This document shows, piece after piece, positions 1-64,000 of a DNA stretch of 64,000 nt (position 1 is its first letter; every line of letters begins with the position of its first letter). Made by a program: the position numbers and the translations under genes. The stretch spans positions 62,001-126,000 of the forward strand of contig NZ_JAHVJA010000003.1 of the NCBI RefSeq assembly GCF_019801465.1, given 5' to 3'. Source of the DNA: Leisingera daeponensis (GTDB lineage: Bacteria > Pseudomonadota > Alphaproteobacteria > Rhodobacterales > Rhodobacteraceae). The notes below the pieces were generated by a model, which was given only the letters and a program-made list of their open reading frames with translations, did not search any database and was not told where the DNA came from.

Positions 1-1
1 G

Positions 2-439
2 CTGTCCGAATACGGCGACTCCGATCTGCTGTGCTACCGGGCGGAGTCTCCGGTGGAACTGGCGGCCCGGCAGGCTGCCGAATGGGACCCGGTTCTGGAC
101 TGGGCAGAGGGGGAGTTCGGCGCCCGGCTGCAGGTGCGGACCGGGGTCCTGCACCAGCCGCAGGAGGCCGCGGCGCTGGCGGTCCTGAGCGAAAAGGTTC
201 ATGCCATGACCCCCTTCCAACTGGCCGCATTTCACGATCTGGTAGGCATTTCAGGCTCTTTGATCCTTGGCTTTGCCGCCGCATACGGCTGGCGCAGCGC
301 CGACGGCATCTGGCAGCTGTCGCGGCTGGATGAGCGCTGGCAGGAAGAGCAGTGGGGCGAGGACGAGGAGGCCCGGGCCGCGGCGGAAGTGAAACGGCAG
401 GAATTCCTGCACGCCAAGCGATTCTACGATTTTTCCTGA
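2..439 (+). CDS. ATP12 family F1-ATPase assembly chaperone (C-terminal part)
   Basis: The reading frame is open from base 2, so the start lies upstream of the window and only about 145 C-terminal residues are present. The visible protein has the ATP12 pattern: a YGDSDLLCYRAE stretch, a WDPVLDWAE segment, MTPFQLAAFHDLV followed by a small hydrophobic helix, and the acidic EEQWGEDEEA motif before an FLHAKRFYDF end. ATP12 proteins chaperone the F1 alpha subunit during ATP synthase assembly in mitochondria and alphaproteobacteria. It is followed by a 231-base gap containing a hairpin, so it probably ends its own transcript. Family assignment is confident; the full length cannot be judged. Confidence 0.85.
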   Translation: MSEYGDSDLLCYRAESPVELAARQAAEWDPVLDWAEGEFGARLQVRTGVLHQPQEAAALAVLSEKVHAMTPFQLAAFHDLVGISGSLILGFAAAYGWRSADGIWQLSRLDERWQEEQWGEDEEARAAAEVKRQEFLHAKRFYDFS

Positions 440-481
440 GAGGACAAGAAATTACTTTTCCACAGGGGGAACCCGAAACAA

Positions 482-512
482 AATTCCGCGCGCCGGCCTC
501 GCGTGCGGAATT
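482..512 (+). terminator. stem-loop downstream of ATP12 gene
   Basis: Arms AATTCCGCGCG (482-492) and CGTGCGGAATT (502-512) pair over 11 bp with one G-U, closing a 9-base loop. There is no long T run after it, so it may be a weak terminator or a transcript-end stabiliser for the ATP12 mRNA. Confidence 0.45.
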
Positions 513-609
513 CGTACATCGAATTTCCTGATAGCGCCCTTGACGTTTGCTGATGAATGCGCCCAAACTTGAGCGCGAATTAGGGGTAAACCCTTCTTCA
601 GTCTCACAT

Positions 610-650
610 CCGGCGGGGGATCGCCGGAAATAAGAACCGCCGAATGGCGG
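610..650 (+). promoter_or_regulatory. tandem hairpins in the aapJ leader
   Basis: Two perfect small stem-loops stand back to back just before the aapJ ribosome site: CCGGCG/CGCCGG (610-615 with 622-627) and CCGCC/GGCGG (637-641 with 646-650). The AGGAAGAGG ribosome-binding region begins about 8 bases later. They may affect leader stability or translation. I cannot match them to a known riboswitch class. Confidence 0.35.
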
Positions 651-670
651 GCTATCAGGAAGAGGTAAAT

Positions 671-1687
671 ATGAAAAAATCCGTTATTTTGGGCGCAATG
701 ACCTTTGCCGGTCTTGCGGCTGGCGCAGCATCCGCCGGCACGCTGGACGATGTGAAGGCCCGCGGCAAGCTGAACTGCGGCGTCACCACAGGCCTGGTCG
801 GCTTTGCGGCCCCGAATGCGAATGGGGAATGGGAAGGCTTTGACGTTGCCGTGTGCCGTGCTGTGGCTGCAGCCGTGCTGGGCGACTCGAACGCTGTCGA
901 ATTCGTGCCGACCACCGGCAAGACCCGCTTCACCGCGCTGGCGTCTGGCGAAATCGACATGCTGGCCCGCAACACCACCTGGACCTTCAGCCGCGACGTC
1001 GACCTGAAGTTCGAATTCGTGGGCGTCAACTACTATGACGGCCAGGGCTTCATGGTTCCGAAAGAGCTGGGCGTGTCCTCGGCCAAGGAACTGGACGGCG
1101 CCACCGTCTGCATCCAGACCGGCACCACCACCGAGCTGAACCTGGCGGACTTCTTCCGCTCCAACAACATCTCCTACGAGCCGGTTCCGATCGAAACCAA
1201 CGCCGAAGCGCAGCAGCAGTACCTGGCAGGCGCCTGTGACGTCTACACCACCGACGCCTCCGGCCTGGCCGCAACCCGCGCCACCTTCGACGATCCGGCC
1301 GGCCACGTGATCCTGCCGGAAATCATCTCCAAGGAGCCGCTGGGCCCGCTGGTCCGCCATGGCGACCACGAGTGGGGCGATGTGGTCCGCTGGAGCCTGA
1401 ACGCGCTGATCGCGGCAGAAGAGCTGGGCATCACCTCGGCCAACCTGAACGAGATGGCGGCCGGCACCGACAACCCGGAAATCAACCGCCTGCTGGGCAC
1501 CGAAGGCACCCTGGGCGAAATGCTGGGCCTGTCGGCTGACTGGGCCAAGAACGCGATTGCCGCTCAGGGCAACTACGGCGAGATCTTTGCCAAGAACATC
1601 GGTGAAGACACTCCGGTCGGCCTGGCCCGCGGCCTGAACGCTCAGTGGACCGAAGGCGGCCTGCTGTACGCTCCGCCGTTCCGCTAA
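671..1687 (+). CDS. aapJ: general L-amino acid ABC transporter, periplasmic binding protein AapJ
   Basis: 338 residues. It starts at the ATG at 671 because this follows AGGAAGAGG and begins a clear Sec signal peptide (MKKSVIL, hydrophobic core, ASAG cleavage region near residue 22); an in-frame ATG at 644 is upstream of that ribosome site. The mature protein is a type II solute-binding protein of the SBP_bac_3 class, with the KLNCGVTTGLVGF opening, GFDVAVCRAVAAAV and the GSxxAL-type TDASGLAATRA region. AapJ captures many L-amino acids for the AapQMP permease. It is first in an aapJQMP cluster with a terminator hairpin just downstream, which should make the binding protein more abundant than the membrane parts. 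Confidence 0.92.
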   Translation: MKKSVILGAMTFAGLAAGAASAGTLDDVKARGKLNCGVTTGLVGFAAPNANGEWEGFDVAVCRAVAAAVLGDSNAVEFVPTTGKTRFTALASGEIDMLARNTTWTFSRDVDLKFEFVGVNYYDGQGFMVPKELGVSSAKELDGATVCIQTGTTTELNLADFFRSNNISYEPVPIETNAEAQQQYLAGACDVYTTDASGLAATRATFDDPAGHVILPEIISKEPLGPLVRHGDHEWGDVVRWSLNALIAAEELGITSANLNEMAAGTDNPEINRLLGTEGTLGEMLGLSADWAKNAIAAQGNYGEIFAKNIGEDTPVGLARGLNAQWTEGGLLYAPPFR

Positions 1688-1702
1688 TCACACCACCGGG
1701 AG

Positions 1703-1729
1703 GGGCGCAGGAATTTCCTGCGCCCTTTT
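1703..1729 (+). terminator. intrinsic terminator/attenuator after aapJ
   Basis: GGGCGCAGG (1703-1711) pairs with CCTGCGCCC (1717-1725) around a short AATTT loop, followed directly by TTTT. It sits between aapJ and aapQ, where partial termination would leave more aapJ than aapQMP mRNA. Confidence 0.75.
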
Positions 1730-1813
1730 CCTATCTGAAAAAAGCTCCGGCCAGCTGCGGAGCGGGGACAACCCCGCCAGGATCAGGACGCCGGAGTCAG
1801 GGGATCACAATAC

Positions 1814-3046
1814 ATGTCAACGCTTACTGACCCGCCGGCCGAAGGCTTTCGGCTGTCTATGCTCATAAACGATACCCGCTATCGCTCCCTGACCTTCCAG
1901 GTGATTGCGGCGATCGTTCTGGCCCTGTGTATCTGGTATCTGGGCAACAACCTGATCCAGAACCTCCGCGCTGCGGGCCTCAATATTTCCTACACCTTCC
2001 TTGGCGACTCGGCCGGGTACGACATCAACCAGACCCTGGTTGAATACGACAGCCAGTCCAGCCACGCGCGCGCCGCGCTGGTCGGGTTGCTGAACACCCT
2101 GCTGGTGGCTTTCCTGGCCTGTATCACCGCTACCATCTTCGGGGTGATCGCCGGGGTTCTGCGGCTGTCCAACAACTGGCTCGTCTCCAAGCTGATGGCG
2201 GCCTATGTGGAGATCTTCCGCAACATCCCGGTGCTGATCTGGATCATCATCATCTTCACCATCATGACGGCGGTGCTGCCGGGGCCGCGGGCGTTCCGCG
2301 GCGACGACGCCACCGCCAGCATGCTGTTTGACTCCTTTGCCTTCACCAACCGCGGCATCTACACGCCGATGCCCTGGTTCGAGAACGGCATCTTTGCCAG
2401 CACCGCGATGAACTGGCTGCTGATCCTTGGCGGTTTCGCGCTGTCCTGGGGGGTGGCGCATCAGATCAACGTTTGGGCCAACCACAAGCAGGAAGCCACC
2501 GGTGTCCGCCCCAAGACCCTGCTGCCGATCCTCGCAGCCTGGCTGGTGCCGTTCCTGGCGCTGACACTGATCATGGGGCTGACCTGGGAATACCCGGAGC
2601 TGAGAGGCTTCAACTTCAGCGGCGGCATCAAGGTCGGCGGTCCGCTGATCGCGCTGTGGTTCGCGCTGTCGATCTACACCGGCGCCTTCATCGCGGAAAA
2701 CGTCCGGGCCGGCATCCAGGCGGTGTCCAAGGGCCAGACCGAGGCGGCATCCGCGCTGGGCCTGCGCCCGCGCCGGGTGATGAACCTGGTGGTTCTGCCG
2801 CAGGCGCTTCGGGTCATCATCCCGCCGCTGATTTCGCAGTTCCTCAACATCACCAAGAACTCTTCGCTCGCCATCGCCGTGGGCTATGCGGATATCACCG
2901 CAACCCTGGGCGGCATCACGCTGAACCAGACCGGCCGTGCCATCGAGTGCGTGCTGCTCCTGATGCTGTTCTACCTGACCGCCTCGCTGGTGATCTCCAT
3001 GGTGATGAACGTCTACAACGCATCTGTGAAGTTGAAGGAGCGCTGA
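1814..3046 (+). CDS. aapQ: general L-amino acid ABC transporter permease AapQ
   Basis: 410 residues, an inner-membrane permease of the HisMQ/GlnP class. A first membrane helix (about residues 28-48) is followed by a long periplasmic-type segment, then the BPD_transp_1 core with LVGLLNTLLVAFLACI and YVEIFRNIPVLIWIIII. The coupling-loop signature EAASALGLRPRRVMNLVVLPQALRVIIPP lies near residue 315 and contacts the ATPase. This length is usual for AapQ, which is larger than a typical amino-acid permease. It lies 126 bases after aapJ, beyond a terminator hairpin, and 3 bases before aapM. The ATG at 1814 is the first in-frame start giving the family N-terminus. Confidence 0.9.
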   Translation: MSTLTDPPAEGFRLSMLINDTRYRSLTFQVIAAIVLALCIWYLGNNLIQNLRAAGLNISYTFLGDSAGYDINQTLVEYDSQSSHARAALVGLLNTLLVAFLACITATIFGVIAGVLRLSNNWLVSKLMAAYVEIFRNIPVLIWIIIIFTIMTAVLPGPRAFRGDDATASMLFDSFAFTNRGIYTPMPWFENGIFASTAMNWLLILGGFALSWGVAHQINVWANHKQEATGVRPKTLLPILAAWLVPFLALTLIMGLTWEYPELRGFNFSGGIKVGGPLIALWFALSIYTGAFIAENVRAGIQAVSKGQTEAASALGLRPRRVMNLVVLPQALRVIIPPLISQFLNITKNSSLAIAVGYADITATLGGITLNQTGRAIECVLLLMLFYLTASLVISMVMNVYNASVKLKER

Positions 3047-3049
3047 GAC

Positions 3050-4348
3050 ATGAGCGATACACACGCACAAACCGTCGCCTTTGTCCGCGAAACCCAGATC
3101 CCGCCGGCCCCGCCGCCGGCATCGGAAACAGGCGTGGTGAAATGGCTGCGCGAGAACCTGTTCTCCAACGCCGCGAACTCCGCGCTGACCATCGTGGCGC
3201 TGGCCGCGATATATATGGTGCTGAGCAACATCCTGCCCTGGGTGCTGAACGGGGTCTGGACCACCAGCTCGCTGGCTGAGTGCCGCGAAGTGCTGCAGGG
3301 CAAGACCGGGGCCTGTTTCTCGGTCCTGACCGAGCGCTGGAACCAGCTTCTCTACGGCTTCAAGTACCCGGGTGACCAATACTGGCGGCCGAACCTGGCG
3401 CTGGTGCTCTTCCTCGTCGCTGCGGCCCCGGTCCTGTTCTTCGATCTGCCGCGCAAACTGCTGGCCTTCACCGCCGTCTACCCGTTCCTGGCGTTCTGGC
3501 TGATCTGGGGCGGAACGCTGATGGTGCCGGTGGTGGCGCTTCTGGGCTTCGTAGCGGCCGCGGCCGTGTTCCAGAGGTTCGGCAAGAGCAGCTTTGCAAT
3601 CGGCTTTTTCGGAGCGATCGCAGTGGCGCTTGCAGTCTGGCTTATCGGCGGCGAGCTGATCCCCGAAGGCGCGTCGGAGGATGCCTGGCTGTCCCCGGTG
3701 CCCTCGCGCGATCTGGGCGGCTTCATGCTGAACATGATGCTGGGCGTAACCTGCGTGTCGCTGTCGCTGCCGCTGGGCATCGCACTGGCGCTGGGCCGCC
3801 AGTCGGACATGCCGCTGATCAAGTGGATCTGCGTGATCTTCATCGAGTTCGTGCGCGGCGTGCCGCTGATCACCCTGCTGTTCGTGGCATCGGTGATGCT
3901 GGCCTACTTCTTCCCGCCGGAAAGCACCGTCGACCTGTTCCTGCGCGTGGTGATCATGATCACCATGTTCTCGGCAGCCTATATCGCCGAGGTGATCCGC
4001 GGCGGTCTCGCGGCCTTGCCGAAAGGACAGTACGAAGCGGCTGACAGCCTTGGCCTGGATTACCCCCAGGCGATGCGTCTGATCATCCTGCCGCAGGCGC
4101 TGAAGATCTCCATCCCGGGCATCGTGAACGTGGCCGTCGGCCTGTTCAAGGATACCACCCTGGTCTCGGTCATTTCGATGTTCGACCTGGTTGGCATGAT
4201 CCGCGGCCCGATCCTCGCCTCCACCGAGTGGAACGGGGTGTACTGGGAGCTTCTGGGCTTTGCCGCGCTTCTGTTCTTCGTCGTCTGCTACGGCATTTCT
4301 CAATACTCGCAGTGGCTCGAGCGCCGTCTCGCCACCGACCACCATTAA
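3050..4348 (+). CDS. aapM: general L-amino acid ABC transporter permease AapM
   Basis: 432 residues; partner of AapQ in the inner-membrane channel. Several hydrophobic helices are visible, including ALTIVALAAIYMVLSNILPWVL near residue 45 and a run of helices around 125-200. The C-terminal permease core follows, with FIEFVRGVPLITLLFVASVMLAYF and the coupling loop EAADSLGLDYPQAMRLIILPQALKISIPG near residue 330. Its start is 3 bases after the aapQ stop, consistent with coupled translation. The extra N-terminal helices compared with HisM-type permeases are usual for the Aap family. Confidence 0.9.
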   Translation: MSDTHAQTVAFVRETQIPPAPPPASETGVVKWLRENLFSNAANSALTIVALAAIYMVLSNILPWVLNGVWTTSSLAECREVLQGKTGACFSVLTERWNQLLYGFKYPGDQYWRPNLALVLFLVAAAPVLFFDLPRKLLAFTAVYPFLAFWLIWGGTLMVPVVALLGFVAAAAVFQRFGKSSFAIGFFGAIAVALAVWLIGGELIPEGASEDAWLSPVPSRDLGGFMLNMMLGVTCVSLSLPLGIALALGRQSDMPLIKWICVIFIEFVRGVPLITLLFVASVMLAYFFPPESTVDLFLRVVIMITMFSAAYIAEVIRGGLAALPKGQYEAADSLGLDYPQAMRLIILPQALKISIPGIVNVAVGLFKDTTLVSVISMFDLVGMIRGPILASTEWNGVYWELLGFAALLFFVVCYGISQYSQWLERRLATDHH

Positions 4349-4360
4349 GGAGTTCAACAT

Positions 4361-5152
4361 ATGTCTGAACTTATGACCGACCGCGAAATCGACCGCTCCA
4401 AAATGCAGGTGAGCGACGAGGTTGCCATTGAAATCACCAACATGAACAAGTGGTACGGGTCCTTCCACGTGCTGCGCGACATCAATCTGACCGTCAACCG
4501 CGGCGAACGGATTGTCATCGCGGGCCCGTCCGGCTCCGGCAAATCCACCCTGATCCGCTGCCTGAACGCGCTGGAAGAGCACCAGCAGGGCAAGATCGTT
4601 GTGGATGGCACCGAATTGTCCAATGATCTCAAGAACATCGACAAGATCCGTTCCGAAGTCGGCATGGTGTTCCAGCACTTCAACCTGTTCCCGCATCTGA
4701 CCATCCTGGAGAACTGCACCCTGGCGCCGATTTGGGTCCGCAAGACGCCGAAGAAAGAGGCGATCGAAACGGCGATGCACTTCCTGGAGAAGGTGAAGAT
4801 CCCGGAACAGGCCCACAAGTATCCGGGCCAGCTTTCGGGCGGCCAGCAGCAGCGTGTGGCGATTGCGCGCTCGCTGTGCATGAGGCCGCGCATCATGCTG
4901 TTCGATGAACCGACATCTGCGCTGGACCCGGAGATGATCAAGGAGGTGCTCGACACCATGATCGAGCTCGCCGAGGAAGGCATGACCATGCTCTGCGTAA
5001 CTCACGAGATGGGCTTTGCCCGTCAGGTGGCCAACCGGGTGATCTTCATGGATGCGGGCCAGATCGTGGAGCAGAATGAGCCGGAAGAGTTCTTCAACAA
5101 CCCGAAGAGCGAGCGCACCAAGCTGTTCCTCAGCCAGATCCTGGGCCACTGA
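4361..5152 (+). CDS. aapP: general L-amino acid ABC transporter ATPase AapP
   Basis: 263 residues; the cytoplasmic ATPase that powers AapQM. Walker A is GPSGSGKST (near residue 52), the Q-loop is [13 protein letters not shown], the ABC signature is LSGGQQQR, Walker B is [10 protein letters not shown], and the H-loop is CVTHEMGF. This is the polar amino-acid (HisP/GlnQ) subfamily. A strong AAGGAG ribosome site lies 8 bases before the ATG at 4361, after a 12-base gap from aapM. It ends the operon, with a strong intrinsic terminator 22 bases after the stop. Confidence 0.93.
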
Positions 5153-5173
5153 GGCAGCGGCATCACCAAACGG

Positions 5174-5204
5174 AAAGGCCGGGCGCTATGCCCGGCCTTT
5201 TTTG
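5174..5204 (+). terminator. intrinsic terminator of the aap operon
   Basis: AAAGGCCGGGC (5174-5184) and GCCCGGCCTTT (5190-5200) form an 11-bp stem with a 5-base loop, running into TTTTTT. On the opposite strand the flanking A run makes it potentially bidirectional for the convergent DUF411 gene. Confidence 0.88.
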
Positions 5205-5219
5205 TTGCGGCAGCTTCGG

Positions 5220-5672
5220 TCAGGAATGGCTGGCGAAAATCTCTGTGCTGCCATCCGCCAGGATCAGCAGGGTATCGAACGCCTCGCGCTCCTCGCCCAT
5301 TTCCATCCCCGGCGATCCGATCGGCATGCCCGGCACGGTCAGGCCCAGTGCGGCGGGCTGCTCTGACAGCAGCCGCCGGATGTCAGCGGCGGGCACATGG
5401 CCCTCGATCACGTAAGGCCCGGCCATCGCTGTGTGGCAGGATGCCAGATCGCCGCTGACGCCCAGCCGTTCCTTCATCGCCCAAAGGTCTTCGTCGGGGA
5501 CGTCGCGCACCTCGGTCTGGAAGCCGGCGGCAGCCAGATGATCGGCCCAGGCCGTGCAGCAGCCGCAGGTCGGGGATTTCATGATGCGGACGCCCTGCGG
5601 CGCCGCGGCAAGGCCGGGTAGGGCGGCGAGGGGCAGGGCGGCTGCGGCCAGCAGCAGGGAACGGCGGTGCAT
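5220..5672 (-). CDS. DUF411 family periplasmic metal-binding protein
   Basis: About 150 residues. It starts at the ATG at 5672 (MHRRSLLLAAAA), which begins a signal peptide with an LPGLAAA cleavage region; an upstream in-frame ATG would add 16 residues ahead of the signal. The mature part has the DUF411 pattern: MKSPTCGCCTAWADHL near the N-terminus (CxCC), then CHTAMAGPYVIEGHVPAADI and the LTVPGMPIGSPGME motif. DUF411 proteins occur next to copper-handling genes and are proposed to bind copper. No copper ATPase or multicopper oxidase is adjacent here, so the metal is inferred from family only. Confidence 0.82.
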   Translation of the reverse strand: MHRRSLLLAAAALPLAALPGLAAAPQGVRIMKSPTCGCCTAWADHLAAAGFQTEVRDVPDEDLWAMKERLGVSGDLASCHTAMAGPYVIEGHVPAADIRRLLSEQPAALGLTVPGMPIGSPGMEMGEEREAFDTLLILADGSTEIFASHS

Positions 5673-5777
5673 AACGGTCTCCAGTCCGGCAAAAGTCTGT
5701 CCGGCTCTATATCTAGTCACGCCATTGCGCGTGTGCCAGAGGCCTCCCGCGCGGGATGCGCCCGTCTGCCGCAGGGG

Positions 5778-6275
5778 TTATTCGCCCAGAAGCTCCCGCG
5801 GAACGGCAAAGTCGACCACCTTGCCGCTGCTCCAATGGAGTTCTTTCCAGCTGCCGATCGCGAACTCCACGACCAGCGTCGCGCCCGTGGGGTAATCGTC
5901 AAACCGGGAATGATCCGGCGGGCTGGCGACGATGGAATGGGCAAAGGCGGCGATGCCGGGATTGTGGCCGATCAGCATGACTCTCGGTTTCTCCGCCTGC
6001 TGCAGCACCTTGAACATGATGTCGGAATTGGCGTGATACAGCCGCTCGGTAAAGGTTGCGGGCACCCCCAGCTCCATCAGCTCGCAGGTCTCGCGGGTAC
6101 GCTGCGCCGAGGAGCAGATCACCTGGTCCGGCACGTATCCGCATTCGCGCAGCCAGGCGGCTATGGCGGGGGCAGAGCGGCGGCCGCGCTTGTTCAGCGG
6201 GCGGGCATGATCGCTGGGCACGTTGGTGTCCCAGGCGGATTTGGCGTGGCGGGTCAGGATCAGGGTGCAGGTCAT
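5778..6275 (-). CDS. SixA-type histidine phosphatase
   Basis: 165 residues of the histidine phosphatase (phosphoglycerate mutase-like) superfamily. The N-terminal LTRHAKSAWD is the RHG/RHA catalytic motif with the phospho-accepting histidine near residue 10. VICSSAQRTRET is the second arginine region, and MLIGHNPGIAAFA carries the second catalytic histidine. SixA proteins dephosphorylate phosphohistidine on Hpt or PTS proteins, but small RHG phosphatases have varied substrates. The start overlaps the stop of the upstream ferredoxin-like gene by 4 bases (ATGA), so the two are translationally coupled. Confidence 0.8.
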   Translation of the reverse strand: MTCTLILTRHAKSAWDTNVPSDHARPLNKRGRRSAPAIAAWLRECGYVPDQVICSSAQRTRETCELMELGVPATFTERLYHANSDIMFKVLQQAEKPRVMLIGHNPGIAAFAHSIVASPPDHSRFDDYPTGATLVVEFAIGSWKELHWSSGKVVDFAVPRELLGE

Positions 6276-6973
6276 TGCGGATGAAAATGCCTCATGTGGT
6301 GTGCGGTTTGCTCCGGGTCGCGGCCGGCGGTGCGGCTCAGAGGGCAGGCCCGCCGGGCCAGACAGCCGCCGGACATGCAGCCGGCGCCTGCCCGGGTGTC
6401 GAGATAGCCGTGGCAGACTGCCAGATCGTAGGGGCCGCCATCGGCCAGGGCGCTGACGGGGCAGGCTGACAGGCAGGGGCGGGAGGGGCAGCTTCGGCAG
6501 GGCGACTTTGCCAAAGGCGGAGGGGGAATGTCAAATTCCTGTTTGAAATGAATGGCCCCCCGCAAGGAAATCATCATGCCGGCGCTATCATGCACCAGCA
6601 TCTGTGACGGCGATGTGAAAAACCGCCCCGAGGCCAGCGCCCAGTTGATGAAGGGGGTATAGGGCGGGCCGCCAAAGGGGAAATAGGCGGTGCCGCCGAG
6701 CCGCTCCGCCAGCGCACCGGCAACCCGCTGCGACCAGCGGTCCACCGGGTCGGGGGCGCCATCGCGGTATTCCGGGCTGGATGTGAACAGCGGCCAGAAG
6801 GCCGGGCCTGTGCCAAGCAGGATCAGGGTGCCGCCCTCCAGCGCCTGGACCGGCTGGCGGGCCGGGTGCAGTGCGCCCTGGATTATCAGCCCGGCGTCAG
6901 CGGCCGCTGCCTCGGCGTCCGAGAAGGACGGGCTGGCGTCGCGGCCGGGGACAGGTGTTGCGGTCAGGTTCAT
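6272..6973 (-). CDS. ferredoxin-like protein (4Fe-4S cysteine motif)
   Basis: 233 residues from the ATG at 6973; a longer open frame exists upstream but its composition is not protein-like. The C-terminal half contains CRSCPSRPCLSACPVSAL, which resembles a [4Fe-4S] ferredoxin cysteine set, with further cysteines in ARACPLSR. The N-terminal half (GTLILLGTGPAFWPLFTSSPEYRDGAPDPVDRWS) resembles proteins annotated as ferredoxin in Rhodobacterales, distantly like the epoxyqueuosine reductase or Fe-S cobalamin-dependent family. Its substrate is unknown. It is coupled to the downstream SixA-type phosphatase gene by a 4-base overlap. Confidence 0.7.
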   Translation of the reverse strand: MNLTATPVPGRDASPSFSDAEAAAADAGLIIQGALHPARQPVQALEGGTLILLGTGPAFWPLFTSSPEYRDGAPDPVDRWSQRVAGALAERLGGTAYFPFGGPPYTPFINWALASGRFFTSPSQMLVHDSAGMMISLRGAIHFKQEFDIPPPPLAKSPCRSCPSRPCLSACPVSALADGGPYDLAVCHGYLDTRAGAGCMSGGCLARRACPLSRTAGRDPEQTAHHMRHFHPQ

Positions 6974-7286
6974 AGGCGGGGTCCGGAAGTGTCGGTTTCG
7001 GGGCAGGCTAGCAGCCGCGCGGCGGCGGCGCAGGGCAAAAACGCCGGGGTCTGGCCTGCTGGCGTCTTCCTGCCGCGGCAGGCGGGGCCTAGCGGGCGGA
7101 AAGCTGCAGGGCCGCAGCCGCGCGATGCGCCGGTTCCGGCCGGCGGCGGGTGTTCCGCAGGCCTGTCCGGCCTTCGTCATATGCCGGAATCGTGATCCGT
7201 GGTAGGATGCGGCCGGGGCATGCAGGCCGGAGTATCCGGCATCGTGCCTGCGGCCGGCCTGATCTTCCGCCCCAGGGAGTGACAGA
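6974..7286. other. 313-base region with no convincing gene
   Basis: The gap lies between the divergent ferredoxin-like gene and the GYD gene and should contain both promoters. Open frames here are GC-rich shadows with arginine- and proline-heavy translations. I found no clear -35/-10 pair, only a short CCAGGGAG ribosome-like stretch just before the GYD start. Confidence 0.5.
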
Positions 7287-7619
7287 ATGCCAAGATTTAT
7301 CGTGACCGGGAACTACACGTCTTCTGCGATGAAGGCGCTGATCGAAAGCCCCAGCGACCGCGAGGCTGCGGCCCGCGCCCTTGTCGAGGCGGCGGGCGGC
7401 AAGCTGGAGAGCTTCTATCTGACCACGGGGGAACATGATTTCGCGATCAAGGTCACGATCGACGATGTCTCCAGCCTCTTGGCTGCCCTGCTGGCGACCG
7501 GTGCCAGCGGTGCTGTCAGCAACCTCAGGACCGTCCGGGCGTTCACCTCGGACGAGTTCACGGAAATCCAGAAGAAGGCGGGCAAGTTCGCCAGCGCCTA
7601 CAAGTCGCCGGGAAGCTGA
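7287..7619 (+). CDS. GYD domain-containing protein
   Basis: 110 residues with the GYD-domain layout: MPRFIVTGNYTSSAMKALIESPSDREAAARALVEAAGGKLESFYLTTGEHDFAIKV, then a C-terminal helix with NLRTVRAFTSDEF. GYD proteins are small ferredoxin-fold alpha/beta proteins of unknown biochemical role. CAGGGAG lies about 7 bases before the ATG. It is transcribed alone and is convergent with argB. There is no signal peptide, so it should be cytoplasmic. Confidence 0.85.
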   Translation: MPRFIVTGNYTSSAMKALIESPSDREAAARALVEAAGGKLESFYLTTGEHDFAIKVTIDDVSSLLAALLATGASGAVSNLRTVRAFTSDEFTEIQKKAGKFASAYKSPGS

Positions 7620-7680
7620 TCAGCGGAGCCGCTGCTCAGCCGGCTGAAAAAATCGCGGGGCGAAACGGCCCGGGCGAGCC

Positions 7681-7701
7681 AAGAGGGGCAGCGCCCCTCT
7701 T
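7681..7701. terminator. perfect hairpin between convergent GYD and argB genes
   Basis: AAGAGGGGC (7681-7689) pairs perfectly with GCCCCTCTT (7693-7701) around a 3-base loop. It is midway between the two convergent stop codons and could terminate either transcript. It lacks a long T run. Confidence 0.5.
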
Positions 7702-7722
7702 GCGGTCCGGCTGCCTGCGCGG

Positions 7723-8583
7723 TCAGGCCCGGATCATCGAGCCTGCGCCGTGGTCGGTGTAAAGCTCCAGCAGCACGGCGTTCTGCACCCGCCCGTCGAC
7801 GATGATGCAGGCGCGCACGCCGCCCCGGACCGCATCCAGCGCGGTTTCGGTCTTGGGGATCATGCCGCCGGCGATGACGCCGCTGGCGGTCATCTCCTCG
7901 ACATCCGCCGCCTTCAGCTCCGTCACCACTTCGCCCTCGGCGTTCTTGACGCCGGCCACATCGGTCAGCAGCAGCAGCCGGTCAGCCTGCAGCGCCTTGG
8001 CGATGGCGCCTGCGGCAGTGTCGCCATTGATGTTGTAGGTCTCGCCGTTGCGGCCGCCGCCGATCGGGGCGATCACCGGAATCATGTTCTTTTCGAACAG
8101 CCCGTGCAGCACCTTGGGGTCCATTTCCGCAGGCGCGCCGACAAAGCCGAGATCCGGGTCGGCCTGGTCGCAGGTGATCAGGCTGGCGTCCTTGCCCGAC
8201 AGGCCGACGGCGCGGCCGCCCTGGCTGTTGATCGCCTGCACGATACGCTTGTTGACGACGCCGGACAGCACCATCTCCACCACTTCCATGGTGGCGGCGT
8301 CGGTGACGCGCTTGCCGTTCACGAACTCCGACTTGATCTGCAGCTTTTCCAGCATTGCGTTGATCATCGGCCCGCCGCCATGGACGATCACCGGGTTCAC
8401 CCCGACCTGCCGCATCAGCACGATGTCACGGGCAAAGGTTTCCATCGCCTCGTCGCTGCCCATGGCGTGGCCGCCGAGCTTGATGACGACAATCGCCCCG
8501 GAGAAGCGCTGGAAATACGGCAGCGCGCTCGACAGGGTTTCGGCAGTGGCAATCCAATCGCGGTTCATATTCTGTTTCTTCAT
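7723..8583 (-). CDS. argB: acetylglutamate kinase
   Basis: 286 residues, the usual length. ArgB phosphorylates N-acetyl-L-glutamate in the cyclic arginine pathway. Visible family motifs are [10 protein letters not shown] (phosphate-binding Lys and Gly loop near residue 33), [28 protein letters not shown], and [12 protein letters not shown] followed by [11 protein letters not shown], the ATP-site lysine region. It is an amino-acid-kinase fold protein acting in the cytoplasm. It stands alone on the minus strand, convergent with the GYD gene and divergent from the SDR gene. Confidence 0.95.
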
Positions 8584-8716
8584 CGCTGGGGTCCCTCTGA
8601 CAGGGTGTTACGCGTTTCCTGGGGGCCTGCCAAGGCAGCTGCGGAAATGTGCCGTTGCAGCGGCCCGTGCGGGTGGTAGGCTGCAGCCCGGATACCACCT
8701 TACACGGAGCAGCGCC

Positions 8717-9445
8717 ATGCGCCAGAAAACCCTGTTGCTCACCGGTGCCAGCCGCGGCATCGGCCATGCCACCGTGCGCCGTTTCAACACCGAAGGCTGG
8801 CGGGTGATCACCTGCTCGCGCCAGCCATTCCCCGAACAGTGCCCCTGGGGCGGCGGCCGGGAGAATCATGTGCAGCTGGACCTGTCGGACCCGTCGGACA
8901 CCATCAATGCTGTTGGCCTGATTCAGGAGCTGCTGGACGGGCGGCTGGACGCCCTGGTCAACAATGCCGGGATTTCGCCCAAGGGGCCGGAGGGGGAGCG
9001 CCTCAACACGCTTAACACCGACCTGATGGACTGGGGCAAAGTGTTTCACGTGAATTTCTTTGCCTCGGTGGTGCTGGCGCGCGGGTTGAAGGACGAACTG
9101 GCCGCGGCCAAGGGATCGGTGGTCAACGTGACCTCGATCGCGGGCAGCCGGGTGCATCCCTTTGCGGGGGCAGCCTATGCCACGTCCAAGGCGGCGCTGG
9201 CGGCGCTGACGCGGGAAATGGCGCATGACTTCGGGCCGCTGGGGGTGCGGGTGAACGCGATTGCGCCGGGCGAGGTGGAGACCTCGATTCTGTCGCCCGG
9301 CACCGAGAAGATCGTCGAGAAGCTGCCGATGCAGCGGCTGGGCCAGCCGGAGGAGGTGGCAGCGGCGATCTATTTCCTGTGCTCGCAGGAAAGCTCCTAC
9401 ATCTCCGGCACCGAGATCGAGGTGAACGGCGCGCAGCACGTTTAA
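8717..9445 (+). CDS. short-chain dehydrogenase/reductase (SDR)
   Basis: 242 residues from the ATG at 8717, preceded by CGGAG. The open frame extends far upstream antisense to argB, but the SDR fold begins at MRQKTLLLTGASRGIGHATV. The nucleotide motif TGASRGIG, NNAG (DALVNNAGIS), the catalytic serine in VVNVTSIAG, and the YATSK catalytic Tyr/Lys are all present, as is the C-terminal GTEIEVNGAQ. This is a classical NAD(P)-dependent SDR close to 3-oxoacyl-ACP reductases. The substrate cannot be inferred from its isolated position. Confidence 0.85.
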   Translation: MRQKTLLLTGASRGIGHATVRRFNTEGWRVITCSRQPFPEQCPWGGGRENHVQLDLSDPSDTINAVGLIQELLDGRLDALVNNAGISPKGPEGERLNTLNTDLMDWGKVFHVNFFASVVLARGLKDELAAAKGSVVNVTSIAGSRVHPFAGAAYATSKAALAALTREMAHDFGPLGVRVNAIAPGEVETSILSPGTEKIVEKLPMQRLGQPEEVAAAIYFLCSQESSYISGTEIEVNGAQHV

Positions 9446-9458
9446 CCGCAGATCCACC

Positions 9459-9478
9459 GCCCGGCCGATAGGCCGGGC
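9459..9478. terminator. hairpin after the SDR gene
   Basis: GCCCGGCC (9459-9466) and GGCCGGGC (9471-9478) form a perfect 8-bp stem with a GATA loop, 14 bases after the SDR stop and before the convergent PepSY gene. No T run follows. Confidence 0.45.
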
Positions 9479-9553
9479 AGCACCCGTCCCGCCCTCCGTC
9501 GTGCAGAAGGCGTGCTTCCGGGACGGCGGGGGGGCGCTGCCCTCAGTTTGCTG

Positions 9554-10951
9554 TCAGCTCACCGCGCGTTTCAGCACCGGCAGGTTGCCCAGCAGCAGTA
9601 CGTCGAACGCCAGCACCGCCAGCAGCACGAGGCCGGTGAGCGGGAAGGCCAGCGAGACCAGCACCGCGATCAGCGCAGCCCCCTTCCAGAACGGCATCTC
9701 TGCCGGTTCCGGCGGCGCGGCCAGGCGGGCGGCACCGGCAGGGCGGCGCTTGACCCACATCACCAGGCCGGAGATGCAGACAAAGATCACCGCGAGGCAG
9801 AACACCACGTTCAGCACGAAGCTCCAGGTGCCCATCAGCCCCATGTGGAAGGGGATGCTGACCGCCATCGCCTTGCCGGCCCAGGAGTAGTCCTCGTATT
9901 TCACATCCGCCAGAATCTTGCCGCTGTACTGGTCGACATGCACGGTGCGGTCGATGAAGGGGCTGTCGCCGTCGCCGCTCATGCTGTCGCGGTTGAGGGT
10001 CCAGACGCCTGTTTCACCGCCGGGGTAGGCGAGGCGGAAGCGGCCCTCCATCCCCAGGCTCCGGCCTAGGGCGATCAGGCTGGCGGCATCGACAGGCGCG
10101 CCTTCGGCCACGCCGGTGATGCCTGCGTCAGAACCGGAGGCGGGCATCGGGGTCTGCTCCAATGCCCAGGGCACGTCGTTGGTGGAGCCGTGGTTCATGC
10201 TGGCGTGGATGTCGTCGGACAGGGGCACGTTGTCCCACTTGTCTGCCGGGAAGGTGCTCCAGGCCTGCATGACCCGGCCGCCCCAGATGCCGGTCCACGA
10301 CAGACCAGAGATCAGGAAGATGACCAGCAGGGCCGACATCCAGAAGCCGGTCACTGCGTGCAGGTTCTTCCACAGCGCGCGGCCACGGGCGCGGAGGTTG
10401 GGGACAAGGGCGCTGACGGCATTGCGGCGCGGCCACCACAGGTAAAGCCCTGTCAGCACCAGCACGATGCCCAAACCGGCGGCGATCTCGATCAGACGGT
10501 CGCCGGTGTCGCCGATCAGCAGGGTGGAGTGGATGTTGTCGGCCAGATCGTACCAGCCCGCGCGGCGGTCCCAGATCTGAATCACCTCGCCGGTGTATTG
10601 ATCCAGCGCGACCAGACGCTGGCCGTAATCCGTTTTCACCCGGAATACGGCGGCCAGATCAGGGGCCTTGGGGCCGATCCATTCGGCGATGGCGCCGGGC
10701 TGGGCGGCCAGCACGGCGGCCTCCTGCTCAGACAGGCTCAGTTCGGCTGCGCCATGGGTGACAGTAATCTTCTCGCCGTCGCGGCCATCGAATTGGGTGA
10801 TGAACATCATCATCAGGCCGGTGACGGCCAGCATGATCAAAAAGGGGATCACAAACAGGCCGGCATAGAAGTGCCAGCGCCAGGCGGCGGCGTAGAATTT
10901 GTGGGACAGCGGACGCGATTGGTCCGCGGACTGCGGTTGGCTGGTTGCCAT
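9554..10951 (-). CDS. PepSY-associated transmembrane protein
   Basis: 465 residues. It starts at the ATG at 10951 because GGAGAG stands 6-11 bases upstream; longer in-frame starts exist. The protein has the PepSY_TM layout: FYAAAWRWHFYAGLFVIPFLIMLAVTGLMMMF as the first helix, a large periplasmic part with PepSY-like repeats (VDQYTGEVIQIWD, VDQYSGKILADVKYEDY), internal helices (IEIAAGLGIVLVLTGLYLWWPRR; SALLVIFLISGLSWTGIWG), and a helical C-terminus. Related proteins are linked to siderophore-iron reduction or metal handling at the inner membrane. It follows a DUF2946 gene with a 70-base gap. Confidence 0.8.
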   Translation of the reverse strand: MATSQPQSADQSRPLSHKFYAAAWRWHFYAGLFVIPFLIMLAVTGLMMMFITQFDGRDGEKITVTHGAAELSLSEQEAAVLAAQPGAIAEWIGPKAPDLAAVFRVKTDYGQRLVALDQYTGEVIQIWDRRAGWYDLADNIHSTLLIGDTGDRLIEIAAGLGIVLVLTGLYLWWPRRNAVSALVPNLRARGRALWKNLHAVTGFWMSALLVIFLISGLSWTGIWGGRVMQAWSTFPADKWDNVPLSDDIHASMNHGSTNDVPWALEQTPMPASGSDAGITGVAEGAPVDAASLIALGRSLGMEGRFRLAYPGGETGVWTLNRDSMSGDGDSPFIDRTVHVDQYSGKILADVKYEDYSWAGKAMAVSIPFHMGLMGTWSFVLNVVFCLAVIFVCISGLVMWVKRRPAGAARLAAPPEPAEMPFWKGAALIAVLVSLAFPLTGLVLLAVLAFDVLLLGNLPVLKRAVS

Positions 10952-11021
10952 TGTTCTCTCCATGTCAGAACAGCGCCGGACGCGCGGGGCGCCGGCGGAA
11001 ATGTCAGTTGTGTTCAGAAAG

Positions 11022-11387
11022 TCAGGAGAGCGCGGGCGGGCCGCGGGCATCATAGCGCCAGTGGAACCCGGCGGTGTGATGGGTGAAGGCCTCGCGCGAC
11101 CAGCGGTCGCTGAGAGGTTTGTTGACGTTCAGATCAGTCAGGCTGTCCGGCAGCAGTGCCACTGCGCCAAGGGCCGCAAACGGACAGCTGCGGTCCTCCA
11201 TCTGCTCCGCAGGAGCATGGGGTTCGCCGCTGTCCAGATCGACCCAGGTTTCCACCGGGCCGTGGCCGGTGCAGATCACCAGCAGCACCTTGCCGTCCTG
11301 CGCCGAGGCCGGCATCCAGCCAGCTGGGATCAGCCCGGCGACGGCCAGGGCGATCACAACCAGCAGGGAGGGCAGGCGGCTGAGCAC
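11022..11387 (-). CDS. DUF2946-like small secreted/membrane protein
   Basis: 121 residues from a GTG at 11387, chosen because it directly precedes a signal-like helix (LSRLPSLLVVIALAVAGLIPAGWMPA) and lies 5 bases after the engB stop. The middle holds the DUF2946 pattern LLVICTGHGPVETWVDLDSG and a later DRSCPFAALG segment. DUF2946 proteins often neighbour copper- or TonB-related genes, but the function is unknown. Here it sits between engB and a PepSY membrane protein. The pairing with PepSY suggests a metal-related envelope role; that is inference. Confidence 0.65.
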   Translation of the reverse strand: MLSRLPSLLVVIALAVAGLIPAGWMPASAQDGKVLLVICTGHGPVETWVDLDSGEPHAPAEQMEDRSCPFAALGAVALLPDSLTDLNVNKPLSDRWSREAFTHHTAGFHWRYDARGPPALS

Positions 11388-11392
11388 GTGTG

Positions 11393-12040
11393 TTACAGCC
11401 CGGCGATGATCGAGCGCAGGGTGGCGATGCCGTCGCCCTTCTCGGACGAGGTCAGCACGATCTCGGGGTAGGCGGCAGGGTGTTTCGCCAGTGCGCCCTT
11501 GACCTGCTCCAGCACCTTGGCGCGGTCCTTTTCCTTGACCTTGTCGGCCTTGGTCATCACGCATTGGAAGGTGACGGCGGAGCTGTCCAGCAGCTTCATG
11601 ATCTCGGCATCGACCTTCTTGATGCCGTGGCGGCTGTCGATCAGCACAAAGGCGCGGCGCAGGTTCTGGCGGCCGGACAGGTACTGCTTCAGGAGCTTCT
11701 GCCATTTCTCCACCACTGCCAGCGGCGCGTTGGCATAGCCGTAGCCGGGCAGGTCGACCAGATAGAGATCGGGGCCCTGGGTGAAGAAATTGATCTCCTG
11801 GGTGCGCCCCGGCGTGTTGGAGGCGCGCGCGATGCCCTTGGTGCCGGTCAGCGCGTTGATCAGGCTCGACTTGCCGACGTTGGAGCGGCCGGCAAAGCAG
11901 ACCTCCACCCGGTCGGCATCGGGCAGGCCGTTCATCGCGACCACGCCCTTCAGGAACTCGGTCTCGCCCGCAAACAGCTTGCGGCCCTTTTCGGCGGAAA
12001 TGTCGTCCGGCGCTTCGGCCAGGGAAAATTGCATCTGCAT
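11393..12040 (-). CDS. engB: ribosome biogenesis GTP-binding protein EngB/YsxC/YihA
   Basis: 215 residues from the ATG at 12040 (MQMQFSL). The GTPase motifs are G1 GRSNVGKSS, G2 TPGRTQ, G3 DLPGYGYA and G4 TKADK, with SSEKGDGI as the G5 region. EngB acts in late 50S subunit assembly in the cytoplasm. Its start overlaps the stop of the MOSC gene (TGATG). It belongs to a long minus-strand run that includes yidC and rnpA, a common alphaproteobacterial order. Confidence 0.93.
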   Translation of the reverse strand: MQMQFSLAEAPDDISAEKGRKLFAGETEFLKGVVAMNGLPDADRVEVCFAGRSNVGKSSLINALTGTKGIARASNTPGRTQEINFFTQGPDLYLVDLPGYGYANAPLAVVEKWQKLLKQYLSGRQNLRRAFVLIDSRHGIKKVDAEIMKLLDSSAVTFQCVMTKADKVKEKDRAKVLEQVKGALAKHPAAYPEIVLTSSEKGDGIATLRSIIAGL

Positions 12041-12792
12041 CACAGCACCTTTACCGCGTCGCCCAGGCGGATCTCGCCGCCGCGCACCACTTCGGCGTAG
12101 ACCGAGAAATCCTGGTGGCCCCAATTCTCTTTCAGGGTCTTGAGCGTATCGGCGTCGCGTTCGCCGGTTTCGGGGTTGGCGGCGGTCGCCAGGCAGCGGG
12201 TGACCCGCTCGCGCACCGCAAAGACGGCCCCGCCGATCTGCACCTCGCGGCCAAGCCACGCGTTTTCGACCCAGGCTTCGCCCAGGTCGAACCAGATGTT
12301 GCCGCGCCAGCGCAGCGGGGAAAGCTCGTGGCCGATGGCCTGCTCCACCGCGCGGTGAGAAGCCCGGTTGCACAGGGTGATCGAGGGGAAATCGGTATCG
12401 GTCATGCCGCGCCCCGGCACCCGGACGATGCGGGTGGATGCCGCCCGGTTTGCGGGCAGCAGCGGCTTTTCCCAGTCGAGGAAGCGTTGCAGGTCCGCCG
12501 GGTTCTCCGGGTCGAACGTCAGATCGGTCTGCAACGGATGGCTCAGCGTCAGCCGGCCGGTGGCGTCGTCAAGCCGGGCGCTGACCGCCATCAGCTGGGG
12601 CGCCTTGGCACCGCGGGTGAAATTCTGGCACGGCGACCATCCGGAGCCGTCCGCCTGGGACGCCTCATGCGCGACCGCCCAAACGCGGTCGCCGGGCATG
12701 GTCTGCCCGGCGATCATGGTGACGCTTTCCAGTGCCTCCCGCCCATGGGATTTGAGCGGGTGGCGCCAGATTTCTGAGACCTTTGCGGTCAT
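12040..12792 (-). CDS. MOSC domain-containing protein
   Basis: 250 residues, beginning with an MOSC N-terminal beta-barrel (VSEIWRHPLKSHGREALESVTM). The MOSC core follows, with the conserved cysteine in VTRCLATAANPETGERD near residue 210. MOSC domains occur in molybdenum-cofactor sulfurases and in reductases such as YcbX and mARC; the cysteine is the expected sulfur or Mo ligand position. No ferredoxin domain is fused. The ATG at 12792 overlaps the yidC stop by 4 bases and the stop overlaps the engB start, so all three are coupled. Confidence 0.85.
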   Translation of the reverse strand: MTAKVSEIWRHPLKSHGREALESVTMIAGQTMPGDRVWAVAHEASQADGSGWSPCQNFTRGAKAPQLMAVSARLDDATGRLTLSHPLQTDLTFDPENPADLQRFLDWEKPLLPANRAASTRIVRVPGRGMTDTDFPSITLCNRASHRAVEQAIGHELSPLRWRGNIWFDLGEAWVENAWLGREVQIGGAVFAVRERVTRCLATAANPETGERDADTLKTLKENWGHQDFSVYAEVVRGGEIRLGDAVKVL

Positions 12793-14597
12793 TCCTTCTC
12801 CGCCTTCGGCTTCTTCTTGAAGCTCGACTTGATGTTGCCGAACACGTCCGGCTTGTAGCCGTGGCTGCGCATGATCAGGTACTGCTGGGTGAAGGTGATC
12901 GTGTTGTTGGCGATCCAGTAGACCACCAGGCCGGAGGCGAAACCGCCGAGCATGAACATGAACACCCAGGGCATCCAGGCAAAGATCATCTGCTGGGTCG
13001 GGTCGGTGGGCGCCGGGTTCAGCTTCTGCTGCAGCCACATCGAGATGCCCAGCAGGATCGGCAGGATGCCGATGAACACCAGCGCCAGGATGCTCTCCGG
13101 TGCCGGCGCATCGAAGGGCAGCAAGCCAAAGAGGTTCATGATCGAGGTCGGATCCGGCGCGCTGAGGTCCTGGAACGGGCCGAAGAAGGGGGCGTGGCGC
13201 AGTTCCAGGGTGACGAAGATCACCTTGTAGAGCGAGAAGAAGATCGGGATCTGGATCAGGATCGGCAGACAGCCCGCGGCGGGGTTCACCTTCTCCTTCT
13301 TGTAGAGCTCCATCATCTCCTTCTGCATCTTCTGGCGGTCGTCGCCGGCGCGCTCCTTGAGCTTCTCCATCTCCGGCTGCAGCTCTTTCATCTTCGCCAT
13401 CGAGGCGTAGGATTTATAAGCCAGCGGGAACACCAGGATCTTGATCACCACCGTGAGGCCGATGATCGCCCAGCCCATGTTGCCGATCAGAACGTTGAGA
13501 TTGTGCAGCAGCCAGAACATCGGCTTGGTCAGGAAGAAGAACCAGCCCCAGTCGATCACGTCCAGGAAGCCCGCGATGCCCGCCTTCTCGTAGCCGCGGA
13601 TGGCGTCCCATTCCTTGGCGCCGGCAAACAGCTGGGTGGTGACTTCCGAGGACTGGCCCTCCGCCACGGTGACGGTCGGCAGCACGACGTCGGTCTGGTA
13701 GATCTCGCGGCGTTCGTCGAACTTGGCAATCGAGCGGAAGCCCTGGCCCGGGGCGGGCACCAGCGTCGACATCCAGTAGTGGTCGGTGAAGCCGATCCAG
13801 CCATTGGCTTCGACCTGCTTGACGCTGGACTTGGAGCCGTCGCGCGGGTCGGGGTCGAAATCGGCCATGTCGTCATAATCGATCTCGGCCAGCTCGCCGT
13901 CGGTCATGCCGACCAGGCCCTCGTGCAGGATGAAGAAGTTCTTCAACCCCGCGGGCTGGCCGTGGCGGGCCAGGGTGCCGTAAGGCGCCAGCGACACGGT
14001 GCCGCCGGAGGCGTTGGCAACCGACTGGGTGACCGAGAACATGTAGTCCTGATCGACCGCGATGGTGCGGGAGAAGGTCAGGCCCTTGCCGTTGTCCCAG
14101 GTGAGCGTCACCGGGCTGTCCGGCGACAGGGTGGCGCCGTCCGGGGCAGACCAGACGGTGTTGGCGCCCGGCACGTCGTCGAGGGTCAGGCCTGCGCCCG
14201 GAGCCCAGCCGTAGAGCGCGTAATAGGCGCCGGCCTCGCCCACCGGTTTCAGCAGTTTGACGATCGGGGAATTCTCATCGAGCGTCTCGCGGTAGTCCTT
14301 CAGCGACAGGTCGTCGATCCGGCCGCCCTGCAGCGAGATGCTGCCGGTGACGCGGGGCGTGTCGATGGCAACGCGGGGCGCATCCGGCGCGGCGGCCTGT
14401 TCCGGCGCGGTATCGGCAACCGCGTCGGCGCCCGCGGCGCTGGGCGCGGCGGCGGTGCCGTCCGCGGGGGCGGTTTCGCTGATCGCGGTTTCCGGCGCCT
14501 GTTCCGGTTCCGGCGGCGGGAAGAAGGTATACCACCCGAGGATCACCAGAAAGCTGAGTACGGTTGCGAGAATTAGATTTTTGTTCTGATCGTCCAT
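12789..14597 (-). CDS. yidC: membrane protein insertase YidC
   Basis: 602 residues, typical for proteobacterial YidC. The N-terminal helix (NLILATVLSFLVILGWYTFF) is followed by a Pro/Ala/Glu-rich linker, a large periplasmic beta-domain (about residues 60-350), and the conserved five-helix insertase core. Core signatures are WGWFFFLTKPMFWLL, GWAIIGLTVVIKILVFPL, PAAGCLPILIQIPIFFSLYKVI, and the last helices with FMFMLGGFASGLVVYWIANNTITFTQQ. The C-terminal basic tail KSSFKKKPKAEKE probably contacts ribosomes. It inserts inner-membrane proteins with or without SecYEG. It is downstream of rpmH, rnpA and yidD, as is common, but separated from them by ttcA and an EAL gene. Confidence 0.95.
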   Translation of the reverse strand: MDDQNKNLILATVLSFLVILGWYTFFPPPEPEQAPETAISETAPADGTAAAPSAAGADAVADTAPEQAAAPDAPRVAIDTPRVTGSISLQGGRIDDLSLKDYRETLDENSPIVKLLKPVGEAGAYYALYGWAPGAGLTLDDVPGANTVWSAPDGATLSPDSPVTLTWDNGKGLTFSRTIAVDQDYMFSVTQSVANASGGTVSLAPYGTLARHGQPAGLKNFFILHEGLVGMTDGELAEIDYDDMADFDPDPRDGSKSSVKQVEANGWIGFTDHYWMSTLVPAPGQGFRSIAKFDERREIYQTDVVLPTVTVAEGQSSEVTTQLFAGAKEWDAIRGYEKAGIAGFLDVIDWGWFFFLTKPMFWLLHNLNVLIGNMGWAIIGLTVVIKILVFPLAYKSYASMAKMKELQPEMEKLKERAGDDRQKMQKEMMELYKKEKVNPAAGCLPILIQIPIFFSLYKVIFVTLELRHAPFFGPFQDLSAPDPTSIMNLFGLLPFDAPAPESILALVFIGILPILLGISMWLQQKLNPAPTDPTQQMIFAWMPWVFMFMLGGFASGLVVYWIANNTITFTQQYLIMRSHGYKPDVFGNIKSSFKKKPKAEKE

Positions 14598-14730
14598 TGG
14601 GGACTGCCACCTCGTGTAGGGAAGGACACGTGGGGTTCAACAGAGGTGGGCCGCAAAGGTCAAGCAGAATCGCGGCGCAGCGGCGCGTCAAAGGGCTCCG
14701 CTGCGGCAGAAAATCAAAGGAATTGAGCGT

Positions 14731-16275
14731 TCAGGGCGTCCGGCGGCCGATCACCGGCGCATCCTGCAGCTTGGCCTCATGGGCGGTGATCCAGTCCAGC
14801 GTCTGGTCGAACGGCATCGGGCGGCCGATGCCGAAGCCCTGCACATGGCCGCAGCCCAGCTGCGCCAGAAGGGCGTGCTCGCCCGCGGTCTCCACCCCTT
14901 CGGCGAGGGTGTCGAGCTCCAGCCGCTCTGCCATCGTCAGGATGGCGGAGATCAGTTTCTGCTGCTCGGGATCCTGGTCGGCCTTCATCACGAAGGAACG
15001 GTCGATCTTGATGCGGGAGATGTTGAAACGGTGCACTGCCGAAATCGAGGCATGGCCGGTGCCGAAATCATCCAGGTCGATCGGGCAGCCCAGCTCGCTG
15101 AGGGCCAGGATGTTGCGGGTGACCACGTCGTCGGGCTGATCGCTCATCACGGTTTCCAGGATTTCCACGCAGAGCCGGCTTGCGGGCAGGTCGAAACGCT
15201 CCAGTTCCCACTTGATGCGGCCGGCAAGCCCCGGATTGCGCAGCTCCTGGGTGGCAAAGTTGACTCCGACGCAGGGCACCTTCACCCCGGCGTCGTCCCA
15301 GGCCCTGATCGCGACCAGCGCGTTATAGAGCATTACCTGGCTCAGCCGGTCCATCAGCCCGGCTTCCTCCAGCGCGGGCAGGAAGGTGGAGGGCGGAATC
15401 AGCCCCTGCACCGGGTGCAGCCAGCGCGCCAGCGCCTCGAACCCCGATACCCGGCCGGTGTCAGTGCAGATCTGCGGCTGGAACCAGGCCTGGATCTGGC
15501 CGCTTTCCAGCGCTGCCGCGGCCTCTTCGCGGAGGTTGGAGCGGCCGCCGGCATGCTCCGGCATATCGGTGGAATAGGCGCGGATGCCGCCGGGGCCGTT
15601 GCCCTGTGCCTCCGACAGGGCGGCGACAGCGGCGCTGTGCCATTCCGCGCTGGTGGTGCCGGGCGCCCGGCTGTGCTGGCAGAACCCGATCGAGGACGTC
15701 ATGTAGATGGTGGTGCCGTCCAGCGCCACCGGTTCCTCGGTCGCGGCCTGCATCCGCCCGGCCAATTGGATGCAGAGCTCGAGGTCCAGCTGCAGGGTCG
15801 GTGCCAGGCAAACGGCGAAACGGCTGTCGCCGATCCGGGCGATGGTGTCATTCTGGCGCAGCACCGACACGATCTGGGCGCCGCTGTGCTGCATGATCCT
15901 GTCGCCGGCTTCCTGTCCGTGGCGGTCGGTCAGTTCCCTGTAATCGTCCAGTTCCAGAATGAAGACGGCGGAGCGCAGCCCGCCGTCGCGGCATTCGGCG
16001 TGAACCCGGGCGGTTTCCTGTTCGAAGCCGTCGCGCAGCATCATGCCGGTGACCGAGTCGCGCGGCACGCCGCCGCGGCCGCGCTTGCTGAAGCCGCCAA
16101 CCACGGCAAACAGCACCGGCAGGCCCAGGGCGACAGCCAGCAGCGCGGTTTCGCCGCCGAGCCAGAATGTGGCCAGTGTCAGGGCAGGCAGGAAGGCAAG
16201 CATGGCCGGCCCGGAAAGTGCGGGAGCAAGGGTCTGCCGGAGGCGTGCCAGATAGCCTGAACCGGTTTTTGTCAT
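14731..16275 (-). CDS. degenerate GGDEF plus EAL domain cyclic-di-GMP phosphodiesterase
   Basis: 514 residues. Two hydrophobic helices occupy about residues 21-62. A GGDEF-like domain (about 75-235) has IGDSRF at 148-153 in place of GG(D/E)EF, so cyclase activity is unlikely. The EAL domain (about 250-500) keeps its catalytic residues: EAL at 280-282, EILE around 371-374, DDFGTG at 402-407, KID near 423, and AEGVET near 458-463. The protein should hydrolyse c-di-GMP at the inner membrane, with the degenerate GGDEF domain as a possible GTP sensor. It lies between ttcA and yidC on the same strand with gaps of 66 and 133 bases. Confidence 0.85.
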   Translation of the reverse strand: MTKTGSGYLARLRQTLAPALSGPAMLAFLPALTLATFWLGGETALLAVALGLPVLFAVVGGFSKRGRGGVPRDSVTGMMLRDGFEQETARVHAECRDGGLRSAVFILELDDYRELTDRHGQEAGDRIMQHSGAQIVSVLRQNDTIARIGDSRFAVCLAPTLQLDLELCIQLAGRMQAATEEPVALDGTTIYMTSSIGFCQHSRAPGTTSAEWHSAAVAALSEAQGNGPGGIRAYSTDMPEHAGGRSNLREEAAAALESGQIQAWFQPQICTDTGRVSGFEALARWLHPVQGLIPPSTFLPALEEAGLMDRLSQVMLYNALVAIRAWDDAGVKVPCVGVNFATQELRNPGLAGRIKWELERFDLPASRLCVEILETVMSDQPDDVVTRNILALSELGCPIDLDDFGTGHASISAVHRFNISRIKIDRSFVMKADQDPEQQKLISAILTMAERLELDTLAEGVETAGEHALLAQLGCGHVQGFGIGRPMPFDQTLDWITAHEAKLQDAPVIGRRTP

Positions 16276-16341
16276 TCTCAGACCTTTCGTCTGCAGCCGT
16301 TCGTTCGGCCTCGAGACTAAGGTGCTGAGATAACCCGGGAG

Positions 16342-17229
16342 TTAACGCAGCTTGGGAATTTCCGGATTTTCCGCCACGGAATCGGCATTCTTCAGCGCGA
16401 GACCCGCGAAATCGAACAGTTTCGGGTCCAGAAGATGCGAGGGCCGCGCATTCATCAGTGCCCGGAACATCACCTGGCGGCGTCCGGGCGAGTTTGATTC
16501 CCACTGGTCCAGAATCTGCTTCACCTGCTGGCGCTGCAGCCCGTCCTGGCTGCCGCACAGATCGCAGGGGATGATCGGGTAGTTCATCGCGCGGGCGAAT
16601 TTCTCGCAGTCGGCCTCGGCCACATGGGCGAGGGGGCGGAACACGAAGAGGTCGCCTTCCTCGTTCACCAGCTTGGGCGGCATGGTCGCGAGGCGGCCGC
16701 CGTGGAACAGGTTCATGAAGAAGGTTTCCAGGATGTCGTCGCGGTGATGGCCCAGCACCACCGCCGAGCAGCCCTCCTCGCGCGCGATGCGGTAGAGGTT
16801 GCCGCGGCGCAGGCGCGAACACAGCGCGCAGTAGGTGCGCCCCTGCGGCACCTTGTCGACGACGATGGAATAGGTGTCCTGGTATTCGATCCGGTGCGGC
16901 ACGCCCATCTTTTCCAGGAACTCGGGCAGCACGGTGGCGGGAAAGCCCGGCTGGCCCTGGTCCAGGTTGCAGGCCAGCAGGTCGACGGGCAGCAGGCCGC
17001 GCCACTTCAGCTCGTAGAGAACCGCCAGCAGGGTATAGCTGTCCTTGCCGCCCGACAGGCAGACCAGCCATTTCGGCGTGCTGCCGTCCGCGCGGCGCTC
17101 GACCATGCCGTATTGTTCGATCGCTTCGCGGGCATAGCGCACAATGCGCTTGCGGAGCTTCTTGAACTCGGTGGTCGCGGGGGCGCCGGCAAACAGCGGA
17201 TGGATTTCGTCCAGATCATCATCAAGCAT
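16342..17229 (-). CDS. ttcA: tRNA 2-thiocytidine(32) synthetase TtcA
   Basis: 295 residues. The PP-loop [12 protein letters not shown] near residue 60 binds [13 protein letters not shown] and CDLCGSQDG are the two CxxC motifs that hold the [4Fe-4S] cluster needed for sulfur transfer. [16 protein letters not shown] is the conserved TtcA/TilS-family stretch. TtcA thiolates C32 of certain tRNAs in the cytoplasm. The ATG at 17229 gives a typical N-terminus. It is on the same strand as yidD, 55 bases downstream. Confidence 0.93.
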
Positions 17230-17284
17230 GGCCGCGCCCTAGCCGAGGAGCGGCGTTTTGCCAAGGAAAAAAGCTGTGCAGGGG

Positions 17285-17539
17285 TCAGCCGTGGGTGCTG
17301 TCCCGCGTACGGGCCTTGTGTTCCGGCACCGGGTCATAGCCGTCGCCGCCGAAGGGGTGGCAGCGGCCGATGCGCCGGGCTGTCAGCCAGGCGCCCCTGA
17401 TGGCCCCATGTTTTTCCAATGCTTCCAATGCGTAGGCCGAGCAGGTGGGCTGATAGCGGCAGTTGAAGCCAACCCAGGGGCTGAACAGCAGCCGGTAGGC
17501 GCGCACAGGGATTGCAAAGAGATAAGCCAGCGGGGTCAT
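17285..17539 (-). CDS. yidD: membrane protein insertion efficiency factor YidD
   Basis: 84 residues with the full YidD pattern: an amphipathic N-terminus ([19 protein letters not shown]), the three-cysteine core [47 protein letters not shown], and a short tail. YidD helps Sec/YidC-dependent insertion at the inner membrane. It follows rnpA after 56 bases, in the conserved rpmH-rnpA-yidD order. Confidence 0.93.
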
Positions 17540-17595
17540 GCAGGATAAATAAGGGCAGGGCGGCCGGCTGGCAATGCAGCCAGTAGCCGGTGCTG

Positions 17596-18021
17596 TTACT
17601 GGCCGTGGATCTTCTTAAGCGCGTAGATCAGGTCGCGCTTCAGCTCCTCGAACGGGCGCTGGGCGGTTTCCACGGCGCGGCCGATCAGCACGTAATCCCA
17701 GCCGGGGCGGCCATGGGTCGGCAGAATCATCCGCGCGGCCTCGCGCAGGCGGCGCTTGGCGCGGTTGCGGGCCACGGCGTTGCCGACCTTTTTGGAGCAG
17801 GTGAAGCCCATGCGGATGCCGCCGTCATCCTGGCGGTTGCGGCCCTGCAGCATCATCGCCTTGGTGCCCTGCTTGCGGGCAGGCGGGCGGGCGCAGGCGA
17901 GGAAATCACGGCGCTTGGCCATGACCTCGATCTTTTGCGCATCCGGTGCGCAAACGGACACCGCCGGAGGCGTGTCCCCGCGGGCAGCGTTGCCGTCCTT
18001 GGGGGCCTCCGGCGGTGTCAT
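17596..18021 (-). CDS. rnpA: ribonuclease P protein component
   Basis: 141 residues from the ATG at 18021. RnpA binds the RNase P RNA and aids 5' maturation of tRNAs. The signature [26 protein letters not shown] contains the RNR motif. The N-terminal extension ([11 protein letters not shown] and about 30 residues before KRRDFL) looks unusual against E. coli RnpA, but I recall similar MTPPEA starts in related roseobacters; an internal ATG at 17922 is the alternative. It follows rpmH after 23 bases. Confidence 0.92.
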
Positions 18022-18044
18022 GTCCGTCAGAACGGGAACTGAGC

Positions 18045-18179
18045 TTATGCGCTCAGTTCTTTGCGGCCGCGGGCGCGGCGTGCGTTCAGGATCTTGCGGC
18101 CTGCCTTGGTGGCCATGCGCGCACGGAAGCCGTGGCGGCGTTTGCGAACCAGGTTCGAAGGCTGATAGGTGCGTTTCAT
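18045..18179 (-). CDS. rpmH: 50S ribosomal protein L34
   Basis: 44 residues, read directly from the minus strand: [19 protein letters not shown] at the start and an RKELSA end. This is the complete highly conserved L34, a structural protein of the large ribosomal subunit. It heads the rpmH-rnpA-yidD cluster. A candidate promoter lies about 275 bases upstream, so the leader would be long. Confidence 0.96.
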
Positions 18180-18497
18180 CGCTCCGGTCTCCACATTTTT
18201 CTTCGGGTGCGCGGAATCGCCCGCCCGGGGTCTATCTCGAAGCCCGGTCTTTAGGAGGGAATGGCGGGTAAGTCAAACCCTGCGGGCCGCCTTTTCCGGG
18301 CAAAGTGCAACATTTCTGCCGAAAACTGCCCCGGACGGCCCGTCCGGACGGGGCGGAGGTAACATGACAGGGGTGATTCTGCCACAAAGCTCACAAATTG
18401 CGGGGCGGCGATCAAGCGCCTGTGATCCGGGGCTGCCTGCTCTCGCGCCGTGGCCAATTTATGCGTAGCTACAAGGGGCTTCAATTGAGACGGACCT
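18180..18497. promoter_or_regulatory. rpmH leader and divergent promoter region
   Basis: This 318-base gap has no convincing gene. On the minus strand TTGAAG (18484-18479) and TAAATT (18461-18456) are separated by 17 bases, a good sigma-70-type pair for rpmH. The predicted leader holds a perfect inverted repeat CCGGACG/CGTCCGG (18331-18337 and 18341-18347), and an outer GCCCCG/CGGGGC-type arm extends it. The plus-strand promoter of the TVP38 gene must also be here but I cannot fix it. Confidence 0.45.
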
Positions 18498-19271
18498 ATG
18501 AGTGACATGACAGAGACCCCGGAAACCGGGCCCGAGAAGAGCGCCAAGCCGGGTGCCGCCCGCCATCTGCCGCTGATCGCGGTGGCGGCCGTGGCGCTGA
18601 TTGGCGCTGTGGTGCTGAAGGACTACCTGACCTTTGACACGCTGCGCGACAACCGCGAGGCGCTGATGGCGTTCCGGGATCAGAATTACCTTGGCCTCGT
18701 CGGGCTGTTCATGGGGATCTACATCGTGATCGTGGTGTTTTCGCTGCCCGGCGCGGCGGTGGCCTCGGTGACCGGCGGCTTCCTGTTCGGGCTGGCGGCG
18801 GGCACGGCGCTGAACGTGGTCTCCGCCACCATCGGCGCGGCGGGCATCTTTCTGGCCGCGCGCATGGGGCTGGGGGCCTGGCTCACGGCCAAGATGGAGG
18901 CGGCGGAAGGCCGGGTGCGGATGCTGAAACAGGCGCTGCGCGAGAACGAGGTGGAGGTGCTCCTGCTGCTGCGGCTGGTGCCGGCGGTGCCGTTCTTTGT
19001 GGCGAATCTGCTGCCCGCGCTGGTGGGGGTGAAGTTCCGCAACTTCCTGTGGACCACCGCAATGGGGATCATCCCGGGCGCCATTGTGTTCACCTGGATC
19101 GGCGTCGGCGTCGGCTCTGTCTTCGACCGCGGCGGCGAGCCGGACCTGAGCCTGCTGTGGGAGCCGCATGTGATCGGCCCGATCCTGGGCCTGTGCGTGC
19201 TGGCGGCGATGCCGATCATCGTGAAAGCGGTGCGCGGCAACCTGCGCGGCCAAGCCAGGAAGGACGGGTGA
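18498..19271 (+). CDS. TVP38/TMEM64 (VTT/DedA-type) membrane protein
   Basis: 257 residues, an inner-membrane protein of the VTT domain family. Helices are visible at about 25-45 (LPLIAVAAVALIGAVVLKDYL) and in GLVGLFMGIYIVIVVFSLPGAAVASVTGGFLFGLAAGTALNVVSATIGAAGIFLAARMGLG, which carries the conserved FxxPG and G-rich VTT pattern. LLLLRLVPAVPFFVANLLPALVGVKFRNFLWTTAMGIIPGAIVFTWIGVGVG follows. Bacterial members are linked to lipid scrambling or to redox and metal stress. It lies 2 bases before a mercuric-reductase-like flavoprotein, a recurrent pairing. Confidence 0.85.
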   Translation: MSDMTETPETGPEKSAKPGAARHLPLIAVAAVALIGAVVLKDYLTFDTLRDNREALMAFRDQNYLGLVGLFMGIYIVIVVFSLPGAAVASVTGGFLFGLAAGTALNVVSATIGAAGIFLAARMGLGAWLTAKMEAAEGRVRMLKQALRENEVEVLLLLRLVPAVPFFVANLLPALVGVKFRNFLWTTAMGIIPGAIVFTWIGVGVGSVFDRGGEPDLSLLWEPHVIGPILGLCVLAAMPIIVKAVRGNLRGQARKDG

Positions 19272-19273
19272 AC

Positions 19274-20692
19274 ATGAGCCGGATCACATGCGATCTTCTG
19301 GTTATCGGAGCGGGCTCCGGCGGGCTGTCGGTGGCGGCCGGGGCCAGCCAGATGGGCGCCGATGTGGTGCTGCTGGAAGGCCACAAGATGGGCGGCGACT
19401 GCCTGAACTACGGCTGCGTGCCCTCCAAGGCGCTGCTGGCGAGCGGCAAGGCGGCGCACAGGCAGGCGCATACCGCGGAATTCGGCGTGGCGGATCAGGT
19501 GCCGCAGGCGGATTACGCCGCGGCCAAGGATCATGTGCAGCAGGTCATCGAAACCATCGCCCCGGTCGACAGCCAGGAGCGGTTCGAGGGTTTGGGCGTG
19601 CGGGTGATCCGCGAGTTCGGGCATTTCGTCTCGGAAACTGAAGTCGCGGCCGGCGAATACCGCATCACTGCGCGGCGGGTGGTAATTGCCACGGGGTCTT
19701 CGCCGCTGGTGCCGCCGGTCCCGGGGCTGGACAAGATCCCCTATGAGACCAATGAAACCCTGTTCGATCTGCGCGAAAAGCCGGAGCATCTGCTGATCGT
19801 CGGCGGCGGCCCGATCGGCATGGAGATGGCGCAGGCGCATGTGCGGCTGGGCTGCAAGGTCACCGTGATCGAAGGCTTGAAGGCGCTGGGCAAGGACGAT
19901 CCGGAAGCCGCGGCGGTGGTGCTGGATGCGCTGCGCGCCGAAGGCGTGGAGATTGCCGAGGGCGCCATGGTCTCGCGTGTCTCCGGCCAGGCGGGCGCGA
20001 TCGAGGTCGAAACCAGGGACGGCAGCAGCTTTCGCGGCTCGCATCTGCTGATGGCGGTGGGGCGCAAGTCCAACATGGAACGGCTGAACCTTGCCGCTGC
20101 CGGGATCGAAACCGAAGGCAATGGCATCAAGGTGGACGAGAGCCTGCTCACCACCAACAAGCACGTCTATGCCATCGGCGATGTGGCGGGCGGACTGCAA
20201 TTCACCCATGTGGCGGGCTATCACGCCAGCGTCATCATCCGTTCCGCTCTGTTCGGCTTGCCGTCGAAGGCGAAGACCAGCCATATCCCCTGGGCCACCT
20301 ATACCGACCCGGAGCTGGCGCAGGTGGGGCTGACCGAGATGCAGGCCCGCGACCGCTATGGCGTCAAGCTGGAGGTGGCGCGGTTTGACTACGCCCACAA
20401 CGACCGCGCCATTGCCGAGCGCAAGGCCAAAGGCTTCATCAAGGTTATGGTGGTCAAGGGCCGCCCGGTTGGCGCCACCATCGCGGGTCATCAGGCGGGG
20501 GAGCTCATCAGCCTGTGGTCGATGGCCATCGCCGGCAATCTGAAAATGAGCCAAGTGGCCGCAATGGTTGCACCTTATCCCAGCATAAGCGAGATTAACA
20601 AACGGGCGGCGGGGGCCTATTTCTCCCCGCGGCTGTTTGAAAGCAGCCTCATTAAACGCGCAGTGCGCTTTGTTCAGCGCTGGATTTCATGA
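19274..20692 (+). CDS. dihydrolipoyl dehydrogenase/mercuric reductase-like flavoprotein
   Basis: 472 residues from the ATG at 19274; the longer open frame upstream overlaps the TVP38 gene. FAD binding is at GAGSGGLSVAAGA, and the redox-active disulfide is in GGDCLNYGCVPSKALL. The NAD(P) Rossmann motif is VGGGPIGMEMAQAHVRLG, and the second FAD motif is YAIGDVAGG. The C-terminal region where dihydrolipoyl dehydrogenases have HPT(x)E reads APYPSISEINKRAAG, without the His, so it is probably not a lipoamide dehydrogenase. The pair with TVP38/TMEM64 is common, but the substrate is unknown. Confidence 0.82.
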   Translation: MSRITCDLLVIGAGSGGLSVAAGASQMGADVVLLEGHKMGGDCLNYGCVPSKALLASGKAAHRQAHTAEFGVADQVPQADYAAAKDHVQQVIETIAPVDSQERFEGLGVRVIREFGHFVSETEVAAGEYRITARRVVIATGSSPLVPPVPGLDKIPYETNETLFDLREKPEHLLIVGGGPIGMEMAQAHVRLGCKVTVIEGLKALGKDDPEAAAVVLDALRAEGVEIAEGAMVSRVSGQAGAIEVETRDGSSFRGSHLLMAVGRKSNMERLNLAAAGIETEGNGIKVDESLLTTNKHVYAIGDVAGGLQFTHVAGYHASVIIRSALFGLPSKAKTSHIPWATYTDPELAQVGLTEMQARDRYGVKLEVARFDYAHNDRAIAERKAKGFIKVMVVKGRPVGATIAGHQAGELISLWSMAIAGNLKMSQVAAMVAPYPSISEINKRAAGAYFSPRLFESSLIKRAVRFVQRWIS

Positions 20693-20707
20693 ACTGAAGG
20701 CGGCTTC

Positions 20708-22093
20708 ATGCTCAACACGCTCTCGGGCCGATTCCTGATCCTGACGACGGTCTTCGTGATGCTGGCCGAGGTGCTGATCTTCGTGCCGTCGATCGCGCGG
20801 TTCCGCGAGGATTACTTGGCCGACCGTCTGGAGCGGGCGCAGATCGCCTCGCTGGCGCTGTTGGCGGATGACATGCTGGAGACCGAGCTGGAAGCCGAGC
20901 TCCTGGAGAATGCGGGCGTCTACAACGTGGTGCTGCGCCGCGACGAGATCCGCCAGCTGATGCTGGCCTCGCCGATCCCGCGGGAGATCACCGGCACCTA
21001 TGATCTGCGCATGGCCGGTGCCATGACCCTGATCCGCGATGCGCTGATGCGGCTGGCCACGCCGGAAAACGAGATCATCAGGGTGATCGGCGCGCCGGTG
21101 CGCGATGCCGGGCTTCTGATCGAAGTCACCATGGAAACCGCGCCGCTGCGGGCGGCGATGATCGACTACGGGGTGCGGATCCTGATCCTTTCGGCGGTGA
21201 TCTCGGTCTTCACCGCGGTGCTGCTGTTCATTGCGGTGCGGATCGTGCTGGTGAAGCCTATCAAAAGCGTGGTCGGCTACATGCAGCGCTATGCGGCGGC
21301 GCCGGAGGATGCGCGGGGCATCATCCACCCCAGCTCCAGCGTGGTGGAGCTGCGCGAGGCGGAGGAGGCGCTGATGCAGCTGCAGACCGAGCTGACCCAG
21401 GCGCTGAAACAGCGCGAGCGGCTGGCGCAGCTCGGCGGCGCGGTGGCCAAGGTGAGCCACGATCTGCGCAACATCCTGACCTCGGCGCAGCTGTTCACCG
21501 ACCGTATCGAGATGAGCGAGGACCCGCTGGTGCGCCGCCTGGCGCCGAAACTGGTGAATTCGATCACCCGGGCTGTGTCCCTTTGCGAGGGCACCCTGGC
21601 CTTCGGCCGGGCGGAGGAGCCGTCGCCCACCTTCGGCGTGGTCTGCCTGCAGGAAATCACCGCCGATATAGCCGAGAGCGAACTGCTGGCGGCGGACAGC
21701 GAGGCGGTGGAGATCGTCAACGCGGTGCCCAAGCCGATGATGCTGCGGGCCGACCCGGAGCAGCTGTTCCGCATCGTCCTCAATCTGGTCCGTAACGCCC
21801 GCCAGGCCATTGCCGCAACGGGGAGGCCGGGGCGGATCACCATCGATGCGCGCGACGAGGACGCGGCCTGGTACATCACCGTTGCCGACACCGGGCCGGG
21901 CCTGCCGAAGAAGGCGCAGGATAATCTGTTCACCCCGTTCCAGGGCGGCGCCCGCAAGGGCGGCACCGGTCTGGGGCTGGCGATCGCCGGCGAACTGGCC
22001 CGCGGCCACGGAGGCTGCGTGAAGCTGAAGCAAACCGGCCCTGACGGCACTGTTTTCGAGATCTGCCTGCCCAAGGGCGACGGAGCCCTCTGA
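20708..22093 (+). CDS. sensor histidine kinase
   Basis: 461 residues. Helices at about 8-28 and 155-180 bracket a periplasmic sensor of about 125 residues, followed by a linker and coiled coil (VVELREAEEALMQLQTELTQALKQRERLAQLG). The phospho-accepting histidine is H251 in KVSHDLRNILTS. The ATPase motifs are N-box NLVRNARQAI, G1 DTGPGLP and G2 GGTGLGLAIAGELA. No cognate response regulator is adjacent, so it is an orphan kinase. It begins 15 bases after the flavoprotein gene and may be co-transcribed with it. The N-terminal sensor is not one I recognise. Confidence 0.85.
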   Translation: MLNTLSGRFLILTTVFVMLAEVLIFVPSIARFREDYLADRLERAQIASLALLADDMLETELEAELLENAGVYNVVLRRDEIRQLMLASPIPREITGTYDLRMAGAMTLIRDALMRLATPENEIIRVIGAPVRDAGLLIEVTMETAPLRAAMIDYGVRILILSAVISVFTAVLLFIAVRIVLVKPIKSVVGYMQRYAAAPEDARGIIHPSSSVVELREAEEALMQLQTELTQALKQRERLAQLGGAVAKVSHDLRNILTSAQLFTDRIEMSEDPLVRRLAPKLVNSITRAVSLCEGTLAFGRAEEPSPTFGVVCLQEITADIAESELLAADSEAVEIVNAVPKPMMLRADPEQLFRIVLNLVRNARQAIAATGRPGRITIDARDEDAAWYITVADTGPGLPKKAQDNLFTPFQGGARKGGTGLGLAIAGELARGHGGCVKLKQTGPDGTVFEICLPKGDGAL

Positions 22094-22194
22094 CTGCCGC
22101 ACCGGCGGCGGCGCAGTAAAGTGACAGGCGCATGACACTATTTTTGTTTTTGGGGTTGCGACTCCCCGGTGCTATGATTAAACCCCGCCGCAGT

Positions 22195-22271
22195 GGACCG
22201 ATAGCTCAGCTGGATAGAGTACTTGACTACGAATCAAGGGGTCGGGGGTTCGAATCCTCCTCGGTCCGCCA
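22195..22271 (+). tRNA. tRNA-Arg (anticodon ACG)
   Basis: 77 bases including an encoded CCA. The acceptor stem GGACCGA/TCGGTCC, a D-arm with GCTCAGCTGGATAGAGT, an anticodon arm CTTGACTACGAATCAAG with ACG at the centre, and a T-arm GGGGGTTCGAATCCTCC are all visible. It reads CGN arginine codons after A34-to-I editing. Confidence 0.96.
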
Positions 22272-22490
22272 CTTCCCAATTTACATGGCAGAATTAAGTT
22301 CCGTCAGCTGAGGCGGGATTTGCCGTTCCCGCACCTGCGGCATCCCCGCCCGCACCTTTGTCTGCCAGGCTTCGCCCTTGAACGGTGTGCCGGGTTTGGG
22401 ACCCTTACCCGCAAAGCTTTCCCTGGACTTATCAAGGGAGAGGCGGACGGACCCTGCGGCCGGCGGGAGGCCAACGCAAGCACGTCACGC

Positions 22491-22524
22491 AAAAAGCGCC
22501 TGCAAGGGGAACGCTTGCAGGCGC
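22491..22524 (-). terminator. intrinsic terminator of the small lipoprotein gene
   Basis: On the minus strand an 11-bp perfect stem (22514-22524 with 22496-22506) is followed by five T residues (22495-22491). It lies 35 bases after the stop of the lipoprotein gene. Confidence 0.82.
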
Positions 22525-22558
22525 CGGAATTCTGTCTGTGGCAGCTATGGCCGCCGGG

Positions 22559-22762
22559 TCACTCGCCGGCCCCGACAATGGCCTTGCCGCCGCGGTAGGC
22601 CAGCTTGCCTGCGCCGACCGCGCCCTTGGCCACAACCTTGGTTGTGCCCGCCGCGACGCCTACGGTGTTGTCGATTGCCTGGTCGGTCGAGCAGGCTGAC
22701 AAAGCAACCCCGGCTGAAATCAGAGCCACGGCGGTCATCTTGCGGACAGCATGAAGTTTCAT
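22559..22762 (-). CDS. small lipoprotein of unknown function
   Basis: 67 residues from the ATG at 22762 (MKLHAVRKM). The signal peptide ends in the lipobox LSAC, with the lipidated cysteine at about residue 24. The mature part is about 44 residues rich in Gly, Ala, Lys and Val (NTVGVAAGTTKVVAKGAVGAGKLAYRGGKAIVGAGE), which resembles small glycine-zipper-like envelope lipoproteins. An alternative ATG 11 codons upstream is less likely, as it would precede a second start at the signal peptide. It is monocistronic with its own terminator. Function is unknown. Confidence 0.75.
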   Translation of the reverse strand: MKLHAVRKMTAVALISAGVALSACSTDQAIDNTVGVAAGTTKVVAKGAVGAGKLAYRGGKAIVGAGE

Positions 22763-22917
22763 CTTAGTCTCCTTTTCCCAACACAAGGGGTTCACTTGCC
22801 TTGGCGGCGGAGCAGTTGTTTCGGCCCGCCTCCATGTCTTCTGATTAGAGGGTTTCCTGAAAGCAGGAAAACGAATAAGAAATATGGTTATCTCAAGTAA
22901 TTCTCATGGGTGCTGCA

Positions 22918-23862
22918 ATGGACATCAGCCTGGTCCGAACTTTTCTCGAAGTCGCCGCCACCGGATCTTTCGTGAACGCCAGCGAACGGCTGTTTGTCAC
23001 CCAGTCCGCGGTCAGCCTGCGCGTGCAGCGCCTGGAGGATTCCCTGGGCAAACCCCTGTTCACCCGTTCCAAGGCAGGTGCGGAGCTGACTTCGGCAGGC
23101 CGCGAATTTGAGCGGTACGCCTTGTCTCTGATCAAGATCTGGGAAGAGGCGCGCCAGCAGGTGGGGGTGCCGGAAGGCTATACCAAATCCCTGACTGTCG
23201 GCGCGCAGTATTCGCTTTGGCCCCGTCTCGGCTTCGGCTGGATTGATACGATGCAGCAGGAAATGCCGACCCTGAACATCCGGGCAGAGCTTGGCATGCC
23301 GGACCGGATCATGCGGTTCCTCATAGAAGGCGTCGTGCAGATCGGGCTGATGTACAATCCGCAGCTGCGGCCCGGCCTGACGGCCCGCAAGGTCATTGAG
23401 GAGGAGCTTGTCCTGGCAGCGTCTTGGCCAGCGGCATTTGAAGAGATCGTGCCGCATTATGTCTTTGTCGATTGGGGGCCGGAGTTCGTCCATGCCCACG
23501 CGCTGGAGCTGCCGGACCTGACAAACCCCGGTCTCACGCTGTCGCTTGGCGCGATGGCGGCAGAATACATCGTCTCGCGCCGGGCCGCGGCCTATCTGCC
23601 TGCGCGCTATATCAAGAAGTACCTGGATGACGGCAGGCTGCACCTGGTGCCGGATGCGCCTGTGTTTCCGTACCCGGTGTGGTCGATCTGGCGCGACGAC
23701 CTTGATCCGGAAGTCCGCGCTACCGCAGAGGCCACCCTTGTGGCAGTTCAGTCACAAGTCGATGCCGACCAGAGCGCGGTCCTGGCCGAGCTTTGCGATA
23801 TCAGCGCCAGCCACACGGTTGAAGTGCTTGGAAACACTGAAAATCAGGAATTAAATGAGTAA
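22918..23862 (+). CDS. LysR family transcriptional regulator
   Basis: 314 residues from the ATG at 22918 (MDISLVRTFLEVAATGSF); an in-frame ATG 4 codons earlier is possible. The winged HTH is FVNASERLFVTQSAVSLRVQRLEDSLGKPLFTR, followed by a two-lobed effector-binding region starting at SLTVGAQYSLWPRL. The C-terminus holds an unusual tail after about residue 285. The target is not clear: it is divergent from the small lipoprotein gene (156-base gap) and upstream of the DUF481 gene on the same strand. LysR regulators often control divergent genes, so the lipoprotein is one candidate. Confidence 0.85.
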   Translation: MDISLVRTFLEVAATGSFVNASERLFVTQSAVSLRVQRLEDSLGKPLFTRSKAGAELTSAGREFERYALSLIKIWEEARQQVGVPEGYTKSLTVGAQYSLWPRLGFGWIDTMQQEMPTLNIRAELGMPDRIMRFLIEGVVQIGLMYNPQLRPGLTARKVIEEELVLAASWPAAFEEIVPHYVFVDWGPEFVHAHALELPDLTNPGLTLSLGAMAAEYIVSRRAAAYLPARYIKKYLDDGRLHLVPDAPVFPYPVWSIWRDDLDPEVRATAEATLVAVQSQVDADQSAVLAELCDISASHTVEVLGNTENQELNE

Positions 23863-23984
23863 TACTCGTTTCATTGTCAATTATTTCGAATTTCACTAAT
23901 TTCATCGAATTTCCTATCTCCAGCCTTGGCAGAGATGCCCCCGCTCTTTCGGGACGGGTCACATTGTTGGAAAAGGATAGACCC

Positions 23985-24809
23985 ATGAAAAAACGCAACA
24001 CTCTGGCCGCGTCGGTCCTGGCTCTTCTGGTGGCTGCTCCTGTTTTCGCGCAGGGCGCAATCGTCGGGATCGAGGATCTGGACGACCGCATCGACGATAT
24101 TCAGGAAGATGTCGGTGACGACCTGGCGGAAGGCAGCGACAAGGACCGCTTCAGCACCAACCAGTACGCCCAAGGCTGGACCGGCAGCGCTTCGCTTGGC
24201 TTTTCCGGCACCTCCGGCAACACCGACACCGCCGACCTCGATTTCGCAGGCCGCCTGCGCTACGGCAACGGCCCCTGGAACCACACATTCGGCTTCGCCG
24301 GTGAGTTCTCGGAAGACAATGACGTGCGCAACAAGGAAGAGATTTTCGTCACCTATGACGTGAACCGCTACTTCACCGGGCAGTTCTACCTGTTCGGCCT
24401 GGGATCGGTGCGTTACGACGACTTCGACTCCAACCGCCTCGACGCCTTCGTCGGCTTCGGTCCGGGCTACCGGGTGATCAACACCCCGGAGCAGACCTGG
24501 CGGATCCAGGCCGGCCCCGGCGTGCGCTACATTGAAGACCAGCTGGGCAATGACAGCACCGATTTCGCCGGCATCGCGGCATCGCGCTATTACTTTGCCA
24601 TCAGCGATACCGTGAACCTGACCATGGACACCGATGTGCTGTTCTCGGACGAGGACACCGTGGTGACCAACGACCTGGGTTTCAACTTCAAGATGACAGA
24701 CCGGCTCTCGACCCGGGTGTCCTACCGTACCGAGTGGGACAGCGATCCGCTGCCGGGCCTGAAGAGCACCGACAACAAACTGGGTGTGTCCCTGGTCTAC
24801 GGTTTCTGA
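23985..24809 (+). CDS. DUF481 family outer-membrane beta-barrel protein
   Basis: 274 residues from the ATG at 23985, which follows AAAGGATA and begins a signal peptide (MKKRNTLAASVLALLVAAPVFAQG). After a short acidic stretch (EDLDDRIDDIQEDVGDDLAEG) the protein is DUF481: GWTGSASLGFSGTSGNTDTADLDFAGRL, many alternating aromatic strands, and a terminal VSLVYGF ending in Phe, as expected for an outer-membrane barrel. It is related to salt-induced YdiY-type proteins. A strong terminator follows 28 bases after the stop. Confidence 0.88.
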   Translation: MKKRNTLAASVLALLVAAPVFAQGAIVGIEDLDDRIDDIQEDVGDDLAEGSDKDRFSTNQYAQGWTGSASLGFSGTSGNTDTADLDFAGRLRYGNGPWNHTFGFAGEFSEDNDVRNKEEIFVTYDVNRYFTGQFYLFGLGSVRYDDFDSNRLDAFVGFGPGYRVINTPEQTWRIQAGPGVRYIEDQLGNDSTDFAGIAASRYYFAISDTVNLTMDTDVLFSDEDTVVTNDLGFNFKMTDRLSTRVSYRTEWDSDPLPGLKSTDNKLGVSLVYGF

Positions 24810-24836
24810 CGAAACCGCAGTTTCCCTCGACACCTT

Positions 24837-24862
24837 GGGGCGGAGCGATCCGCCCCCTTTTT
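24837..24862 (+). terminator. intrinsic terminator after the DUF481 gene
   Basis: GGGGCGGA (24837-24844) and TCCGCCCC (24849-24856) form a perfect 8-bp stem with a GCGA loop, followed by CTTTTT. Confidence 0.85.
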
Positions 24863-24890
24863 CGAACACCCAATGCGGAAGGGATTACCC

Positions 24891-25322
24891 ATGTCGAATT
24901 GGAAGAAACTGTCGGAAGCGGATTTCGGCTACACCGAGGCACTGACCGCGGCAGCAGACGGCACGGTCCTTGGCTACCGGCTCGTGGGCGCTTCGGCGGG
25001 GCCGCAATTGGTCGTCGCCGGGATCTGCCCGTCCTCTGAACATGTATTCGACCGGCTGCTGTCGATCCCGACGCTGCCCTGGATGCGCGGAAGCCTGGTG
25101 CTGATCCGGACCGGCGCCCTGGACAACCTGCTGAGCGATCTGTCTTCGGTGTCCGTTCTCGGGGAAATCGACCGGACGCTCGTGCTGCCGTTCACGGACA
25201 CAGACCGCATTGATGAGAGAACTGTCAGGCGCAGCTACCACCAGGTGCTCCGCGCCTGTGCAAGCCTCGGCATGATATCCGGGCGTGGTGTCATGCCTCC
25301 AGGCGGAGCGGAGGCGCAGTGA
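24891..25322 (+). CDS. hypothetical protein, weakly like an N-terminal M14/AstE-type fold
   Basis: 143 residues from the ATG at 24891, preceded by AAGGGA; an in-frame ATG six codons earlier is less well placed. I do not recognise the family. The stretch DGTVLGYRLVGASAGPQLVVAGICPSSEHVFDRLLSIPTLPWMRGSLVLIRT resembles the opening strands of succinylglutamate desuccinylase/aspartoacylase-type M14 proteins (substrate-fold glycine pattern, then a two-residue metal site). The expected HxxE zinc motif is not seen, so it is not an active peptidase on this reading. It is monocistronic and convergent with the binding-protein gene downstream. Confidence 0.5.
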   Translation: MSNWKKLSEADFGYTEALTAAADGTVLGYRLVGASAGPQLVVAGICPSSEHVFDRLLSIPTLPWMRGSLVLIRTGALDNLLSDLSSVSVLGEIDRTLVLPFTDTDRIDERTVRRSYHQVLRACASLGMISGRGVMPPGGAEAQ

Positions 25323-25347
25323 GGGGCTGCAACTGATGGCTGCGCCG

Positions 25348-26430
25348 CTAAAGCCCGATCTGAAGCAGCCGCCAGCGGCGGTCGAGTTCTCGTTTTTCGG
25401 CGCCGCTGCGGGGTTTGACGAAATAGAGCCTGTCCCGGACTTCCGGCGGCAGTGTCAGCGCGGGAATGTCGTAGCTGGGATCGCTGATCTCCGCGCGGGA
25501 GGACGGGACGCTGCTTGTGGCATTGGTGAAAAGTGTCGCACGCGCCATTTCCGACGGCTGAAGCACATGGTCCACCAGCCGGCTCGACGCCTCGGGATTG
25601 CTGCCATCGCTGGGGAGGACAAACAGGTCAGCCCATAAATTGGTGCCCTCTCTGGGCATGACATACTGATACCTGCTGCTTCCCTCCTCCAGCTGCGGGG
25701 CCAGCCCTTCGGTGCTCCAGGCAACCGCCACGCAAACCTCTCCGCCGAGCAGAGCATCATACTGGTAGGAGTCGAAGGTCCGCACATAGGGCGCGATGCC
25801 GGACAGCACGGCAAAGGCGGCGTCGAGATCCTGCTCTGATTGCGATTGCGGGTCCAGGCCAAGATAGGCAAGCGCGGCGGCCACGACCTCTTCAACCGAA
25901 TTGACAATTGAAATGCCGCAGCCGGCAAGCTTGCTGGCGTTGCCGGGATCGAACACCAGCGCCCAGCTGTCGAGCGGTGCTTCAGGCAGGCGTTCCAGCA
26001 CCGCGCTGCGGTCATAGGCAATGCCGGTTGTTCCCCAGAGATACGGCACTGCATAGCCTTCGGCCTGCGGGACGGATGCCAGGAAAAGCTGCATCAGCTG
26101 ATGGTCGAGCGATGCGGCGTTCGGAATGCCGGACAAGCTGAATTCCCGTATCGCCCCTGCCTCCGCCAAACGGCCGACAGTTTCAGAGGTCACGATTGCC
26201 AGGTCGTAGCCGGTGCCGCGGGCAATCAGCCGCGCTTCGGCCTCGTCGGCATCGCCATAAGTGTCCAGCACGACCGCCGAGCCGGTGGTATCCTGAAAAT
26301 CCGCGAGGGTGTCCGGGTCTATGTAGCCGCTCCAGTTGTAGAGCCGCACCTGTCCGGTGTCCGCTGCTGCCGGGGCCGCAATCGCTGTTGCAGCCGCAAG
26401 TGCTGCGGCAGTGAAAGATTTCAAGCGCAT
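25348..26430 (-). CDS. PotF/PotD-like periplasmic solute-binding protein
   Basis: 360 residues with a signal peptide (MRLKSFTAAALAAATAIAAPAAA). The mature part begins QVRLYNWSGYIDPDTLADF, typical of spermidine/putrescine-binding proteins, and continues with GYDLAIVTSETVGRLAEAG and LWGTTGIAYDRSAV. The length is usual for PotF. No permease or ATPase gene is near. Instead its ATG lies within the last 10 bases of the upstream hybrid histidine kinase gene, with AAAGGAAG as ribosome site inside the kinase, so the two are translationally coupled. It may act as a ligand-sensing partner of the kinase rather than a transporter part; that is inference. Confidence 0.82.
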   Translation of the reverse strand: MRLKSFTAAALAAATAIAAPAAADTGQVRLYNWSGYIDPDTLADFQDTTGSAVVLDTYGDADEAEARLIARGTGYDLAIVTSETVGRLAEAGAIREFSLSGIPNAASLDHQLMQLFLASVPQAEGYAVPYLWGTTGIAYDRSAVLERLPEAPLDSWALVFDPGNASKLAGCGISIVNSVEEVVAAALAYLGLDPQSQSEQDLDAAFAVLSGIAPYVRTFDSYQYDALLGGEVCVAVAWSTEGLAPQLEEGSSRYQYVMPREGTNLWADLFVLPSDGSNPEASSRLVDHVLQPSEMARATLFTNATSSVPSSRAEISDPSYDIPALTLPPEVRDRLYFVKPRSGAEKRELDRRWRLLQIGL

Positions 26431-28274
26431 TTCGTGCTTCCTTTGCGGGCTGTTCCGGCCTCGGCCGGCCAGAGGCGGGTCAACGCGGCGGCGAGGGCCG
26501 CTTTGTTGACCGGCTTCGCCAGGTAGTCGTCCATTCCTGCAGCCAGCCCTTCGGACCGCTGTTCGCTCATCGCGTTGGCGGACAGGCCGATGACCGGCAC
26601 CGGGTCCAGGCCCAGTTCCTGCTCCCGCGCCCGGATCGCGCGGGTGGCGTCGAGCCCGTCCATGTCCGGCATCCGGACATCCATCAGCACCAGATCGGGC
26701 ATCCAGCTTTGCGCCAGGTCAACCGCTTCGTACCCGTTTCCGGCGGTGATGACGGTGCATCCCAGCCGTTCCAGCATCTTGCCCGCAACCATCTGATTGA
26801 CCCTGTTGTCATCGACTACAAGCACCTTCTTGCTGAACGAGGCATTGACCGGTTCCGGCTCGGAAACGGCTGCAGGGGCCGGAACAGTCCCCGCCGGGAA
26901 CTCCACCGTGAATTCAGCGCCTTCGCCCTCCGCGCTCTGCAGTGCAATTTTGCCGCCGATCGCCTGGGTGAGGTTCTTCACGATGGCGAGGCCGAGCCCC
27001 GTTCCGCCAAACCGGGTGGTTGTCGTCGCATCCGCCTGCGCGAACTGCTCGAAGATCCGTTCCTGGGCTTCCGGCGGAATGCCGATTCCGGTGTCGCGCA
27101 CGGCAATACGGATCATCCGTGCGCCGCCGGGGGCCGGAGGCAGTTCTTCCAGCTTCACCTCGACGGTTCCGTTCTCGGTGAACTTCAATGCGTTGCTCAC
27201 CAGGTTGACAACAATCTGACGGATCGCGGTGCCGTACCCCAGCACATGCCAGTTGCTGACTTCCGGGCACACGTGCAATTGCAGGCTGATCCTGGCGCTC
27301 TGGGCCCGTGCGGAGAACAGGTCGATGACCTCCAGGCACACCGCGCGGACATTGAAGGCCTCTGCTTCCATTTCCAGCTTGCCGGCTTCGGCCTTGGAGA
27401 GATCCAGGACGTCATTGATGATGCTGAGCAGGGAATTACCGCTGATGATCATCATCCGGACCATGTGCCGCTGCTGGTCATCGAGCTTGGAATCGTTCAG
27501 CAGCTCCGCCAGACCCAGCACACCGTTCAGAGGGGTGCGGATTTCGTGGCTCATGGTTGCCAGAAACACCGACTTCGCTTCCGAGGCCGCTTCGGCCTTG
27601 CGCCGGCTCGCCTCGATCTCGGATTGAGCGCTGATGATGAAGCGTTCCATCGGAAGGTGCACGAACCGGGCGGTGACCAGAACGCCTATGGCACCGATGA
27701 TCACAGCTGCCGCCGCATAGAGCAGCTGGGTCTTCGCGGCAGCGCGGCTGGTCCGGGCCTCGGCCTCCTTCACCTGCATGAAAACCGGCAGCATCCTCCT
27801 TGCCATGTCCGTGGCCAGAGCCGCTGCCTTCACATCGGTTGCGGCCTGCCGGTTTGCAGCTGGATCTGCAAGCACCCCGGTCAGCATCAGGATGTCCTGG
27901 AGTTCGGAGACGGGGTTCAGCGCCGGCTGCGTCAGGATCTCCTGCGCGCGCGGCGAAAAGGCCGCAAGCGCGCGGGAGCCGGTCAGTTCCGCCAGAGAGT
28001 CCTCCAAGGGTCTTGCGCTGCGCCGGATCCGGCCGCGCGCAATCTCCGCCTTCTGGCTGCCCGGATCGTCCCTCAACTCGTCAAAGGCCAGCGACAGTTC
28101 GGCCAGGGAGACCAGAAGCTGGTCAAGCACCCTGGTGTTTTCCGCCCCGCGGGCGACGCTTCTATGACCGGACAATGTAACGCAGAAAGCGGCCACAGCG
28201 GCCGCCAGCAGGATTGCCAGGGCAATGCCGCCGCGCAGCCGGAGATATTTTCGAGTAACACGCTGCTTCGTCAT
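26421..28274 (-). CDS. hybrid sensor histidine kinase/response regulator
   Basis: 617 residues from the ATG at 28274. Helices at about 15-35 and 183-203 flank a mostly helical periplasmic domain of about 147 residues. A coiled-coil linker leads to HisKA with H243 in ATMSHEIRTPLNG. The HATPase motifs are NLVSNALKFT, DTGIGIP and GGTGLGLAI. A C-terminal receiver domain (about 482-610) has VVDDN and phospho-acceptor D532 in VLMDVRMPDMDG, with AKPV downstream. No Hpt domain is fused or adjacent, so phosphotransfer must use an unlinked protein. It is coupled to the downstream periplasmic binding protein by a 10-base overlap. Confidence 0.88.
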   Translation of the reverse strand: MTKQRVTRKYLRLRGGIALAILLAAAVAAFCVTLSGHRSVARGAENTRVLDQLLVSLAELSLAFDELRDDPGSQKAEIARGRIRRSARPLEDSLAELTGSRALAAFSPRAQEILTQPALNPVSELQDILMLTGVLADPAANRQAATDVKAAALATDMARRMLPVFMQVKEAEARTSRAAAKTQLLYAAAAVIIGAIGVLVTARFVHLPMERFIISAQSEIEASRRKAEAASEAKSVFLATMSHEIRTPLNGVLGLAELLNDSKLDDQQRHMVRMMIISGNSLLSIINDVLDLSKAEAGKLEMEAEAFNVRAVCLEVIDLFSARAQSARISLQLHVCPEVSNWHVLGYGTAIRQIVVNLVSNALKFTENGTVEVKLEELPPAPGGARMIRIAVRDTGIGIPPEAQERIFEQFAQADATTTTRFGGTGLGLAIVKNLTQAIGGKIALQSAEGEGAEFTVEFPAGTVPAPAAVSEPEPVNASFSKKVLVVDDNRVNQMVAGKMLERLGCTVITAGNGYEAVDLAQSWMPDLVLMDVRMPDMDGLDATRAIRAREQELGLDPVPVIGLSANAMSEQRSEGLAAGMDDYLAKPVNKAALAAALTRLWPAEAGTARKGSTKCA

Positions 28275-28703
28275 ATACGCCCGGAGTATTGCTTTTCTGG
28301 TAAGTCCTTGCGGCGGGTTCCGGCAGACTAGAACTGAATTTCCATTCTGCAAAGCAACCATTGCGATTCAATGAATCGGGTAAAGCGAAAAGTTTAACCA
28401 GCGCGCCATCTTGCGTTGCCCGGAACCGGCTAGGAACCGGGGGCTTCTGTCTTCTTTCACTGAATAGAAATCTACCGGGACACCGCGGGTGCCGGGGCGG
28501 CCGCAGGGCCCCTGTCGCGGCGCAGGCGGTGTATCAATTGGCCCGGTTGCGGGCTGGCGGCTGCCCCTGCGGGCCTCTGGCTTTCGTTCGGCTTGCCGCT
28601 GAGCGAGGCGGTCAGGCAGATGCCGCCGTGATAGGCCTGTGCGCGACTGCTGCAAAGCACTGTGCGATGCCTGCGGCACCAGGGCGATCCCGAGGAGCTG
28701 GTG
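28275..28703. other. 429-base region with no convincing gene
   Basis: This is the space upstream of the hybrid kinase gene, so its promoter should lie here on the minus strand; the stretch 28275-28400 is locally AT-richer. Open frames across 28361-28762 translate to Arg/Pro/Gly-rich sequence without family features. I see no inverted repeat or promoter pair good enough to list. Confidence 0.45.
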
Positions 28704-28931
28704 ATGGCAATCATGTCGTTGCTGGAAGAGTTGTGGACCGATTTTCATGCCCACCCCGATGAGTTCAGCCGGGAAGGGGCGGCGGAGATCTGCCGGACCA
28801 CCGCCCGGGCCTTTCTCCCGGACTACTCTGAGCGGCGGGAGAAGGCCTCCGGGAGCGGACTTATGGGCCCGGTTGCGCAGCGCCCGGCCGGGCGTCTCTT
28901 CCGGCCTGGATGCCGGAGGCAAAGTCCATGA
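28704..28931 (+). CDS. possible small hypothetical protein
   Basis: A 75-codon frame starts at the ATG at 28704 with GAGGAG 6-11 bases upstream. The first 50 residues look protein-like (MAIMSLLEELWTDFHAHPDE, then an acidic-basic helical stretch), but the last 25 are Arg/Pro/Gly-rich and run antisense into the 3' end of the LysR gene. No family is recognised. The good ribosome site is the main support; it may equally be noise. Confidence 0.3.
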   Translation: MAIMSLLEELWTDFHAHPDEFSREGAAEICRTTARAFLPDYSERREKASGSGLMGPVAQRPAGRLFRPGCRRQSP

Positions 28932-29766
28932 AGGCGCGGATCACCCGGACATCGCGGCGCTGGGTCAGGTAGATTATGCTTTCGCTCATTGTGAGCTCGG
29001 CGTCGCGCAGGCCGTATTTGACCAGGCGGTCGTCATGGCCGAATTCGGCCTCGGAGACAAACCCGATCCCCGCGCCGGAGGCGACCAGCTCGCGCACCGC
29101 CTCGCGTCCTTCGGCTACAATTGCGGGCTTCAGCCGGACCCCCTTTTCGCGGGCCGCCATCTCTACCTTCTCGCGGGTCTTGGATCCTTCCTCGCGGAAT
29201 ACCAGCGGCAGCTGCGCGAGCTCCTGGAATGACAACTCCTTCTGCGAGGCCATCAGCAGGCCGCGGGCCGCAAAGGCCACGATGCCGGTGGCGCCGAGGT
29301 TCAGAACGCTCATGTCCTTGCCCGGCGACAGGCTGCCGGCCACGCCGATCTCGGCATTGTAGTCGCGCAGCTCATCGATGATTTCGCCGGTGTTTCCCGC
29401 GCGCAGCGAGATGACGACATTCGGATAGCGTTTTTGAAACGGCCCCAGGAAGCCGGTCATGTGCTGAGCCGAATCCGCGATGATGCGCAATTCGCCCTCA
29501 ACTGCGGCGCGGGTTGCCGACAGGTAATCCCCGATCCGGGTTTCCACCTCGAAGTACTGTTTGGTCAGATGCAGCAGTTCCTCCCCTGCTTCGGTCAGGA
29601 AGACCCGCTTCTTTTCGCGCCGGAACAGCAGGACATCATGGTCCTGTTCCAGCTTGCGCACCTGTTCGGAAATCGCGGGCTGGGTGAGGTGCAGCGCTTC
29701 GGCAGCGCGGGAAAAGCCGCCCAGGAGTGCCACATGGTGAAAGGCCTTGAGCTGCGAATGGCGCAT
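28861..29766 (-). CDS. LysR family regulator of the 2-aminoethylphosphonate genes
   Basis: 301 residues from the ATG at 29766 (MRHSQLKAFHHVALLGGF). The winged HTH is FSRAAEALHLTQPAISEQVRKLEQDHDVLLFRREKKRVFLTEAGEELL, followed by an effector-binding domain beginning ELRIIADSAQH. It is transcribed divergently from phnW across a 116-base gap that contains a T-N11-A palindrome. In other bacteria LysR regulators sit beside phnW-phnA-phnY and activate them with 2-aminoethylphosphonate or a product. Its role here is inferred from this placement. Confidence 0.85.
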   Translation of the reverse strand: MRHSQLKAFHHVALLGGFSRAAEALHLTQPAISEQVRKLEQDHDVLLFRREKKRVFLTEAGEELLHLTKQYFEVETRIGDYLSATRAAVEGELRIIADSAQHMTGFLGPFQKRYPNVVISLRAGNTGEIIDELRDYNAEIGVAGSLSPGKDMSVLNLGATGIVAFAARGLLMASQKELSFQELAQLPLVFREEGSKTREKVEMAAREKGVRLKPAIVAEGREAVRELVASGAGIGFVSEAEFGHDDRLVKYGLRDAELTMSESIIYLTQRRDVRVIRAFMDFASGIQAGRDARPGAAQPGP

Positions 29767-29787
29767 GATCCGTCCCTGCGATAGTTT

Positions 29788-29802
29788 ATAGGCGCAGCCT
29801 AT
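29788..29802. promoter_or_regulatory. candidate LysR operator in the phnW promoter region
   Basis: ATAGGC (29788-29793) and GCCTAT (29797-29802) are perfect inverted halves around GCA, giving the T-N11-A pattern expected for LysR boxes. A possible phnW -35 (TTGAAT, 29805-29810) and AT-rich -10 region (29828-29835) lie just downstream, so the site could activate phnW and repress the regulator. Confidence 0.55.
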
Positions 29803-29882
29803 CATTGAATTGTTTTTTGCAATTTTACATATAAAAGAGGCTGGCGCAATCATGCACTCGAACCATTCATTGGAGACAGGCA

Positions 29883-31070
29883 ATGACCGCTTCCGCACCG
29901 CAGATCGACCCGCCCTTTCTGGGTGAGCCATATCTTCTGACCCCTGGGCCGCTGACCACATCCTATGAGGTGAAACAGGCGATGCTGCGTGACTGGGGCA
30001 GCTGGGACGATGACTTCCGCGCCATGACCCGCGACATGCGCAGCCGCCTGCTGGCGCTCCTGGGCGAGGGCGCCGGGGAATTCGACTGCGTGCCGATGCA
30101 GGGCTCCGGCAGCTTTGCGGTGGAGGCGATGCTGGCGTCCTTTGTGCCCCGCGACGGCAAGGCGCTGGTGCTGGCAAACGGCGCCTACGGGCTGCGTTCG
30201 GCGCAAACGCTGCAATACCTGGGCCGCGCCCATCAGGTGCTGGACAAGGGGGACTACCTGCCGCCGCGGGGGGATGAGGTTGCCGCCATTCTGGCATGCG
30301 ACCCGTCGATCACCCATGTGGTGGCGATCCACTGCGAGACTTCCTCGGGCATCCTGAACCCGGTGGAGGAGATTTCCGAGGCGGTCTACGCCGCGGGCCG
30401 CAAGCTGCTGATCGACTCGATGTCGGCCTTTGGCGCGATCGAATTGAAGCCCTCGCAGATCCGCTATGAAGCGATGGTGTCCTCGGCCAACAAATGCATT
30501 GAGGGCGTGCCGGGCTTCGGCTTTGTCATCGCCCGCAAGGCGGAGCTGGAGGCCGCCAAGGGCAACAGCCATTCGCTGTCCTTGGATGTGCATGCCCAGT
30601 GGGCGCATATGGAAAAGACCGGCCAGTGGCGGTTCACCCCGCCGACCCATGTTGTGGCGGCCTTCCTGGAGGCGCTGAAGGCGCATGAGGCCGAGGGCGG
30701 CGTCGAGGGACGCGGCGCCCGCTACACCCGCAACCGTGACGTGATGGTTGCCGGCATGCGTGAACTTGGGTTCGAGACGTTGCTGCAGAACCGCTGGCTG
30801 TCGCCGATCATCGTCACATTCTTTTGCCCTGCGGATGCGAATTTCGTCTTCGGCCGTTTCTATGAGCTGATGAAGGAGAAGGGATTTATCATCTACCCCG
30901 GCAAGCTGACGGTTGTGGACAGCTTCCGGGTCGGCTGCATCGGGCAGATGGATGAACACGTGATGCGGCAGGTTGTTACTGCTGCCAAGGAAACGCTTGC
31001 CGAAATGGGCGTCGCCAGCGCGGCCCCGCCCGCCGCGGCGCTGGAAGAACGCGCCAAACTGGCCGCCTGA
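29883..31070 (+). CDS. phnW: 2-aminoethylphosphonate--pyruvate transaminase
   Basis: 395 residues, a class-V PLP aminotransferase. It transfers the amino group of 2-aminoethylphosphonate to pyruvate, giving phosphonoacetaldehyde and alanine. The start region PYLLTPGPLTTSYEVKQAMLRDWGSWDDDF is characteristic of PhnW. The PLP lysine lies in SSANKCIEGVPGFGFV near residue 200, after LLIDSMSAFGAIEL with the cofactor-binding Asp. ATG at 29883 follows GGAGACAGGCA. It is the first of three genes (phnW-phnA-phnY) that form the phosphonoacetaldehyde-oxidising route rather than the PhnX phosphonatase route. Confidence 0.95.
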   Translation: MTASAPQIDPPFLGEPYLLTPGPLTTSYEVKQAMLRDWGSWDDDFRAMTRDMRSRLLALLGEGAGEFDCVPMQGSGSFAVEAMLASFVPRDGKALVLANGAYGLRSAQTLQYLGRAHQVLDKGDYLPPRGDEVAAILACDPSITHVVAIHCETSSGILNPVEEISEAVYAAGRKLLIDSMSAFGAIELKPSQIRYEAMVSSANKCIEGVPGFGFVIARKAELEAAKGNSHSLSLDVHAQWAHMEKTGQWRFTPPTHVVAAFLEALKAHEAEGGVEGRGARYTRNRDVMVAGMRELGFETLLQNRWLSPIIVTFFCPADANFVFGRFYELMKEKGFIIYPGKLTVVDSFRVGCIGQMDEHVMRQVVTAAKETLAEMGVASAAPPAAALEERAKLAA

Positions 31071-31090
31071 ATAACAAAGGACTTCGAGAC

Positions 31091-32335
31091 ATGACCATTC
31101 AATCCCCCGTCGTGGCAAACGGCCGCGCCTATGACGTGCCCAAGACCTGCGCGATTGCCATCTGCCTGGACGGCTGCGAGCCGGAATACCTGGACAAGGC
31201 GATCGCCGACGGTCTGATGCCGACGCTGCAGCGGATGCGCGCGGAAGGCACCGACCGGCTGGCGCATTCGGTGGTGCCTTCTTTCACCAACCCCAACAAC
31301 CTGTCGATTGCCACCGGCCGCCCGCCGGTGGTGCACGGGATCTGCGGCAACTACCTGATCGACCCGGATACCGGCGAAGAGGTGATGATGAACGACGTGC
31401 GCTTCCTGCGGGCGCCCACGGTGTTCAAGGCGTTCTACGATGCGGGCGCGCGGGTGGCGGTGGTCACGGCCAAGGACAAGCTGCGGGCGCTATTGGGCGC
31501 AGGCCTGTCGTTTGATGATGATCGCGCCAAATGCTTCTCGGCAGAGAAATCCGACACCTCTACGGCGGCGGAGCATGGCCAGGAGAAGGCCAGCGAGTGG
31601 CTGGGCATGGCGCAGCCCGAGGTCTATTCGGCGGAACTGAGCGAGTTTGTCTTTGCCGCCGGTGTGAAGCTGCTGAAGGAATGGGCGCCGGATGTGATGT
31701 ATCTGACCACCACCGACTATGTGCAGCACAAGTACAGCCCCGATCAGGCCGAGGCCAAGGCCTTCTACGAGATGTTCGACAAGTACCTGACGGAACTTGA
31801 TGCGCTGGGTGCCGCCATCGTGGTGACCGCCGACCATGGCATGAAGCCCAAGCACCACGCCGATGGCTCCCCCAGCGTGATCTATGTGCAGGACCTGATG
31901 GACGACTGGCTGGGCGCGGGCAAGGCGCGGGTGATCCTGCCGATCACCGACCCCTATGTGGTGCACCACGGCGCGCTCGGCTCCTTTGCCACCTGCTACC
32001 TGCCCGAAGGCGCGGACCGGGCGGAGATCATGGAGCGGCTTGCGGGCTATGACGCGATCACCGACGTGCTGACCCGCGAGGAGGCGGTGGCCCGGTTCGA
32101 ACTGCCCGCCGACCGGATTGGCGATATCATCCTGGTTTCGGGCGAGAACATCTGCATCGGCACATCGGAGCACCGCCACGACCTGGCCGCGCTGAACGAG
32201 CCGCTGCGCAGCCATGGCGGGCTGACCGAACAGGAGGTACCCTTCATCTGCAACCGCGTCCTGCCGCTGCCGGAGCGTCCGGTGCTGCGCAACTTTGATG
32301 CGTTTTTCTATGCCGCGCAGGCGGCGGCGCTGTAA
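31091..32335 (+). CDS. phnA: phosphonoacetate hydrolase
   Basis: 414 residues of the alkaline phosphatase superfamily. It cleaves the C-P bond of phosphonoacetate to acetate and phosphate with two metal ions. The catalytic-threonine region is [13 protein letters not shown] near residue 65, after a [11 protein letters not shown] metal-binding Asp. Further metal ligands are in [12 protein letters not shown] and [11 protein letters not shown]. This PhnA is unrelated to the zinc-ribbon protein of the same name. It lies 20 bases after phnW and 17 bases before phnY, in one operon, and is the final step of the pathway. Confidence 0.95.
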
Positions 32336-32352
32336 CCATGAAGGATCAGATG

Positions 32353-33801
32353 ATGAGCAATATCGACATCCGCAATGAGGGCATGCGCATCGGCGGCGAG
32401 GTGGTCTTTACCGAGGAAACCGTGCCGGTTCTCTACCCCTATACCAACGAGGTGGTGGGCCATGTGCCCGCGGGCCAGGCCGAGCACGCCCGCAAAGCGT
32501 TTGAGATTGCCGCGAACTACAATCCCAAGCTCACCCGTTATGAACGCAGCCAGATCCTGCAGCGGGCAGGGGAGCTGATCGGGGAGAAGCGGGAGTGGCT
32601 GGCCAAATGGCTGACGCTGGAGCTGGGAATATGCCATCAGCACGCGATCTATGAGACCAAGCGCGCCCAGGACGTCTACCAGTTTGCAGCGGCCGAGGCG
32701 CTGAAGGATGATGGCGAGATCTTTTCCTGCGATCTGACCCACAACGGCAAGGCGCGCAAGATCTTCACCAAGCGAGAGCCGGTGAAGGCGATCTCGGCGA
32801 TCACCCCGTTCAACCACCCTTTGAACATGGTCAGCCACAAGATTGCGCCTGCCATTGCCACCAACAACTGCATGGTCTGCAAACCGACCGAGCTGACACC
32901 GCTCACCTGCATCGCGCTGGCCGATATCCTGTACGAAGCGGGCCTGCCGCCGGAGATGTTCCAGGTGGTCACCGGCTGGCCCAAGGACATTGGTGACGAG
33001 ATGATCACCAATGAAAACATCGACATCATCACCTTCACCGGCGGCGTGCCGGTGGGCAAGATGATTGCCGAGAAGGGCGTTTACAAGCGGCAGGCGCTGG
33101 AGCTGGGCGGCAACGACCCGCTGATTGTGCTGAACGACCTGTCCGATGGCGATCTGGAAAAGGCGGCTGCCATTGCCGTGGCCGGCGCCACCGGCAACTC
33201 CGGCCAGCGCTGCACTGCGATCAAGCGCATCCTGGTGCAGGAAAGCGTCGCCGACCGTTTTGTGCCGATGGTGCTGGCGAAGGCACAGAAGATCAAGTTC
33301 GGCGACCCGCAGGATCCCGAGACCGAACTGGGCTGCGTCATCCACGACAAGGCGGCGGAGCTGTTCGAGAAACGAGTCTACATGGCCGAAGCCGAAGGCG
33401 CCGAGATCCTCTATCACCCCGGCCGCCAGGGGGCGCTGCTGCCGCCCATCGTGGTCGACAAGGTGCCGCACAACAGCGAGCTGGTGATGGAGGAGACCTT
33501 TGGCCCCATCGTGCCGATCGTCCGGGTGCCGGATGATGATGCGGAAGTGATGCGGATCTCCAACTCCACCGAATTCGGCCTGTCCTCGGGTGTGTGCACC
33601 AATGACCTGAACCGGGCGATTGCCTATATCAACGGTCTGGACGTGGGCACCTGCAACATCTGGGAACAGCCCGGCTACCGGATCGAAATGTCCCCCTTCG
33701 GCGGCATCAAGGACTCCGGCAACGGGGTGAAGGAAGGCGTCATTGAGGCGATGAAATTCTTCACCAACGTCAAGACCTACTCCCTCCCCTGGCCGGAATG
33801 A
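32353..33801 (+). CDS. phnY: phosphonoacetaldehyde dehydrogenase
   Basis: 482 residues from the ATG at 32353, which follows AAGGATCAG; in-frame ATGs at 32338 and 32350 are alternatives but the first lacks a ribosome site. It is an NAD-dependent aldehyde dehydrogenase that oxidises phosphonoacetaldehyde to phosphonoacetate. The catalytic glutamate is in [12 protein letters not shown] and the catalytic cysteine in [12 protein letters not shown]. The [28 protein letters not shown] segment is the nucleotide region. It is the last gene before a strong terminator. Confidence 0.93.
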
Positions 33802-33810
33802 CACCGGCCT

Positions 33811-33844
33811 GCCGGGGCTGGCTCCATCCAGCCCCGGCCTTTTT
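33811..33844 (+). terminator. intrinsic terminator after phnWAY
   Basis: GCCGGGGCTGG (33811-33821) and CCAGCCCCGGC (33828-33838) form an 11-bp perfect stem followed by a T run. It separates phnY from the next PLP-enzyme gene, which would then need its own promoter or read-through. Confidence 0.88.
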
Positions 33845-33880
33845 CATCCCCCTTTTTGACCCCCTGCACGGAGGCGGCGC

Positions 33881-35227
33881 ATGCTCGTCCATACGGAAGG
33901 TGAATCCAACACTTCAGAGGCCCGCAAGGCCTGGCTGAAGACATCTATCGGCCCCAATTCGGCGCCGCTGCTGGAGCGGGACGCGGACGCCTTTCTGCAC
34001 CAGAGCCTGTCCAGCCCCTGCGTCAGCACCATCGCCAAGGCGGAAGGTCTCTGGATCGAGGATTTGGACGGCCGCCGCTACATGGATTTCCACGGCAACT
34101 CGGTGCATCACCTGGGTTATGGCCATCCGAAACTTGTTGCCGCGATCAAGCAGCAGCTGGATGACCTGCCGTTCGCGCCGCGCCGCTTCACCAATGAACC
34201 GGCAGTGGAACTGGCAGAGAAACTGGCGGCGATCACCCCCGGCGACCTGGGCAAGACCCTGTTCACCACCGGCGGCTCCGACGCCAATGAGGTGGCGCTG
34301 AAGATCGCCCGCGCCGCCACCGGGCGGTTCAAGACCCTCAGCTTCTGGGATGCGTTTCACGGCGCCGGTTTCGGCGCCGCCTCGGTCGGCGGAGAGGCCA
34401 CTTTCCGCAGCCATATCGCCGGGCCGTTGCTGCCGGGAACGGAGCATGTGGCCCCCTTTAGCCCGTCGAACTGCGCCTATGGCCACAAGTCGCTGGAGGC
34501 CAGCGCTGAAGCCTGCGCCCGGATGATCGATTATGTGCTGGGCCGCGACGGCGACTATTGCGCCTTCATCGCCGAGGCAATGCGCGCGGTCCCCAATGTG
34601 CCGCCGCCGGGATTCTGGAAATCGGTGCGCGAGATCTGCGACAAGCACGGCGTGCTGCTGATTCTGGATGAGATCCCCACCGGGCTGGGCAAGACCGGGC
34701 AGATGTTCTCCTTCCAGCATGACGGGATCGTGCCTGACATCGTGACGCTGGGCAAATCGCTGGGCGGCGGCATCCTGCCCATCGCCGCCTGTGTGGCGCG
34801 GCGCGATCTGGATGTGTGCGGCGATTTTGCCATCGGCCATTACACCCACGAAAAGAACCCGGTCACCGCCCGTGCGGCCCTGACCACGCTGCAAATCATT
34901 GAAGAGGAAGGGCTGGTGGAGCGATCCGCCGATCTGGGCCGCCACGCGCTGGAACGGCTGCGCGATGCGCTGGGGCAGGTGCCCATTGTGGGCGACATCC
35001 GCGGCCGCGGGCTGATGTTCGGGGTGGAGATAGTCGCGGACCGCCAGACCATGACGCCGGGCATCGCCGTGGCGGAGCGGATCTATTACGCCTGCCTGGA
35101 GGCCGGTCTCAGCTACAAGATCAGCCAAGGCAGCGTGCTGACCCTGTCGCCGCCGCTGACGATTTCCAAGCTAGACCTGGACCGGGCGCTGGACATCGTG
35201 ATTGCCGCGGTCAAGGCCGCTGCCTGA
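33881..35227 (+). CDS. pbfA: class-III PLP enzyme, probable (R)-1-hydroxy-2-aminoethylphosphonate ammonia-lyase (PbfA)
   Basis: 448 residues of the class-III aminotransferase fold. The PLP lysine is in VTLGKSLGGGILP, the cofactor Asp in LLILDEIPTGLGKTG, and the substrate side has NSVHHLGYGHP near residue 70. Genes like this beside phnW/phnY in other bacteria encode PbfA, which eliminates ammonia from (R)-1-hydroxy-2-aminoethylphosphonate to give phosphonoacetaldehyde, the PhnY substrate. Placement just after phnWAY fits this, but sequence alone does not exclude an ordinary omega-transaminase or an ethanolamine-phosphate lyase relative. It starts with GGAGGCGGC before the ATG at 33881. Confidence 0.65.
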   Translation: MLVHTEGESNTSEARKAWLKTSIGPNSAPLLERDADAFLHQSLSSPCVSTIAKAEGLWIEDLDGRRYMDFHGNSVHHLGYGHPKLVAAIKQQLDDLPFAPRRFTNEPAVELAEKLAAITPGDLGKTLFTTGGSDANEVALKIARAATGRFKTLSFWDAFHGAGFGAASVGGEATFRSHIAGPLLPGTEHVAPFSPSNCAYGHKSLEASAEACARMIDYVLGRDGDYCAFIAEAMRAVPNVPPPGFWKSVREICDKHGVLLILDEIPTGLGKTGQMFSFQHDGIVPDIVTLGKSLGGGILPIAACVARRDLDVCGDFAIGHYTHEKNPVTARAALTTLQIIEEEGLVERSADLGRHALERLRDALGQVPIVGDIRGRGLMFGVEIVADRQTMTPGIAVAERIYYACLEAGLSYKISQGSVLTLSPPLTISKLDLDRALDIVIAAVKAAA

Positions 35228-35246
35228 TCCGGCCCCGCGCGCATAA

Positions 35247-35275
35247 AAAGCCCCGCCGATGGCGGGGCTTTCCTT
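35247..35275. terminator. bidirectional terminator between pbfA-like gene and NCS1 permease
   Basis: AAAGCCCCGCC (35247-35257) and GGCGGGGCTTT (35261-35271) form an 11-bp stem with a GAT loop. T-rich sequence follows on the plus strand and A-rich sequence precedes it, so it can serve both convergent genes. Confidence 0.85.
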
Positions 35276-35294
35276 TGATAGTCCATACCGTTGA

Positions 35295-36662
35295 TCAGTC
35301 GAGGAACCGCTTGGCGGCCGGCAGGTGCTGCATCAGCAGGTAATAGGAGACGCCGGCGGGCAGCAGGCTGGCGTACCAGGAGATGCCGGAGAAGATCAGC
35401 GCCGCTGCAACCCCGATGCCCATGGCAATCACTGCGGCCCAGTTCACGCCCTGATAGGGGCCGGTCTCGTCATAGAGCTTGTCCAGATCCAGTTCCTGCT
35501 TGCGCAGGATAAAGTAGTCCACCACCAGGATCGCGAAGATCGGGCCCAGGAAGGCGGAATAGGTCTGGATGAACAGGCTGAGGCCGGCGGCGGACTCGTC
35601 CTTTACCAGCTCCCAGGGGAAGGTGGCGAAGGCCAGCAGACCGACGATCACGGCGGAGGTCTTGAACTTGATCTTGAAGACGTCCATCAGCGCGTAGGCC
35701 GGCGGCACCACGTTGTTCAGGATGTTGGTGGTGACCTGCGCAAAGGCGATGAACAGCAGTGTGATGACCAGCAGCGGCTTGTTGTCGACAGCGCTGGAGA
35801 ACACCTTGATCGGGTCAACTTCGCCGGTGGCACCGGAGACCATCAGACCGATCAGCCCCATAAACAGTGTCGCGGGCAGGATCGAGTTGGCATAGATCGC
35901 CACCTGGCGGAACGGCCCGACGTTGCGGCGCAGCTCGCGCGAGTAATCCGACACGTTCAGCATCATGGTGCTGTAGATGCCCAGGAACAGCATCGTGGCT
36001 CCCCAGAAGGGCGCGCCCCAGGTGCCTTCGACATTGACCAGGTTTGCAGAGATTTCGTCACCGTATTTGCTGATCACGCTGAAGAACATGTAGACCAGCG
36101 AGCCGATGATGAAGACGGACCCGATGTTCTCCAGCCATTTGATGCCGTGGAATCCCAGCACCGACAGACCGATCTGCAAGAGCTGGAAGCCGATGAAGAA
36201 CGCCACCATGTTGTCATAGCCGAACAGCGTGTCGGAGACGAGGTTCAGCGCCCCGGCGCCGATCCAGCTCTGGAAGCCGAACCAGACGATGGCCGGGACT
36301 GAGCGCACCAGCGCCGGCAGGCGGGTGCCGGCGAAGCCGAAGGCGGATCGCGCCTGCACCATGAAGGGGATGCCGTATTTGTGGCCGGCCTGGCCGTTGA
36401 TCATCAGCGCGATGCCGATCACCGTGCAGCCGATGGCGATGGCGACAAAGGTCTGCAGCAGGTTCAGCGTGCCCACCAGGCCGGAGCCGATGGTGAACGT
36501 GCCGATCGACACGCAGCCGCCGAGCCAGGCAAACAGGTAGGACCACGGATCCATGATCCGCGTTTCCTGCGGTGCAAGGCTCTCCTCCCCGATCCCCTTG
36601 CTGCTGTGGTCCTCTATGCCGGCGCCTTCAACCGCGGCTTCCAGTTCTGCGTTCATGGTCAT
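35295..36662 (-). CDS. NCS1 family permease (hydantoin/allantoin/cytosine type)
   Basis: 455 residues from the ATG at 36662, which follows GGGAGGAAGAC. It is an inner-membrane transporter with about 12 helices. The first helix SYLFAWLGGCVSIGTFTIGSGLV, then GHKYGIPFMVQARSAFGFAGTRLPAL (the conserved NCS1 loop), and LNVSDYSRELR all match the NCS1 family, which moves nucleobases, allantoin or hydantoins with H+ or Na+. It is followed upstream, on the same strand, by a racemase gene 22 bases away, which points to hydantoin-like or related ureide substrates. Confidence 0.85.
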   Translation of the reverse strand: MTMNAELEAAVEGAGIEDHSSKGIGEESLAPQETRIMDPWSYLFAWLGGCVSIGTFTIGSGLVGTLNLLQTFVAIAIGCTVIGIALMINGQAGHKYGIPFMVQARSAFGFAGTRLPALVRSVPAIVWFGFQSWIGAGALNLVSDTLFGYDNMVAFFIGFQLLQIGLSVLGFHGIKWLENIGSVFIIGSLVYMFFSVISKYGDEISANLVNVEGTWGAPFWGATMLFLGIYSTMMLNVSDYSRELRRNVGPFRQVAIYANSILPATLFMGLIGLMVSGATGEVDPIKVFSSAVDNKPLLVITLLFIAFAQVTTNILNNVVPPAYALMDVFKIKFKTSAVIVGLLAFATFPWELVKDESAAGLSLFIQTYSAFLGPIFAILVVDYFILRKQELDLDKLYDETGPYQGVNWAAVIAMGIGVAAALIFSGISWYASLLPAGVSYYLLMQHLPAAKRFLD

Positions 36663-36684
36663 GTCTTCCTCCCTGACGATACCA

Positions 36685-37383
36685 CTATTTCCGGTTGGGG
36701 CGCGCATAGGCGCCGATTTTGCTGGTCTTCAATCCGCTGCCCGCCAGCGCCTCGACCATCCGCGTGGCGGTGCTGACCCCGTCGATGACCGGGATGCCGG
36801 TCTCCTCGCTGAGCCATGCGGTGAGGTCGGCCATGCCGGCGCAGCCCAGGACCACCGCCTCGCAATGGTCCTCCTCGATGGCGCGCAGGATCTCGGCACG
36901 GACTTTCTCGCGGGCGCCGGACCCTTCCTCCTCCAGCGCCAGCACCGGGATCGCGGCGGACCGGACCCGGCGGCATTGGTGGCTGAGGCCGTAGCCGTGG
37001 ATCAGGTGCTCGATCACCGGCACCGAACGCGGCAGCGTGGTCACCACAGAGAACGAGGTCGCCAGCATGCTGGCGGCCTTCACTGCCGCCTCGCAGATGC
37101 CCAGGACCGGACCGCTGGCCAGCTCGCGGCAGGCGCCGATGCCGGGATCGTCGAAACAGGCGACGACGATGCCGTCCACGCCCTGCTCCTCGCCCGCCGC
37201 CACCTGCGCCAGCAGGCCTGGCAGCGACATCGCTTCGTCGAAATGGCCCTCGATGCTGGCCGGTGCCCCGGCCGCGGTCGCGCCCAGAATGGTCACGCCC
37301 GGGCTGGCAGCGGCCTTGGCGGCCTCGACGATCTTCGCTGTCATCGTCTCGGTCGAGTTGGGGTTGACGACCAGAATTTTCAT
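36685..37383 (-). CDS. Asp/Glu/hydantoin racemase family protein
   Basis: 232 residues from the ATG at 37383, which has AAAGGAGG 5-12 bases upstream. It belongs to the Asp/Glu racemase superfamily of the hydantoin racemase type: MKILVVNPNST at the start, first catalytic cysteine in VVACFDDPGIGAC, second in VVLGCAGMADL. Such enzymes racemise 5-substituted hydantoins or allantoin; some relatives isomerise maleate. It is co-transcribed with an NCS1 permease and divergent from a GntR regulator. No hydantoinase or carbamoylase is in the window, so the pathway is incomplete here. Confidence 0.8.
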   Translation of the reverse strand: MKILVVNPNSTETMTAKIVEAAKAAASPGVTILGATAAGAPASIEGHFDEAMSLPGLLAQVAAGEEQGVDGIVVACFDDPGIGACRELASGPVLGICEAAVKAASMLATSFSVVTTLPRSVPVIEHLIHGYGLSHQCRRVRSAAIPVLALEEEGSGAREKVRAEILRAIEEDHCEAVVLGCAGMADLTAWLSEETGIPVIDGVSTATRMVEALAGSGLKTSKIGAYARPNRK

Positions 37384-37395
37384 ATGCGCCTCCTT

Positions 37396-37429
37396 TGTTG
37401 TCATTTATTGTTAACAATATTTGACAACA
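37396..37429. promoter_or_regulatory. 34-bp palindromic operator candidate
   Basis: Outer arms TGTTGTCA (37396-37403) and TGACAACA (37422-37429) are perfect inverted repeats centred exactly on the inner palindrome ATTGTTAACAAT (37407-37418). Only two base pairs between the arms and the core fail to match. It lies 13 bases upstream of the racemase start and 88 bases from the divergent GntR start. Confidence 0.7.
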
Positions 37430-37517
37430 CGTCAAGCCGGATGCGCCGGGGCGCCATTGCCAAGCGCCCGGGCGGCCCTTAAGTTGCGGCGGTGCAGGAA
37501 AACTTTTTCGAGGCTCC

Positions 37518-38213
37518 ATGAAGGATTCTCCCGAAGATCAGATCGTGAATGCGATTCTCGACGCAATTGCCGAACAGCGGCTGCCCGCGGGCACCAAGCT
37601 GGGCGAGCAGGCGCTGAGCGATCTGTTTTCCTGCAACCGCGCCAATGTGCGCCGGGCGCTGGCCTCACTGGCGGCGCAGCAGGTGGTGGAGCTGCGGCCG
37701 AACCGCGGCGCCTTTGTGATGACGCCTTCGCCGAAGGAGGCGCGTGACATCTTCCAGGCCCGCCGTGCAATCGAGCGCACCATCGCGCGCCATGCTTCCG
37801 GGCAGGCCTCGGCAGAGGATATTGCCTTTCTGCGGGACAACATCCTGGAGGAAGCCGAGGCGCGCAAAGCGGGCGACAAACCGGCGGAGCTTCGCGCCTC
37901 GCGCCAGTTCCACATGCGGATTGCGCAGATTGCAGGCAATCTGGTGCTGGAGCGGTTCCTGTCGGAACTGACCATGCGCAGCACGCTGATCCTGGGGCTG
38001 TACTCGCCCACCGGCAGCTCCTCCTGCGCAGAGGATGAGCACGACCGGATCGTCGATGCGCTGGCGGCAGGCGCCACGGATGAACTGGTCCGGCTGGCAG
38101 ACGAGCACCTGCGCCATCTGGAGGCCGGGCTGAACTTCGATGAGCCGCCCGCCGCCCCGATGAGCCTGAGGGAACAGCTGATGGCACCGCGCAGCACGCC
38201 GAACGCCAAGTAA
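37518..38213 (+). CDS. GntR family (FCD) transcriptional regulator
   Basis: 231 residues. The N-terminal winged HTH is GTKLGEQALSDLFSCNRANVRRALASLAAQQVVELRPNRGAFV. The C-terminal FCD domain is all-helical (ARDIFQARRAIERTIARHA onward) and carries HMRIAQIAGN and a DEHDRIVDALAAG region, where the metal- or ligand-binding histidines of FCD proteins lie. It is divergent from the racemase/NCS1 operon with a strong palindrome between, so local repression by this protein is likely. It stands as a single gene. Confidence 0.85.
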   Translation: MKDSPEDQIVNAILDAIAEQRLPAGTKLGEQALSDLFSCNRANVRRALASLAAQQVVELRPNRGAFVMTPSPKEARDIFQARRAIERTIARHASGQASAEDIAFLRDNILEEAEARKAGDKPAELRASRQFHMRIAQIAGNLVLERFLSELTMRSTLILGLYSPTGSSSCAEDEHDRIVDALAAGATDELVRLADEHLRHLEAGLNFDEPPAAPMSLREQLMAPRSTPNAK

Positions 38214-38432
38214 GGCAAGCGCTCCCCAAGCCCCTGCCGCCGTTTGCTTCCCGGATGCGGACCGCGCTGGAGCAGCCGCGGGAATAATTACATCCCTGAC
38301 GTGTGTTTCTGACCTTTCAGGCTGATGCGCCGCGCCTTTGCCGCCCGCTAGAGTCAATGCAGGCCGGTGCCAGTCGGTGCCGCGGCCGCATGACCCGCCG
38401 GTGTTCCGGCGTTTATCTGATGGGAGACTGAC

Positions 38433-38612
38433 ATGACTGCATATCTGAAAACGATGCTGTCCAAGCTGCGCCGTGATGAGCGCGGTGTGACACTGGTGGA
38501 ATACGGCATTGCCATTGCCTTGGCTGTGGGTGTTGGCACAGCTGCGCTCACAGCTCTTAGCGGGGACATCACAACCGCTATGGGTGTGGCGGGCGCAGCG
38601 ATGCCAAACTGA
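38433..38612 (+). CDS. Flp-type pilin
   Basis: 59 residues, read directly: MTAYLKTMLSKLRRDERG, then VTLVEYGIAIALAVGVGT. It shows the Flp pattern: a short basic leader, a Gly-type prepilin cleavage site before VTLVEYGIAI with the conserved Glu and Tyr, and a hydrophobic helix. GGGAGA precedes the ATG at 38433. It is the structural subunit for the Tad pilus encoded downstream and is separated from cpaB by a 10-bp hairpin. Confidence 0.9.
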   Translation: MTAYLKTMLSKLRRDERGVTLVEYGIAIALAVGVGTAALTALSGDITTAMGVAGAAMPN

Positions 38613-38637
38613 TTTTTGCTAGGCCAAGTGAAGGCCT

Positions 38638-38678
38638 GCGGCACAGGTTTTGCCAAGGGGGAGCGGGGCCTGTGCCGC
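38638..38678 (+). terminator. stem-loop between flp pilin gene and cpaB
   Basis: GCGGCACAGG (38638-38647) and CCTGTGCCGC (38669-38678) are perfect 10-bp arms around a 21-base loop. There is no T run. It may stabilise the abundant pilin mRNA or limit read-through into the assembly genes. Confidence 0.5.
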
Positions 38679-38805
38679 CTGACAGCCGCACCAGACCACA
38701 GCGGCAGCAAGCACGGCAGGAAGCAGAAGCCTGCGGACTCTTCAGTCATCGAACAGCCGGGCCCGTCCTTCTGCTGCGCACGCCAGCGACGAAAGGATGT
38801 TTGGC

Positions 38806-39615
38806 ATGAATATTTCATCACTTCTCAGCATGATTTCCGGACTGGCTCTGGCCGGCGGCTCTGCCTATGTCGCCAAGGACTACATTGACGGCCGGACTGT
38901 GACCGCCGGTCAGGAAGGGGCGCTGGTGGAGGTTGTGGTGGCCTCGCAGGACATCGCCTTCGGCACGGCGCTGACAGCGCAGTCCCTGACCACCATTGCC
39001 TGGCCTGCCGAAGCGCAGCCCGCGGGCACTTTCAACAGCTTTGCCGTGCTGCTGCCGGAACCCGGCAAGCCGCCGCGCCGCGCCCGCCGGGCGATTGCGC
39101 AGGGGGAGCTGATCCGCGATTCGAAGATTTCCAATTTCGGCGAGAAGGTGACGATCGTTCAGACGCTCAGCCCGGATCACCGGGCGATGGCCATCAAGGT
39201 CAGCGCAGAAACTGCGGTGGGCGGCTTTGTGACCCCCGGCGACAGCGTTGATGTCCTGCTGACCCAAGGCCGCGAAGCCAGCCTGAAAACGGTCACCATC
39301 CTGCAGAACGCCCGCGTGATCGGGGTGGACCAGGATGCCAACCAGGAAACCGACACGCCGGGGGTGGCCCGCACCGTGACGGTGGAAGTGACACCGGAAG
39401 AAGGCCAGCGCCTGGCGCTGGCGCAGCGGGCCGGCACGCTGAGCCTGACCTTGCGCAACGTGGACACGCCCGAAGACGAGGTGCCGCTGGACTCGATCAG
39501 CCTGAACGACGTGCTGCGCAATCTGCGGCCGCAGCAGGAGGACGCCCCGCAGCGGGTGCGCAAGACCGTCCTGATCCGCCGCGGCACCGAAGTGTCCGAA
39601 ACCGAAATCCGCTGA
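38806..39615 (+). CDS. cpaB: Flp pilus assembly protein CpaB/RcpC
   Basis: 269 residues from the ATG at 38806, with AAAGGA about 10 bases upstream; an ATG 9 bases earlier would lack a ribosome site. A single N-terminal helix precedes an SAF-like domain (VEVVVASQDIAFGTALTAQSLTTIAWPAE) and the RcpC region (AMAIKVSAETAVGGFVTPGDSVDVLLTQ). CpaB sits in the periplasm and supports the pilus secretin in other Tad systems. In those loci cpaB is normally followed by the secretin gene cpaC/rcpA; here the next gene is a TadG-like one. Confidence 0.88.
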   Translation: MNISSLLSMISGLALAGGSAYVAKDYIDGRTVTAGQEGALVEVVVASQDIAFGTALTAQSLTTIAWPAEAQPAGTFNSFAVLLPEPGKPPRRARRAIAQGELIRDSKISNFGEKVTIVQTLSPDHRAMAIKVSAETAVGGFVTPGDSVDVLLTQGREASLKTVTILQNARVIGVDQDANQETDTPGVARTVTVEVTPEEGQRLALAQRAGTLSLTLRNVDTPEDEVPLDSISLNDVLRNLRPQQEDAPQRVRKTVLIRRGTEVSETEIR

Positions 39616-39645
39616 GTGCAGCTGCCCCGGGGAGCCTTGCCAGAT

Positions 39646-41103
39646 ATGCGCCTGAACATGCACATCAGACAGTTCGCACGAGGCGACAGCGGCACCATGC
39701 TGGTGACCTGGGGTCTGACCTTCGTGGTGCTCCTGGGGATTGCCGCGATGTCCTTTGACCTGGGCCGCACCGGCATCACCCGCAGCGAGCTTCAGGCGTT
39801 TACCGACAATGTGGCGCTGGCCGCCGCCGGCGAGCTGGACGGCAAGGACGACGCCATCACCCGTGCCCGTGCCGCGGCCGCCAATCTGATCAGCGACCGT
39901 AAGACCTTCGGCACCGGCGGCAGCCTGCTCAGCGGCGATACCGATTACACGCTCACCTTTTATTCCGAACTGCCGGAGGATGACACCGCCGTCCTGACCG
40001 CTGTCACTGGTGATCCGGCGGAGGCGGTCTTTGTCCGCGCCGAGGCCGCGCCGAGCACGGTTGGCGCCTACTATGGCGCTGCCTTTGCCGCGCTGACCGG
40101 CACAACCCGTCCGAATGAGCAGGCGCGGGCGTCTTCAGTGGCGGGTTTTACCCAGTACGCCTGCGACATCACCCCGCTGATGTTCTGCATTCCGCCGGGG
40201 TTTTCCGCGGATGCCAGCATCGGCGAGATGATCCTGCTGCGCTCCGGCGGCAACGGGTCCGCCTGGGGGCCGGGGGATTTCGGGTTTCTTGATCCGGCCA
40301 AGGTGCTGGTCGATGATGATGGCCCCTGCGCCGGATTGAACGGCGCGCAGCTGGATGCCTGCCTGCTGGGGGCCGAGGGCAGCATCACCCAGTGCTTCAG
40401 CCAGCGCGGCGTCGATATCGAACCGGGCCAGAAGGTCGGCATCCGCGACGCCATCTTCAACGTGCGCTTTGACATCTACAAGGCGATCATGAACGGCAAG
40501 CGCAACAATCCCGACTACCCGCCCGCGCCCAATGTCATCAAGGGCGTCGTGCCCAACGGCGGCGGCAGCTGCATCGGCAGCAATGAGGAAGTGTCACCGG
40601 ATACCGTGGGACTGCCCCGCGACGACTGCTTCGGCAGCGGTGGCTGCAGCCGCTATGGCGACGGCAACTGGGCTGCAGGGCGGGCCGCCTATGTTGATAC
40701 CAACTATGGCGGCACCGACCCGCATCCCGGCGCCAGCACCCGCTACGAATACTATCTGGAGGAAATCAACGCGGCAGGCGGACCGGGCGGCAATGGCAGC
40801 ATTCTGTCGGGCCTGTCGGAGACAGGTCGCCCGGTCTGCTCGCCGAACCAGAGCGCCGACCCGCAGCGCCGGGTGGTGATCGCTGCCGGCATTGACTGTA
40901 CGGCCAATCCGATCAGCGGCTCGACCACGGATGTGCCGGTCGAGGAGTTCGTGAAGCTCTTCCTGACCGAACCGGTGGGAGATGACGGCGCCTCGCCGCC
41001 GACCGTGGATATCTGGGGCGAGGTTGTCGGCAGCGCCGGCGGCGGCGCCGGGGGCACTGGCGATGCGGGCATCTTCCGCGACGTCGTGCAGCTGTACAGG
41101 TGA
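39646..41103 (+). CDS. TadG-like pilus assembly protein
   Basis: 485 residues from the ATG at 39646; GGGGAG lies 11 bases upstream, and a GTG at 39616 directly after cpaB is an alternative. The N-terminal Tad domain (FARGDSGTMLVTWGLTFVVLLGIAAMSFDLGR) carries a prepilin-like helix. The rest is a long extracytoplasmic region with several paired cysteines (YACDITPLMFCIPPG; DDCFGSGGCSRYG), likely disulfides. TadG-type proteins are pseudopilin-like minor components of Tad pili. It overlaps the next gene by 4 bases. Confidence 0.8.
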   Translation: MRLNMHIRQFARGDSGTMLVTWGLTFVVLLGIAAMSFDLGRTGITRSELQAFTDNVALAAAGELDGKDDAITRARAAAANLISDRKTFGTGGSLLSGDTDYTLTFYSELPEDDTAVLTAVTGDPAEAVFVRAEAAPSTVGAYYGAAFAALTGTTRPNEQARASSVAGFTQYACDITPLMFCIPPGFSADASIGEMILLRSGGNGSAWGPGDFGFLDPAKVLVDDDGPCAGLNGAQLDACLLGAEGSITQCFSQRGVDIEPGQKVGIRDAIFNVRFDIYKAIMNGKRNNPDYPPAPNVIKGVVPNGGGSCIGSNEEVSPDTVGLPRDDCFGSGGCSRYGDGNWAAGRAAYVDTNYGGTDPHPGASTRYEYYLEEINAAGGPGGNGSILSGLSETGRPVCSPNQSADPQRRVVIAAGIDCTANPISGSTTDVPVEEFVKLFLTEPVGDDGASPPTVDIWGEVVGSAGGGAGGTGDAGIFRDVVQLYR

Positions 41104-41612
41104 GCGGGATGGGGGATGCAAAACATACCGCAGCTGGCTGGGCCGCCTTTCGCAAAGGAGAAGAGGGCGCGGTGCTGGTGGAATTTGCTTTGATGCTGCC
41201 GCTGATGCTGCTGGTTTTTGCGGTGATCATCGAAGGCGGGCGGATGATGTGGTCCTATCAGGCGGCGGTCTCCGGCGTGCGCGACGCGGCGCGCTATCTG
41301 GCGCGGGTGGCGCCGCAGGACATCTGTTCTTCGGGCGGCTCTGTGGCGGCGCATCAGCCGCAGCTGCTGGACATCGTGCGCGAAAGCATTTCAGGCGATG
41401 CGCTGTTCCCGGCCGGCCTTGCGGTGACGTCCGTCACCCCAAGCCTGACCTGCCAGGCGGGCAGCTACCGGATCTCGCCGGCGCCGGTGGTGGAGGTGCG
41501 GGCCAATCTGACCATGACCTTCCCGTTTACCGGGGTCTTCGCGCTGAACGGCGGCAGCCTGAACACCATCAATACCGTCATCACCGATCAAAGCCGGGTG
41601 TTCGGCACATGA
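41100..41612 (+). CDS. TadE-like pseudopilin
   Basis: 170 residues if started at the GTG overlapping the previous stop (GTGA); the ATG at 41109 gives 167. The prepilin-type motif is FRKGEEGAVLVEFALMLPLMLLVFAVIIEGGRMMW, with the conserved glutamate five residues after the cleavage site glycine. TadE proteins are processed by the locus prepilin peptidase. It overlaps the following TadF/E-like gene by 4 bases, so the three pseudopilin-like genes are all coupled. Confidence 0.85.
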   Translation: MSGMGDAKHTAAGWAAFRKGEEGAVLVEFALMLPLMLLVFAVIIEGGRMMWSYQAAVSGVRDAARYLARVAPQDICSSGGSVAAHQPQLLDIVRESISGDALFPAGLAVTSVTPSLTCQAGSYRISPAPVVEVRANLTMTFPFTGVFALNGGSLNTINTVITDQSRVFGT

Positions 41613-42253
41613 CCGGGCCGGGTCGGGCATATGCGGCGCTGCGCCGGTTCCGCCGGGAGCAGGACGGGGCCGCGCTGGTAGAACTGGGCGTTGCGATCCC
41701 GCTGTTCCTGCTGCTGTTCATGGGCATCATCGATTTCGGCCGCATGGCCTTTCACTATGTCGTGGCGGAGCGCGCGATGAACGTGGCGGCGCGGGTGGCG
41801 GCAGTGCGGCCGCCGGCCTGCGCCGGGGTGCCGGAAATCCACCGGCGCGATCCTTCTGCCAGCGGCACGCTGCCCAATTTCGGCACGTCCTGCCGGGCCG
41901 GGCCGGATATCTGCCTGAATGCGGGCACCGTGACCTGCGCCGGCTCCGCTGCCAATGCAACGGCTAATGAAATCTGGGCTCTGGTGCGCGGAGCGATGCC
42001 GCCCGATGCCACCATCGCAGCGCTTTCGTTCAGCTACAGCTACGACGGCAGTCTTGGCTTTCTGGGCGGACCTTACGTTCCCGTGGTCACGGTGGAACTG
42101 CAGAACCAGACGTTTGAATTCGTGTCGCCGCTGGGGCGGTTGGCGGCGCTGGCCGGGGCCGCGGGGGGCTCAGGCCTGGGCGCCTCGGTGCCGTTTCCGG
42201 CGATGAGCGTTTCACTGCCGGGCGAGGACCTGGCGCTGGGGCAGAGCGGCTGA
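41609..42253 (+). CDS. TadE/TadF-like pseudopilin
   Basis: 214 residues from the ATG at 41609, which overlaps the previous stop (ATGA). The motif RREQDGAALVELGVAIPLFLLLFMGIIDFGRMAFHY is a prepilin-like helix with a Glu at the usual place. The rest is extracytoplasmic, with a cysteine-containing section (PPACAGVPE; CRAGPDICLNAGTVTCAGS). I cannot separate TadE from TadF by sequence; position after a TadE-like gene favours TadF. Confidence 0.8.
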   Translation: MTGPGRAYAALRRFRREQDGAALVELGVAIPLFLLLFMGIIDFGRMAFHYVVAERAMNVAARVAAVRPPACAGVPEIHRRDPSASGTLPNFGTSCRAGPDICLNAGTVTCAGSAANATANEIWALVRGAMPPDATIAALSFSYSYDGSLGFLGGPYVPVVTVELQNQTFEFVSPLGRLAALAGAAGGSGLGASVPFPAMSVSLPGEDLALGQSG

Positions 42254-42276
42254 AGCGATAGAGAAAGGAGAGGCCG

Positions 42277-43503
42277 ATGCAGGCTGAGACACAAACCATC
42301 GTGGTAATCTCCAAGGACCCGGCGGTCAGTGCGCTGGTTGCCAGCGTGGCCCAGTTCCAGCCCGGCACCGGAGTGCGGAAATGCGCCTCTGCACTGGGTG
42401 AAATCAACGGCACGGCGTTGCAGCTGGCGGAAGAAAACGACCTGATCATCTTCCGGGCGGACGGGGAGCCCGGGCGCGACGCGGCCGCGGTGCGGGAAAT
42501 CCTGCGCCACACCGGCGGCGCGGCGCGGATTCTGGCGCTGGCGGATGCAAGCATGCCGCTAGCCGATCTGCGGCTGCTGACAGAGGCCGGGGTGCGGGAG
42601 GTGCTGCCCGACAGCGCGTCGGCTGATGAACTGTCCGCGGCGATCCGCGCCTGCCTGAATCATGAGGAGCCGCAGCCCGCCGCTGGCGCCCGCAGCAGCC
42701 GCGAGGGGATGGTGGTTGCGGTCAGCCAGTCCTGCGGCGGGGCCGGGGCGACGACGCTGGCGGTGAACCTGGCCGACTGCCTGACCCGGCGCCGCGGCCT
42801 GCGGCGGCAGGAGGCGGAGTTCCGGGTCGCCCTGCTGGACCTTGACATCCAGTTCGGAACCGTCGCCAGCTTCCTCGATCTGCCGCCGAACCGATGCCTC
42901 TATGAACTGGCCAGCGAAGGGTTTGTGCCTGACAGCGTTTTTGCGGAACAGTCGCTGAGCGAGGCGGCGCCCGGCCTGTGGGTGCTGGCCTCGCCGGCCG
43001 AGATCGCGCCGCTGCATGCGCTGAAACCGGAGCAGGTACAGGCGCTGATTGCGCATTTGCGCCTGCAGTTCGACTTCGTGGTGATCGGCCTGCCGCGGGC
43101 TCTGGCCGAATGGCTGACGCCGGTGCTGGAGGCCAGTGAACGGCTGCTGATGGTGACTGGCAGTTCGGTGCCTGCAATCTGCCAGGCACGGCGGCTGCTC
43201 GACTTTTACGCCGAGACCAGCATGAGCCTGCAGGCCGAGATCGTGATCAGCCGCGAGCGCAAACCGCTGCTGGCCGCCAGCCACCACAAGGAGGCTGCCA
43301 GGCTGCTGCAGAAACCGTTCAAGTACTGGCTGCCCAACGACCCGTCGGCGGCGGCAGCGGCGGCAGACCGGGGGGTGCCGCTTTCGGTGGCAGCCGGGCG
43401 TTCCGCCTTGGCCAAGGCGGTCCGGCGCCTGTCCCAGGATCTGATCGAAACACGAAATGCCCGCGCCCATGCGGCGCAGTCCCAGCACGGAAAGGCGGTT
43501 TGA
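42277..43503 (+). CDS. cpaE: pilus assembly ATPase-like protein CpaE/TadZ
   Basis: 408 residues. An N-terminal receiver-like domain (TIVVISKDPAVSALVASVAQF; LTEAGVREVLPDSASADEL) lacks an obvious phospho-acceptor. The C-terminal ParA/MinD-like domain has CGGAGATTLAVNLAD as the deviant Walker A, with GAGATT instead of GKGGVGKT, as in other CpaE/TadZ proteins. LLDLDIQFGTVASFLDL is Walker B-like. TadZ proteins mark the pole or site of pilus assembly. It starts 24 bases after the TadF-like gene and ends 1 base before cpaF. Confidence 0.85.
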   Translation: MQAETQTIVVISKDPAVSALVASVAQFQPGTGVRKCASALGEINGTALQLAEENDLIIFRADGEPGRDAAAVREILRHTGGAARILALADASMPLADLRLLTEAGVREVLPDSASADELSAAIRACLNHEEPQPAAGARSSREGMVVAVSQSCGGAGATTLAVNLADCLTRRRGLRRQEAEFRVALLDLDIQFGTVASFLDLPPNRCLYELASEGFVPDSVFAEQSLSEAAPGLWVLASPAEIAPLHALKPEQVQALIAHLRLQFDFVVIGLPRALAEWLTPVLEASERLLMVTGSSVPAICQARRLLDFYAETSMSLQAEIVISRERKPLLAASHHKEAARLLQKPFKYWLPNDPSAAAAAADRGVPLSVAAGRSALAKAVRRLSQDLIETRNARAHAAQSQHGKAV

Positions 43504-43504
43504 G

Positions 43505-44899
43505 ATGTTCAGGAACTTCGGCAAGCGAACGGAAACTGCAGGCGCTGGGGAGACGGTTGTGCCGCTGTGGCCCGAGGCCGGCGGCGAGGCTGCCGCAGCA
43601 GAGACGGAAGCCAATGAAGAGAGCCTCAAGCTGACCGCGTTTCTGGAGCTGAAAAGCCGGATGCATGAGGCGGTGATCGACCGGCTGAACCTGTCGGTGA
43701 TCGACAAGGTCGAGCCGGAGGAACTGCGCCGCGAAGTGGCGGCGCTGGTCAGCGACGTGCTGGCTGAGGAGAACAACCCGCTGCGCGCCGATGAATTCCG
43801 CCGCCTGGTGGATGAGCTGATCGATGAGGTTCTGGGGCTGGGGCCGCTGGAGCCCCTGCTGGCCGATCCCGGCATCAACGACATTCTGGTCAATGGTCAC
43901 AAGACCGTCTTCGTCGAACGCAGCGGCGTGCTGGAACAGACCGGCGTGCGTTTCCGGGATGAAAAGCACCTGCTGCGGATCATCGACAAGGTGGTTTCGC
44001 GCGTCGGCCGCCGGGTGGATGAAAGCAACCCCTGGGTGGATGCGCGGCTGGAGGACGGCAGCCGGGTCAACGCGATCATCCGGCCCTGCGCCATCGACGG
44101 CCCGTCGCTGTCGATCCGCAAGTTCGCCCGCGACCCGCTGACGATGGAGAAGCTGGTGGCGGGCAATGCGCTGAACGGGCGCGCCGCGGCTTTTCTGCAG
44201 GCGCTGGTCGAAGCGCGGGCGAATATTCTGATCTCAGGGGGCACCGGCTCCGGCAAGACCACGATGCTGAACGCGATTTCTGCAGGAATCGACCCGCGCT
44301 CGCGGATTGTCACCATCGAGGATGCGGCGGAGCTGCAATTGCAGCAGGCGCATGTGGTGCGGCTGGAAACGCGGCCGCCCAACCCCTCCGGCACCGGTGC
44401 CGTCAGCCAGCGCGACCTGGTGCGCAACGCGCTGCGGATGCGCCCGGACCGGATCATCGTCGGCGAGGTGCGCGGGGCGGAGACCTTTGACATGCTGCAG
44501 GCGATGAACACCGGCCATGACGGCTCGATGACCACTGTTCACGCCAATTCCGCCCGCGATGCGCTGGGCCGGATCGAGCAGATGGTGTCGATGATGGGGA
44601 TGGAACTGCCGCTGGCGGCGATCCGGGCGCAGATCGCCTCCGGGCTGCAGATCATCGTGCAGCTGGCCCGCCTGTCGGATGGCCAGCGGCGGGTGATGAG
44701 CATCTCGGAACTCACCGGCCTGGAGGGGGAGGTCATCACCATGCAGGATATTTTCGTGTTCCGCCGGATGGGCAAGACCGAGGACGGCGGCATTGCCGGT
44801 GAATTCATACCCACCGGGATCCGGCCGCAATGCGCTGCGCTGCTGGCAGCAGCGGGGGTGGCCATGGACCCGGCCCTGTTCCTGCCGGAGGAGAGCTGA
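43505..44899 (+). CDS. cpaF: Flp pilus secretion ATPase CpaF/TadA
   Basis: 464 residues from the ATG at 43505. The hexameric traffic ATPase motifs are Walker A GGTGSGKTTMLNAIS near residue 245, the Asp box IVTIEDAAELQL, Walker B RMRPDRIIVGEVRG, and the His box MTTVHANSARDAL. An all-helical N-terminal domain precedes GLGPLEPLLADPGINDILVNG. It powers Flp pilin assembly from the cytoplasmic side. Its ATG follows the cpaE stop by 1 base, and its stop overlaps the tadB ATG. Confidence 0.93.
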   Translation: MFRNFGKRTETAGAGETVVPLWPEAGGEAAAAETEANEESLKLTAFLELKSRMHEAVIDRLNLSVIDKVEPEELRREVAALVSDVLAEENNPLRADEFRRLVDELIDEVLGLGPLEPLLADPGINDILVNGHKTVFVERSGVLEQTGVRFRDEKHLLRIIDKVVSRVGRRVDESNPWVDARLEDGSRVNAIIRPCAIDGPSLSIRKFARDPLTMEKLVAGNALNGRAAAFLQALVEARANILISGGTGSGKTTMLNAISAGIDPRSRIVTIEDAAELQLQQAHVVRLETRPPNPSGTGAVSQRDLVRNALRMRPDRIIVGEVRGAETFDMLQAMNTGHDGSMTTVHANSARDALGRIEQMVSMMGMELPLAAIRAQIASGLQIIVQLARLSDGQRRVMSISELTGLEGEVITMQDIFVFRRMGKTEDGGIAGEFIPTGIRPQCAALLAAAGVAMDPALFLPEES

Positions 44900-45891
44900 T
44901 GCTGAATGATCTCGTGAAAGAGCTGCAAGGCTGGAACGGCCAGTTGGGCGGGTACGCGGTGTACTGCGGCATCGCGGTGGGGGTGCTGCTGCTGCTGTCC
45001 GGCCTGCGGCAGATGACCAGCCGCAAGAGCCGCTCAGCCGCATTCCGCAGCCGCCGGATGCGGATGATTGCACAGGGGCGCAGCGGCAGTGAGCGGCTCG
45101 CCATCCTGAAGCCGCCGCCGCGCCGCACCGGCTGGCAGCGCGTTCCCGTGGCGGGGGCGCTGCCGCAGATTCTGCGCCGGGCGGATGTGCCGCTGAGCCC
45201 GGGCGTGTTCTGGGCCGGCTGCGCCGCGCTGGCAGTTCTGACCGCAATCGCCGCAGCGGGTTTTGCCGGAGTGCTGCAGGCCGCCATGATTGGTGTCCTG
45301 TGCGGTTTCGGCCTGCCCTTTGCTCTGCTGCTTGACCGCCAGCGCAAGCAGATGGACAAGCTGGTGCACCAGTTGCCGGATGCGCTGGACATGCTGGCGC
45401 GCGGCCTGAAGGTGGGCCACCCGCTGAACAACTCCATCGGGATTGCCGCGCGTGAGATGCCCGATCCGGCCGGAACCGAGCTTGGCATCATCTACGATCA
45501 GGTGACCTATGGCGACGATTTGCCGGATGCGGTGCAGGAGTTCGCGGACAGGGCCGGCCTGGAGGACGCGCAGTATCTGGCCGCCAGCATCAGCATCCAG
45601 CATGGCACCGGCAGCGACCTGTCAGTGATGCTGGAGACCCTGGCACGGGTCATCCGCAACCGGATTGTGCTGCGCCGCAAGGTGCATGCGCTGGCCTCCG
45701 AGGGGCGGCTGACCGCCTGGCTGCTGTCGGCCCTGCCGCTGGTGATTTTTGGCGCCGTCTCGGTGCTGACGCCCAGCTACTACGCCGGTGTCGCCGATGA
45801 TCCGCTGTTCCGCCCGATGATCGGCGCGATCATTTTGCTGACGGTGCTGAATGCGCTGACGCTGCGCAAACTTGTCAATTTCAGGATCTGA
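44899..45891 (+). CDS. tadB: Flp pilus inner-membrane platform protein TadB
   Basis: 330 residues from the ATG at 44899 (ATGA overlap with cpaF). Helices lie at about 20-40, 110-145 and near 275-325. The T2SSF domain is between them (LVHQLPDALDMLARGLKVGHPLNNSIGIAAREMPDP, then DEFADRAGLEDAQYLAASISIQHGTGSDLSVML-like sequence). TadB and TadC form the inner-membrane platform on which CpaF acts. The length matches the family. Confidence 0.9.
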   Translation: MLNDLVKELQGWNGQLGGYAVYCGIAVGVLLLLSGLRQMTSRKSRSAAFRSRRMRMIAQGRSGSERLAILKPPPRRTGWQRVPVAGALPQILRRADVPLSPGVFWAGCAALAVLTAIAAAGFAGVLQAAMIGVLCGFGLPFALLLDRQRKQMDKLVHQLPDALDMLARGLKVGHPLNNSIGIAAREMPDPAGTELGIIYDQVTYGDDLPDAVQEFADRAGLEDAQYLAASISIQHGTGSDLSVMLETLARVIRNRIVLRRKVHALASEGRLTAWLLSALPLVIFGAVSVLTPSYYAGVADDPLFRPMIGAIILLTVLNALTLRKLVNFRI

Positions 45892-45906
45892 CCGGGGAGG
45901 TTCGCC

Positions 45907-46908
45907 ATGGAACAGATCGTAACAGGTTTTCTGACCCGGACCGGGCTGCCCCCCAGCGCATTGGCCGCTGCGGCTGCCGCTGCGGCCGTGCTGCTGCTGT
46001 ATTTCGGTGCCGCTGCCGCCCTGGCGCGGAAATCGCCCGCCGCAGCGCGGCTGTCGGTGCTGGGGGAGGCCCGGCGGCGGCAGTCCGGCGACCTGGCGCT
46101 GCTCAAGGCGCCCGCCGCCCGGCCCGGCAGGCTGCTGAAGGCCTTTGTGCCTGCCAGTCTGACGGAACGGTCGGAATTGGAGAACAAGCTGTCACAGGCC
46201 GGGTTTTCGCAGGCCGGGGCGCTCAGGACCTTCACGCTGATCCGGGTTTTCCTGGGGCTGGCGGTGCCGGGGCTGCTGCTGCTGGTGATCGCCGCTGCCA
46301 AGACACCGGGCCTGCTGCCGCCCAACCCGCTCACCGCGCAAGTGGCAGGCTGGACAAACCTGCAGGTGTTTCAGGCGCTGAGCGGGTTGGTGGGGAGCGG
46401 CTATTTCGGTCCGGTCTATGTGCTGAACGCCCGCGCCGCGGCCCGCCGCCGCCGGATCGAGGATGCTTTTCCCAACGCTCTGGACCTGATGCGGATTTCG
46501 GTGGATTCCGGGCTGGGCTTTGACGCCGCGATGACCCGTGTCGGCAATGAGCTGGCGCAGGCCTCGCCGGACCTGGCCTTTGAGCTGCTCAGCGTGCAGC
46601 GGCAGATCCAGGCCGGGCGCGCGCGCGGCGACGCACTGCTGGACATGGCCGGCCGCACCGGGGTGGAGACCGTCCGCTCCTTTGCCAATGTTGCCCTGCA
46701 GTCGATGCAGTTCGGCACCAGCATGGCCTCTGCGCTGGCGACTTATTCCGAGGATTTGCGCAGCCAGAGGGAAATGCGGGCGCAGGAAATGGCCAGTAAG
46801 CTGCCGGTGAAAATGTCGGCGGTTCTGGCCTCCCTGATGCTGCCCGCATTGATCATGATAACCATCGGTCCGGTGGTAATCCGCTATATCCGCTTTATTG
46901 CAAGCTGA
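45907..46908 (+). CDS. tadC: Flp pilus inner-membrane platform protein TadC
   Basis: 333 residues. An N-terminal Ala-rich helix, helices at about 95-125 and at the C-terminus, and a T2SSF domain (EDAFPNALDLMRISVDSGLGFDAAMTRVGNELAQASPDLAFELLSVQRQIQAG; YSEDLRSQREMRAQEMASKLPVKM) identify TadC. GGGGAGG lies just before the ATG. It is the last of the closely packed structural genes; 251 bases of AT-richer sequence follow before the LuxR-type gene. Confidence 0.9.
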   Translation: MEQIVTGFLTRTGLPPSALAAAAAAAAVLLLYFGAAAALARKSPAAARLSVLGEARRRQSGDLALLKAPAARPGRLLKAFVPASLTERSELENKLSQAGFSQAGALRTFTLIRVFLGLAVPGLLLLVIAAAKTPGLLPPNPLTAQVAGWTNLQVFQALSGLVGSGYFGPVYVLNARAAARRRRIEDAFPNALDLMRISVDSGLGFDAAMTRVGNELAQASPDLAFELLSVQRQIQAGRARGDALLDMAGRTGVETVRSFANVALQSMQFGTSMASALATYSEDLRSQREMRAQEMASKLPVKMSAVLASLMLPALIMITIGPVVIRYIRFIAS

Positions 46909-47159
46909 TTCGAAACCGGTTTGGACAATTGCCGAAATTGCCTGCAATTGGTTCGGTGAAAAAGCGCCGGAACACTGAAAAAATCTCCTTAAGATTGTAA
47001 ATTTGCGTGGCTGCCCGTAATTTTCGCCAAATTCTTGACGTAATTGAATGAGCCGGCCAGCATGAGGGGACGCAATAGGGAGTTGATTGGTACGGGCGCT
47101 TGTTAAGTTGCTAAAAGCGCTATGTTAAAAGTTAATACTGCTGTGGGGGGACGCGCGTT

Positions 47160-47999
47160 ATGGGGACCAATGCGCTTTTTGACACCCACACCATTCGGGC
47201 CGCTGAGGCCGGAATGATTGCGCCAATTGCGCGCTGGTGTGAGTGTTTGCACGGCTGTGCGCCTTTCAGGGACGCGTTGAGCGGACTGGCGGCGGCCATT
47301 AAGGGGGAAGCAGCTGCAATTTGCAGGATACCGGCCAGCCAGGGCCGGGCTTCAGGAACAGTTATCTTTGACAGGTCTGCGGGCAGCGGAAACGGCCCGC
47401 CATTGGAGCGGTCCTTTGCCCGCTCGGTGCTTGGCAGCTATCTGGACAAGGCCAAGCCGGGGGCAATCTGGTACAAGTCCATGAGCGGCGAGGAGGCGGA
47501 TCCGGCACTGGACCGGTTCCATAGCGCCCGCAAACTGGTGGAACTGGCGGTGATCCCGCTGTCTTCCGGAAAGCAGCACACAGATTTTCTGGAGCTGCAT
47601 TTTTCCGCCAGGCCCGGGGCGGTGCAGCAGGCGCTTCTGAACATCATCTCCGGCACTCTCGTGCGGACCTGGACCAACCGGTCTCCGGGCCTGTACGCCG
47701 AGGCCTGCCTGCGGGAGCAGCGTGCCGCCCGCAAGGACGGGGTGCAGGCGCATCTGCTGAGCATGGAAAACCCGGCGCAGCTGAGCCGCGCTGAATACCG
47801 GGTCTGCGTGCTGCTCAGCAAGGGCCAGCCGGCCAAGCGGGTGCAGTCGGATCTGGGGATCTCAAAGTCGACCATGCGCACCCATCTGCGTAACATCTAC
47901 GCCAAGACGCAGACCAGCAACATGAGCGAGCTGGTCTATCAGCTGGTCTCGGTTGACACCTTTGCCGGCCAAACGCCGCGGCGGAGTTCTGCCGCGTGA
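47160..47999 (+). CDS. LuxR-type HTH regulator inside the Tad locus
   Basis: 279 residues. The C-terminal LuxR/GerE HTH is AQLSRAEYRVCVLLSKGQPAKRVQSDLGISKSTMRTHLRNIYAKTQTSNMSELVYQLV, about residues 205-260. The first 200 residues form a single soluble domain that I do not recognise as an autoinducer-binding or receiver domain; there is no clear phospho-Asp. It is placed after tadC and overlaps the prepilin peptidase gene by 4 bases (GTGA), so peptidase and regulator are made together. A role in switching pilus genes on is likely but inferred. Confidence 0.8.
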   Translation: MGTNALFDTHTIRAAEAGMIAPIARWCECLHGCAPFRDALSGLAAAIKGEAAAICRIPASQGRASGTVIFDRSAGSGNGPPLERSFARSVLGSYLDKAKPGAIWYKSMSGEEADPALDRFHSARKLVELAVIPLSSGKQHTDFLELHFSARPGAVQQALLNIISGTLVRTWTNRSPGLYAEACLREQRAARKDGVQAHLLSMENPAQLSRAEYRVCVLLSKGQPAKRVQSDLGISKSTMRTHLRNIYAKTQTSNMSELVYQLVSVDTFAGQTPRRSSAA

Positions 48000-48478
48000 C
48001 GGGTGCCGCTCAGCTGCTGCCGCTGGCTGCGGCCGGCCCGGTGCTGATCTATGCCGGGCTGGGCGACCTGCGGCACTTGCGGCTGTCCAACAGGACGATG
48101 CTGGCGCTGGCGGCAGCCTTTGTGCTGACCGCGCCGCTGCTGCCGCTGGCGGAATCCGGGCTGCGCCTGCTGTCGGCAGGCATCGTCTTCGCGCTGTGCT
48201 TTGCGCTGTTTTGCGCGCGTGTGCTGGCGGGCGGCGACGTCAAGATGATGGCTCTGGCAATGCTGTTCGTGCCGTCCTCCGCGCTGGCGGCATTCGGATG
48301 GTGCTTCAGCGCCGCAATGCTCACCGTGCCCATAGCCTTGACGCTGCTGGGCCGGACGGAGGCCGCCGCCGGCTGGCGGCATTGGGCCTCGCTTCAGACG
48401 CCGGGGAGAATGCCGATGGGGGCGGCAATTTCCCTGGCGCTGATGCTGCTGCTGGTTGCGCTGGCCGTCAGCGCCTGA
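47996..48478 (+). CDS. prepilin peptidase (CpaA/TadV type)
   Basis: 160 residues from a GTG that overlaps the LuxR-type gene stop. It is an integral-membrane A24 aspartic peptidase of the short TadV type lacking the methylase domain. The first catalytic aspartate is in IYAGLGDLRHLRLSN, and the second in the AGGDVKMMALAMLF motif (GxGD-like). It should process Flp and the TadE/F/G pseudopilins. It closes the locus, whereas in many Tad clusters it lies near the pilin gene. Confidence 0.83.
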   Translation: MTGAAQLLPLAAAGPVLIYAGLGDLRHLRLSNRTMLALAAAFVLTAPLLPLAESGLRLLSAGIVFALCFALFCARVLAGGDVKMMALAMLFVPSSALAAFGWCFSAAMLTVPIALTLLGRTEAAAGWRHWASLQTPGRMPMGAAISLALMLLLVALAVSA

Positions 48479-48499
48479 TTCTGCACGGCGGCTGAAAAC

Positions 48500-48958
48500 T
48501 CAGCGGGCGGCGGGAAACACCGCCGTCCGCTTGACCGTTCCGTAGACAAAACTGGTGTCGATAGAGGCAATGCCGCCGACAGGGTGGATCCGGTTGCGGA
48601 TGAACTCCTCATAGGCTTCCAGATCCGGCACCAGCACCCGCAACTGGTAATCCATCGCGCCGGTCAGCACGTGGCACTCCAGCACTTCGTCGATCAGCTG
48701 CATCTTGCGCTCGAAATTCTTCACGTCCGCCTCGCCGTGCCGCTCCAGCTTGATGCGGACAAAGACGGTGATCGGCAGGCCGTAGGATTTGGCGTCCACC
48801 ACCGCGCTGTAACCCTGGATCACGCCCTGCGCTTCCAGATTGCGCACCCGCCGCAGGCAAGGGGAGGGGGACAGGTTCACCGCCTCTGCCAGATCTTGGT
48901 TGGTCATCCGCCCGTCGCATTGCAGGGCACGGATGATTTGGCGGTCCTTACTGTCCAT
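48500..48958 (-). CDS. mdeR: Lrp/AsnC family regulator of the methionine catabolic genes
   Basis: 152 residues. The HTH is MDSKDRQIIRALQCDGRMTNQDLAEAVNLSPSPCLRRVRNLEAQGVIQGY, followed by the RAM effector-binding domain (TVFVRIKLERHGEADVKNFERKM; ECHVLTGAMDYQLRVLVPDLEAYEEFIRNRI). It is divergent from mdeA across a 116-base gap with a perfect 19-bp palindrome. In Pseudomonas putida an Lrp-like MdeR beside mdeA and mdeB activates them. The same three-gene layout here supports the name. Confidence 0.8.
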   Translation of the reverse strand: MDSKDRQIIRALQCDGRMTNQDLAEAVNLSPSPCLRRVRNLEAQGVIQGYSAVVDAKSYGLPITVFVRIKLERHGEADVKNFERKMQLIDEVLECHVLTGAMDYQLRVLVPDLEAYEEFIRNRIHPVGGIASIDTSFVYGTVKRTAVFPAAR

Positions 48959-48971
48959 TTAAAATCCCCTA

Positions 48972-48990
48972 ATTGGCAGAATCTGCCAAT
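48972..48990. promoter_or_regulatory. perfect palindrome between mdeR and mdeA
   Basis: ATTGGCAGAATCTGCCAAT is a perfect 19-bp odd palindrome centred on A48981, 13 bases upstream of the mdeR start and about 85 bases before mdeA. Lrp/AsnC proteins bind such inverted repeats, so it is the likely MdeR site. Confidence 0.65.
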
Positions 48991-49074
48991 ATTGATAGTC
49001 GGATCAGAATAATTCGCAATCCATTGCTGATAAAACAATCGGATGATGCCTGTAACAACAAACAGGAGCATCCC

Positions 49075-50277
49075 ATGAAAACCTCCGGCGGCTTTGCCAC
49101 ACGTGCCATCCACCACGCCTATGACCCGCAAGAGAACGAAGGCGCGCTGACGCCGCCGCTGCACCTGACATCGACCTTCACCTTCGAGACCGCAGAGGCC
49201 GGCGGCGAGATGTTCGCAGGCGAGCGTCAGGGGCATATCTACAGCCGGATTTCCAACCCGACCTGCGACCTGCTGGAGCAGCGCATCGCCACGCTGGAAG
49301 GCGCTGAGGCGGGCCTTGCGCTCAGCAGCGGCATGGGCGCCATCACCGCGGTTCTGTGGACGCTGCTCAGCCCCGGTGACGAGGTGATCGTGGACAAGAC
49401 GCTTTACGGCTGCACTTTCGCCTACATGCGCCACGGTCTGGCGAAGTGGGGCGTTACCATCACCCATGTCGACATGACCGACATGGAGAACCTGCGCGCG
49501 GCTGTCTCGGAAAAGACCCGCGTGGTCTATTTCGAAACCCCGGCCAACCCGAACATGCGGCTGGTCGACATTGCTGCGGCTTCTGAAATCGCCCATGCCG
49601 CGGGCGCGCAGGTGGTGGTCGACAACACCTATGCCACCCCCTATCTGACCCGCCCGATCGAGCTGGGCGCTGATATCGTGGTTCATTCGGCCACCAAATA
49701 CCTGGGCGGCCACGGCGATGTGGTGGCGGGCCTGGTCGTGGGCACCGCCGAGCAGATCGGTGAAATCCGCCTGGTCGGCATGAAGGACATGACCGGCGCG
49801 GTGATGGCGCCCTTCAACGCCATGCTGATCCTGCGCGGCCTCAAGACCCTGGCGCTGCGGATGGACCGCCACTGCGCCTCCGCCGTGACCGTGGCGGATT
49901 ACTTGGCCGCCCACCCGGCAGTGAAGTCGGTTTCCTTCCCGGGTCACGACAGCTTTGCCCAGGCCGATGTCGCCAAGCGCCAGATGGCGCAGCCGGGCGC
50001 CATGATCGCGTTTGAGGTCGAAGGCGGCCTGCAGGGCGGTATCGCCTTCATGAACGGGCTTCAGATGATCCAGCGCGCGGTGTCGCTGGGTGATGCCGAA
50101 ACCCTGATCCAGCACCCTGCCTCGATGACCCATTCGACCTATACTCCGGAAGAGCGCGCCGAGCACGGCATCAGCGACGGGCTGATCCGGTTGTCGGTGG
50201 GGCTGGAGGACGTGGCCGACATCCTGGCCGACCTGGAACAGGCCTTGCCCGCCCCCGTTCAGCACGCCGCCGAATAA
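49075..50277 (+). CDS. mdeA: L-methionine gamma-lyase
   Basis: 400 residues from the ATG at 49075, preceded by AGGAGC. It is a Cys/Met-metabolism PLP enzyme. It cleaves L-methionine to methanethiol, ammonia and 2-oxobutyrate. The PLP lysine is in VVHSATKYLGGHGDVVAG near residue 205, and YSRISNPTCDLLEQRIA precedes it. The cysteine in DKTLYGCTFAY is typical of methionine gamma-lyases rather than cystathionine gamma-synthases. It starts an operon with an E1 dehydrogenase for the product 2-oxobutyrate. Confidence 0.88.
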   Translation: MKTSGGFATRAIHHAYDPQENEGALTPPLHLTSTFTFETAEAGGEMFAGERQGHIYSRISNPTCDLLEQRIATLEGAEAGLALSSGMGAITAVLWTLLSPGDEVIVDKTLYGCTFAYMRHGLAKWGVTITHVDMTDMENLRAAVSEKTRVVYFETPANPNMRLVDIAAASEIAHAAGAQVVVDNTYATPYLTRPIELGADIVVHSATKYLGGHGDVVAGLVVGTAEQIGEIRLVGMKDMTGAVMAPFNAMLILRGLKTLALRMDRHCASAVTVADYLAAHPAVKSVSFPGHDSFAQADVAKRQMAQPGAMIAFEVEGGLQGGIAFMNGLQMIQRAVSLGDAETLIQHPASMTHSTYTPEERAEHGISDGLIRLSVGLEDVADILADLEQALPAPVQHAAE

Positions 50278-50287
50278 GGAGAGAGCC

Positions 50288-52672
50288 ATGCGCCCCGATC
50301 TGACACATCTCAAGACCATCGAACAGCGGCTGCTGTGGCTGTCGCATTGGATGATCCACAACGCGAACCACATCCGCCCCAAGGCGGACGGGATCAAGAT
50401 CGGGGGGCATCAGGCGTCTTCGGCGTCTATGGTGTCGATCATGACGGCGCTGTACTTCTCGGCGCTGAAGCCGGGCGACCGGGTGGCGGTGAAACCGCAT
50501 GCCTCGCCCGTCTTCCATGCGATGCAGTACCTGATGGGCAACCAGACGCGCGAGAAGATGGAGAACTTCCGCGGTTTCGGCGGGGTGCAGAGCTACCCCA
50601 GCCGCACCAAGGACGTGGATGACGTGGATTTCTCCACCGGCTCTGTCGGCCTTGGCGTCGGGATCACCGCGCTGGCCTCGCTGGTGCAGGATTTCATCAC
50701 CGCCAAGGACTGGGGCCAGGACGCCCGCACCGGCCGCATGGTGGCGCTGGCAGGTGATGCCGAGCTGGACGAGGGCAACATCTACGAGGTGCTGCAGGAA
50801 GGCTGGAAGAACGATCTGCGCAATTGCTGGTGGATCATCGACTACAACCGACAGTCGCTGGACGGGATCGTCCGGGAGGGGCTGTTCGAGCGGATCGAAA
50901 AGATCTTCGGCGCCTTCGGCTGGGACGTGGTGCGGGTGAAATACGGCGCCCTGCAGCGGGCCGCGTTCGAGGAGCCGGGCGGCGAAGCCTTGCGTGCCTG
51001 GATCGACGCCTGCCCCAACCAGGAGTACTCCGCGCTTACCTACATGGGCGGCGCGGTCTGGCGGCAGCGCCTGATGGACGACCTCGGCGACCAGGGCGAG
51101 GTCAGTGCGCTGATTGAGAAGCGCAGCGATGATGAGCTGGCCGAGCTGATGGAAAACCTCGGCGGCAACTGCGTGGAGACGATGGCGGATGCGTTCGCCG
51201 CCGTCACCCACGACCGCCCGGTCTGCTTCCTGGCCTACACGGTCAAGGGCTGGGGCACGCCGATTGCCGGCCACAAGGACAATCACGGCGGGCTGATGAC
51301 CAAGTCGCAGATGACGGAGTGGCAGGCCCATATGGGCGTCGCCGCAGGAGAGGAGTGGGACCCCTTCGCCACCGTCTCCGACCCCGCCGCGCTGCAGGGC
51401 TTCCTGCGTCAGGTGCCGTTCTTTGCCGAAGGCCCGCGCCGCCATTTCGACGCGCCGCTGCCGGTGCCTGCTATCGCAATAGACACCTCCCGCGAAATCT
51501 CGACCCAGATGGCGTTCGGCAAGATCCTCGACGATCTGTCCAAGGGCAGCAGCGAACTAGCGGCGCGGATCCTGACCACTTCGCCCGATGTGACCGGCAC
51601 CACCGGACTGGGGCCTTGGGTCAACCGGCGCAAGCTGTTTGCCCGCGAGGTGCAGCAGGATGCCTTTATCGAGCACCGTATCCCGTCAACGGCGAAATGG
51701 AACTTCGCTCCCGAAGGCCAGCACCTGGAACTGGGCATCGCGGAGATGAACCTGTTCCTGCTCCTGGGCGCCGCAGGCCTGTCGCATTCTCTGTTCGGCA
51801 AGCGGCTGATCCCCATCGGAACAGTCTACGATCCCTTTGTCTGCCGCGGTCTCGATGCGCTGAACTATGCCTGCTACCAGGACGCGCGGTTCATGATCGT
51901 CGGCACCCCGTCGGGTGTAACGCTGGCACCAGAAGGTGGCGCGCACCAGTCCATCGGCACGCCGCTCATCGGGATGTCGCAGGACGGGCTGGCGGCGTTT
52001 GAGCCGGCCTTCGCCGACGAGCTGGCGGTAATCATGGAATGGGCCTTCAACTACCTGCAGCGCGACGGCGAGGGCGACCCGGATGAGCGCACCTGGCTCC
52101 GGGATGAGACCGGCGGTTCGGTCTACCTGCGCCTGACCACCAGCCCGATGGAGCAGCCTGGCAAGCGCGCCGATGAGGATTTCCGCCAAGGCTCCATCGA
52201 CGGCGGATACTGGCTGCGCAAGCCGGGGCCGAATTGCGATGTGGTGATCGCTTACCAGGGCGCGGTGGCGCCGGAGGCGATCAAGGCCGCGGGCATCATC
52301 GGCGAAAGCCGCCGCGACGTGGGCGTGCTGGCGGTGACCTCCGCCGACCGGCTGAACGCGGGCTGGTCCGCTGCGCAGCGGGCTCGTTCGCGCGGCAACG
52401 CCGCCGCGCAATCCCATATCGAAACACTGATGGGCGGCCTGCCGCCCCATTGCAAGGTCATCACCGTGATCGACGGCCACCCGGCGACGCTCGCCTGGCT
52501 GGGCGGGGTGGCGGGCCACCAGACCGTGCCCTTGGGGGTGGAGCATTTCGGACAGACCGGAACTATCGGCGACCTCTACCGCCACCACGGGCTGGACGCT
52601 GCCGCAATCGTGGCCAAGGTGAACGGGCTGACCGCCGGCAAACGGGTCAGTAACGCTGTGCCGGCCGGGTGA
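50288..52672 (+). CDS. mdeB: 2-oxobutyrate dehydrogenase E1-like, thiamine-diphosphate enzyme
   Basis: 794 residues, close in layout to the homodimeric AceE-type E1 and to transketolase. The N-terminal ThDP region contains ADGIKIGGHQASSASMVSIMTALYF and GDAELDEGNIYEVLQEGWKNDLRNCWWIIDYNRQSLDG, matching the GD-x(n)-N metal/ThDP motif. The C-terminal half has LGIAEMNLFLLLGAAGLSH and the transketolase-C fold. In the P. putida mde operon MdeB converts the 2-oxobutyrate made by MdeA. It follows mdeA by 10 bases with AAGGAGAG before its ATG. Confidence 0.8.
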   Translation: MRPDLTHLKTIEQRLLWLSHWMIHNANHIRPKADGIKIGGHQASSASMVSIMTALYFSALKPGDRVAVKPHASPVFHAMQYLMGNQTREKMENFRGFGGVQSYPSRTKDVDDVDFSTGSVGLGVGITALASLVQDFITAKDWGQDARTGRMVALAGDAELDEGNIYEVLQEGWKNDLRNCWWIIDYNRQSLDGIVREGLFERIEKIFGAFGWDVVRVKYGALQRAAFEEPGGEALRAWIDACPNQEYSALTYMGGAVWRQRLMDDLGDQGEVSALIEKRSDDELAELMENLGGNCVETMADAFAAVTHDRPVCFLAYTVKGWGTPIAGHKDNHGGLMTKSQMTEWQAHMGVAAGEEWDPFATVSDPAALQGFLRQVPFFAEGPRRHFDAPLPVPAIAIDTSREISTQMAFGKILDDLSKGSSELAARILTTSPDVTGTTGLGPWVNRRKLFAREVQQDAFIEHRIPSTAKWNFAPEGQHLELGIAEMNLFLLLGAAGLSHSLFGKRLIPIGTVYDPFVCRGLDALNYACYQDARFMIVGTPSGVTLAPEGGAHQSIGTPLIGMSQDGLAAFEPAFADELAVIMEWAFNYLQRDGEGDPDERTWLRDETGGSVYLRLTTSPMEQPGKRADEDFRQGSIDGGYWLRKPGPNCDVVIAYQGAVAPEAIKAAGIIGESRRDVGVLAVTSADRLNAGWSAAQRARSRGNAAAQSHIETLMGGLPPHCKVITVIDGHPATLAWLGGVAGHQTVPLGVEHFGQTGTIGDLYRHHGLDAAAIVAKVNGLTAGKRVSNAVPAG

Positions 52673-52708
52673 TGACCCGGCAGGCCCATCGCGGTCAGGA
52701 TCGAATGC

Positions 52709-52740
52709 AGAGGCAGCCGCGCCAAAACGCGGCTGCCTCT
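52709..52740. terminator. strong hairpin between convergent mdeB and decarboxylase genes
   Basis: AGAGGCAGCCGCG (52709-52721) and CGCGGCTGCCTCT (52728-52740) form a perfect 13-bp stem with a 6-base loop. No T run follows on either strand. It lies 37 bases after mdeB and 5 bases from the decarboxylase stop. Confidence 0.6.
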
Positions 52741-52744
52741 TGCG

Positions 52745-55033
52745 TTATTCCGCCACGCAGTCGGCGAAGTAATGGGTCAGCCCGTCGGGACCGGTTTCCT
52801 GCACCAGCCCATGAATGTCGGTCTCGAACCCCGGGCATTCCCGCCCGAAGGCGCGGTTGAACTTCAGGTATTCCACGATCTTCTTGTTGAACACCTCGCC
52901 GGGGATCAGCAGCGGAATGCCAGGCGGGTAGGGGGTCACCAGGCTGGTGGTGATGCGCCCCTCCAGTTCGTCGATCGGCACCCGCTGGGTGGTGCGCCGG
53001 GCGATATGGCTGAAGGCATCGCTCGGCTTCATCGCCGGGGTCAGGTCGCTCAGGTACATCTCGGTCGACAGCCGCGCTACGTTGTTGCGGGCATAAAGCG
53101 CGTGCACATGCTCGCACAGGTCGCGCAGGCCCATCTGCTCGTACCGCGGCTGGCTGGCGCAGAACTCCGGCATCGCGCGCGGCACGGCCAAGTTGCGTGC
53201 AAAGTCGTCCTTGAACTGCTGCAGCGCGCTCAGCAGGGAATTCCAGCGGCCCTTGGTGATGCCGATGGTGAACATGATGAAGAAGGAATAGAGCCCGGTC
53301 TTTTCCACCACCACGCCGTGCTCCGCCAGGTATTTGGTCACGATTGAGGCCGGGATGCCCCAGTCCTCAAACCGGCCGTCCAGATTGAGGCCAGGGGTGA
53401 TGATGGTGGCCTTGATCGGGTCCAGCATGTTGAAGCCCGGCGCCATGTCGCCGAAGCCGTGCCAGCTGTCCTCACCGCCCGCTTCCACACCGTCGGCATC
53501 GGTCTTCTTCAGGACCCAATCCCGGGTGCTGCCGATGCCCTCTTCGGCCAGATCCTCCGGCCCCCAGACCTGGAACCACCAGTCGTCTGAGCCGTATTCT
53601 TCATCGACCTTGCGCATGGCGCGGCGGAAATCCAGCGCCTCCATGATGCTTTCCTCGACCAGTGCGGTGCCGCCTGGCGGCTCCATCATCGCCGCCGCCA
53701 CATCGCAGCTGGCGATGATCGAATACTGCGGGCTGGTGGAGGTGTGCATGAGATAGGCTTCGTTGAACAGATGCCGGTCCAGCTTGGTCTCCTCGCTGTC
53801 CTGCACCAGCACGTGGCTGGCCTGGCTGATGCCCGCCAGCAGCTTGTGGATCGACTGGGTGGCATAGGTCACCGAATGCTTGGTGCGCCCGCGCTTGCGG
53901 CCCATCGCGTGGTAGCTGCCATAGAACGGGTGGAAGGCCGCATGCGGAAGCCAAGCCTCGTCAAAATGCAGGTTCTCGGCATAGCCGTCCAGCTGGCCCT
54001 TGATCACCTCGGTGTTGTACAGCACCCCGTCATAGGTCGACTGCGTCAGCGTCATGATCCGCGGCTTCACCGCATCGGCATCCACGTCCTTCAGGAGCGG
54101 GTTGGCACGGATCTTGGCCTTGATGCTGTCGATCTCGAACTCGGAATGCTGGATCGGGCCGATGATGCCCCAGTGGTTGCGGGTCGGTTTCAGGAACACC
54201 GGGATGGCGCCGGTCATGATGATCGAATGCAGGATCGACTTGTGGCAGTTGCGGTCTACCACCACCACGTCGCCCGGCGCCACCGTGTGGTGCCAGACCA
54301 TCTTGTTGGAGGTCGAGGTGCCGTTGGTGACAAAGAAACAATGGTCGGCGTTGAAAATCCGCGCCGCATTGCGTTCCGAGGCCCCGATGGCGCCATTGTG
54401 GTCCAAAAGCTGCCCCAGTTCCTCAACCGCGTTGCAGACATCCGCCCGCAGCATGTTTTCGCCATAGAACTGGTGGTACATCTGCCCGACGGGGCTTTTC
54501 AGAAACGCAACGCCGCCGGAATGCCCCGGACAGTGCCAGGAGTAGGAGCCGTCCTCGGCATAATCCAAGAGCTTCTTGAAGAATGGCGGCTGAATGCTCT
54601 CGAGATAGCCCTTCGCCTCGCGGATGATGTGCCGGGCCACGAATTCCGGCGTGTCCTCGAACATGTGGATGAAGCCGTGCAGCTCGCGCAGGATGTCATT
54701 GGGCAGATGGCGGCTGGTCTTGGTCTCGCCGTAGATGTAGATCGGCACATCGGCGTTCTTCCAGCGCACTTCCTCGATGAAGGTGCGCAGGGCCAGAACA
54801 GCCGGGTCCAGATCCGGACCGGGGGTGAACTCCTCGTCGTCGATCGACAGTACAAAGGCGCTGGCGCGGGACTGCTGCTGCGCGTATTGCGACAGGTCGC
54901 CATAGCCGGTGACGCCCTGCACTTCGAATCCCTCGTCCTCGATGGCCTGGGCCAGAGCGCGGATGCCGGAGCCCGAGGAGTTCTCGGAGCGGAAATCTTC
55001 GTCAATGATCACAATGGGGAAGCGGAACTTCAT
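52745..55033 (-). CDS. Orn/Lys/Arg decarboxylase, probably AdiA-like arginine decarboxylase
   Basis: 762 residues, the full size of inducible PLP decarboxylases. An N-terminal wing/receiver-like domain (IVIIDEDFRSENSSGSGIRALAQAIEDEG) is followed by the PLP core. The cofactor lysine is in TYATQSIHKLLAGISQAS; HCPGHSGGVAFLKSP and DQ-rich C-terminal regions fit the family. AdiA makes agmatine, LdcI makes cadaverine, and SpeF makes putrescine; I lean to arginine by similarity of the lysine-region context but substrate is not certain. No antiporter gene is adjacent. It is divergent from the MarR gene. Confidence 0.82.
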   Translation of the reverse strand: MKFRFPIVIIDEDFRSENSSGSGIRALAQAIEDEGFEVQGVTGYGDLSQYAQQQSRASAFVLSIDDEEFTPGPDLDPAVLALRTFIEEVRWKNADVPIYIYGETKTSRHLPNDILRELHGFIHMFEDTPEFVARHIIREAKGYLESIQPPFFKKLLDYAEDGSYSWHCPGHSGGVAFLKSPVGQMYHQFYGENMLRADVCNAVEELGQLLDHNGAIGASERNAARIFNADHCFFVTNGTSTSNKMVWHHTVAPGDVVVVDRNCHKSILHSIIMTGAIPVFLKPTRNHWGIIGPIQHSEFEIDSIKAKIRANPLLKDVDADAVKPRIMTLTQSTYDGVLYNTEVIKGQLDGYAENLHFDEAWLPHAAFHPFYGSYHAMGRKRGRTKHSVTYATQSIHKLLAGISQASHVLVQDSEETKLDRHLFNEAYLMHTSTSPQYSIIASCDVAAAMMEPPGGTALVEESIMEALDFRRAMRKVDEEYGSDDWWFQVWGPEDLAEEGIGSTRDWVLKKTDADGVEAGGEDSWHGFGDMAPGFNMLDPIKATIITPGLNLDGRFEDWGIPASIVTKYLAEHGVVVEKTGLYSFFIMFTIGITKGRWNSLLSALQQFKDDFARNLAVPRAMPEFCASQPRYEQMGLRDLCEHVHALYARNNVARLSTEMYLSDLTPAMKPSDAFSHIARRTTQRVPIDELEGRITTSLVTPYPPGIPLLIPGEVFNKKIVEYLKFNRAFGRECPGFETDIHGLVQETGPDGLTHYFADCVAE

Positions 55034-55189
55034 GCCAATCTCCTAGCGGCTCTCCAGCTCTGTTCCCGAAGATACAGGCTGACCGCGTTGATGCAACGCC
55101 CGCGGCAGGGCGCAGATCGCGTTACGCCCATCCGTGCACGCCGCCAAGAGGGGATGTAAAGATTCCGCTGGCCTTTGCCGTTCAAATAG

Positions 55190-55202
55190 TTGACATTGTC
55201 AA
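55190..55202. promoter_or_regulatory. MarR operator candidate
   Basis: TTGACA and TGTCAA form a perfect inverted repeat around T55196, ending 5 bases before the marR ATG. Its position would let the regulator block its own transcription and that of the dehalogenase gene. It also marks the most AT-rich point of the adiA-marR divergent gap. Confidence 0.6.
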
Positions 55203-55207
55203 TTACC

Positions 55208-55660
55208 ATGACTCAGCACAGCTTTCATCTTCACACTTCCCTTGGCTATCAGATCACCATGCTGGCGCGTGTGATCGAACGCCGTTTCGAACAGCGCATC
55301 GCCGAATACGGCCTGACCCGTGTGACCTGGTGTGTGCTGCTGGCGGCGGGGGAGGAGGGACTGGCAACGCCCTCCGAGATTGCGGATTTCATCGGCATCG
55401 ACCGCACTGCCACCTCCCGCGCCTTGCGGCAGATGGAGGCGGGCGGCCTCGTCACCCGCAGCAGCGGCCCGGGGGACGGCCGGTCGATCCGGGTGGCGCT
55501 GACCGGGCCGGGGCAGGCGGCGCTGCAGGCGGTGCTGCCTATCGCGCAGGAAAACGCCGCCCATTTCGAGGCCAAGCTGTCAGAGAGCGAGCTGGCACAA
55601 TTGCGCCAGGCCGCTGCCAAGCTGCTGCAGGACGAGCCGCGCATCGTCGCCAAGCTGTAA
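55208..55660 (+). CDS. MarR family regulator of the reductive dehalogenase gene
   Basis: 150 residues from the ATG at 55208; a TTG at 55190 lies inside the palindrome and is unlikely. The winged HTH is ATPSEIADFIGIDRTATSRALRQMEAGGLVTRSSGPGDGRSIRVALTGPG. The helical ends (FHLHTSLGYQITMLARVIERRFEQRI; SESELAQLRQAAAKLL) make the dimer. MarR proteins bind phenolic or aromatic ligands, which suits a dehalogenase for halogenated phenols. It ends 17 bases before the dehalogenase gene. There is no clear ribosome site, so leaderless initiation is possible. Confidence 0.87.
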   Translation: MTQHSFHLHTSLGYQITMLARVIERRFEQRIAEYGLTRVTWCVLLAAGEEGLATPSEIADFIGIDRTATSRALRQMEAGGLVTRSSGPGDGRSIRVALTGPGQAALQAVLPIAQENAAHFEAKLSESELAQLRQAAAKLLQDEPRIVAKL

Positions 55661-55677
55661 CTCACCGGGGATCAAAC

Positions 55678-58600
55678 ATGGGCAAACTGTTTTCCTACCG
55701 CAACCGTCCTGTGCATCTGGGGCCGTACCCGATGGAAACCCTGGCGCGGCAGAAGATGCCGGCCGGCCAGGACGCGCTGCCGCCGCAGGGGCAAGCCGGC
55801 TTCCGCCGCCCGGATGCGCCGCTTTCCATCGTCAATGCGATGCGCGACTATCAGGCGATGCTGGACGCCACCCGCGAAGGGCTGGTGAAACGGGAGCGTG
55901 CGGACATTCCCGCCAGCCCGCAGGAGCGCACCGATCATCTGAAGGCCTTCGGCTATTTCTGCGATGCCTCGCTGGCAGGCGCTTGCGCAGTGCCTCCCTC
56001 GGCCTGGCTGGACACGCCGCTGGTGAACCCGGATGTGGCCGCTCTGGCCGAAGCATTGCGCAGCAAGCAGACCAAGACTTTTGCCTCCGGCATTGACGTG
56101 GTGATGGCGAACCTGCGCGAGGCAATGCAGGCCCCGCCCGCGGACTGCCGCCACCACAGCCACGCACTGGTCTATATCTACGAATTCCCTCGCGACCCCG
56201 AAGCAGGGGAAGACGGCACCGATTGGCTGATGGACGCGCAAGAGCAGCGCGCCTGCCTGCGCGCAGCGGAAACCGCGGTGACGCTGGCCAACTACATCCG
56301 CCTGCTCGGGTGGGAGGCGCGCGCCCACACTGGCGCGGCCAGTGACGTTCACCTGGGCAAGCTGGTCGTGCAGGCAGGCCTTGCCGCCTATGAGGACGGC
56401 GTGCTGACCAACCCGTACCTCGGCAGCCGCTTCGGCATCGCCGCGGTCACCACCACGCTGGAACTAGCCGCCGATCTGCCGCTGGTCCCGGGGCAGGCGC
56501 CGGGCCTGAAATACCGGCTGGGCCTCGGCACCCACGCCAAAAGCGCCGCCAGCCGCGACCCTTACGCCAAACGCCGGTTCAGGGACGGTCCGCACCCGTT
56601 CGAGACCCTGAAACGGGTGAAGGATCCAACGACTTACATCGACGAGGCGAACGTCGCGCGGGTGCCGAAACGCGCTGACATGTTCGCGCGCGCCCTGTTC
56701 GGAGACCTCGGCAAAGGCCCGCAGGAGGCGGCCAGGAACGGCAACTACGTCCGCAAATCCTCTGCCGCCTTTGCCTTCCGCTCCTCCCTGGCGGCCTTCG
56801 TGCTGCTGCAGGACGGCGAAGCCGCGCCGCAGATCGACCCCAGCGCCGCGGACGCCGCCCGCAATGCCGCCAACATCAAGGCCGCAGCCTATTTCCTCGG
56901 CTGCGATGCGGTCGGCATCTCGCGCTGCCCGGACTGGGCTTATTACTCCCATGACGCCGCGGGCGAACGCCTGGCGCCATATCACGAAAACGCCATCAGC
57001 ATGATCATCGATCAGGGCCACGAGACGATGGAAGGCGCCTCCGGCGACGACTGGATCGCCTGTGCCCAATCGATGCGCGCCTATCTGCGGTTTTCGCTCC
57101 TGGGCGGGGTGATCGCGCAGCAGATCCGCAACCTGGGCTATACCGCGCGGGTGCATTCGGTGATGGACGGCGAAGTGCTGCAGCCGCCTCTGCTGCTCTT
57201 ATCGGGTCTCGGCGAGGTCTCCCGCATCGGCGAGGTGATCCTCAATCCCTTCCTGGGCCCCCGCCTGAAATCCGGTGCGGTCACCACCAATCTGCCGATG
57301 ACCCATGACAAGCCGGTCGACTTCGGGTTGCAGCGGTTTTGCGAGGCCTGCAACAAATGCGCCCGCGAATGCCCCTCGGGCGCCATTACCGCCGGGCCTA
57401 AGCTGATGTTCAACGGCTACGAGATCTGGAAATCCGACAGCCAGAAATGCACCACCTACCGGGTTACCGTGCCGGGCGGCGCGATGTGCGGGCGCTGCAT
57501 GAAGACCTGCCCCTGGAACCTCGAAGGGCTGTTTGCCGAGGCGCCGTTCCACTGGGCCGCGATGAACGTTCCCGGCAGCGCGCCGCTGCTGGCGAAGCTC
57601 GACGATGCGCTGGGCAACGGCGAGGTGAACGCGGTCAAGAAATGGTGGTGGGATCTGGAGATGGAGGACGATGGCGCGTATCTGCCGTCAAAGCACCCGG
57701 TCAACGCCCGCAGGCTCTCTAAGGATCTGGACCTGAAGTTCGAGGATCAAACCCTGGCGGTCTACCCCGCGCCGCTGGCGCCGCCGCCCTACGCCTGGCC
57801 TGCGCCGATGGACCGCGAGGCCGGGATCGGGGCCTATCAGGCCATGATCACCGCAGCGGAACACAAACGCCGCCGCGCCGCAGGCCAGCCGCCGGAACAT
57901 GTTTATACCGCCGATCAGGGCGAAGCGCCGGTGATGCGGGTGCGGCTGTCGAAGGCCGAGCATATGACGGACGCCGTCACCAAGTATGAATTCTCCTTGC
58001 CTGACGGCGCCCTGCTGCCCCCGGCAACAGCTGGCGCCCATATCGACGTGGTGGTGGCGCCGGAATTCTTCCGCCAGTACTCGCTGTCGGGCGATCCGGC
58101 GAACCGCACGAAATACCAGATCGCGGTGCTGCGCGAGGAGGCGGGCCGCGGCGGCTCCAGGCTGCTGCACCGGATCTTCGAGGAAGGGCGGATGGTGTTC
58201 ATCTCCAAGCCCATCAACCACTTCCCGCTGGCCGAGGACGCAGCCAGGTCCTACCTGATGGGCGGCGGCATCGGAGTGACGCCGATGATCGCCATGGCCC
58301 ACCGCCTGCATGCGCTGGGCCGGGAATTCGAGTTCCGCTATTCTTGTTCGAAAAAGGCAAGCGCAGGGTTCCTGGAGGACCTTCGGAACGTTCCCTGGGC
58401 AGATAAAGTGCATCTGCATTTTTCGGACCAGGGCTCCCGCGCGGACCTGGACGAAGTGCTGCAATACGCGCCGGGCAGCCATGTTTACACCTGCGGACCG
58501 GAGGCATACATGCAGGCCGTGCTTGAGGCCGCAGAAGCCAATGGCTTCCCGGAAGGGGCCCGTCATATGGAATACTTCTCGGTTCCCGAACAGCCCGAAT

Positions 58601-58875
58601 ACGAAAACCACCCCTTCACCCTGAAGCTGGCAAAATCGGGACGCGAGATTCTGGTGCCGCCCCAGAAAACCGCCACCGAGGCGCTGGCGGACAGCGGCAT
58701 CCATGTGGATGTGAAATGCGCTGACGGCATTTGCGGCGTCTGCAAATGCGGGCTGATCTCCGGCAACGCCGAGCACCGCGACTTCGTGCTTTCGAACAAA
58801 CAGCGCGAGGGCGCGATCATTCTTTGCCAGTCCCGGGCACTGGAACCGGACGGGGTGCTGGAAATCGATCTCTAA
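55678..58875 (+). CDS. self-sufficient cytoplasmic reductive dehalogenase (RdhA fused to FNR and [2Fe-2S] ferredoxin)
   Basis: 1065 residues from the ATG at 55678. Residues 1 to about 740 are a cobalamin-dependent reductive dehalogenase; CEACNKCARECP (555-565) and CGRCMKTCPW (604-612), with C591, supply the cysteines of two [4Fe-4S] clusters. Residues about 750-965 are an FNR/phthalate-dioxygenase-reductase module (RQYSLSG at 799-805, GGGIGVTPMI at 862-871, YTCGPEAYM at 937-945). Residues about 975-1065 are a plant-type [2Fe-2S] ferredoxin with C1014, C1019, C1022 and C1050. No Tat signal or membrane anchor is seen. This is the architecture of the NpRdhA type from Nitratireductor, which debrominates halogenated phenols using NAD(P)H. 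Substrate is unproven here. Confidence 0.9.
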   Translation: MGKLFSYRNRPVHLGPYPMETLARQKMPAGQDALPPQGQAGFRRPDAPLSIVNAMRDYQAMLDATREGLVKRERADIPASPQERTDHLKAFGYFCDASLAGACAVPPSAWLDTPLVNPDVAALAEALRSKQTKTFASGIDVVMANLREAMQAPPADCRHHSHALVYIYEFPRDPEAGEDGTDWLMDAQEQRACLRAAETAVTLANYIRLLGWEARAHTGAASDVHLGKLVVQAGLAAYEDGVLTNPYLGSRFGIAAVTTTLELAADLPLVPGQAPGLKYRLGLGTHAKSAASRDPYAKRRFRDGPHPFETLKRVKDPTTYIDEANVARVPKRADMFARALFGDLGKGPQEAARNGNYVRKSSAAFAFRSSLAAFVLLQDGEAAPQIDPSAADAARNAANIKAAAYFLGCDAVGISRCPDWAYYSHDAAGERLAPYHENAISMIIDQGHETMEGASGDDWIACAQSMRAYLRFSLLGGVIAQQIRNLGYTARVHSVMDGEVLQPPLLLLSGLGEVSRIGEVILNPFLGPRLKSGAVTTNLPMTHDKPVDFGLQRFCEACNKCARECPSGAITAGPKLMFNGYEIWKSDSQKCTTYRVTVPGGAMCGRCMKTCPWNLEGLFAEAPFHWAAMNVPGSAPLLAKLDDALGNGEVNAVKKWWWDLEMEDDGAYLPSKHPVNARRLSKDLDLKFEDQTLAVYPAPLAPPPYAWPAPMDREAGIGAYQAMITAAEHKRRRAAGQPPEHVYTADQGEAPVMRVRLSKAEHMTDAVTKYEFSLPDGALLPPATAGAHIDVVVAPEFFRQYSLSGDPANRTKYQIAVLREEAGRGGSRLLHRIFEEGRMVFISKPINHFPLAEDAARSYLMGGGIGVTPMIAMAHRLHALGREFEFRYSCSKKASAGFLEDLRNVPWADKVHLHFSDQGSRADLDEVLQYAPGSHVYTCGPEAYMQAVLEAAEANGFPEGARHMEYFSVPEQPEYENHPFTLKLAKSGREILVPPQKTATEALADSGIHVDVKCADGICGVCKCGLISGNAEHRDFVLSNKQREGAIILCQSRALEPDGVLEIDL

Positions 58876-58890
58876 GCGGCAGGCAGCAGC

Positions 58891-59282
58891 TCAGAACGGC
58901 TGCCGCTCGCCGAGCAGGTAGCGCACCGCATCCGCGTAATCGAATGCCAGTGAGACCACGATTACCGTGCACACCGTCAGAATGATCCGCCGCGGCCAGA
59001 CTGGCATATCCGGGCGCGCCTGCTGGTGCCGCAGCCAGAAAACCAGCGGTGTCCAGAAAAGGATATGCGGCAGCCCGAGCAGGCGCACATAGCCAAGCTG
59101 CCCGTAGATCCAGTAGACCCCTCCCGCTGCCAAGATGCTGGCTGCCGCCGTCACCAGTCCCGCGATCCGGCTGGGCTTCCAGATCAGCAGCGCCAGCGGC
59201 AGCACAAAGGCCCCAGAAACAGGATATTGACCCATACCTGCAGCCACACCGGCCGGGTTGCGATTGCCTCTTCCAATGTCAT
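58891..59282 (-). pseudogene. small membrane protein gene with a one-base frameshift
   Basis: The natural start is the ATG at 59282 with GGGAGG upstream, giving MTLEEAIATRPVWLQVWVN then ILFLG. After about codon 24 this frame turns to CCRWR-type sequence. The conserved hydrophobic continuation (AFVLPLALLIWKPSRIAG, then two or three more helices and a VFWLRHQQ region, ending DAVRYLLGERQPF) lies in the next frame. The break maps to the CCCC at 59211-59214, one base short. It may be a true pseudogene or a homopolymer sequencing error. The family is a 3-4 helix membrane protein of unknown function. Confidence 0.65.
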
Positions 59283-59899
59283 GGTGCGGCCCTCCCGCCT
59301 GCGACCCTAGGCAGGGGCATTCCGCGCGGCAAGGGTCGGAGCGCCGGACCTTCACGCAACTTGTCCTGTTCCGACGGCGCTGGCGTGCGGTTGAACACGT
59401 AAGTTGTGCGGCAGGCCTCCTCGCCGCCCAATTCCTCGATCCTGCAGCGCTGATCGGCAAAGGCGCGGGCGTTTACCTCTTCGGGATCGCAAATCGCCCG
59501 CAGACGCCGCTCGCCCTCAGCCAGCGCAGCCTTGGCCTCCCGGTCATTCTCCCCGTCCGCTGCCCGGTCCGCCTGCTCATGAGGATCCCCTGCCAGATCG
59601 AACAACTGCGGCCGCAGCCCGGCGTAATGGAGGTATTTCCACATGCCCCACCGGACCATGAAGGCGCCGGTTTTCGACCCTCCATCCTGGTATTCGCTGA
59701 AGCCGGTTCGGCTCTCCTTGTAGGATGCTTTGGCAATCGCGCGCAGCGGGACACCGGGCAGGCCTGCGTCCTCAGCTGTGGCGCGCGCCACCAGTGCATC
59801 CAGGTTCGGGGTCTTCACGATGGGATGGCCCGCGCGGCCCATCGCATTCTTGCGGTGCTCATCCGGGATGATGACCAGCAAATTCGGCAGTTGGCTCAT
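59279..59899 (-). pseudogene. sulfatase remnant with internal in-frame deletion
   Basis: The open frame from the ATG at 59899 gives about 206 residues. The first 38 (LPNLLVIIPDEHRKNAMGRAGHPIVKTPNLDALVARAT) are a sulfatase N-terminus with the metal-binding Asp-Glu. The sequence then joins directly a sulfatase C-terminal part (SYKESRTGFSEYQDGG to RWGMWKYLHYAGLRPQLFDLAGDPHEQADRA). The middle of about 250-300 residues, including the CxPSR formylglycine site, is absent, so it cannot be an active sulfatase. Its stop overlaps the next frameshifted gene by 4 bases, so the two once formed an operon. Confidence 0.75.
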
Positions 59900-60061
59900 C
59901 CTGACCTCCCCCTTTTGGCTTGGCTCCCAGACTGGCGGCAAAACACGGCGCCTGAATGCCGGATTTCGGCATCCGGGCGGCAGAAAACCCTTTGCGCGTC
60001 CACACTCTGCTGCCTCCAGGGTTGCGGGCTGCGGAACAGGCTGCTATCTCTGCTGTTAGGG

Positions 60062-60078
60062 ATGTTATGATATAACAT
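60062..60078 (+). promoter_or_regulatory. Zur box upstream of cobW-like gene
   Basis: ATGTTATGATATAACAT is an inverted repeat with 7-bp arms and a 3-base centre, 14 bases before the ATG at 60092. It matches the proteobacterial Zur consensus closely (ATGTTATA-N-TATAACAT core), so the gene is probably derepressed when zinc is low. Confidence 0.75.
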
Positions 60079-60091
60079 AAAGGATTCGCGC

Positions 60092-61294
60092 ATGACAGAC
60101 AGCAGGCTGCCGGTAACCGTGCTCTCGGGCTTCCTCGGGGCGGGCAAGACCACGCTTTTGAACCACGTTCTGAACAACCGCGAGGGGCGCCGGGTTGCAG
60201 TGATTGTCAACGACATGAGCGAGGTGAACATCGACGCTGACCTGGTGCGCGGTGAAACCGAGCTTTCGCGGCAGGACGAGAAACTGGTGGAAATGACCAA
60301 TGGCTGCATTTGCTGCACGCTGCGCGACGACTTGCTGCAGGAGGTGCGCCGCCTCGCGGCGGAAGGGCGGTTCGACTACCTGCTGATCGAAAGCACGGGC
60401 ATTGCCGAGCCGCTGCCGGTGGCTGCGACCTTCGATTTCCGCGATGCCGAAGGGCAGAGCCTCTCGGACGTGGCCCGCCTTGACACGATGGTTACGGTGG
60501 TCGATGCGGTGAACCTGCTGAAGGACTTCTCCAGCCATGATTTCCTCAGCGACCGCGGCGAAAGCCTGGGCGAGGAGGATGACCGCACCCTGGTCAACCT
60601 GCTGACCGACCAGATCGAGTTCTCCAACGTAATCATTCTGAACAAGGTGACGGATGCAGGCCCGGCGCAGACCGAAGCCGCGATGGCGGTGATCAAGGCG
60701 CTGAACCCGGATGCGGAAGTGATCCAGACCGACTTCTCCGAAGTTGAAGGAAACCGCATCTTCGACACCGGCCGCTTCGATTTCGATAGGGCGCATGAGC
60801 ACCCGCTGTGGGCCAAGGAGCTTTATGGTTTCGAGCACCACGTGCCGGAAACCGAAGAATACGGCATCTCCTCCTTTGTCTACCGTGCCAAACGCCCCTT
60901 TGATCCTGCCAGGATCCATGCGCTGCTGAATGGCGACCTGCCCGGCGTGATCCGCGCCAAGGGCCATTTCTGGCTGGCCACCCGCCCGGAATGGGCCGCC
61001 GAGTTCTCGCTGGCCGGCGCCATCTCCTCGGTCCGTCCGCTGGGCCTGTGGTGGGCGGCGGTGCCAACGGAACGCTGGCCCACGCACCCCGAGGCCCGGC
61101 GCGAATTCTTGCAGAATTGGGACGAGACCTGGGGCGACCGGCGCCAGGAGCTGGTGTTCATCGGTGCAGGCCTCGACAAGGAAGCCACCACCGCGCGCCT
61201 GGATGCCTGCCTGATGCCGGAAACGGCAAATGGATTCGATCCGGCCTGGGCCTCCCTGGAGGACCCCTTCCCAAGCTGGCGCCGCAATGGCTGA
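60092..61294 (+). CDS. CobW/COG0523 GTP-binding metallochaperone, zinc-starvation type
   Basis: 400 residues. Walker A is [17 protein letters not shown] near residue 12, and the metal-binding CxCC motif is [13 protein letters not shown] near residue 73. IESTGIAEP and NKVTDA are the GTPase switch and guanine-specificity regions. The C-terminal CobW_C domain follows ([19 protein letters not shown]). COG0523 proteins with a Zur box deliver or salvage zinc (ZigA, YeiR types) rather than cobalt for B12. It overlaps the following DUF6525 gene by 8 bases. Confidence 0.88.
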
Positions 61295-61556
61295 CCGCCG
61301 GCCGCGCCGCAACCTGAACTCCCGCCTGAAACGGCGGCGCAGGGCAGGGGATCCGATGCAGGCCTATGACGCGCTGCCGCCGGGGCTGCGGCAGTGGCTA
61401 GCCGCGGCCTGCCTGCCCTGGAGCCCGGCCTCGGCGCTCAGGATCTGGATCAAGGCGGGCGGCAGCCGCGATCCAGCTGCCGCGGCCGCCCGGCTGGATG
61501 CCGCCGAACAGGCGATGCTGGAACGGGACGCCCGCGTCTGGGCGGTCCGGGACTGA
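61287..61556 (+). CDS. DUF6525 family small protein
   Basis: 89 residues from the ATG at 61287 inside the cobW-like gene end. The sequence is very basic at the N-terminus ([23 protein letters not shown]), then has a [27 protein letters not shown] core with an acidic C-terminal helix ([17 protein letters not shown]). It matches the DUF6525 pattern seen in Rhodobacterales. Its role is unknown. Because of the 8-base overlap it should be co-expressed with the Zur-controlled metallochaperone. Confidence 0.75.
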
Positions 61557-61573
61557 CCGCGAGGGCCGCAGCA

Positions 61574-61951
61574 TCAAGCGGTCTTCTTCTCCGCCTCCGC
61601 GGCGGCATCATATTCGGCCCGTGCCGCGTCGATCGCCGGCAGATGCTCCAGCGCCCATAGCCCCAGCGCCTTGACCGGCTCACGGAATGACTCCCCCAGC
61701 GGCGTCAGAGCGTACTCCACTTTGGGCGGGATTGTCGGGTGATAGGTGCGGCTCACCAGCCCGTCGCGTTCCAGCTCGCGCAAGGTGAGGCTCAGCATGC
61801 GCTGGGAAATCCCAAGATGCCGCTTCAGGGCGTTGAACCGCAGCACACCGTATTGCGCCAAAGAGATCACGACCAGCACGCTCCAGCGGTCGCCGACCCG
61901 CGACAGCACCTCGTTGATACGGCCGCACTCCGGGCATTGTGGCTCTGCCAT
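61574..61951 (-). CDS. HxlR family transcriptional regulator
   Basis: 125 residues. The HxlR winged HTH is visible: CPECGRINEVLSRVGDRWSVLVVISLAQYGVLRFNALKRHLGISQRMLSLTLRELERDGLVSRTYHPTIPPKVEYALTPLGESF. An N-terminal cysteine pair (PQCPECGR) could be redox-sensing, as in some HxlR/HypR proteins. It is divergent from a nitroreductase gene across a 123-base gap, a layout often seen for redox- or aldehyde-responsive regulation of oxidoreductases. Confidence 0.87.
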   Translation of the reverse strand: MAEPQCPECGRINEVLSRVGDRWSVLVVISLAQYGVLRFNALKRHLGISQRMLSLTLRELERDGLVSRTYHPTIPPKVEYALTPLGESFREPVKALGLWALEHLPAIDAARAEYDAAAEAEKKTA

Positions 61952-62074
61952 GGTGGTTCCTTCCGTGTAACCTGGGCTCAGGAATGTGCCTTCTTGTGTC
62001 CATTCCAGTGCTGCTTATATAGCCGGTCACAAATTTATACCAGCCTTCACGCAATCCCCGAAAGGACCGGAAAC

Positions 62075-62716
62075 ATGAGCAAGAGCCCCCTGATCGAGAA
62101 GCTGAACTGGCGTTACGCCACCAAGAAGATGGACCCCTCCAAAGCGGTCCCGCAGGAGAAGGTCGATCAGATCATCGAGGCGATCCGCATGGCGCCGACC
62201 TCCTCCGGCACCCAGCCGTTCGAGGTTTTCGTGATCACCAGCCCGGAGATCCGCGCGCAGATCCGCCCGCACGCCTGGGACCAGGCCCAGATCACCGACG
62301 GCTCGCATCTCATCGTCTTTGCCGCCTGGGACAACTACTCCGAAGACCGCATCGACGCGGTGACCCGCCAGATGACCGAGGAGCGCGGCGAGATCCCGAT
62401 GCTGAACCAGTATTATGATAACCTCAAGGCCACCTACCTGCCGCGCGAGGAGCGCACCAACCACGACCACGCCGCCCGTCAGGCTTATATCGCGCTGGGC
62501 TTTGCCCTGGCCGCCGCGGCGGAACTGGAGGTGGACAGCACTCCGATGGAAGGTTTCACGCCTGAGAAAATCGACGAAATCCTGGGGCTTCGCGAGAAGG
62601 GCCTGCGCTCAGTCCTCCTGCTGCCGCTTGGCTACCGCCAGGAGGACGGCGACTGGCTGCTGCCGATGAAAAAGGTCCGCAAGTCCCGTGAAGCCATCGT
62701 GACCGACATCGTCTGA
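62075..62716 (+). CDS. nitroreductase family NAD(P)H-dependent oxidoreductase
   Basis: 213 residues from the ATG at 62075, preceded by AAAGGA. It is an FMN enzyme of the NfsB type. WRYATKKMDPSKAV and IIEAIRMAPTSSGTQPFEVFVI near residues 10-50 are the FMN/phosphate-binding opening. RQAYIALGFALAAAAELEVDSTPMEGF and LGYRQEDGDWLLPMKKVRKS are the C-terminal family signatures. It reduces nitro-compounds, quinones or similar acceptors in the cytoplasm. It is divergently paired with the HxlR regulator, which likely controls it. Confidence 0.88.
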   Translation: MSKSPLIEKLNWRYATKKMDPSKAVPQEKVDQIIEAIRMAPTSSGTQPFEVFVITSPEIRAQIRPHAWDQAQITDGSHLIVFAAWDNYSEDRIDAVTRQMTEERGEIPMLNQYYDNLKATYLPREERTNHDHAARQAYIALGFALAAAAELEVDSTPMEGFTPEKIDEILGLREKGLRSVLLLPLGYRQEDGDWLLPMKKVRKSREAIVTDIV

Positions 62717-62889
62717 GGTCTTTGCAGCGGCGGGGGCGGCCGGCACATCGCGCGGCCCGCCGCTGCACCTGCGGCCTTTCTGGCCGCCGGAAACCTTTAA
62801 TATACTGAATTCAGATACGTTAGGCGGGAAGTCTTAGTTGCGAGTGATGGCGGCTTACCGGAAGCCGCGGTGATTTGGAGTGATGTGCC

Positions 62890-63396
62890 TTGGGCCGCCA
62901 AAGCCTGTTTACGTCTGATTTTTCAGCGGGCGAACTGGCGCCGGAGCTGAAGGCCGTGTTCTTCCAGTGGCGGAATGCGTCGGAAGACGGAGCCTTTCCG
63001 AAGCTCACGGAGTTCGGCCTTCCCAACACCCCGCACGCCCCCAATATCCTCTCTGTCTATGAAATAGAGCGGTCGGAAACGGGAGAGCCAGCCGATTTCA
63101 AGGCGCTTTATGCGCGCAGCAGGATCAGCAACACGCTGCGCGACAAGTTCGTTGGCACCCGGCTGTCCGAACATGAGGGGTTTGGCCCGGGATCAAGGAT
63201 CTGGAGCTGCTTTTCAGAAGCCGCTGCCAGCCCCGGCCCTCTGCTGGTGTCTTTGCCCTACGTCGGCCCTTTGCCTGGCTACCGCAGCACTTCAGAAATC
63301 TACCTTCCCCTGCTTGGGGAAGCGGGCGGCGTGGACTATCTTCTGACGGCGGTGGTTCTGCTGGAGGATGAATACCGCGGCCCGGATCCCGGCTGA
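62890..63396 (+). CDS. PAS-like (PAS_5) domain protein
   Basis: 168 residues if started at the TTG at 62890, for want of a better in-frame start; the frame is closed upstream. The central part reads FQWRNASEDGAFPKLTEF, then a YARSRISNTLRDKFVGTRLSEHEGFGPGSRIWSC segment and YVGPLPGYRSTSEIYLPLLGEAGGVDYLLTAVVLLED. This pattern resembles the stand-alone PAS_5 proteins of alphaproteobacteria. Function is unknown. It lies upstream of rpsA on the same strand, where cmk is often found in other alphaproteobacteria. Confidence 0.6.
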   Translation: MGRQSLFTSDFSAGELAPELKAVFFQWRNASEDGAFPKLTEFGLPNTPHAPNILSVYEIERSETGEPADFKALYARSRISNTLRDKFVGTRLSEHEGFGPGSRIWSCFSEAAASPGPLLVSLPYVGPLPGYRSTSEIYLPLLGEAGGVDYLLTAVVLLEDEYRGPDPG

Positions 63397-63475
63397 CGCG
63401 GCCAAGGCGGCACCTGGGTGCGGCAGGCACCGGCGGTGCAAATGCGTTGCCCCCTTGCCATGAAGGGCTTTTCCC

Positions 63476-63504
63476 TTGCGCAACGTTGGGAAACCGCCTA
63501 TATC
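63476..63504 (+). promoter_or_regulatory. candidate promoter of rpsA
   Basis: TTGCGC (63476-63481) and TATATC (63499-63504) are spaced by 17 bases, upstream of a long leader. This is a reasonable sigma-70-type promoter for a ribosomal protein gene. Confidence 0.5.
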
Positions 63505-63554
63505 GCGCGCTGTCAGAACATGGGCGGCTAACGTCCGGGCGGCATATCTGAGCA

Positions 63555-63590
63555 GGGCTGAGGAACACCTCGGCCCTTTGTGTTTGTTTG
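63555..63590 (+). terminator. terminator-like hairpin in the rpsA leader
   Basis: GGGCTGAGG (63555-63563) and CCTCGGCCC (63568-63576) form a 9-bp stem (one G-U) with an AACA loop, followed by a T/G-rich tail TTTGTGTTTGTTTG. It lies about 50 bases after the candidate promoter and 115 bases before rpsA. It could attenuate rpsA or end a short leader RNA. Confidence 0.5.
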
Positions 63591-63690
63591 ATCAGATATG
63601 CGCCGGGCCACGAACTGGACTGGCTGAACCAAGACCGGCGGAGACAACCGCATGGCCAGAAAACACTTAGTAAAGGAAACCTGAGACCTC

Positions 63691-64000
63691 ATGGCTCAAA
63701 ACGCATCGATGGAGGAATTCGAAGCCCTCCTGAACGAAAGCTTCGAAATGGACACTCCGGACGAAGGTTCGGTTGTCAAAGGCAAAGTGCTGGCAATTGA
63801 AGCCGGCCAGGCCATCATCGACGTCGGCTACAAAATGGAAGGCCGCGTTGATCTGAAAGAATTCGCAAACCCCGGCGAAGCGGCTGAAATCGCAGTCGGC
63901 GACGAAGTGGAAGTCTTCCTGCGCGCCGCTGAAAACGCCCGTGGCGAAGCCGTCATCTCCCGCGAGATGGCCCGCCGCGAGGAAGCCTGGGACCGCCTGG
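63691..64000 (+). CDS. rpsA: 30S ribosomal protein S1 (N-terminal part)
   Basis: The first 103 codons are present and the gene runs off the window. The sequence MAQNASMEEFEALLNESF, then GSVVKGKVLAIEAGQAIIDVGYKMEGRVDLKEF is the first S1 RNA-binding domain of bacterial S1. S1 unfolds mRNA on the small subunit during initiation. AAAGGAAA precedes the ATG at 63691 by about 12 bases. The leader has a candidate promoter and a terminator-like hairpin, fitting feedback control of S1, though the mechanism is not shown here. Confidence 0.95.
   Translation, partial: MAQNASMEEFEALLNESFEMDTPDEGSVVKGKVLAIEAGQAIIDVGYKMEGRVDLKEFANPGEAAEIAVGDEVEVFLRAAENARGEAVISREMARREEAWDRL

Follow-up and report, generated by a model that had tools for sequence, protein, structure and literature searches.

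A MarR-type regulator gene with a predicted operator at its start codon is paired with a self-sufficient reductive dehalogenase gene in Leisingera daeponensis

The window analysed here, a 64,000-nucleotide stretch of Leisingera daeponensis DNA, contains two genes that follow each other on the forward strand, with 17 nt between the stop codon of the first and the ATG of the second. The first, marR (55208..55660), encodes a 150-aa winged-helix regulator of the MarR family (Pfam MarR_2, PF12802, 6.3e-14; PF01047, 2e-11), a putative local repressor in which D65 is a residue of the recognition helix. The second, rdhA (ATG at 55678, extending to 58875 with the stop codon at 58873-58875), encodes a 1065-aa protein that is recognized as a self-sufficient catabolic reductive dehalogenase by NCBIfam, structure-profile matches and alignment with BhbA; a ribosome-binding-site-like GGGGA, read directly from the same strand, lies ahead of it at 55667..55671. 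Upstream of both genes is a 21-bp palindrome, ATAGTTGACATTGTCAATTAC (55186..55206, forward strand), the predicted MarR operator, which ends one base before the marR ATG. An earlier note on this DNA had given the dehalogenase a span of 55208..58875, of which the end is correct, whereas 55208 is the start of marR.

The RdhA protein is composed of three parts. Residues 1-740 (55678..57897, forward strand, as are the other parts) make up an NpRdhA-like cobalamin/[4Fe-4S] dehalogenase part carrying F336, S465, M466, Y469, K531 and R595. Within it, two predicted [4Fe-4S] cysteine sets (57340..57510) are formed by C555/C558/C561/C565 and C591/C604/C607/C611. Residues 750-968 (57925..58581) resemble the flavin/NAD(P)H domain of phthalate dioxygenase reductase (PDOR; 2pia) and of the P450 reductase fusions 6kbh and 6laa, and residues 980-1065 (58615..58872) form a [2Fe-2S] ferredoxin domain with C1014/C1019/C1022/C1050 (Pfam Fer2, 3.4e-8). 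The 1065-residue frame and all cysteines of the three sets are thus where the earlier note had put them, and its "FNR-type" reductase is indeed a reductase module, more exactly one of the PDOR type, as seen from the match of 2pia to residues 751-1062 (E 1.5e-56). RdhA scores 199.4 bits with the reductive dehalogenase model TIGR02486 (NCBIfam cut-off 160.35), and the NpRdhA structures 4ras, 6zxu and 6zy0 match residues 3-734 with E values of about 1e-161 to 1e-160. Alignment with NpRdhA places the catalytic residues Y469, K531 and R595 opposite Y426, K488 and R552; the six active-site residues (F, S, M, Y, K and R) are kept in 29/29 aligned relatives, and all 12 cluster cysteines are invariant in the same number. 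In the predicted structure the dehalogenase part matches the NpRdhA fold, and both Foldseek and VIA-align put known folds first; the model is of moderate quality, with a mean pLDDT of 71.5 and low values at 561-625 and 646-720, and pocket geometry is not drawn from it. The Pfam dehalogenase model PF13486 did not match RdhA at E 0.001, a miss that is uninformative because this model matched nowhere in the genome search, including the 14 control genomes. The N-terminus, MGKLFSYRNRPVHLG, has no apparent TAT or Sec signal peptide when read by eye.

Judged by its sequence, the window RdhA is a member of the self-sufficient catabolic reductive dehalogenases of the BhbA and JtRdhA kind, and the earlier description of it as a self-sufficient reductive dehalogenase is borne out by the family score, the cluster and active-site residues and an end-to-end match with BhbA. 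The latter enzyme (Comamonas sp. 7D-2, plasmid pBHB, NC_021077, locus L101) is 49.7% identical to the window RdhA over its full length, with identical domain order and residues. Its gene, unlike the window rdhA, is plasmid-borne, adjoins genes for a tricarboxylate-transport binding protein, a LigA/extradiol dioxygenase (ligA) and a porin, and shows no annotated MarR next to it. NpRdhA of Nitratireductor pacificus (4ras, 6zxu, 6zy0, 6zy1) has the same dehalogenase part and catalytic residues but, unlike the window RdhA, carries no fused reductase. The view that this fusion defines an NpRdhA/BhbA class is therefore not tenable, as PMC10463259 describes NpRdhA as naturally truncated and without the reductase, BhbA and JtRdhA being the fused ones. 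JtRdhA (WP_104007082 according to PMC13101508), from the marine Jhaorihella thermophila, is a fused self-sufficient enzyme characterized in 2023; by the description in PMC10463259 it is, like the window RdhA, an RdhA-PDOR fusion from a marine host that shares the Y/K/R and F/S/M active-site set, and it has no TAT signal. The passages on it there mention no adjoining regulator, unlike the window locus. Since a fused enzyme of a marine relative had been characterized by then, this kind of enzyme is already known and its novelty was overrated in the earlier note. The window RdhA differs from the respiratory PceA kind, which has a stand-alone catalytic subunit, in that its reductase is fused. The Ros_A3X954 debrominase of Roseobacter sp. 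MED193 is another marine roseobacter reductive dehalogenase, and acts on a bromophenol; it has no TAT signal and is short, with clusters at 283-294 and 337-345 (PMC13101508). Assignment to such short unfused roseobacter enzymes, which are some 390 aa long and have their clusters around 283 and 337, is ruled out by the 1065-aa length and fused reductase of the window protein. A search of the host genome returned no separate protein of the Ros_A3X954 type, rdhA itself being the sole match, and Roseobacter sp. MED193 also encodes an orthologue of the window RdhA (L070, 67%).

As at the window locus, MarR-type regulators adjoin rdhA genes in Dehalococcoides; the enzymes encoded there are respiratory, unlike the window RdhA. 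Among 79 related loci (80 less L075, which is cut at a contig end and has no complete frame), a MarR orthologue lies co-directionally just upstream of rdhA in 39 and is not present at 40, although at L038, counted among the latter, some 450 nt of upstream sequence is too little to tell (about 600 nt at L072). Where both proteins occur, their distances correlate (r = 0.88, n = 40; 0/2000 permutations as high), and still do so when the window and L001-L009 are left out (0.82, n = 30); L011, with its split frame, was excluded from the tree and the distance test. An out-of-sample set comprised 80 of the 149 matching genomes of the family, chosen by hand, with most taken from the top and the middle of the match list. 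Here, a MarR-like gene is found within 1.3 kb upstream of rdhA in 13 genomes and in none of the other 67. Nine of the 13 score at least 200 bits, five of these repeating MarRs of the first set and four not; the remaining four reach 56-141 bits, and their best operator cores have 7 to 9 of 12 bases. With no MarR at 40/79 loci and in 67/80 further genomes, the enzyme evidently does not need this regulator everywhere.

The core of the predicted operator, TTGACA-N-TGTCAA, is present with 12/12 bases at the window marR, and this is its one match in the 64-kb window, against 0.02 expected in shuffles. At least 10 of the 12 bases precede MarR in 33/39 MarR loci and rdhA in two of the 40 loci without MarR (Fisher p 8e-14, uncorrected for kinship; the loci are related and the counts not independent). 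The palindrome abuts or overlaps the marR start codon in 33 of the 41 MarRs tabulated, and a recognizable site was not found at two loci in that table, L024 and L048. The site is also present at all four MarR orthologues from the out-of-sample genomes that differ from every member of the first set, and the same gene pair with the same site occurs in Aminobacter as well. MarR residue 65 appears to track one base pair of the operator, D65 occurring with G..C or G..T and I65 with A..T, a covariation that comes from one clade of five loci; between the palindrome arms, covariation is clearly above chance at 1/10 pairs (31/35 versus 23.6 expected). A simple scan detected no sigma-70-like promoter before marR. 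The claim that MarR controls rdhA is now backed by this conserved predicted operator, on sequence grounds. What appears to be new is the tightly paired regulator gene together with a matching predicted DNA switch at the regulator's start codon; no publication on such an operator was found in the open-licence PMC literature, searched mostly at the level of titles and the beginnings of abstracts.

The pair is very probably a two-gene unit consisting of a MarR that acts as local autorepressor and a soluble, self-sufficient catabolic dehalogenase, and local autorepression is the best reading of MarR that its sequence and site suggest. A MarR dimer would occupy the palindrome abutting its own start codon and keep both genes off, and a halogenated phenol, or its product, would release the protein and allow marR and rdhA to be expressed. 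It is rather unlikely that, next to a genuine dehalogenase, MarR is instead an activator or a general sensor of phenol or oxidant stress, with the locus answering aromatic or oxidative stress. MarR proteins sense many ligands, the sub-cut-off NCBIfam matches of the window MarR (all of its matches fall below cut-off) include the bilirubin, SlyA and HpaR regulators, and a tryptophan next to a cysteine, W41-C42, is kept in 37/41 MarRs, all of which would suit such a sensor. However, the host genome has one operator copy at up to one mismatch, beside marR itself, along with one weak site at two mismatches, and this singularity speaks against a general stress regulon; a wider MarR regulon of transporters or catabolic genes was likewise rejected for want of a second site at one mismatch. 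The position of the site at the marR start codon also fits repression better than activation.

Under the local-autorepressor reading, electrons would pass from NAD(P)H via the flavin and [2Fe-2S] cluster of the C-terminal reductase to the two [4Fe-4S] clusters and on to base-off cobalamin, which would take off bromide or iodide ortho to the phenol hydroxyl, with Y469 as proton donor assisted by K531 and R595. The likely substrates are ortho-bromo- and ortho-iodophenols. That RdhA also dechlorinates, or acts mainly on chlorinated pollutants, is improbable and should not be assumed: with the fused and characterized JtRdhA, the chlorinated phenols tested were inhibitory and not turned over (PMC10463259). 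Oxygen tolerance is not to be assumed either, since Ros_A3X954 lost activity in oxygen (PMC13101508). A product such as 4-hydroxybenzoate could enter the PobA/protocatechuate route of the host, encoded elsewhere in the genome.

The genes for this route are pobA, on the same contig as rdhA, and the protocatechuate 3,4-dioxygenase beta gene (pcaH), elsewhere in the genome, so that the earlier statement that ring-cleavage genes are missing holds beside rdhA but not for the genome. No transporter or ring-cleavage gene adjoins the marR-rdhA pair in the window. A check for cobalamin synthesis genes found cobS and cobN in the host genome; a CobW-domain gene at 60092-61294 was rejected as a cobalamin gene in favour of the zinc chaperone ZigA, whose cut-off of 600 it passes with 603.3 bits. 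The proposed marine roseobacter host is in keeping with the relatives of the locus: ten loci have an identity of roughly 88% or higher, nine of them from Leisingera and one from a Rhodobacteraceae MAG, and among the matches listed, same-genus genomes reach 92% RdhA identity. The flanking genes, both on the reverse strand, are regarded as neighbours only, namely a divergent Orn/Lys/Arg decarboxylase gene (52745..55033; Pfam OKR_DC_1, 6.2e-143) and an eroded sulfatase gene (59279..59941), recognized by alignment with L001, L007, L009 and L095. It is very improbable that the sulfatase belongs to the unit, which would then free and debrominate sulfated algal bromophenols. A sulfatase-family gene is convergent to rdhA in the Leisingera set (a family of 16 loci), and the three sister loci compared have the catalytic part and keep a CVPTR or CVPAR motif; yet outside that set the family was not seen in the 8 kb around rdhA, the gene is on the opposite strand, and the window copy, in which no Pfam domain was found, is eroded while rdhA is under purifying selection. 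The sulfatase was rejected as part of the unit on these grounds.

Purifying selection is deduced from low dN/dS values: comparison with four Leisingera orthologues gives 0.085-0.104, and comparison with L013, which is more distant (dS 0.8, near saturation), gives 0.25. In two sister genomes, marR, rdhA and the sulfatase gene have been reduced to eroded fragments in the same place, and a third has rdhA split over two frames, but that the window rdhA is a decaying, functionless relic is scarcely credible given its complete frame, its full set of cofactor residues and its within-genus dN/dS.

A tentative wider reading, which we hold possible but doubtful, is that the marR-rdhA pair is an ancient cassette for sensing and detoxification, complete in itself and not part of a catabolic operon. 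MarR, with its single strong target site in the genome, would respond to a halogenated phenol by switching on one enzyme, which would disarm brominated phenols of neighbours or hosts, with carbon use secondary. This is suggested by the pair having no adjoining transporter or ring-cleavage gene, unlike the BhbA and Nitratireductor OM-1 loci, and by the occurrence of the same pair and site in Aminobacter and the erosion of the pair in place in two sister species. Against it stand the TRAP transporter divergent to MarR in Aminobacter and ABC-transporter-like genes, which we take to be of the zinc type, within 8 kb of rdhA at some Litoreibacter loci; across the loci, few of the small neighbour families are annotated. 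Algae, sponges and co-resident Pseudoalteromonas, with its brominated metabolites, are the makers of brominated phenols envisaged. If the detoxification reading is true, MarR would, through the code that links D65 to a base pair, be a natural sensor for halogenated phenols.

Matches to the enzyme occur in 149/394 sampled genomes of the host family, the Rhodobacteraceae, so that NAD(P)H-driven debromination may be commonplace in this family, which is largely marine. The predicted operator, with the residue that apparently reads it, offers a concrete handle on when rdhA is switched on, and together with MarR it may provide a ready-made sensor for brominated phenols.

The window carries a two-gene unit on the + strand, marR (55208-55660) and rdhA (55678-58875), both read from the window sequence, in which 17 nt separate the genes and GGGGA precedes the rdhA ATG. 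The stretch is C3:62001-126000 of the host genome, G000, an assembly of 4.89 Mb in 48 contigs. An earlier note had described a MarR gene and, beside it, a self-sufficient reductive dehalogenase of 1065 residues. The sequence has the two at that place, and the cysteine sets that the note listed proved exact on alignment with relatives. The rdhA product is a real enzyme of a known kind and is probably functional. The note was right in spotting the enzyme, yet its description of the class needed correction: it took the fused reductase as the mark of the NpRdhA class, and according to PMC10463259 the reductase is absent from NpRdhA and present in BhbA.

The association of the two genes extends well beyond the window. 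A search found 323 relatives, of which 80 loci were kept, and MarR presence was scored in 79 of these with a profile built from neighbouring MarRs. A co-directional MarR lies directly upstream of rdhA in 39 of the 79, no more than about 35 nt from where rdhA begins in 38 of the 39 (in L011, where the frame is split, the distance is not meaningful); by the same profile the remaining 40 loci have no co-directional upstream MarR. A quickly built tree with 84 rows, in which a divergent Jannaschia MarR counts as present and the Aminobacter locus L105 carries a long-branch warning, needs 9 changes of the MarR label, against 28 for shuffled labels. The pair looks old, with several losses, because scattered deep branches carry it and it occurs in Aminobacter too. 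Pairwise distances of MarR and RdhA correlate (r = 0.88, n=40, 0/2000 permutations as high; 0.82, n=30, without the window and L001-L009), as would be expected for two co-inherited genes. On a Jannaschia plasmid rdhA and a MarR gene (L103 8458-8910, - strand; 43-45% identity) are transcribed divergently, and the top TTGACA-N-TGTCAA match there is 8/12. One gene family stands divergent to rdhA, with MarR missing, in Roseobacter sp. MED193 (L070 7138-7923, - strand) and at the Phaeobacter locus L040. The L070 member has a LuxR-type GerE domain, and a gene of this family in that position where MarR is absent suggests a swap of regulators.

In the window ATAGTTGACATTGTCAATTAC stands before marR as a predicted operator, a 21-bp palindrome with the core TTGACA-N-TGTCAA. 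At least 10 of the 12 scored core bases are matched at 33/39 MarR loci vs 2/40 loci without MarR (L033, L076). In a table of 41 rows (the window, the 39 loci and L105), the core score is at least 10 in 34, 9 in five and 7 in two, and in 33 of the 41 the best 21-mer ends between 1 base before the ATG and 2 bases into it. Six loci (L004, L015, L016, L019, L050, L052) have a second copy with at least 10 core bases 21-22 nt away, and the same-genus genome G003 has two pattern matches spaced 21 nt. Of the ten pairs examined, one (pair 7, 31/35 complementary vs 23.6 expected) shows clear covariation of the arms above what column composition predicts; the excess is small at pair 3 (23 vs 18.4 expected) and absent at the remaining pairs. 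Within the genus, the operator occurs at ≤1 mismatch, ~475-510 nt before rdhA, in 15 of 17 rdhA-bearing genomes, counting the split copy of G013; G010 and G014 have no match at ≤1 mismatch before rdhA, and inspection by eye shows more heavily mismatched copies at their loci (L088, L004). Many same-genus genomes contain other one-mismatch matches, up to four vs 0-1 for the reversed pattern, and in the host genome the copy before marR is the sole match at ≤1 mismatch.

The regulator and its putative site also vary together. At position 65 of MarR, where the recognition helix starts, 33/41 proteins have Asp, accompanied at the third half-site pair by G..C in 31 (this count includes the weak L024 site) and by G..T in the other 2. 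All five Ile65 proteins have A..T, both Asn65 proteins have G..T, and the single Gly65 protein has no clear site. The apparent Ile65 / A..T change is one event, not five, because the five Ile loci form one clade. Which helix residue reads which operator base is presumed here from knowledge of the family. Among 80 further family genomes, all four previously unseen MarR orthologues have Asp65 and a site of at least 10/12.

In the proposed mechanism, a MarR dimer sitting on its own start codon would block the two-gene transcript, and a halogenated phenol or related aromatic would free it from the predicted operator. In the window the palindrome stops one base short of the marR ATG, too close for an SD sequence to fit in between. 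A simple scan found no sigma-70 match before marR, and the transcript may, at a guess, be leaderless.

The nearest guide to the chemistry is JtRdhA, a fused enzyme from a marine bacterium, for which the same source describes NADPH-driven debromination and deiodination of phenols with or without air, the tested chlorinated analogues inhibiting without turnover (PMC10463259). Because of this substrate range, bromo- and iodo-phenols are the best guess for the window RdhA. According to PMC13101508, bhbA homologues are widespread in the Roseobacter clade, and Ros_A3X954 of MED193 is a short debrominase that loses activity in oxygen. Ros_A3X954 is unfused, whereas the window RdhA has 1065 residues with a fused reductase; MED193 also has an orthologue of the latter (L070, 67%). 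Queried with the short type, the host genome returned rdhA alone and no short unfused enzyme, a type matched in 15 or more of the 20 same-genus genomes; two short enzymes checked for cluster motifs (L108, L111) both have those of the Ros_A3X954 type. The check for cobalamin synthesis suggested earlier found cobS and cobN in the host genome, which also encodes a protocatechuate 3,4-dioxygenase beta subunit and, on the same contig as rdhA, pobA, which a second check confirmed. Among the Leisingera with rdhA are ANG- and JC-named strains (L001, L002, L006, L008, L011). In the squid host of strains ANG1, ANG59 and JC1, a resident Pseudoalteromonas makes bromoalterochromides, according to PMC7333567, and these are a possible natural substrate.

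Family-wide, 149 of 394 sampled genomes have an rdhA match at E ≤1e-150, and the ten loci at ~88% identity or more (L001-L009, L011) belong to nine Leisingera and one Rhodobacteraceae MAG. Among 20 same-genus genomes rdhA is intact in 15, in two frames in one (G013) and in eroded pieces in two (G001, G002); G005 and G008 have no copy among the matches listed. The split lies near residue 911 in both L011 (Leisingera sp. JC1) and L097 (G013), records that may be of one strain, and is either a sequencing error or a real frameshift. In G001 and G002 (L109, L110) the marR-rdhA-sulfatase group has decayed in place, since its eroded pieces persist near a ZigA gene that aligns full-length.

Around rdhA, Leisingera loci have a decarboxylase of the Orn/Lys/Arg type, a small protein that matches no Pfam domain and a sulfatase, which in the window is a remnant of 220 aa (59279-59941, - strand) that has lost the catalytic part kept in sister loci L001, L007 and L009. 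At 61574-62716 an HxlR-type regulator (- strand) adjoins a nitroreductase-family frame (+ strand) that falls below the NCBIfam cut-off. In many loci outside Leisingera rdhA occupies a conserved spot, with a HAD phosphatase/MttB on one side and a small DUF3572-type gene, then a GGDEF response regulator, on the other; of these, HAD and GGDEF were assigned by Pfam. A betaine-type ABC set lies near the Jannaschia relative, ABC-like genes near some Litoreibacter relatives, and a TRAP transporter set, possibly an uptake partner, divergent to the Aminobacter pair (L105 5543-8369, - strand).

Taken from sequence comparison, the reading of marR-rdhA as a unit in which RdhA is a dehalogenase and MarR a local autorepressor has good confidence, trimmed slightly because MarR is rare in the 80 further genomes. 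That the pair forms a self-contained cassette for sensing and detoxifying brominated phenols seems rather doubtful, and a little more so because a TRAP transporter adjoins the Aminobacter pair. What the locus adds to a known kind of enzyme is the paired MarR regulator and its predicted operator.
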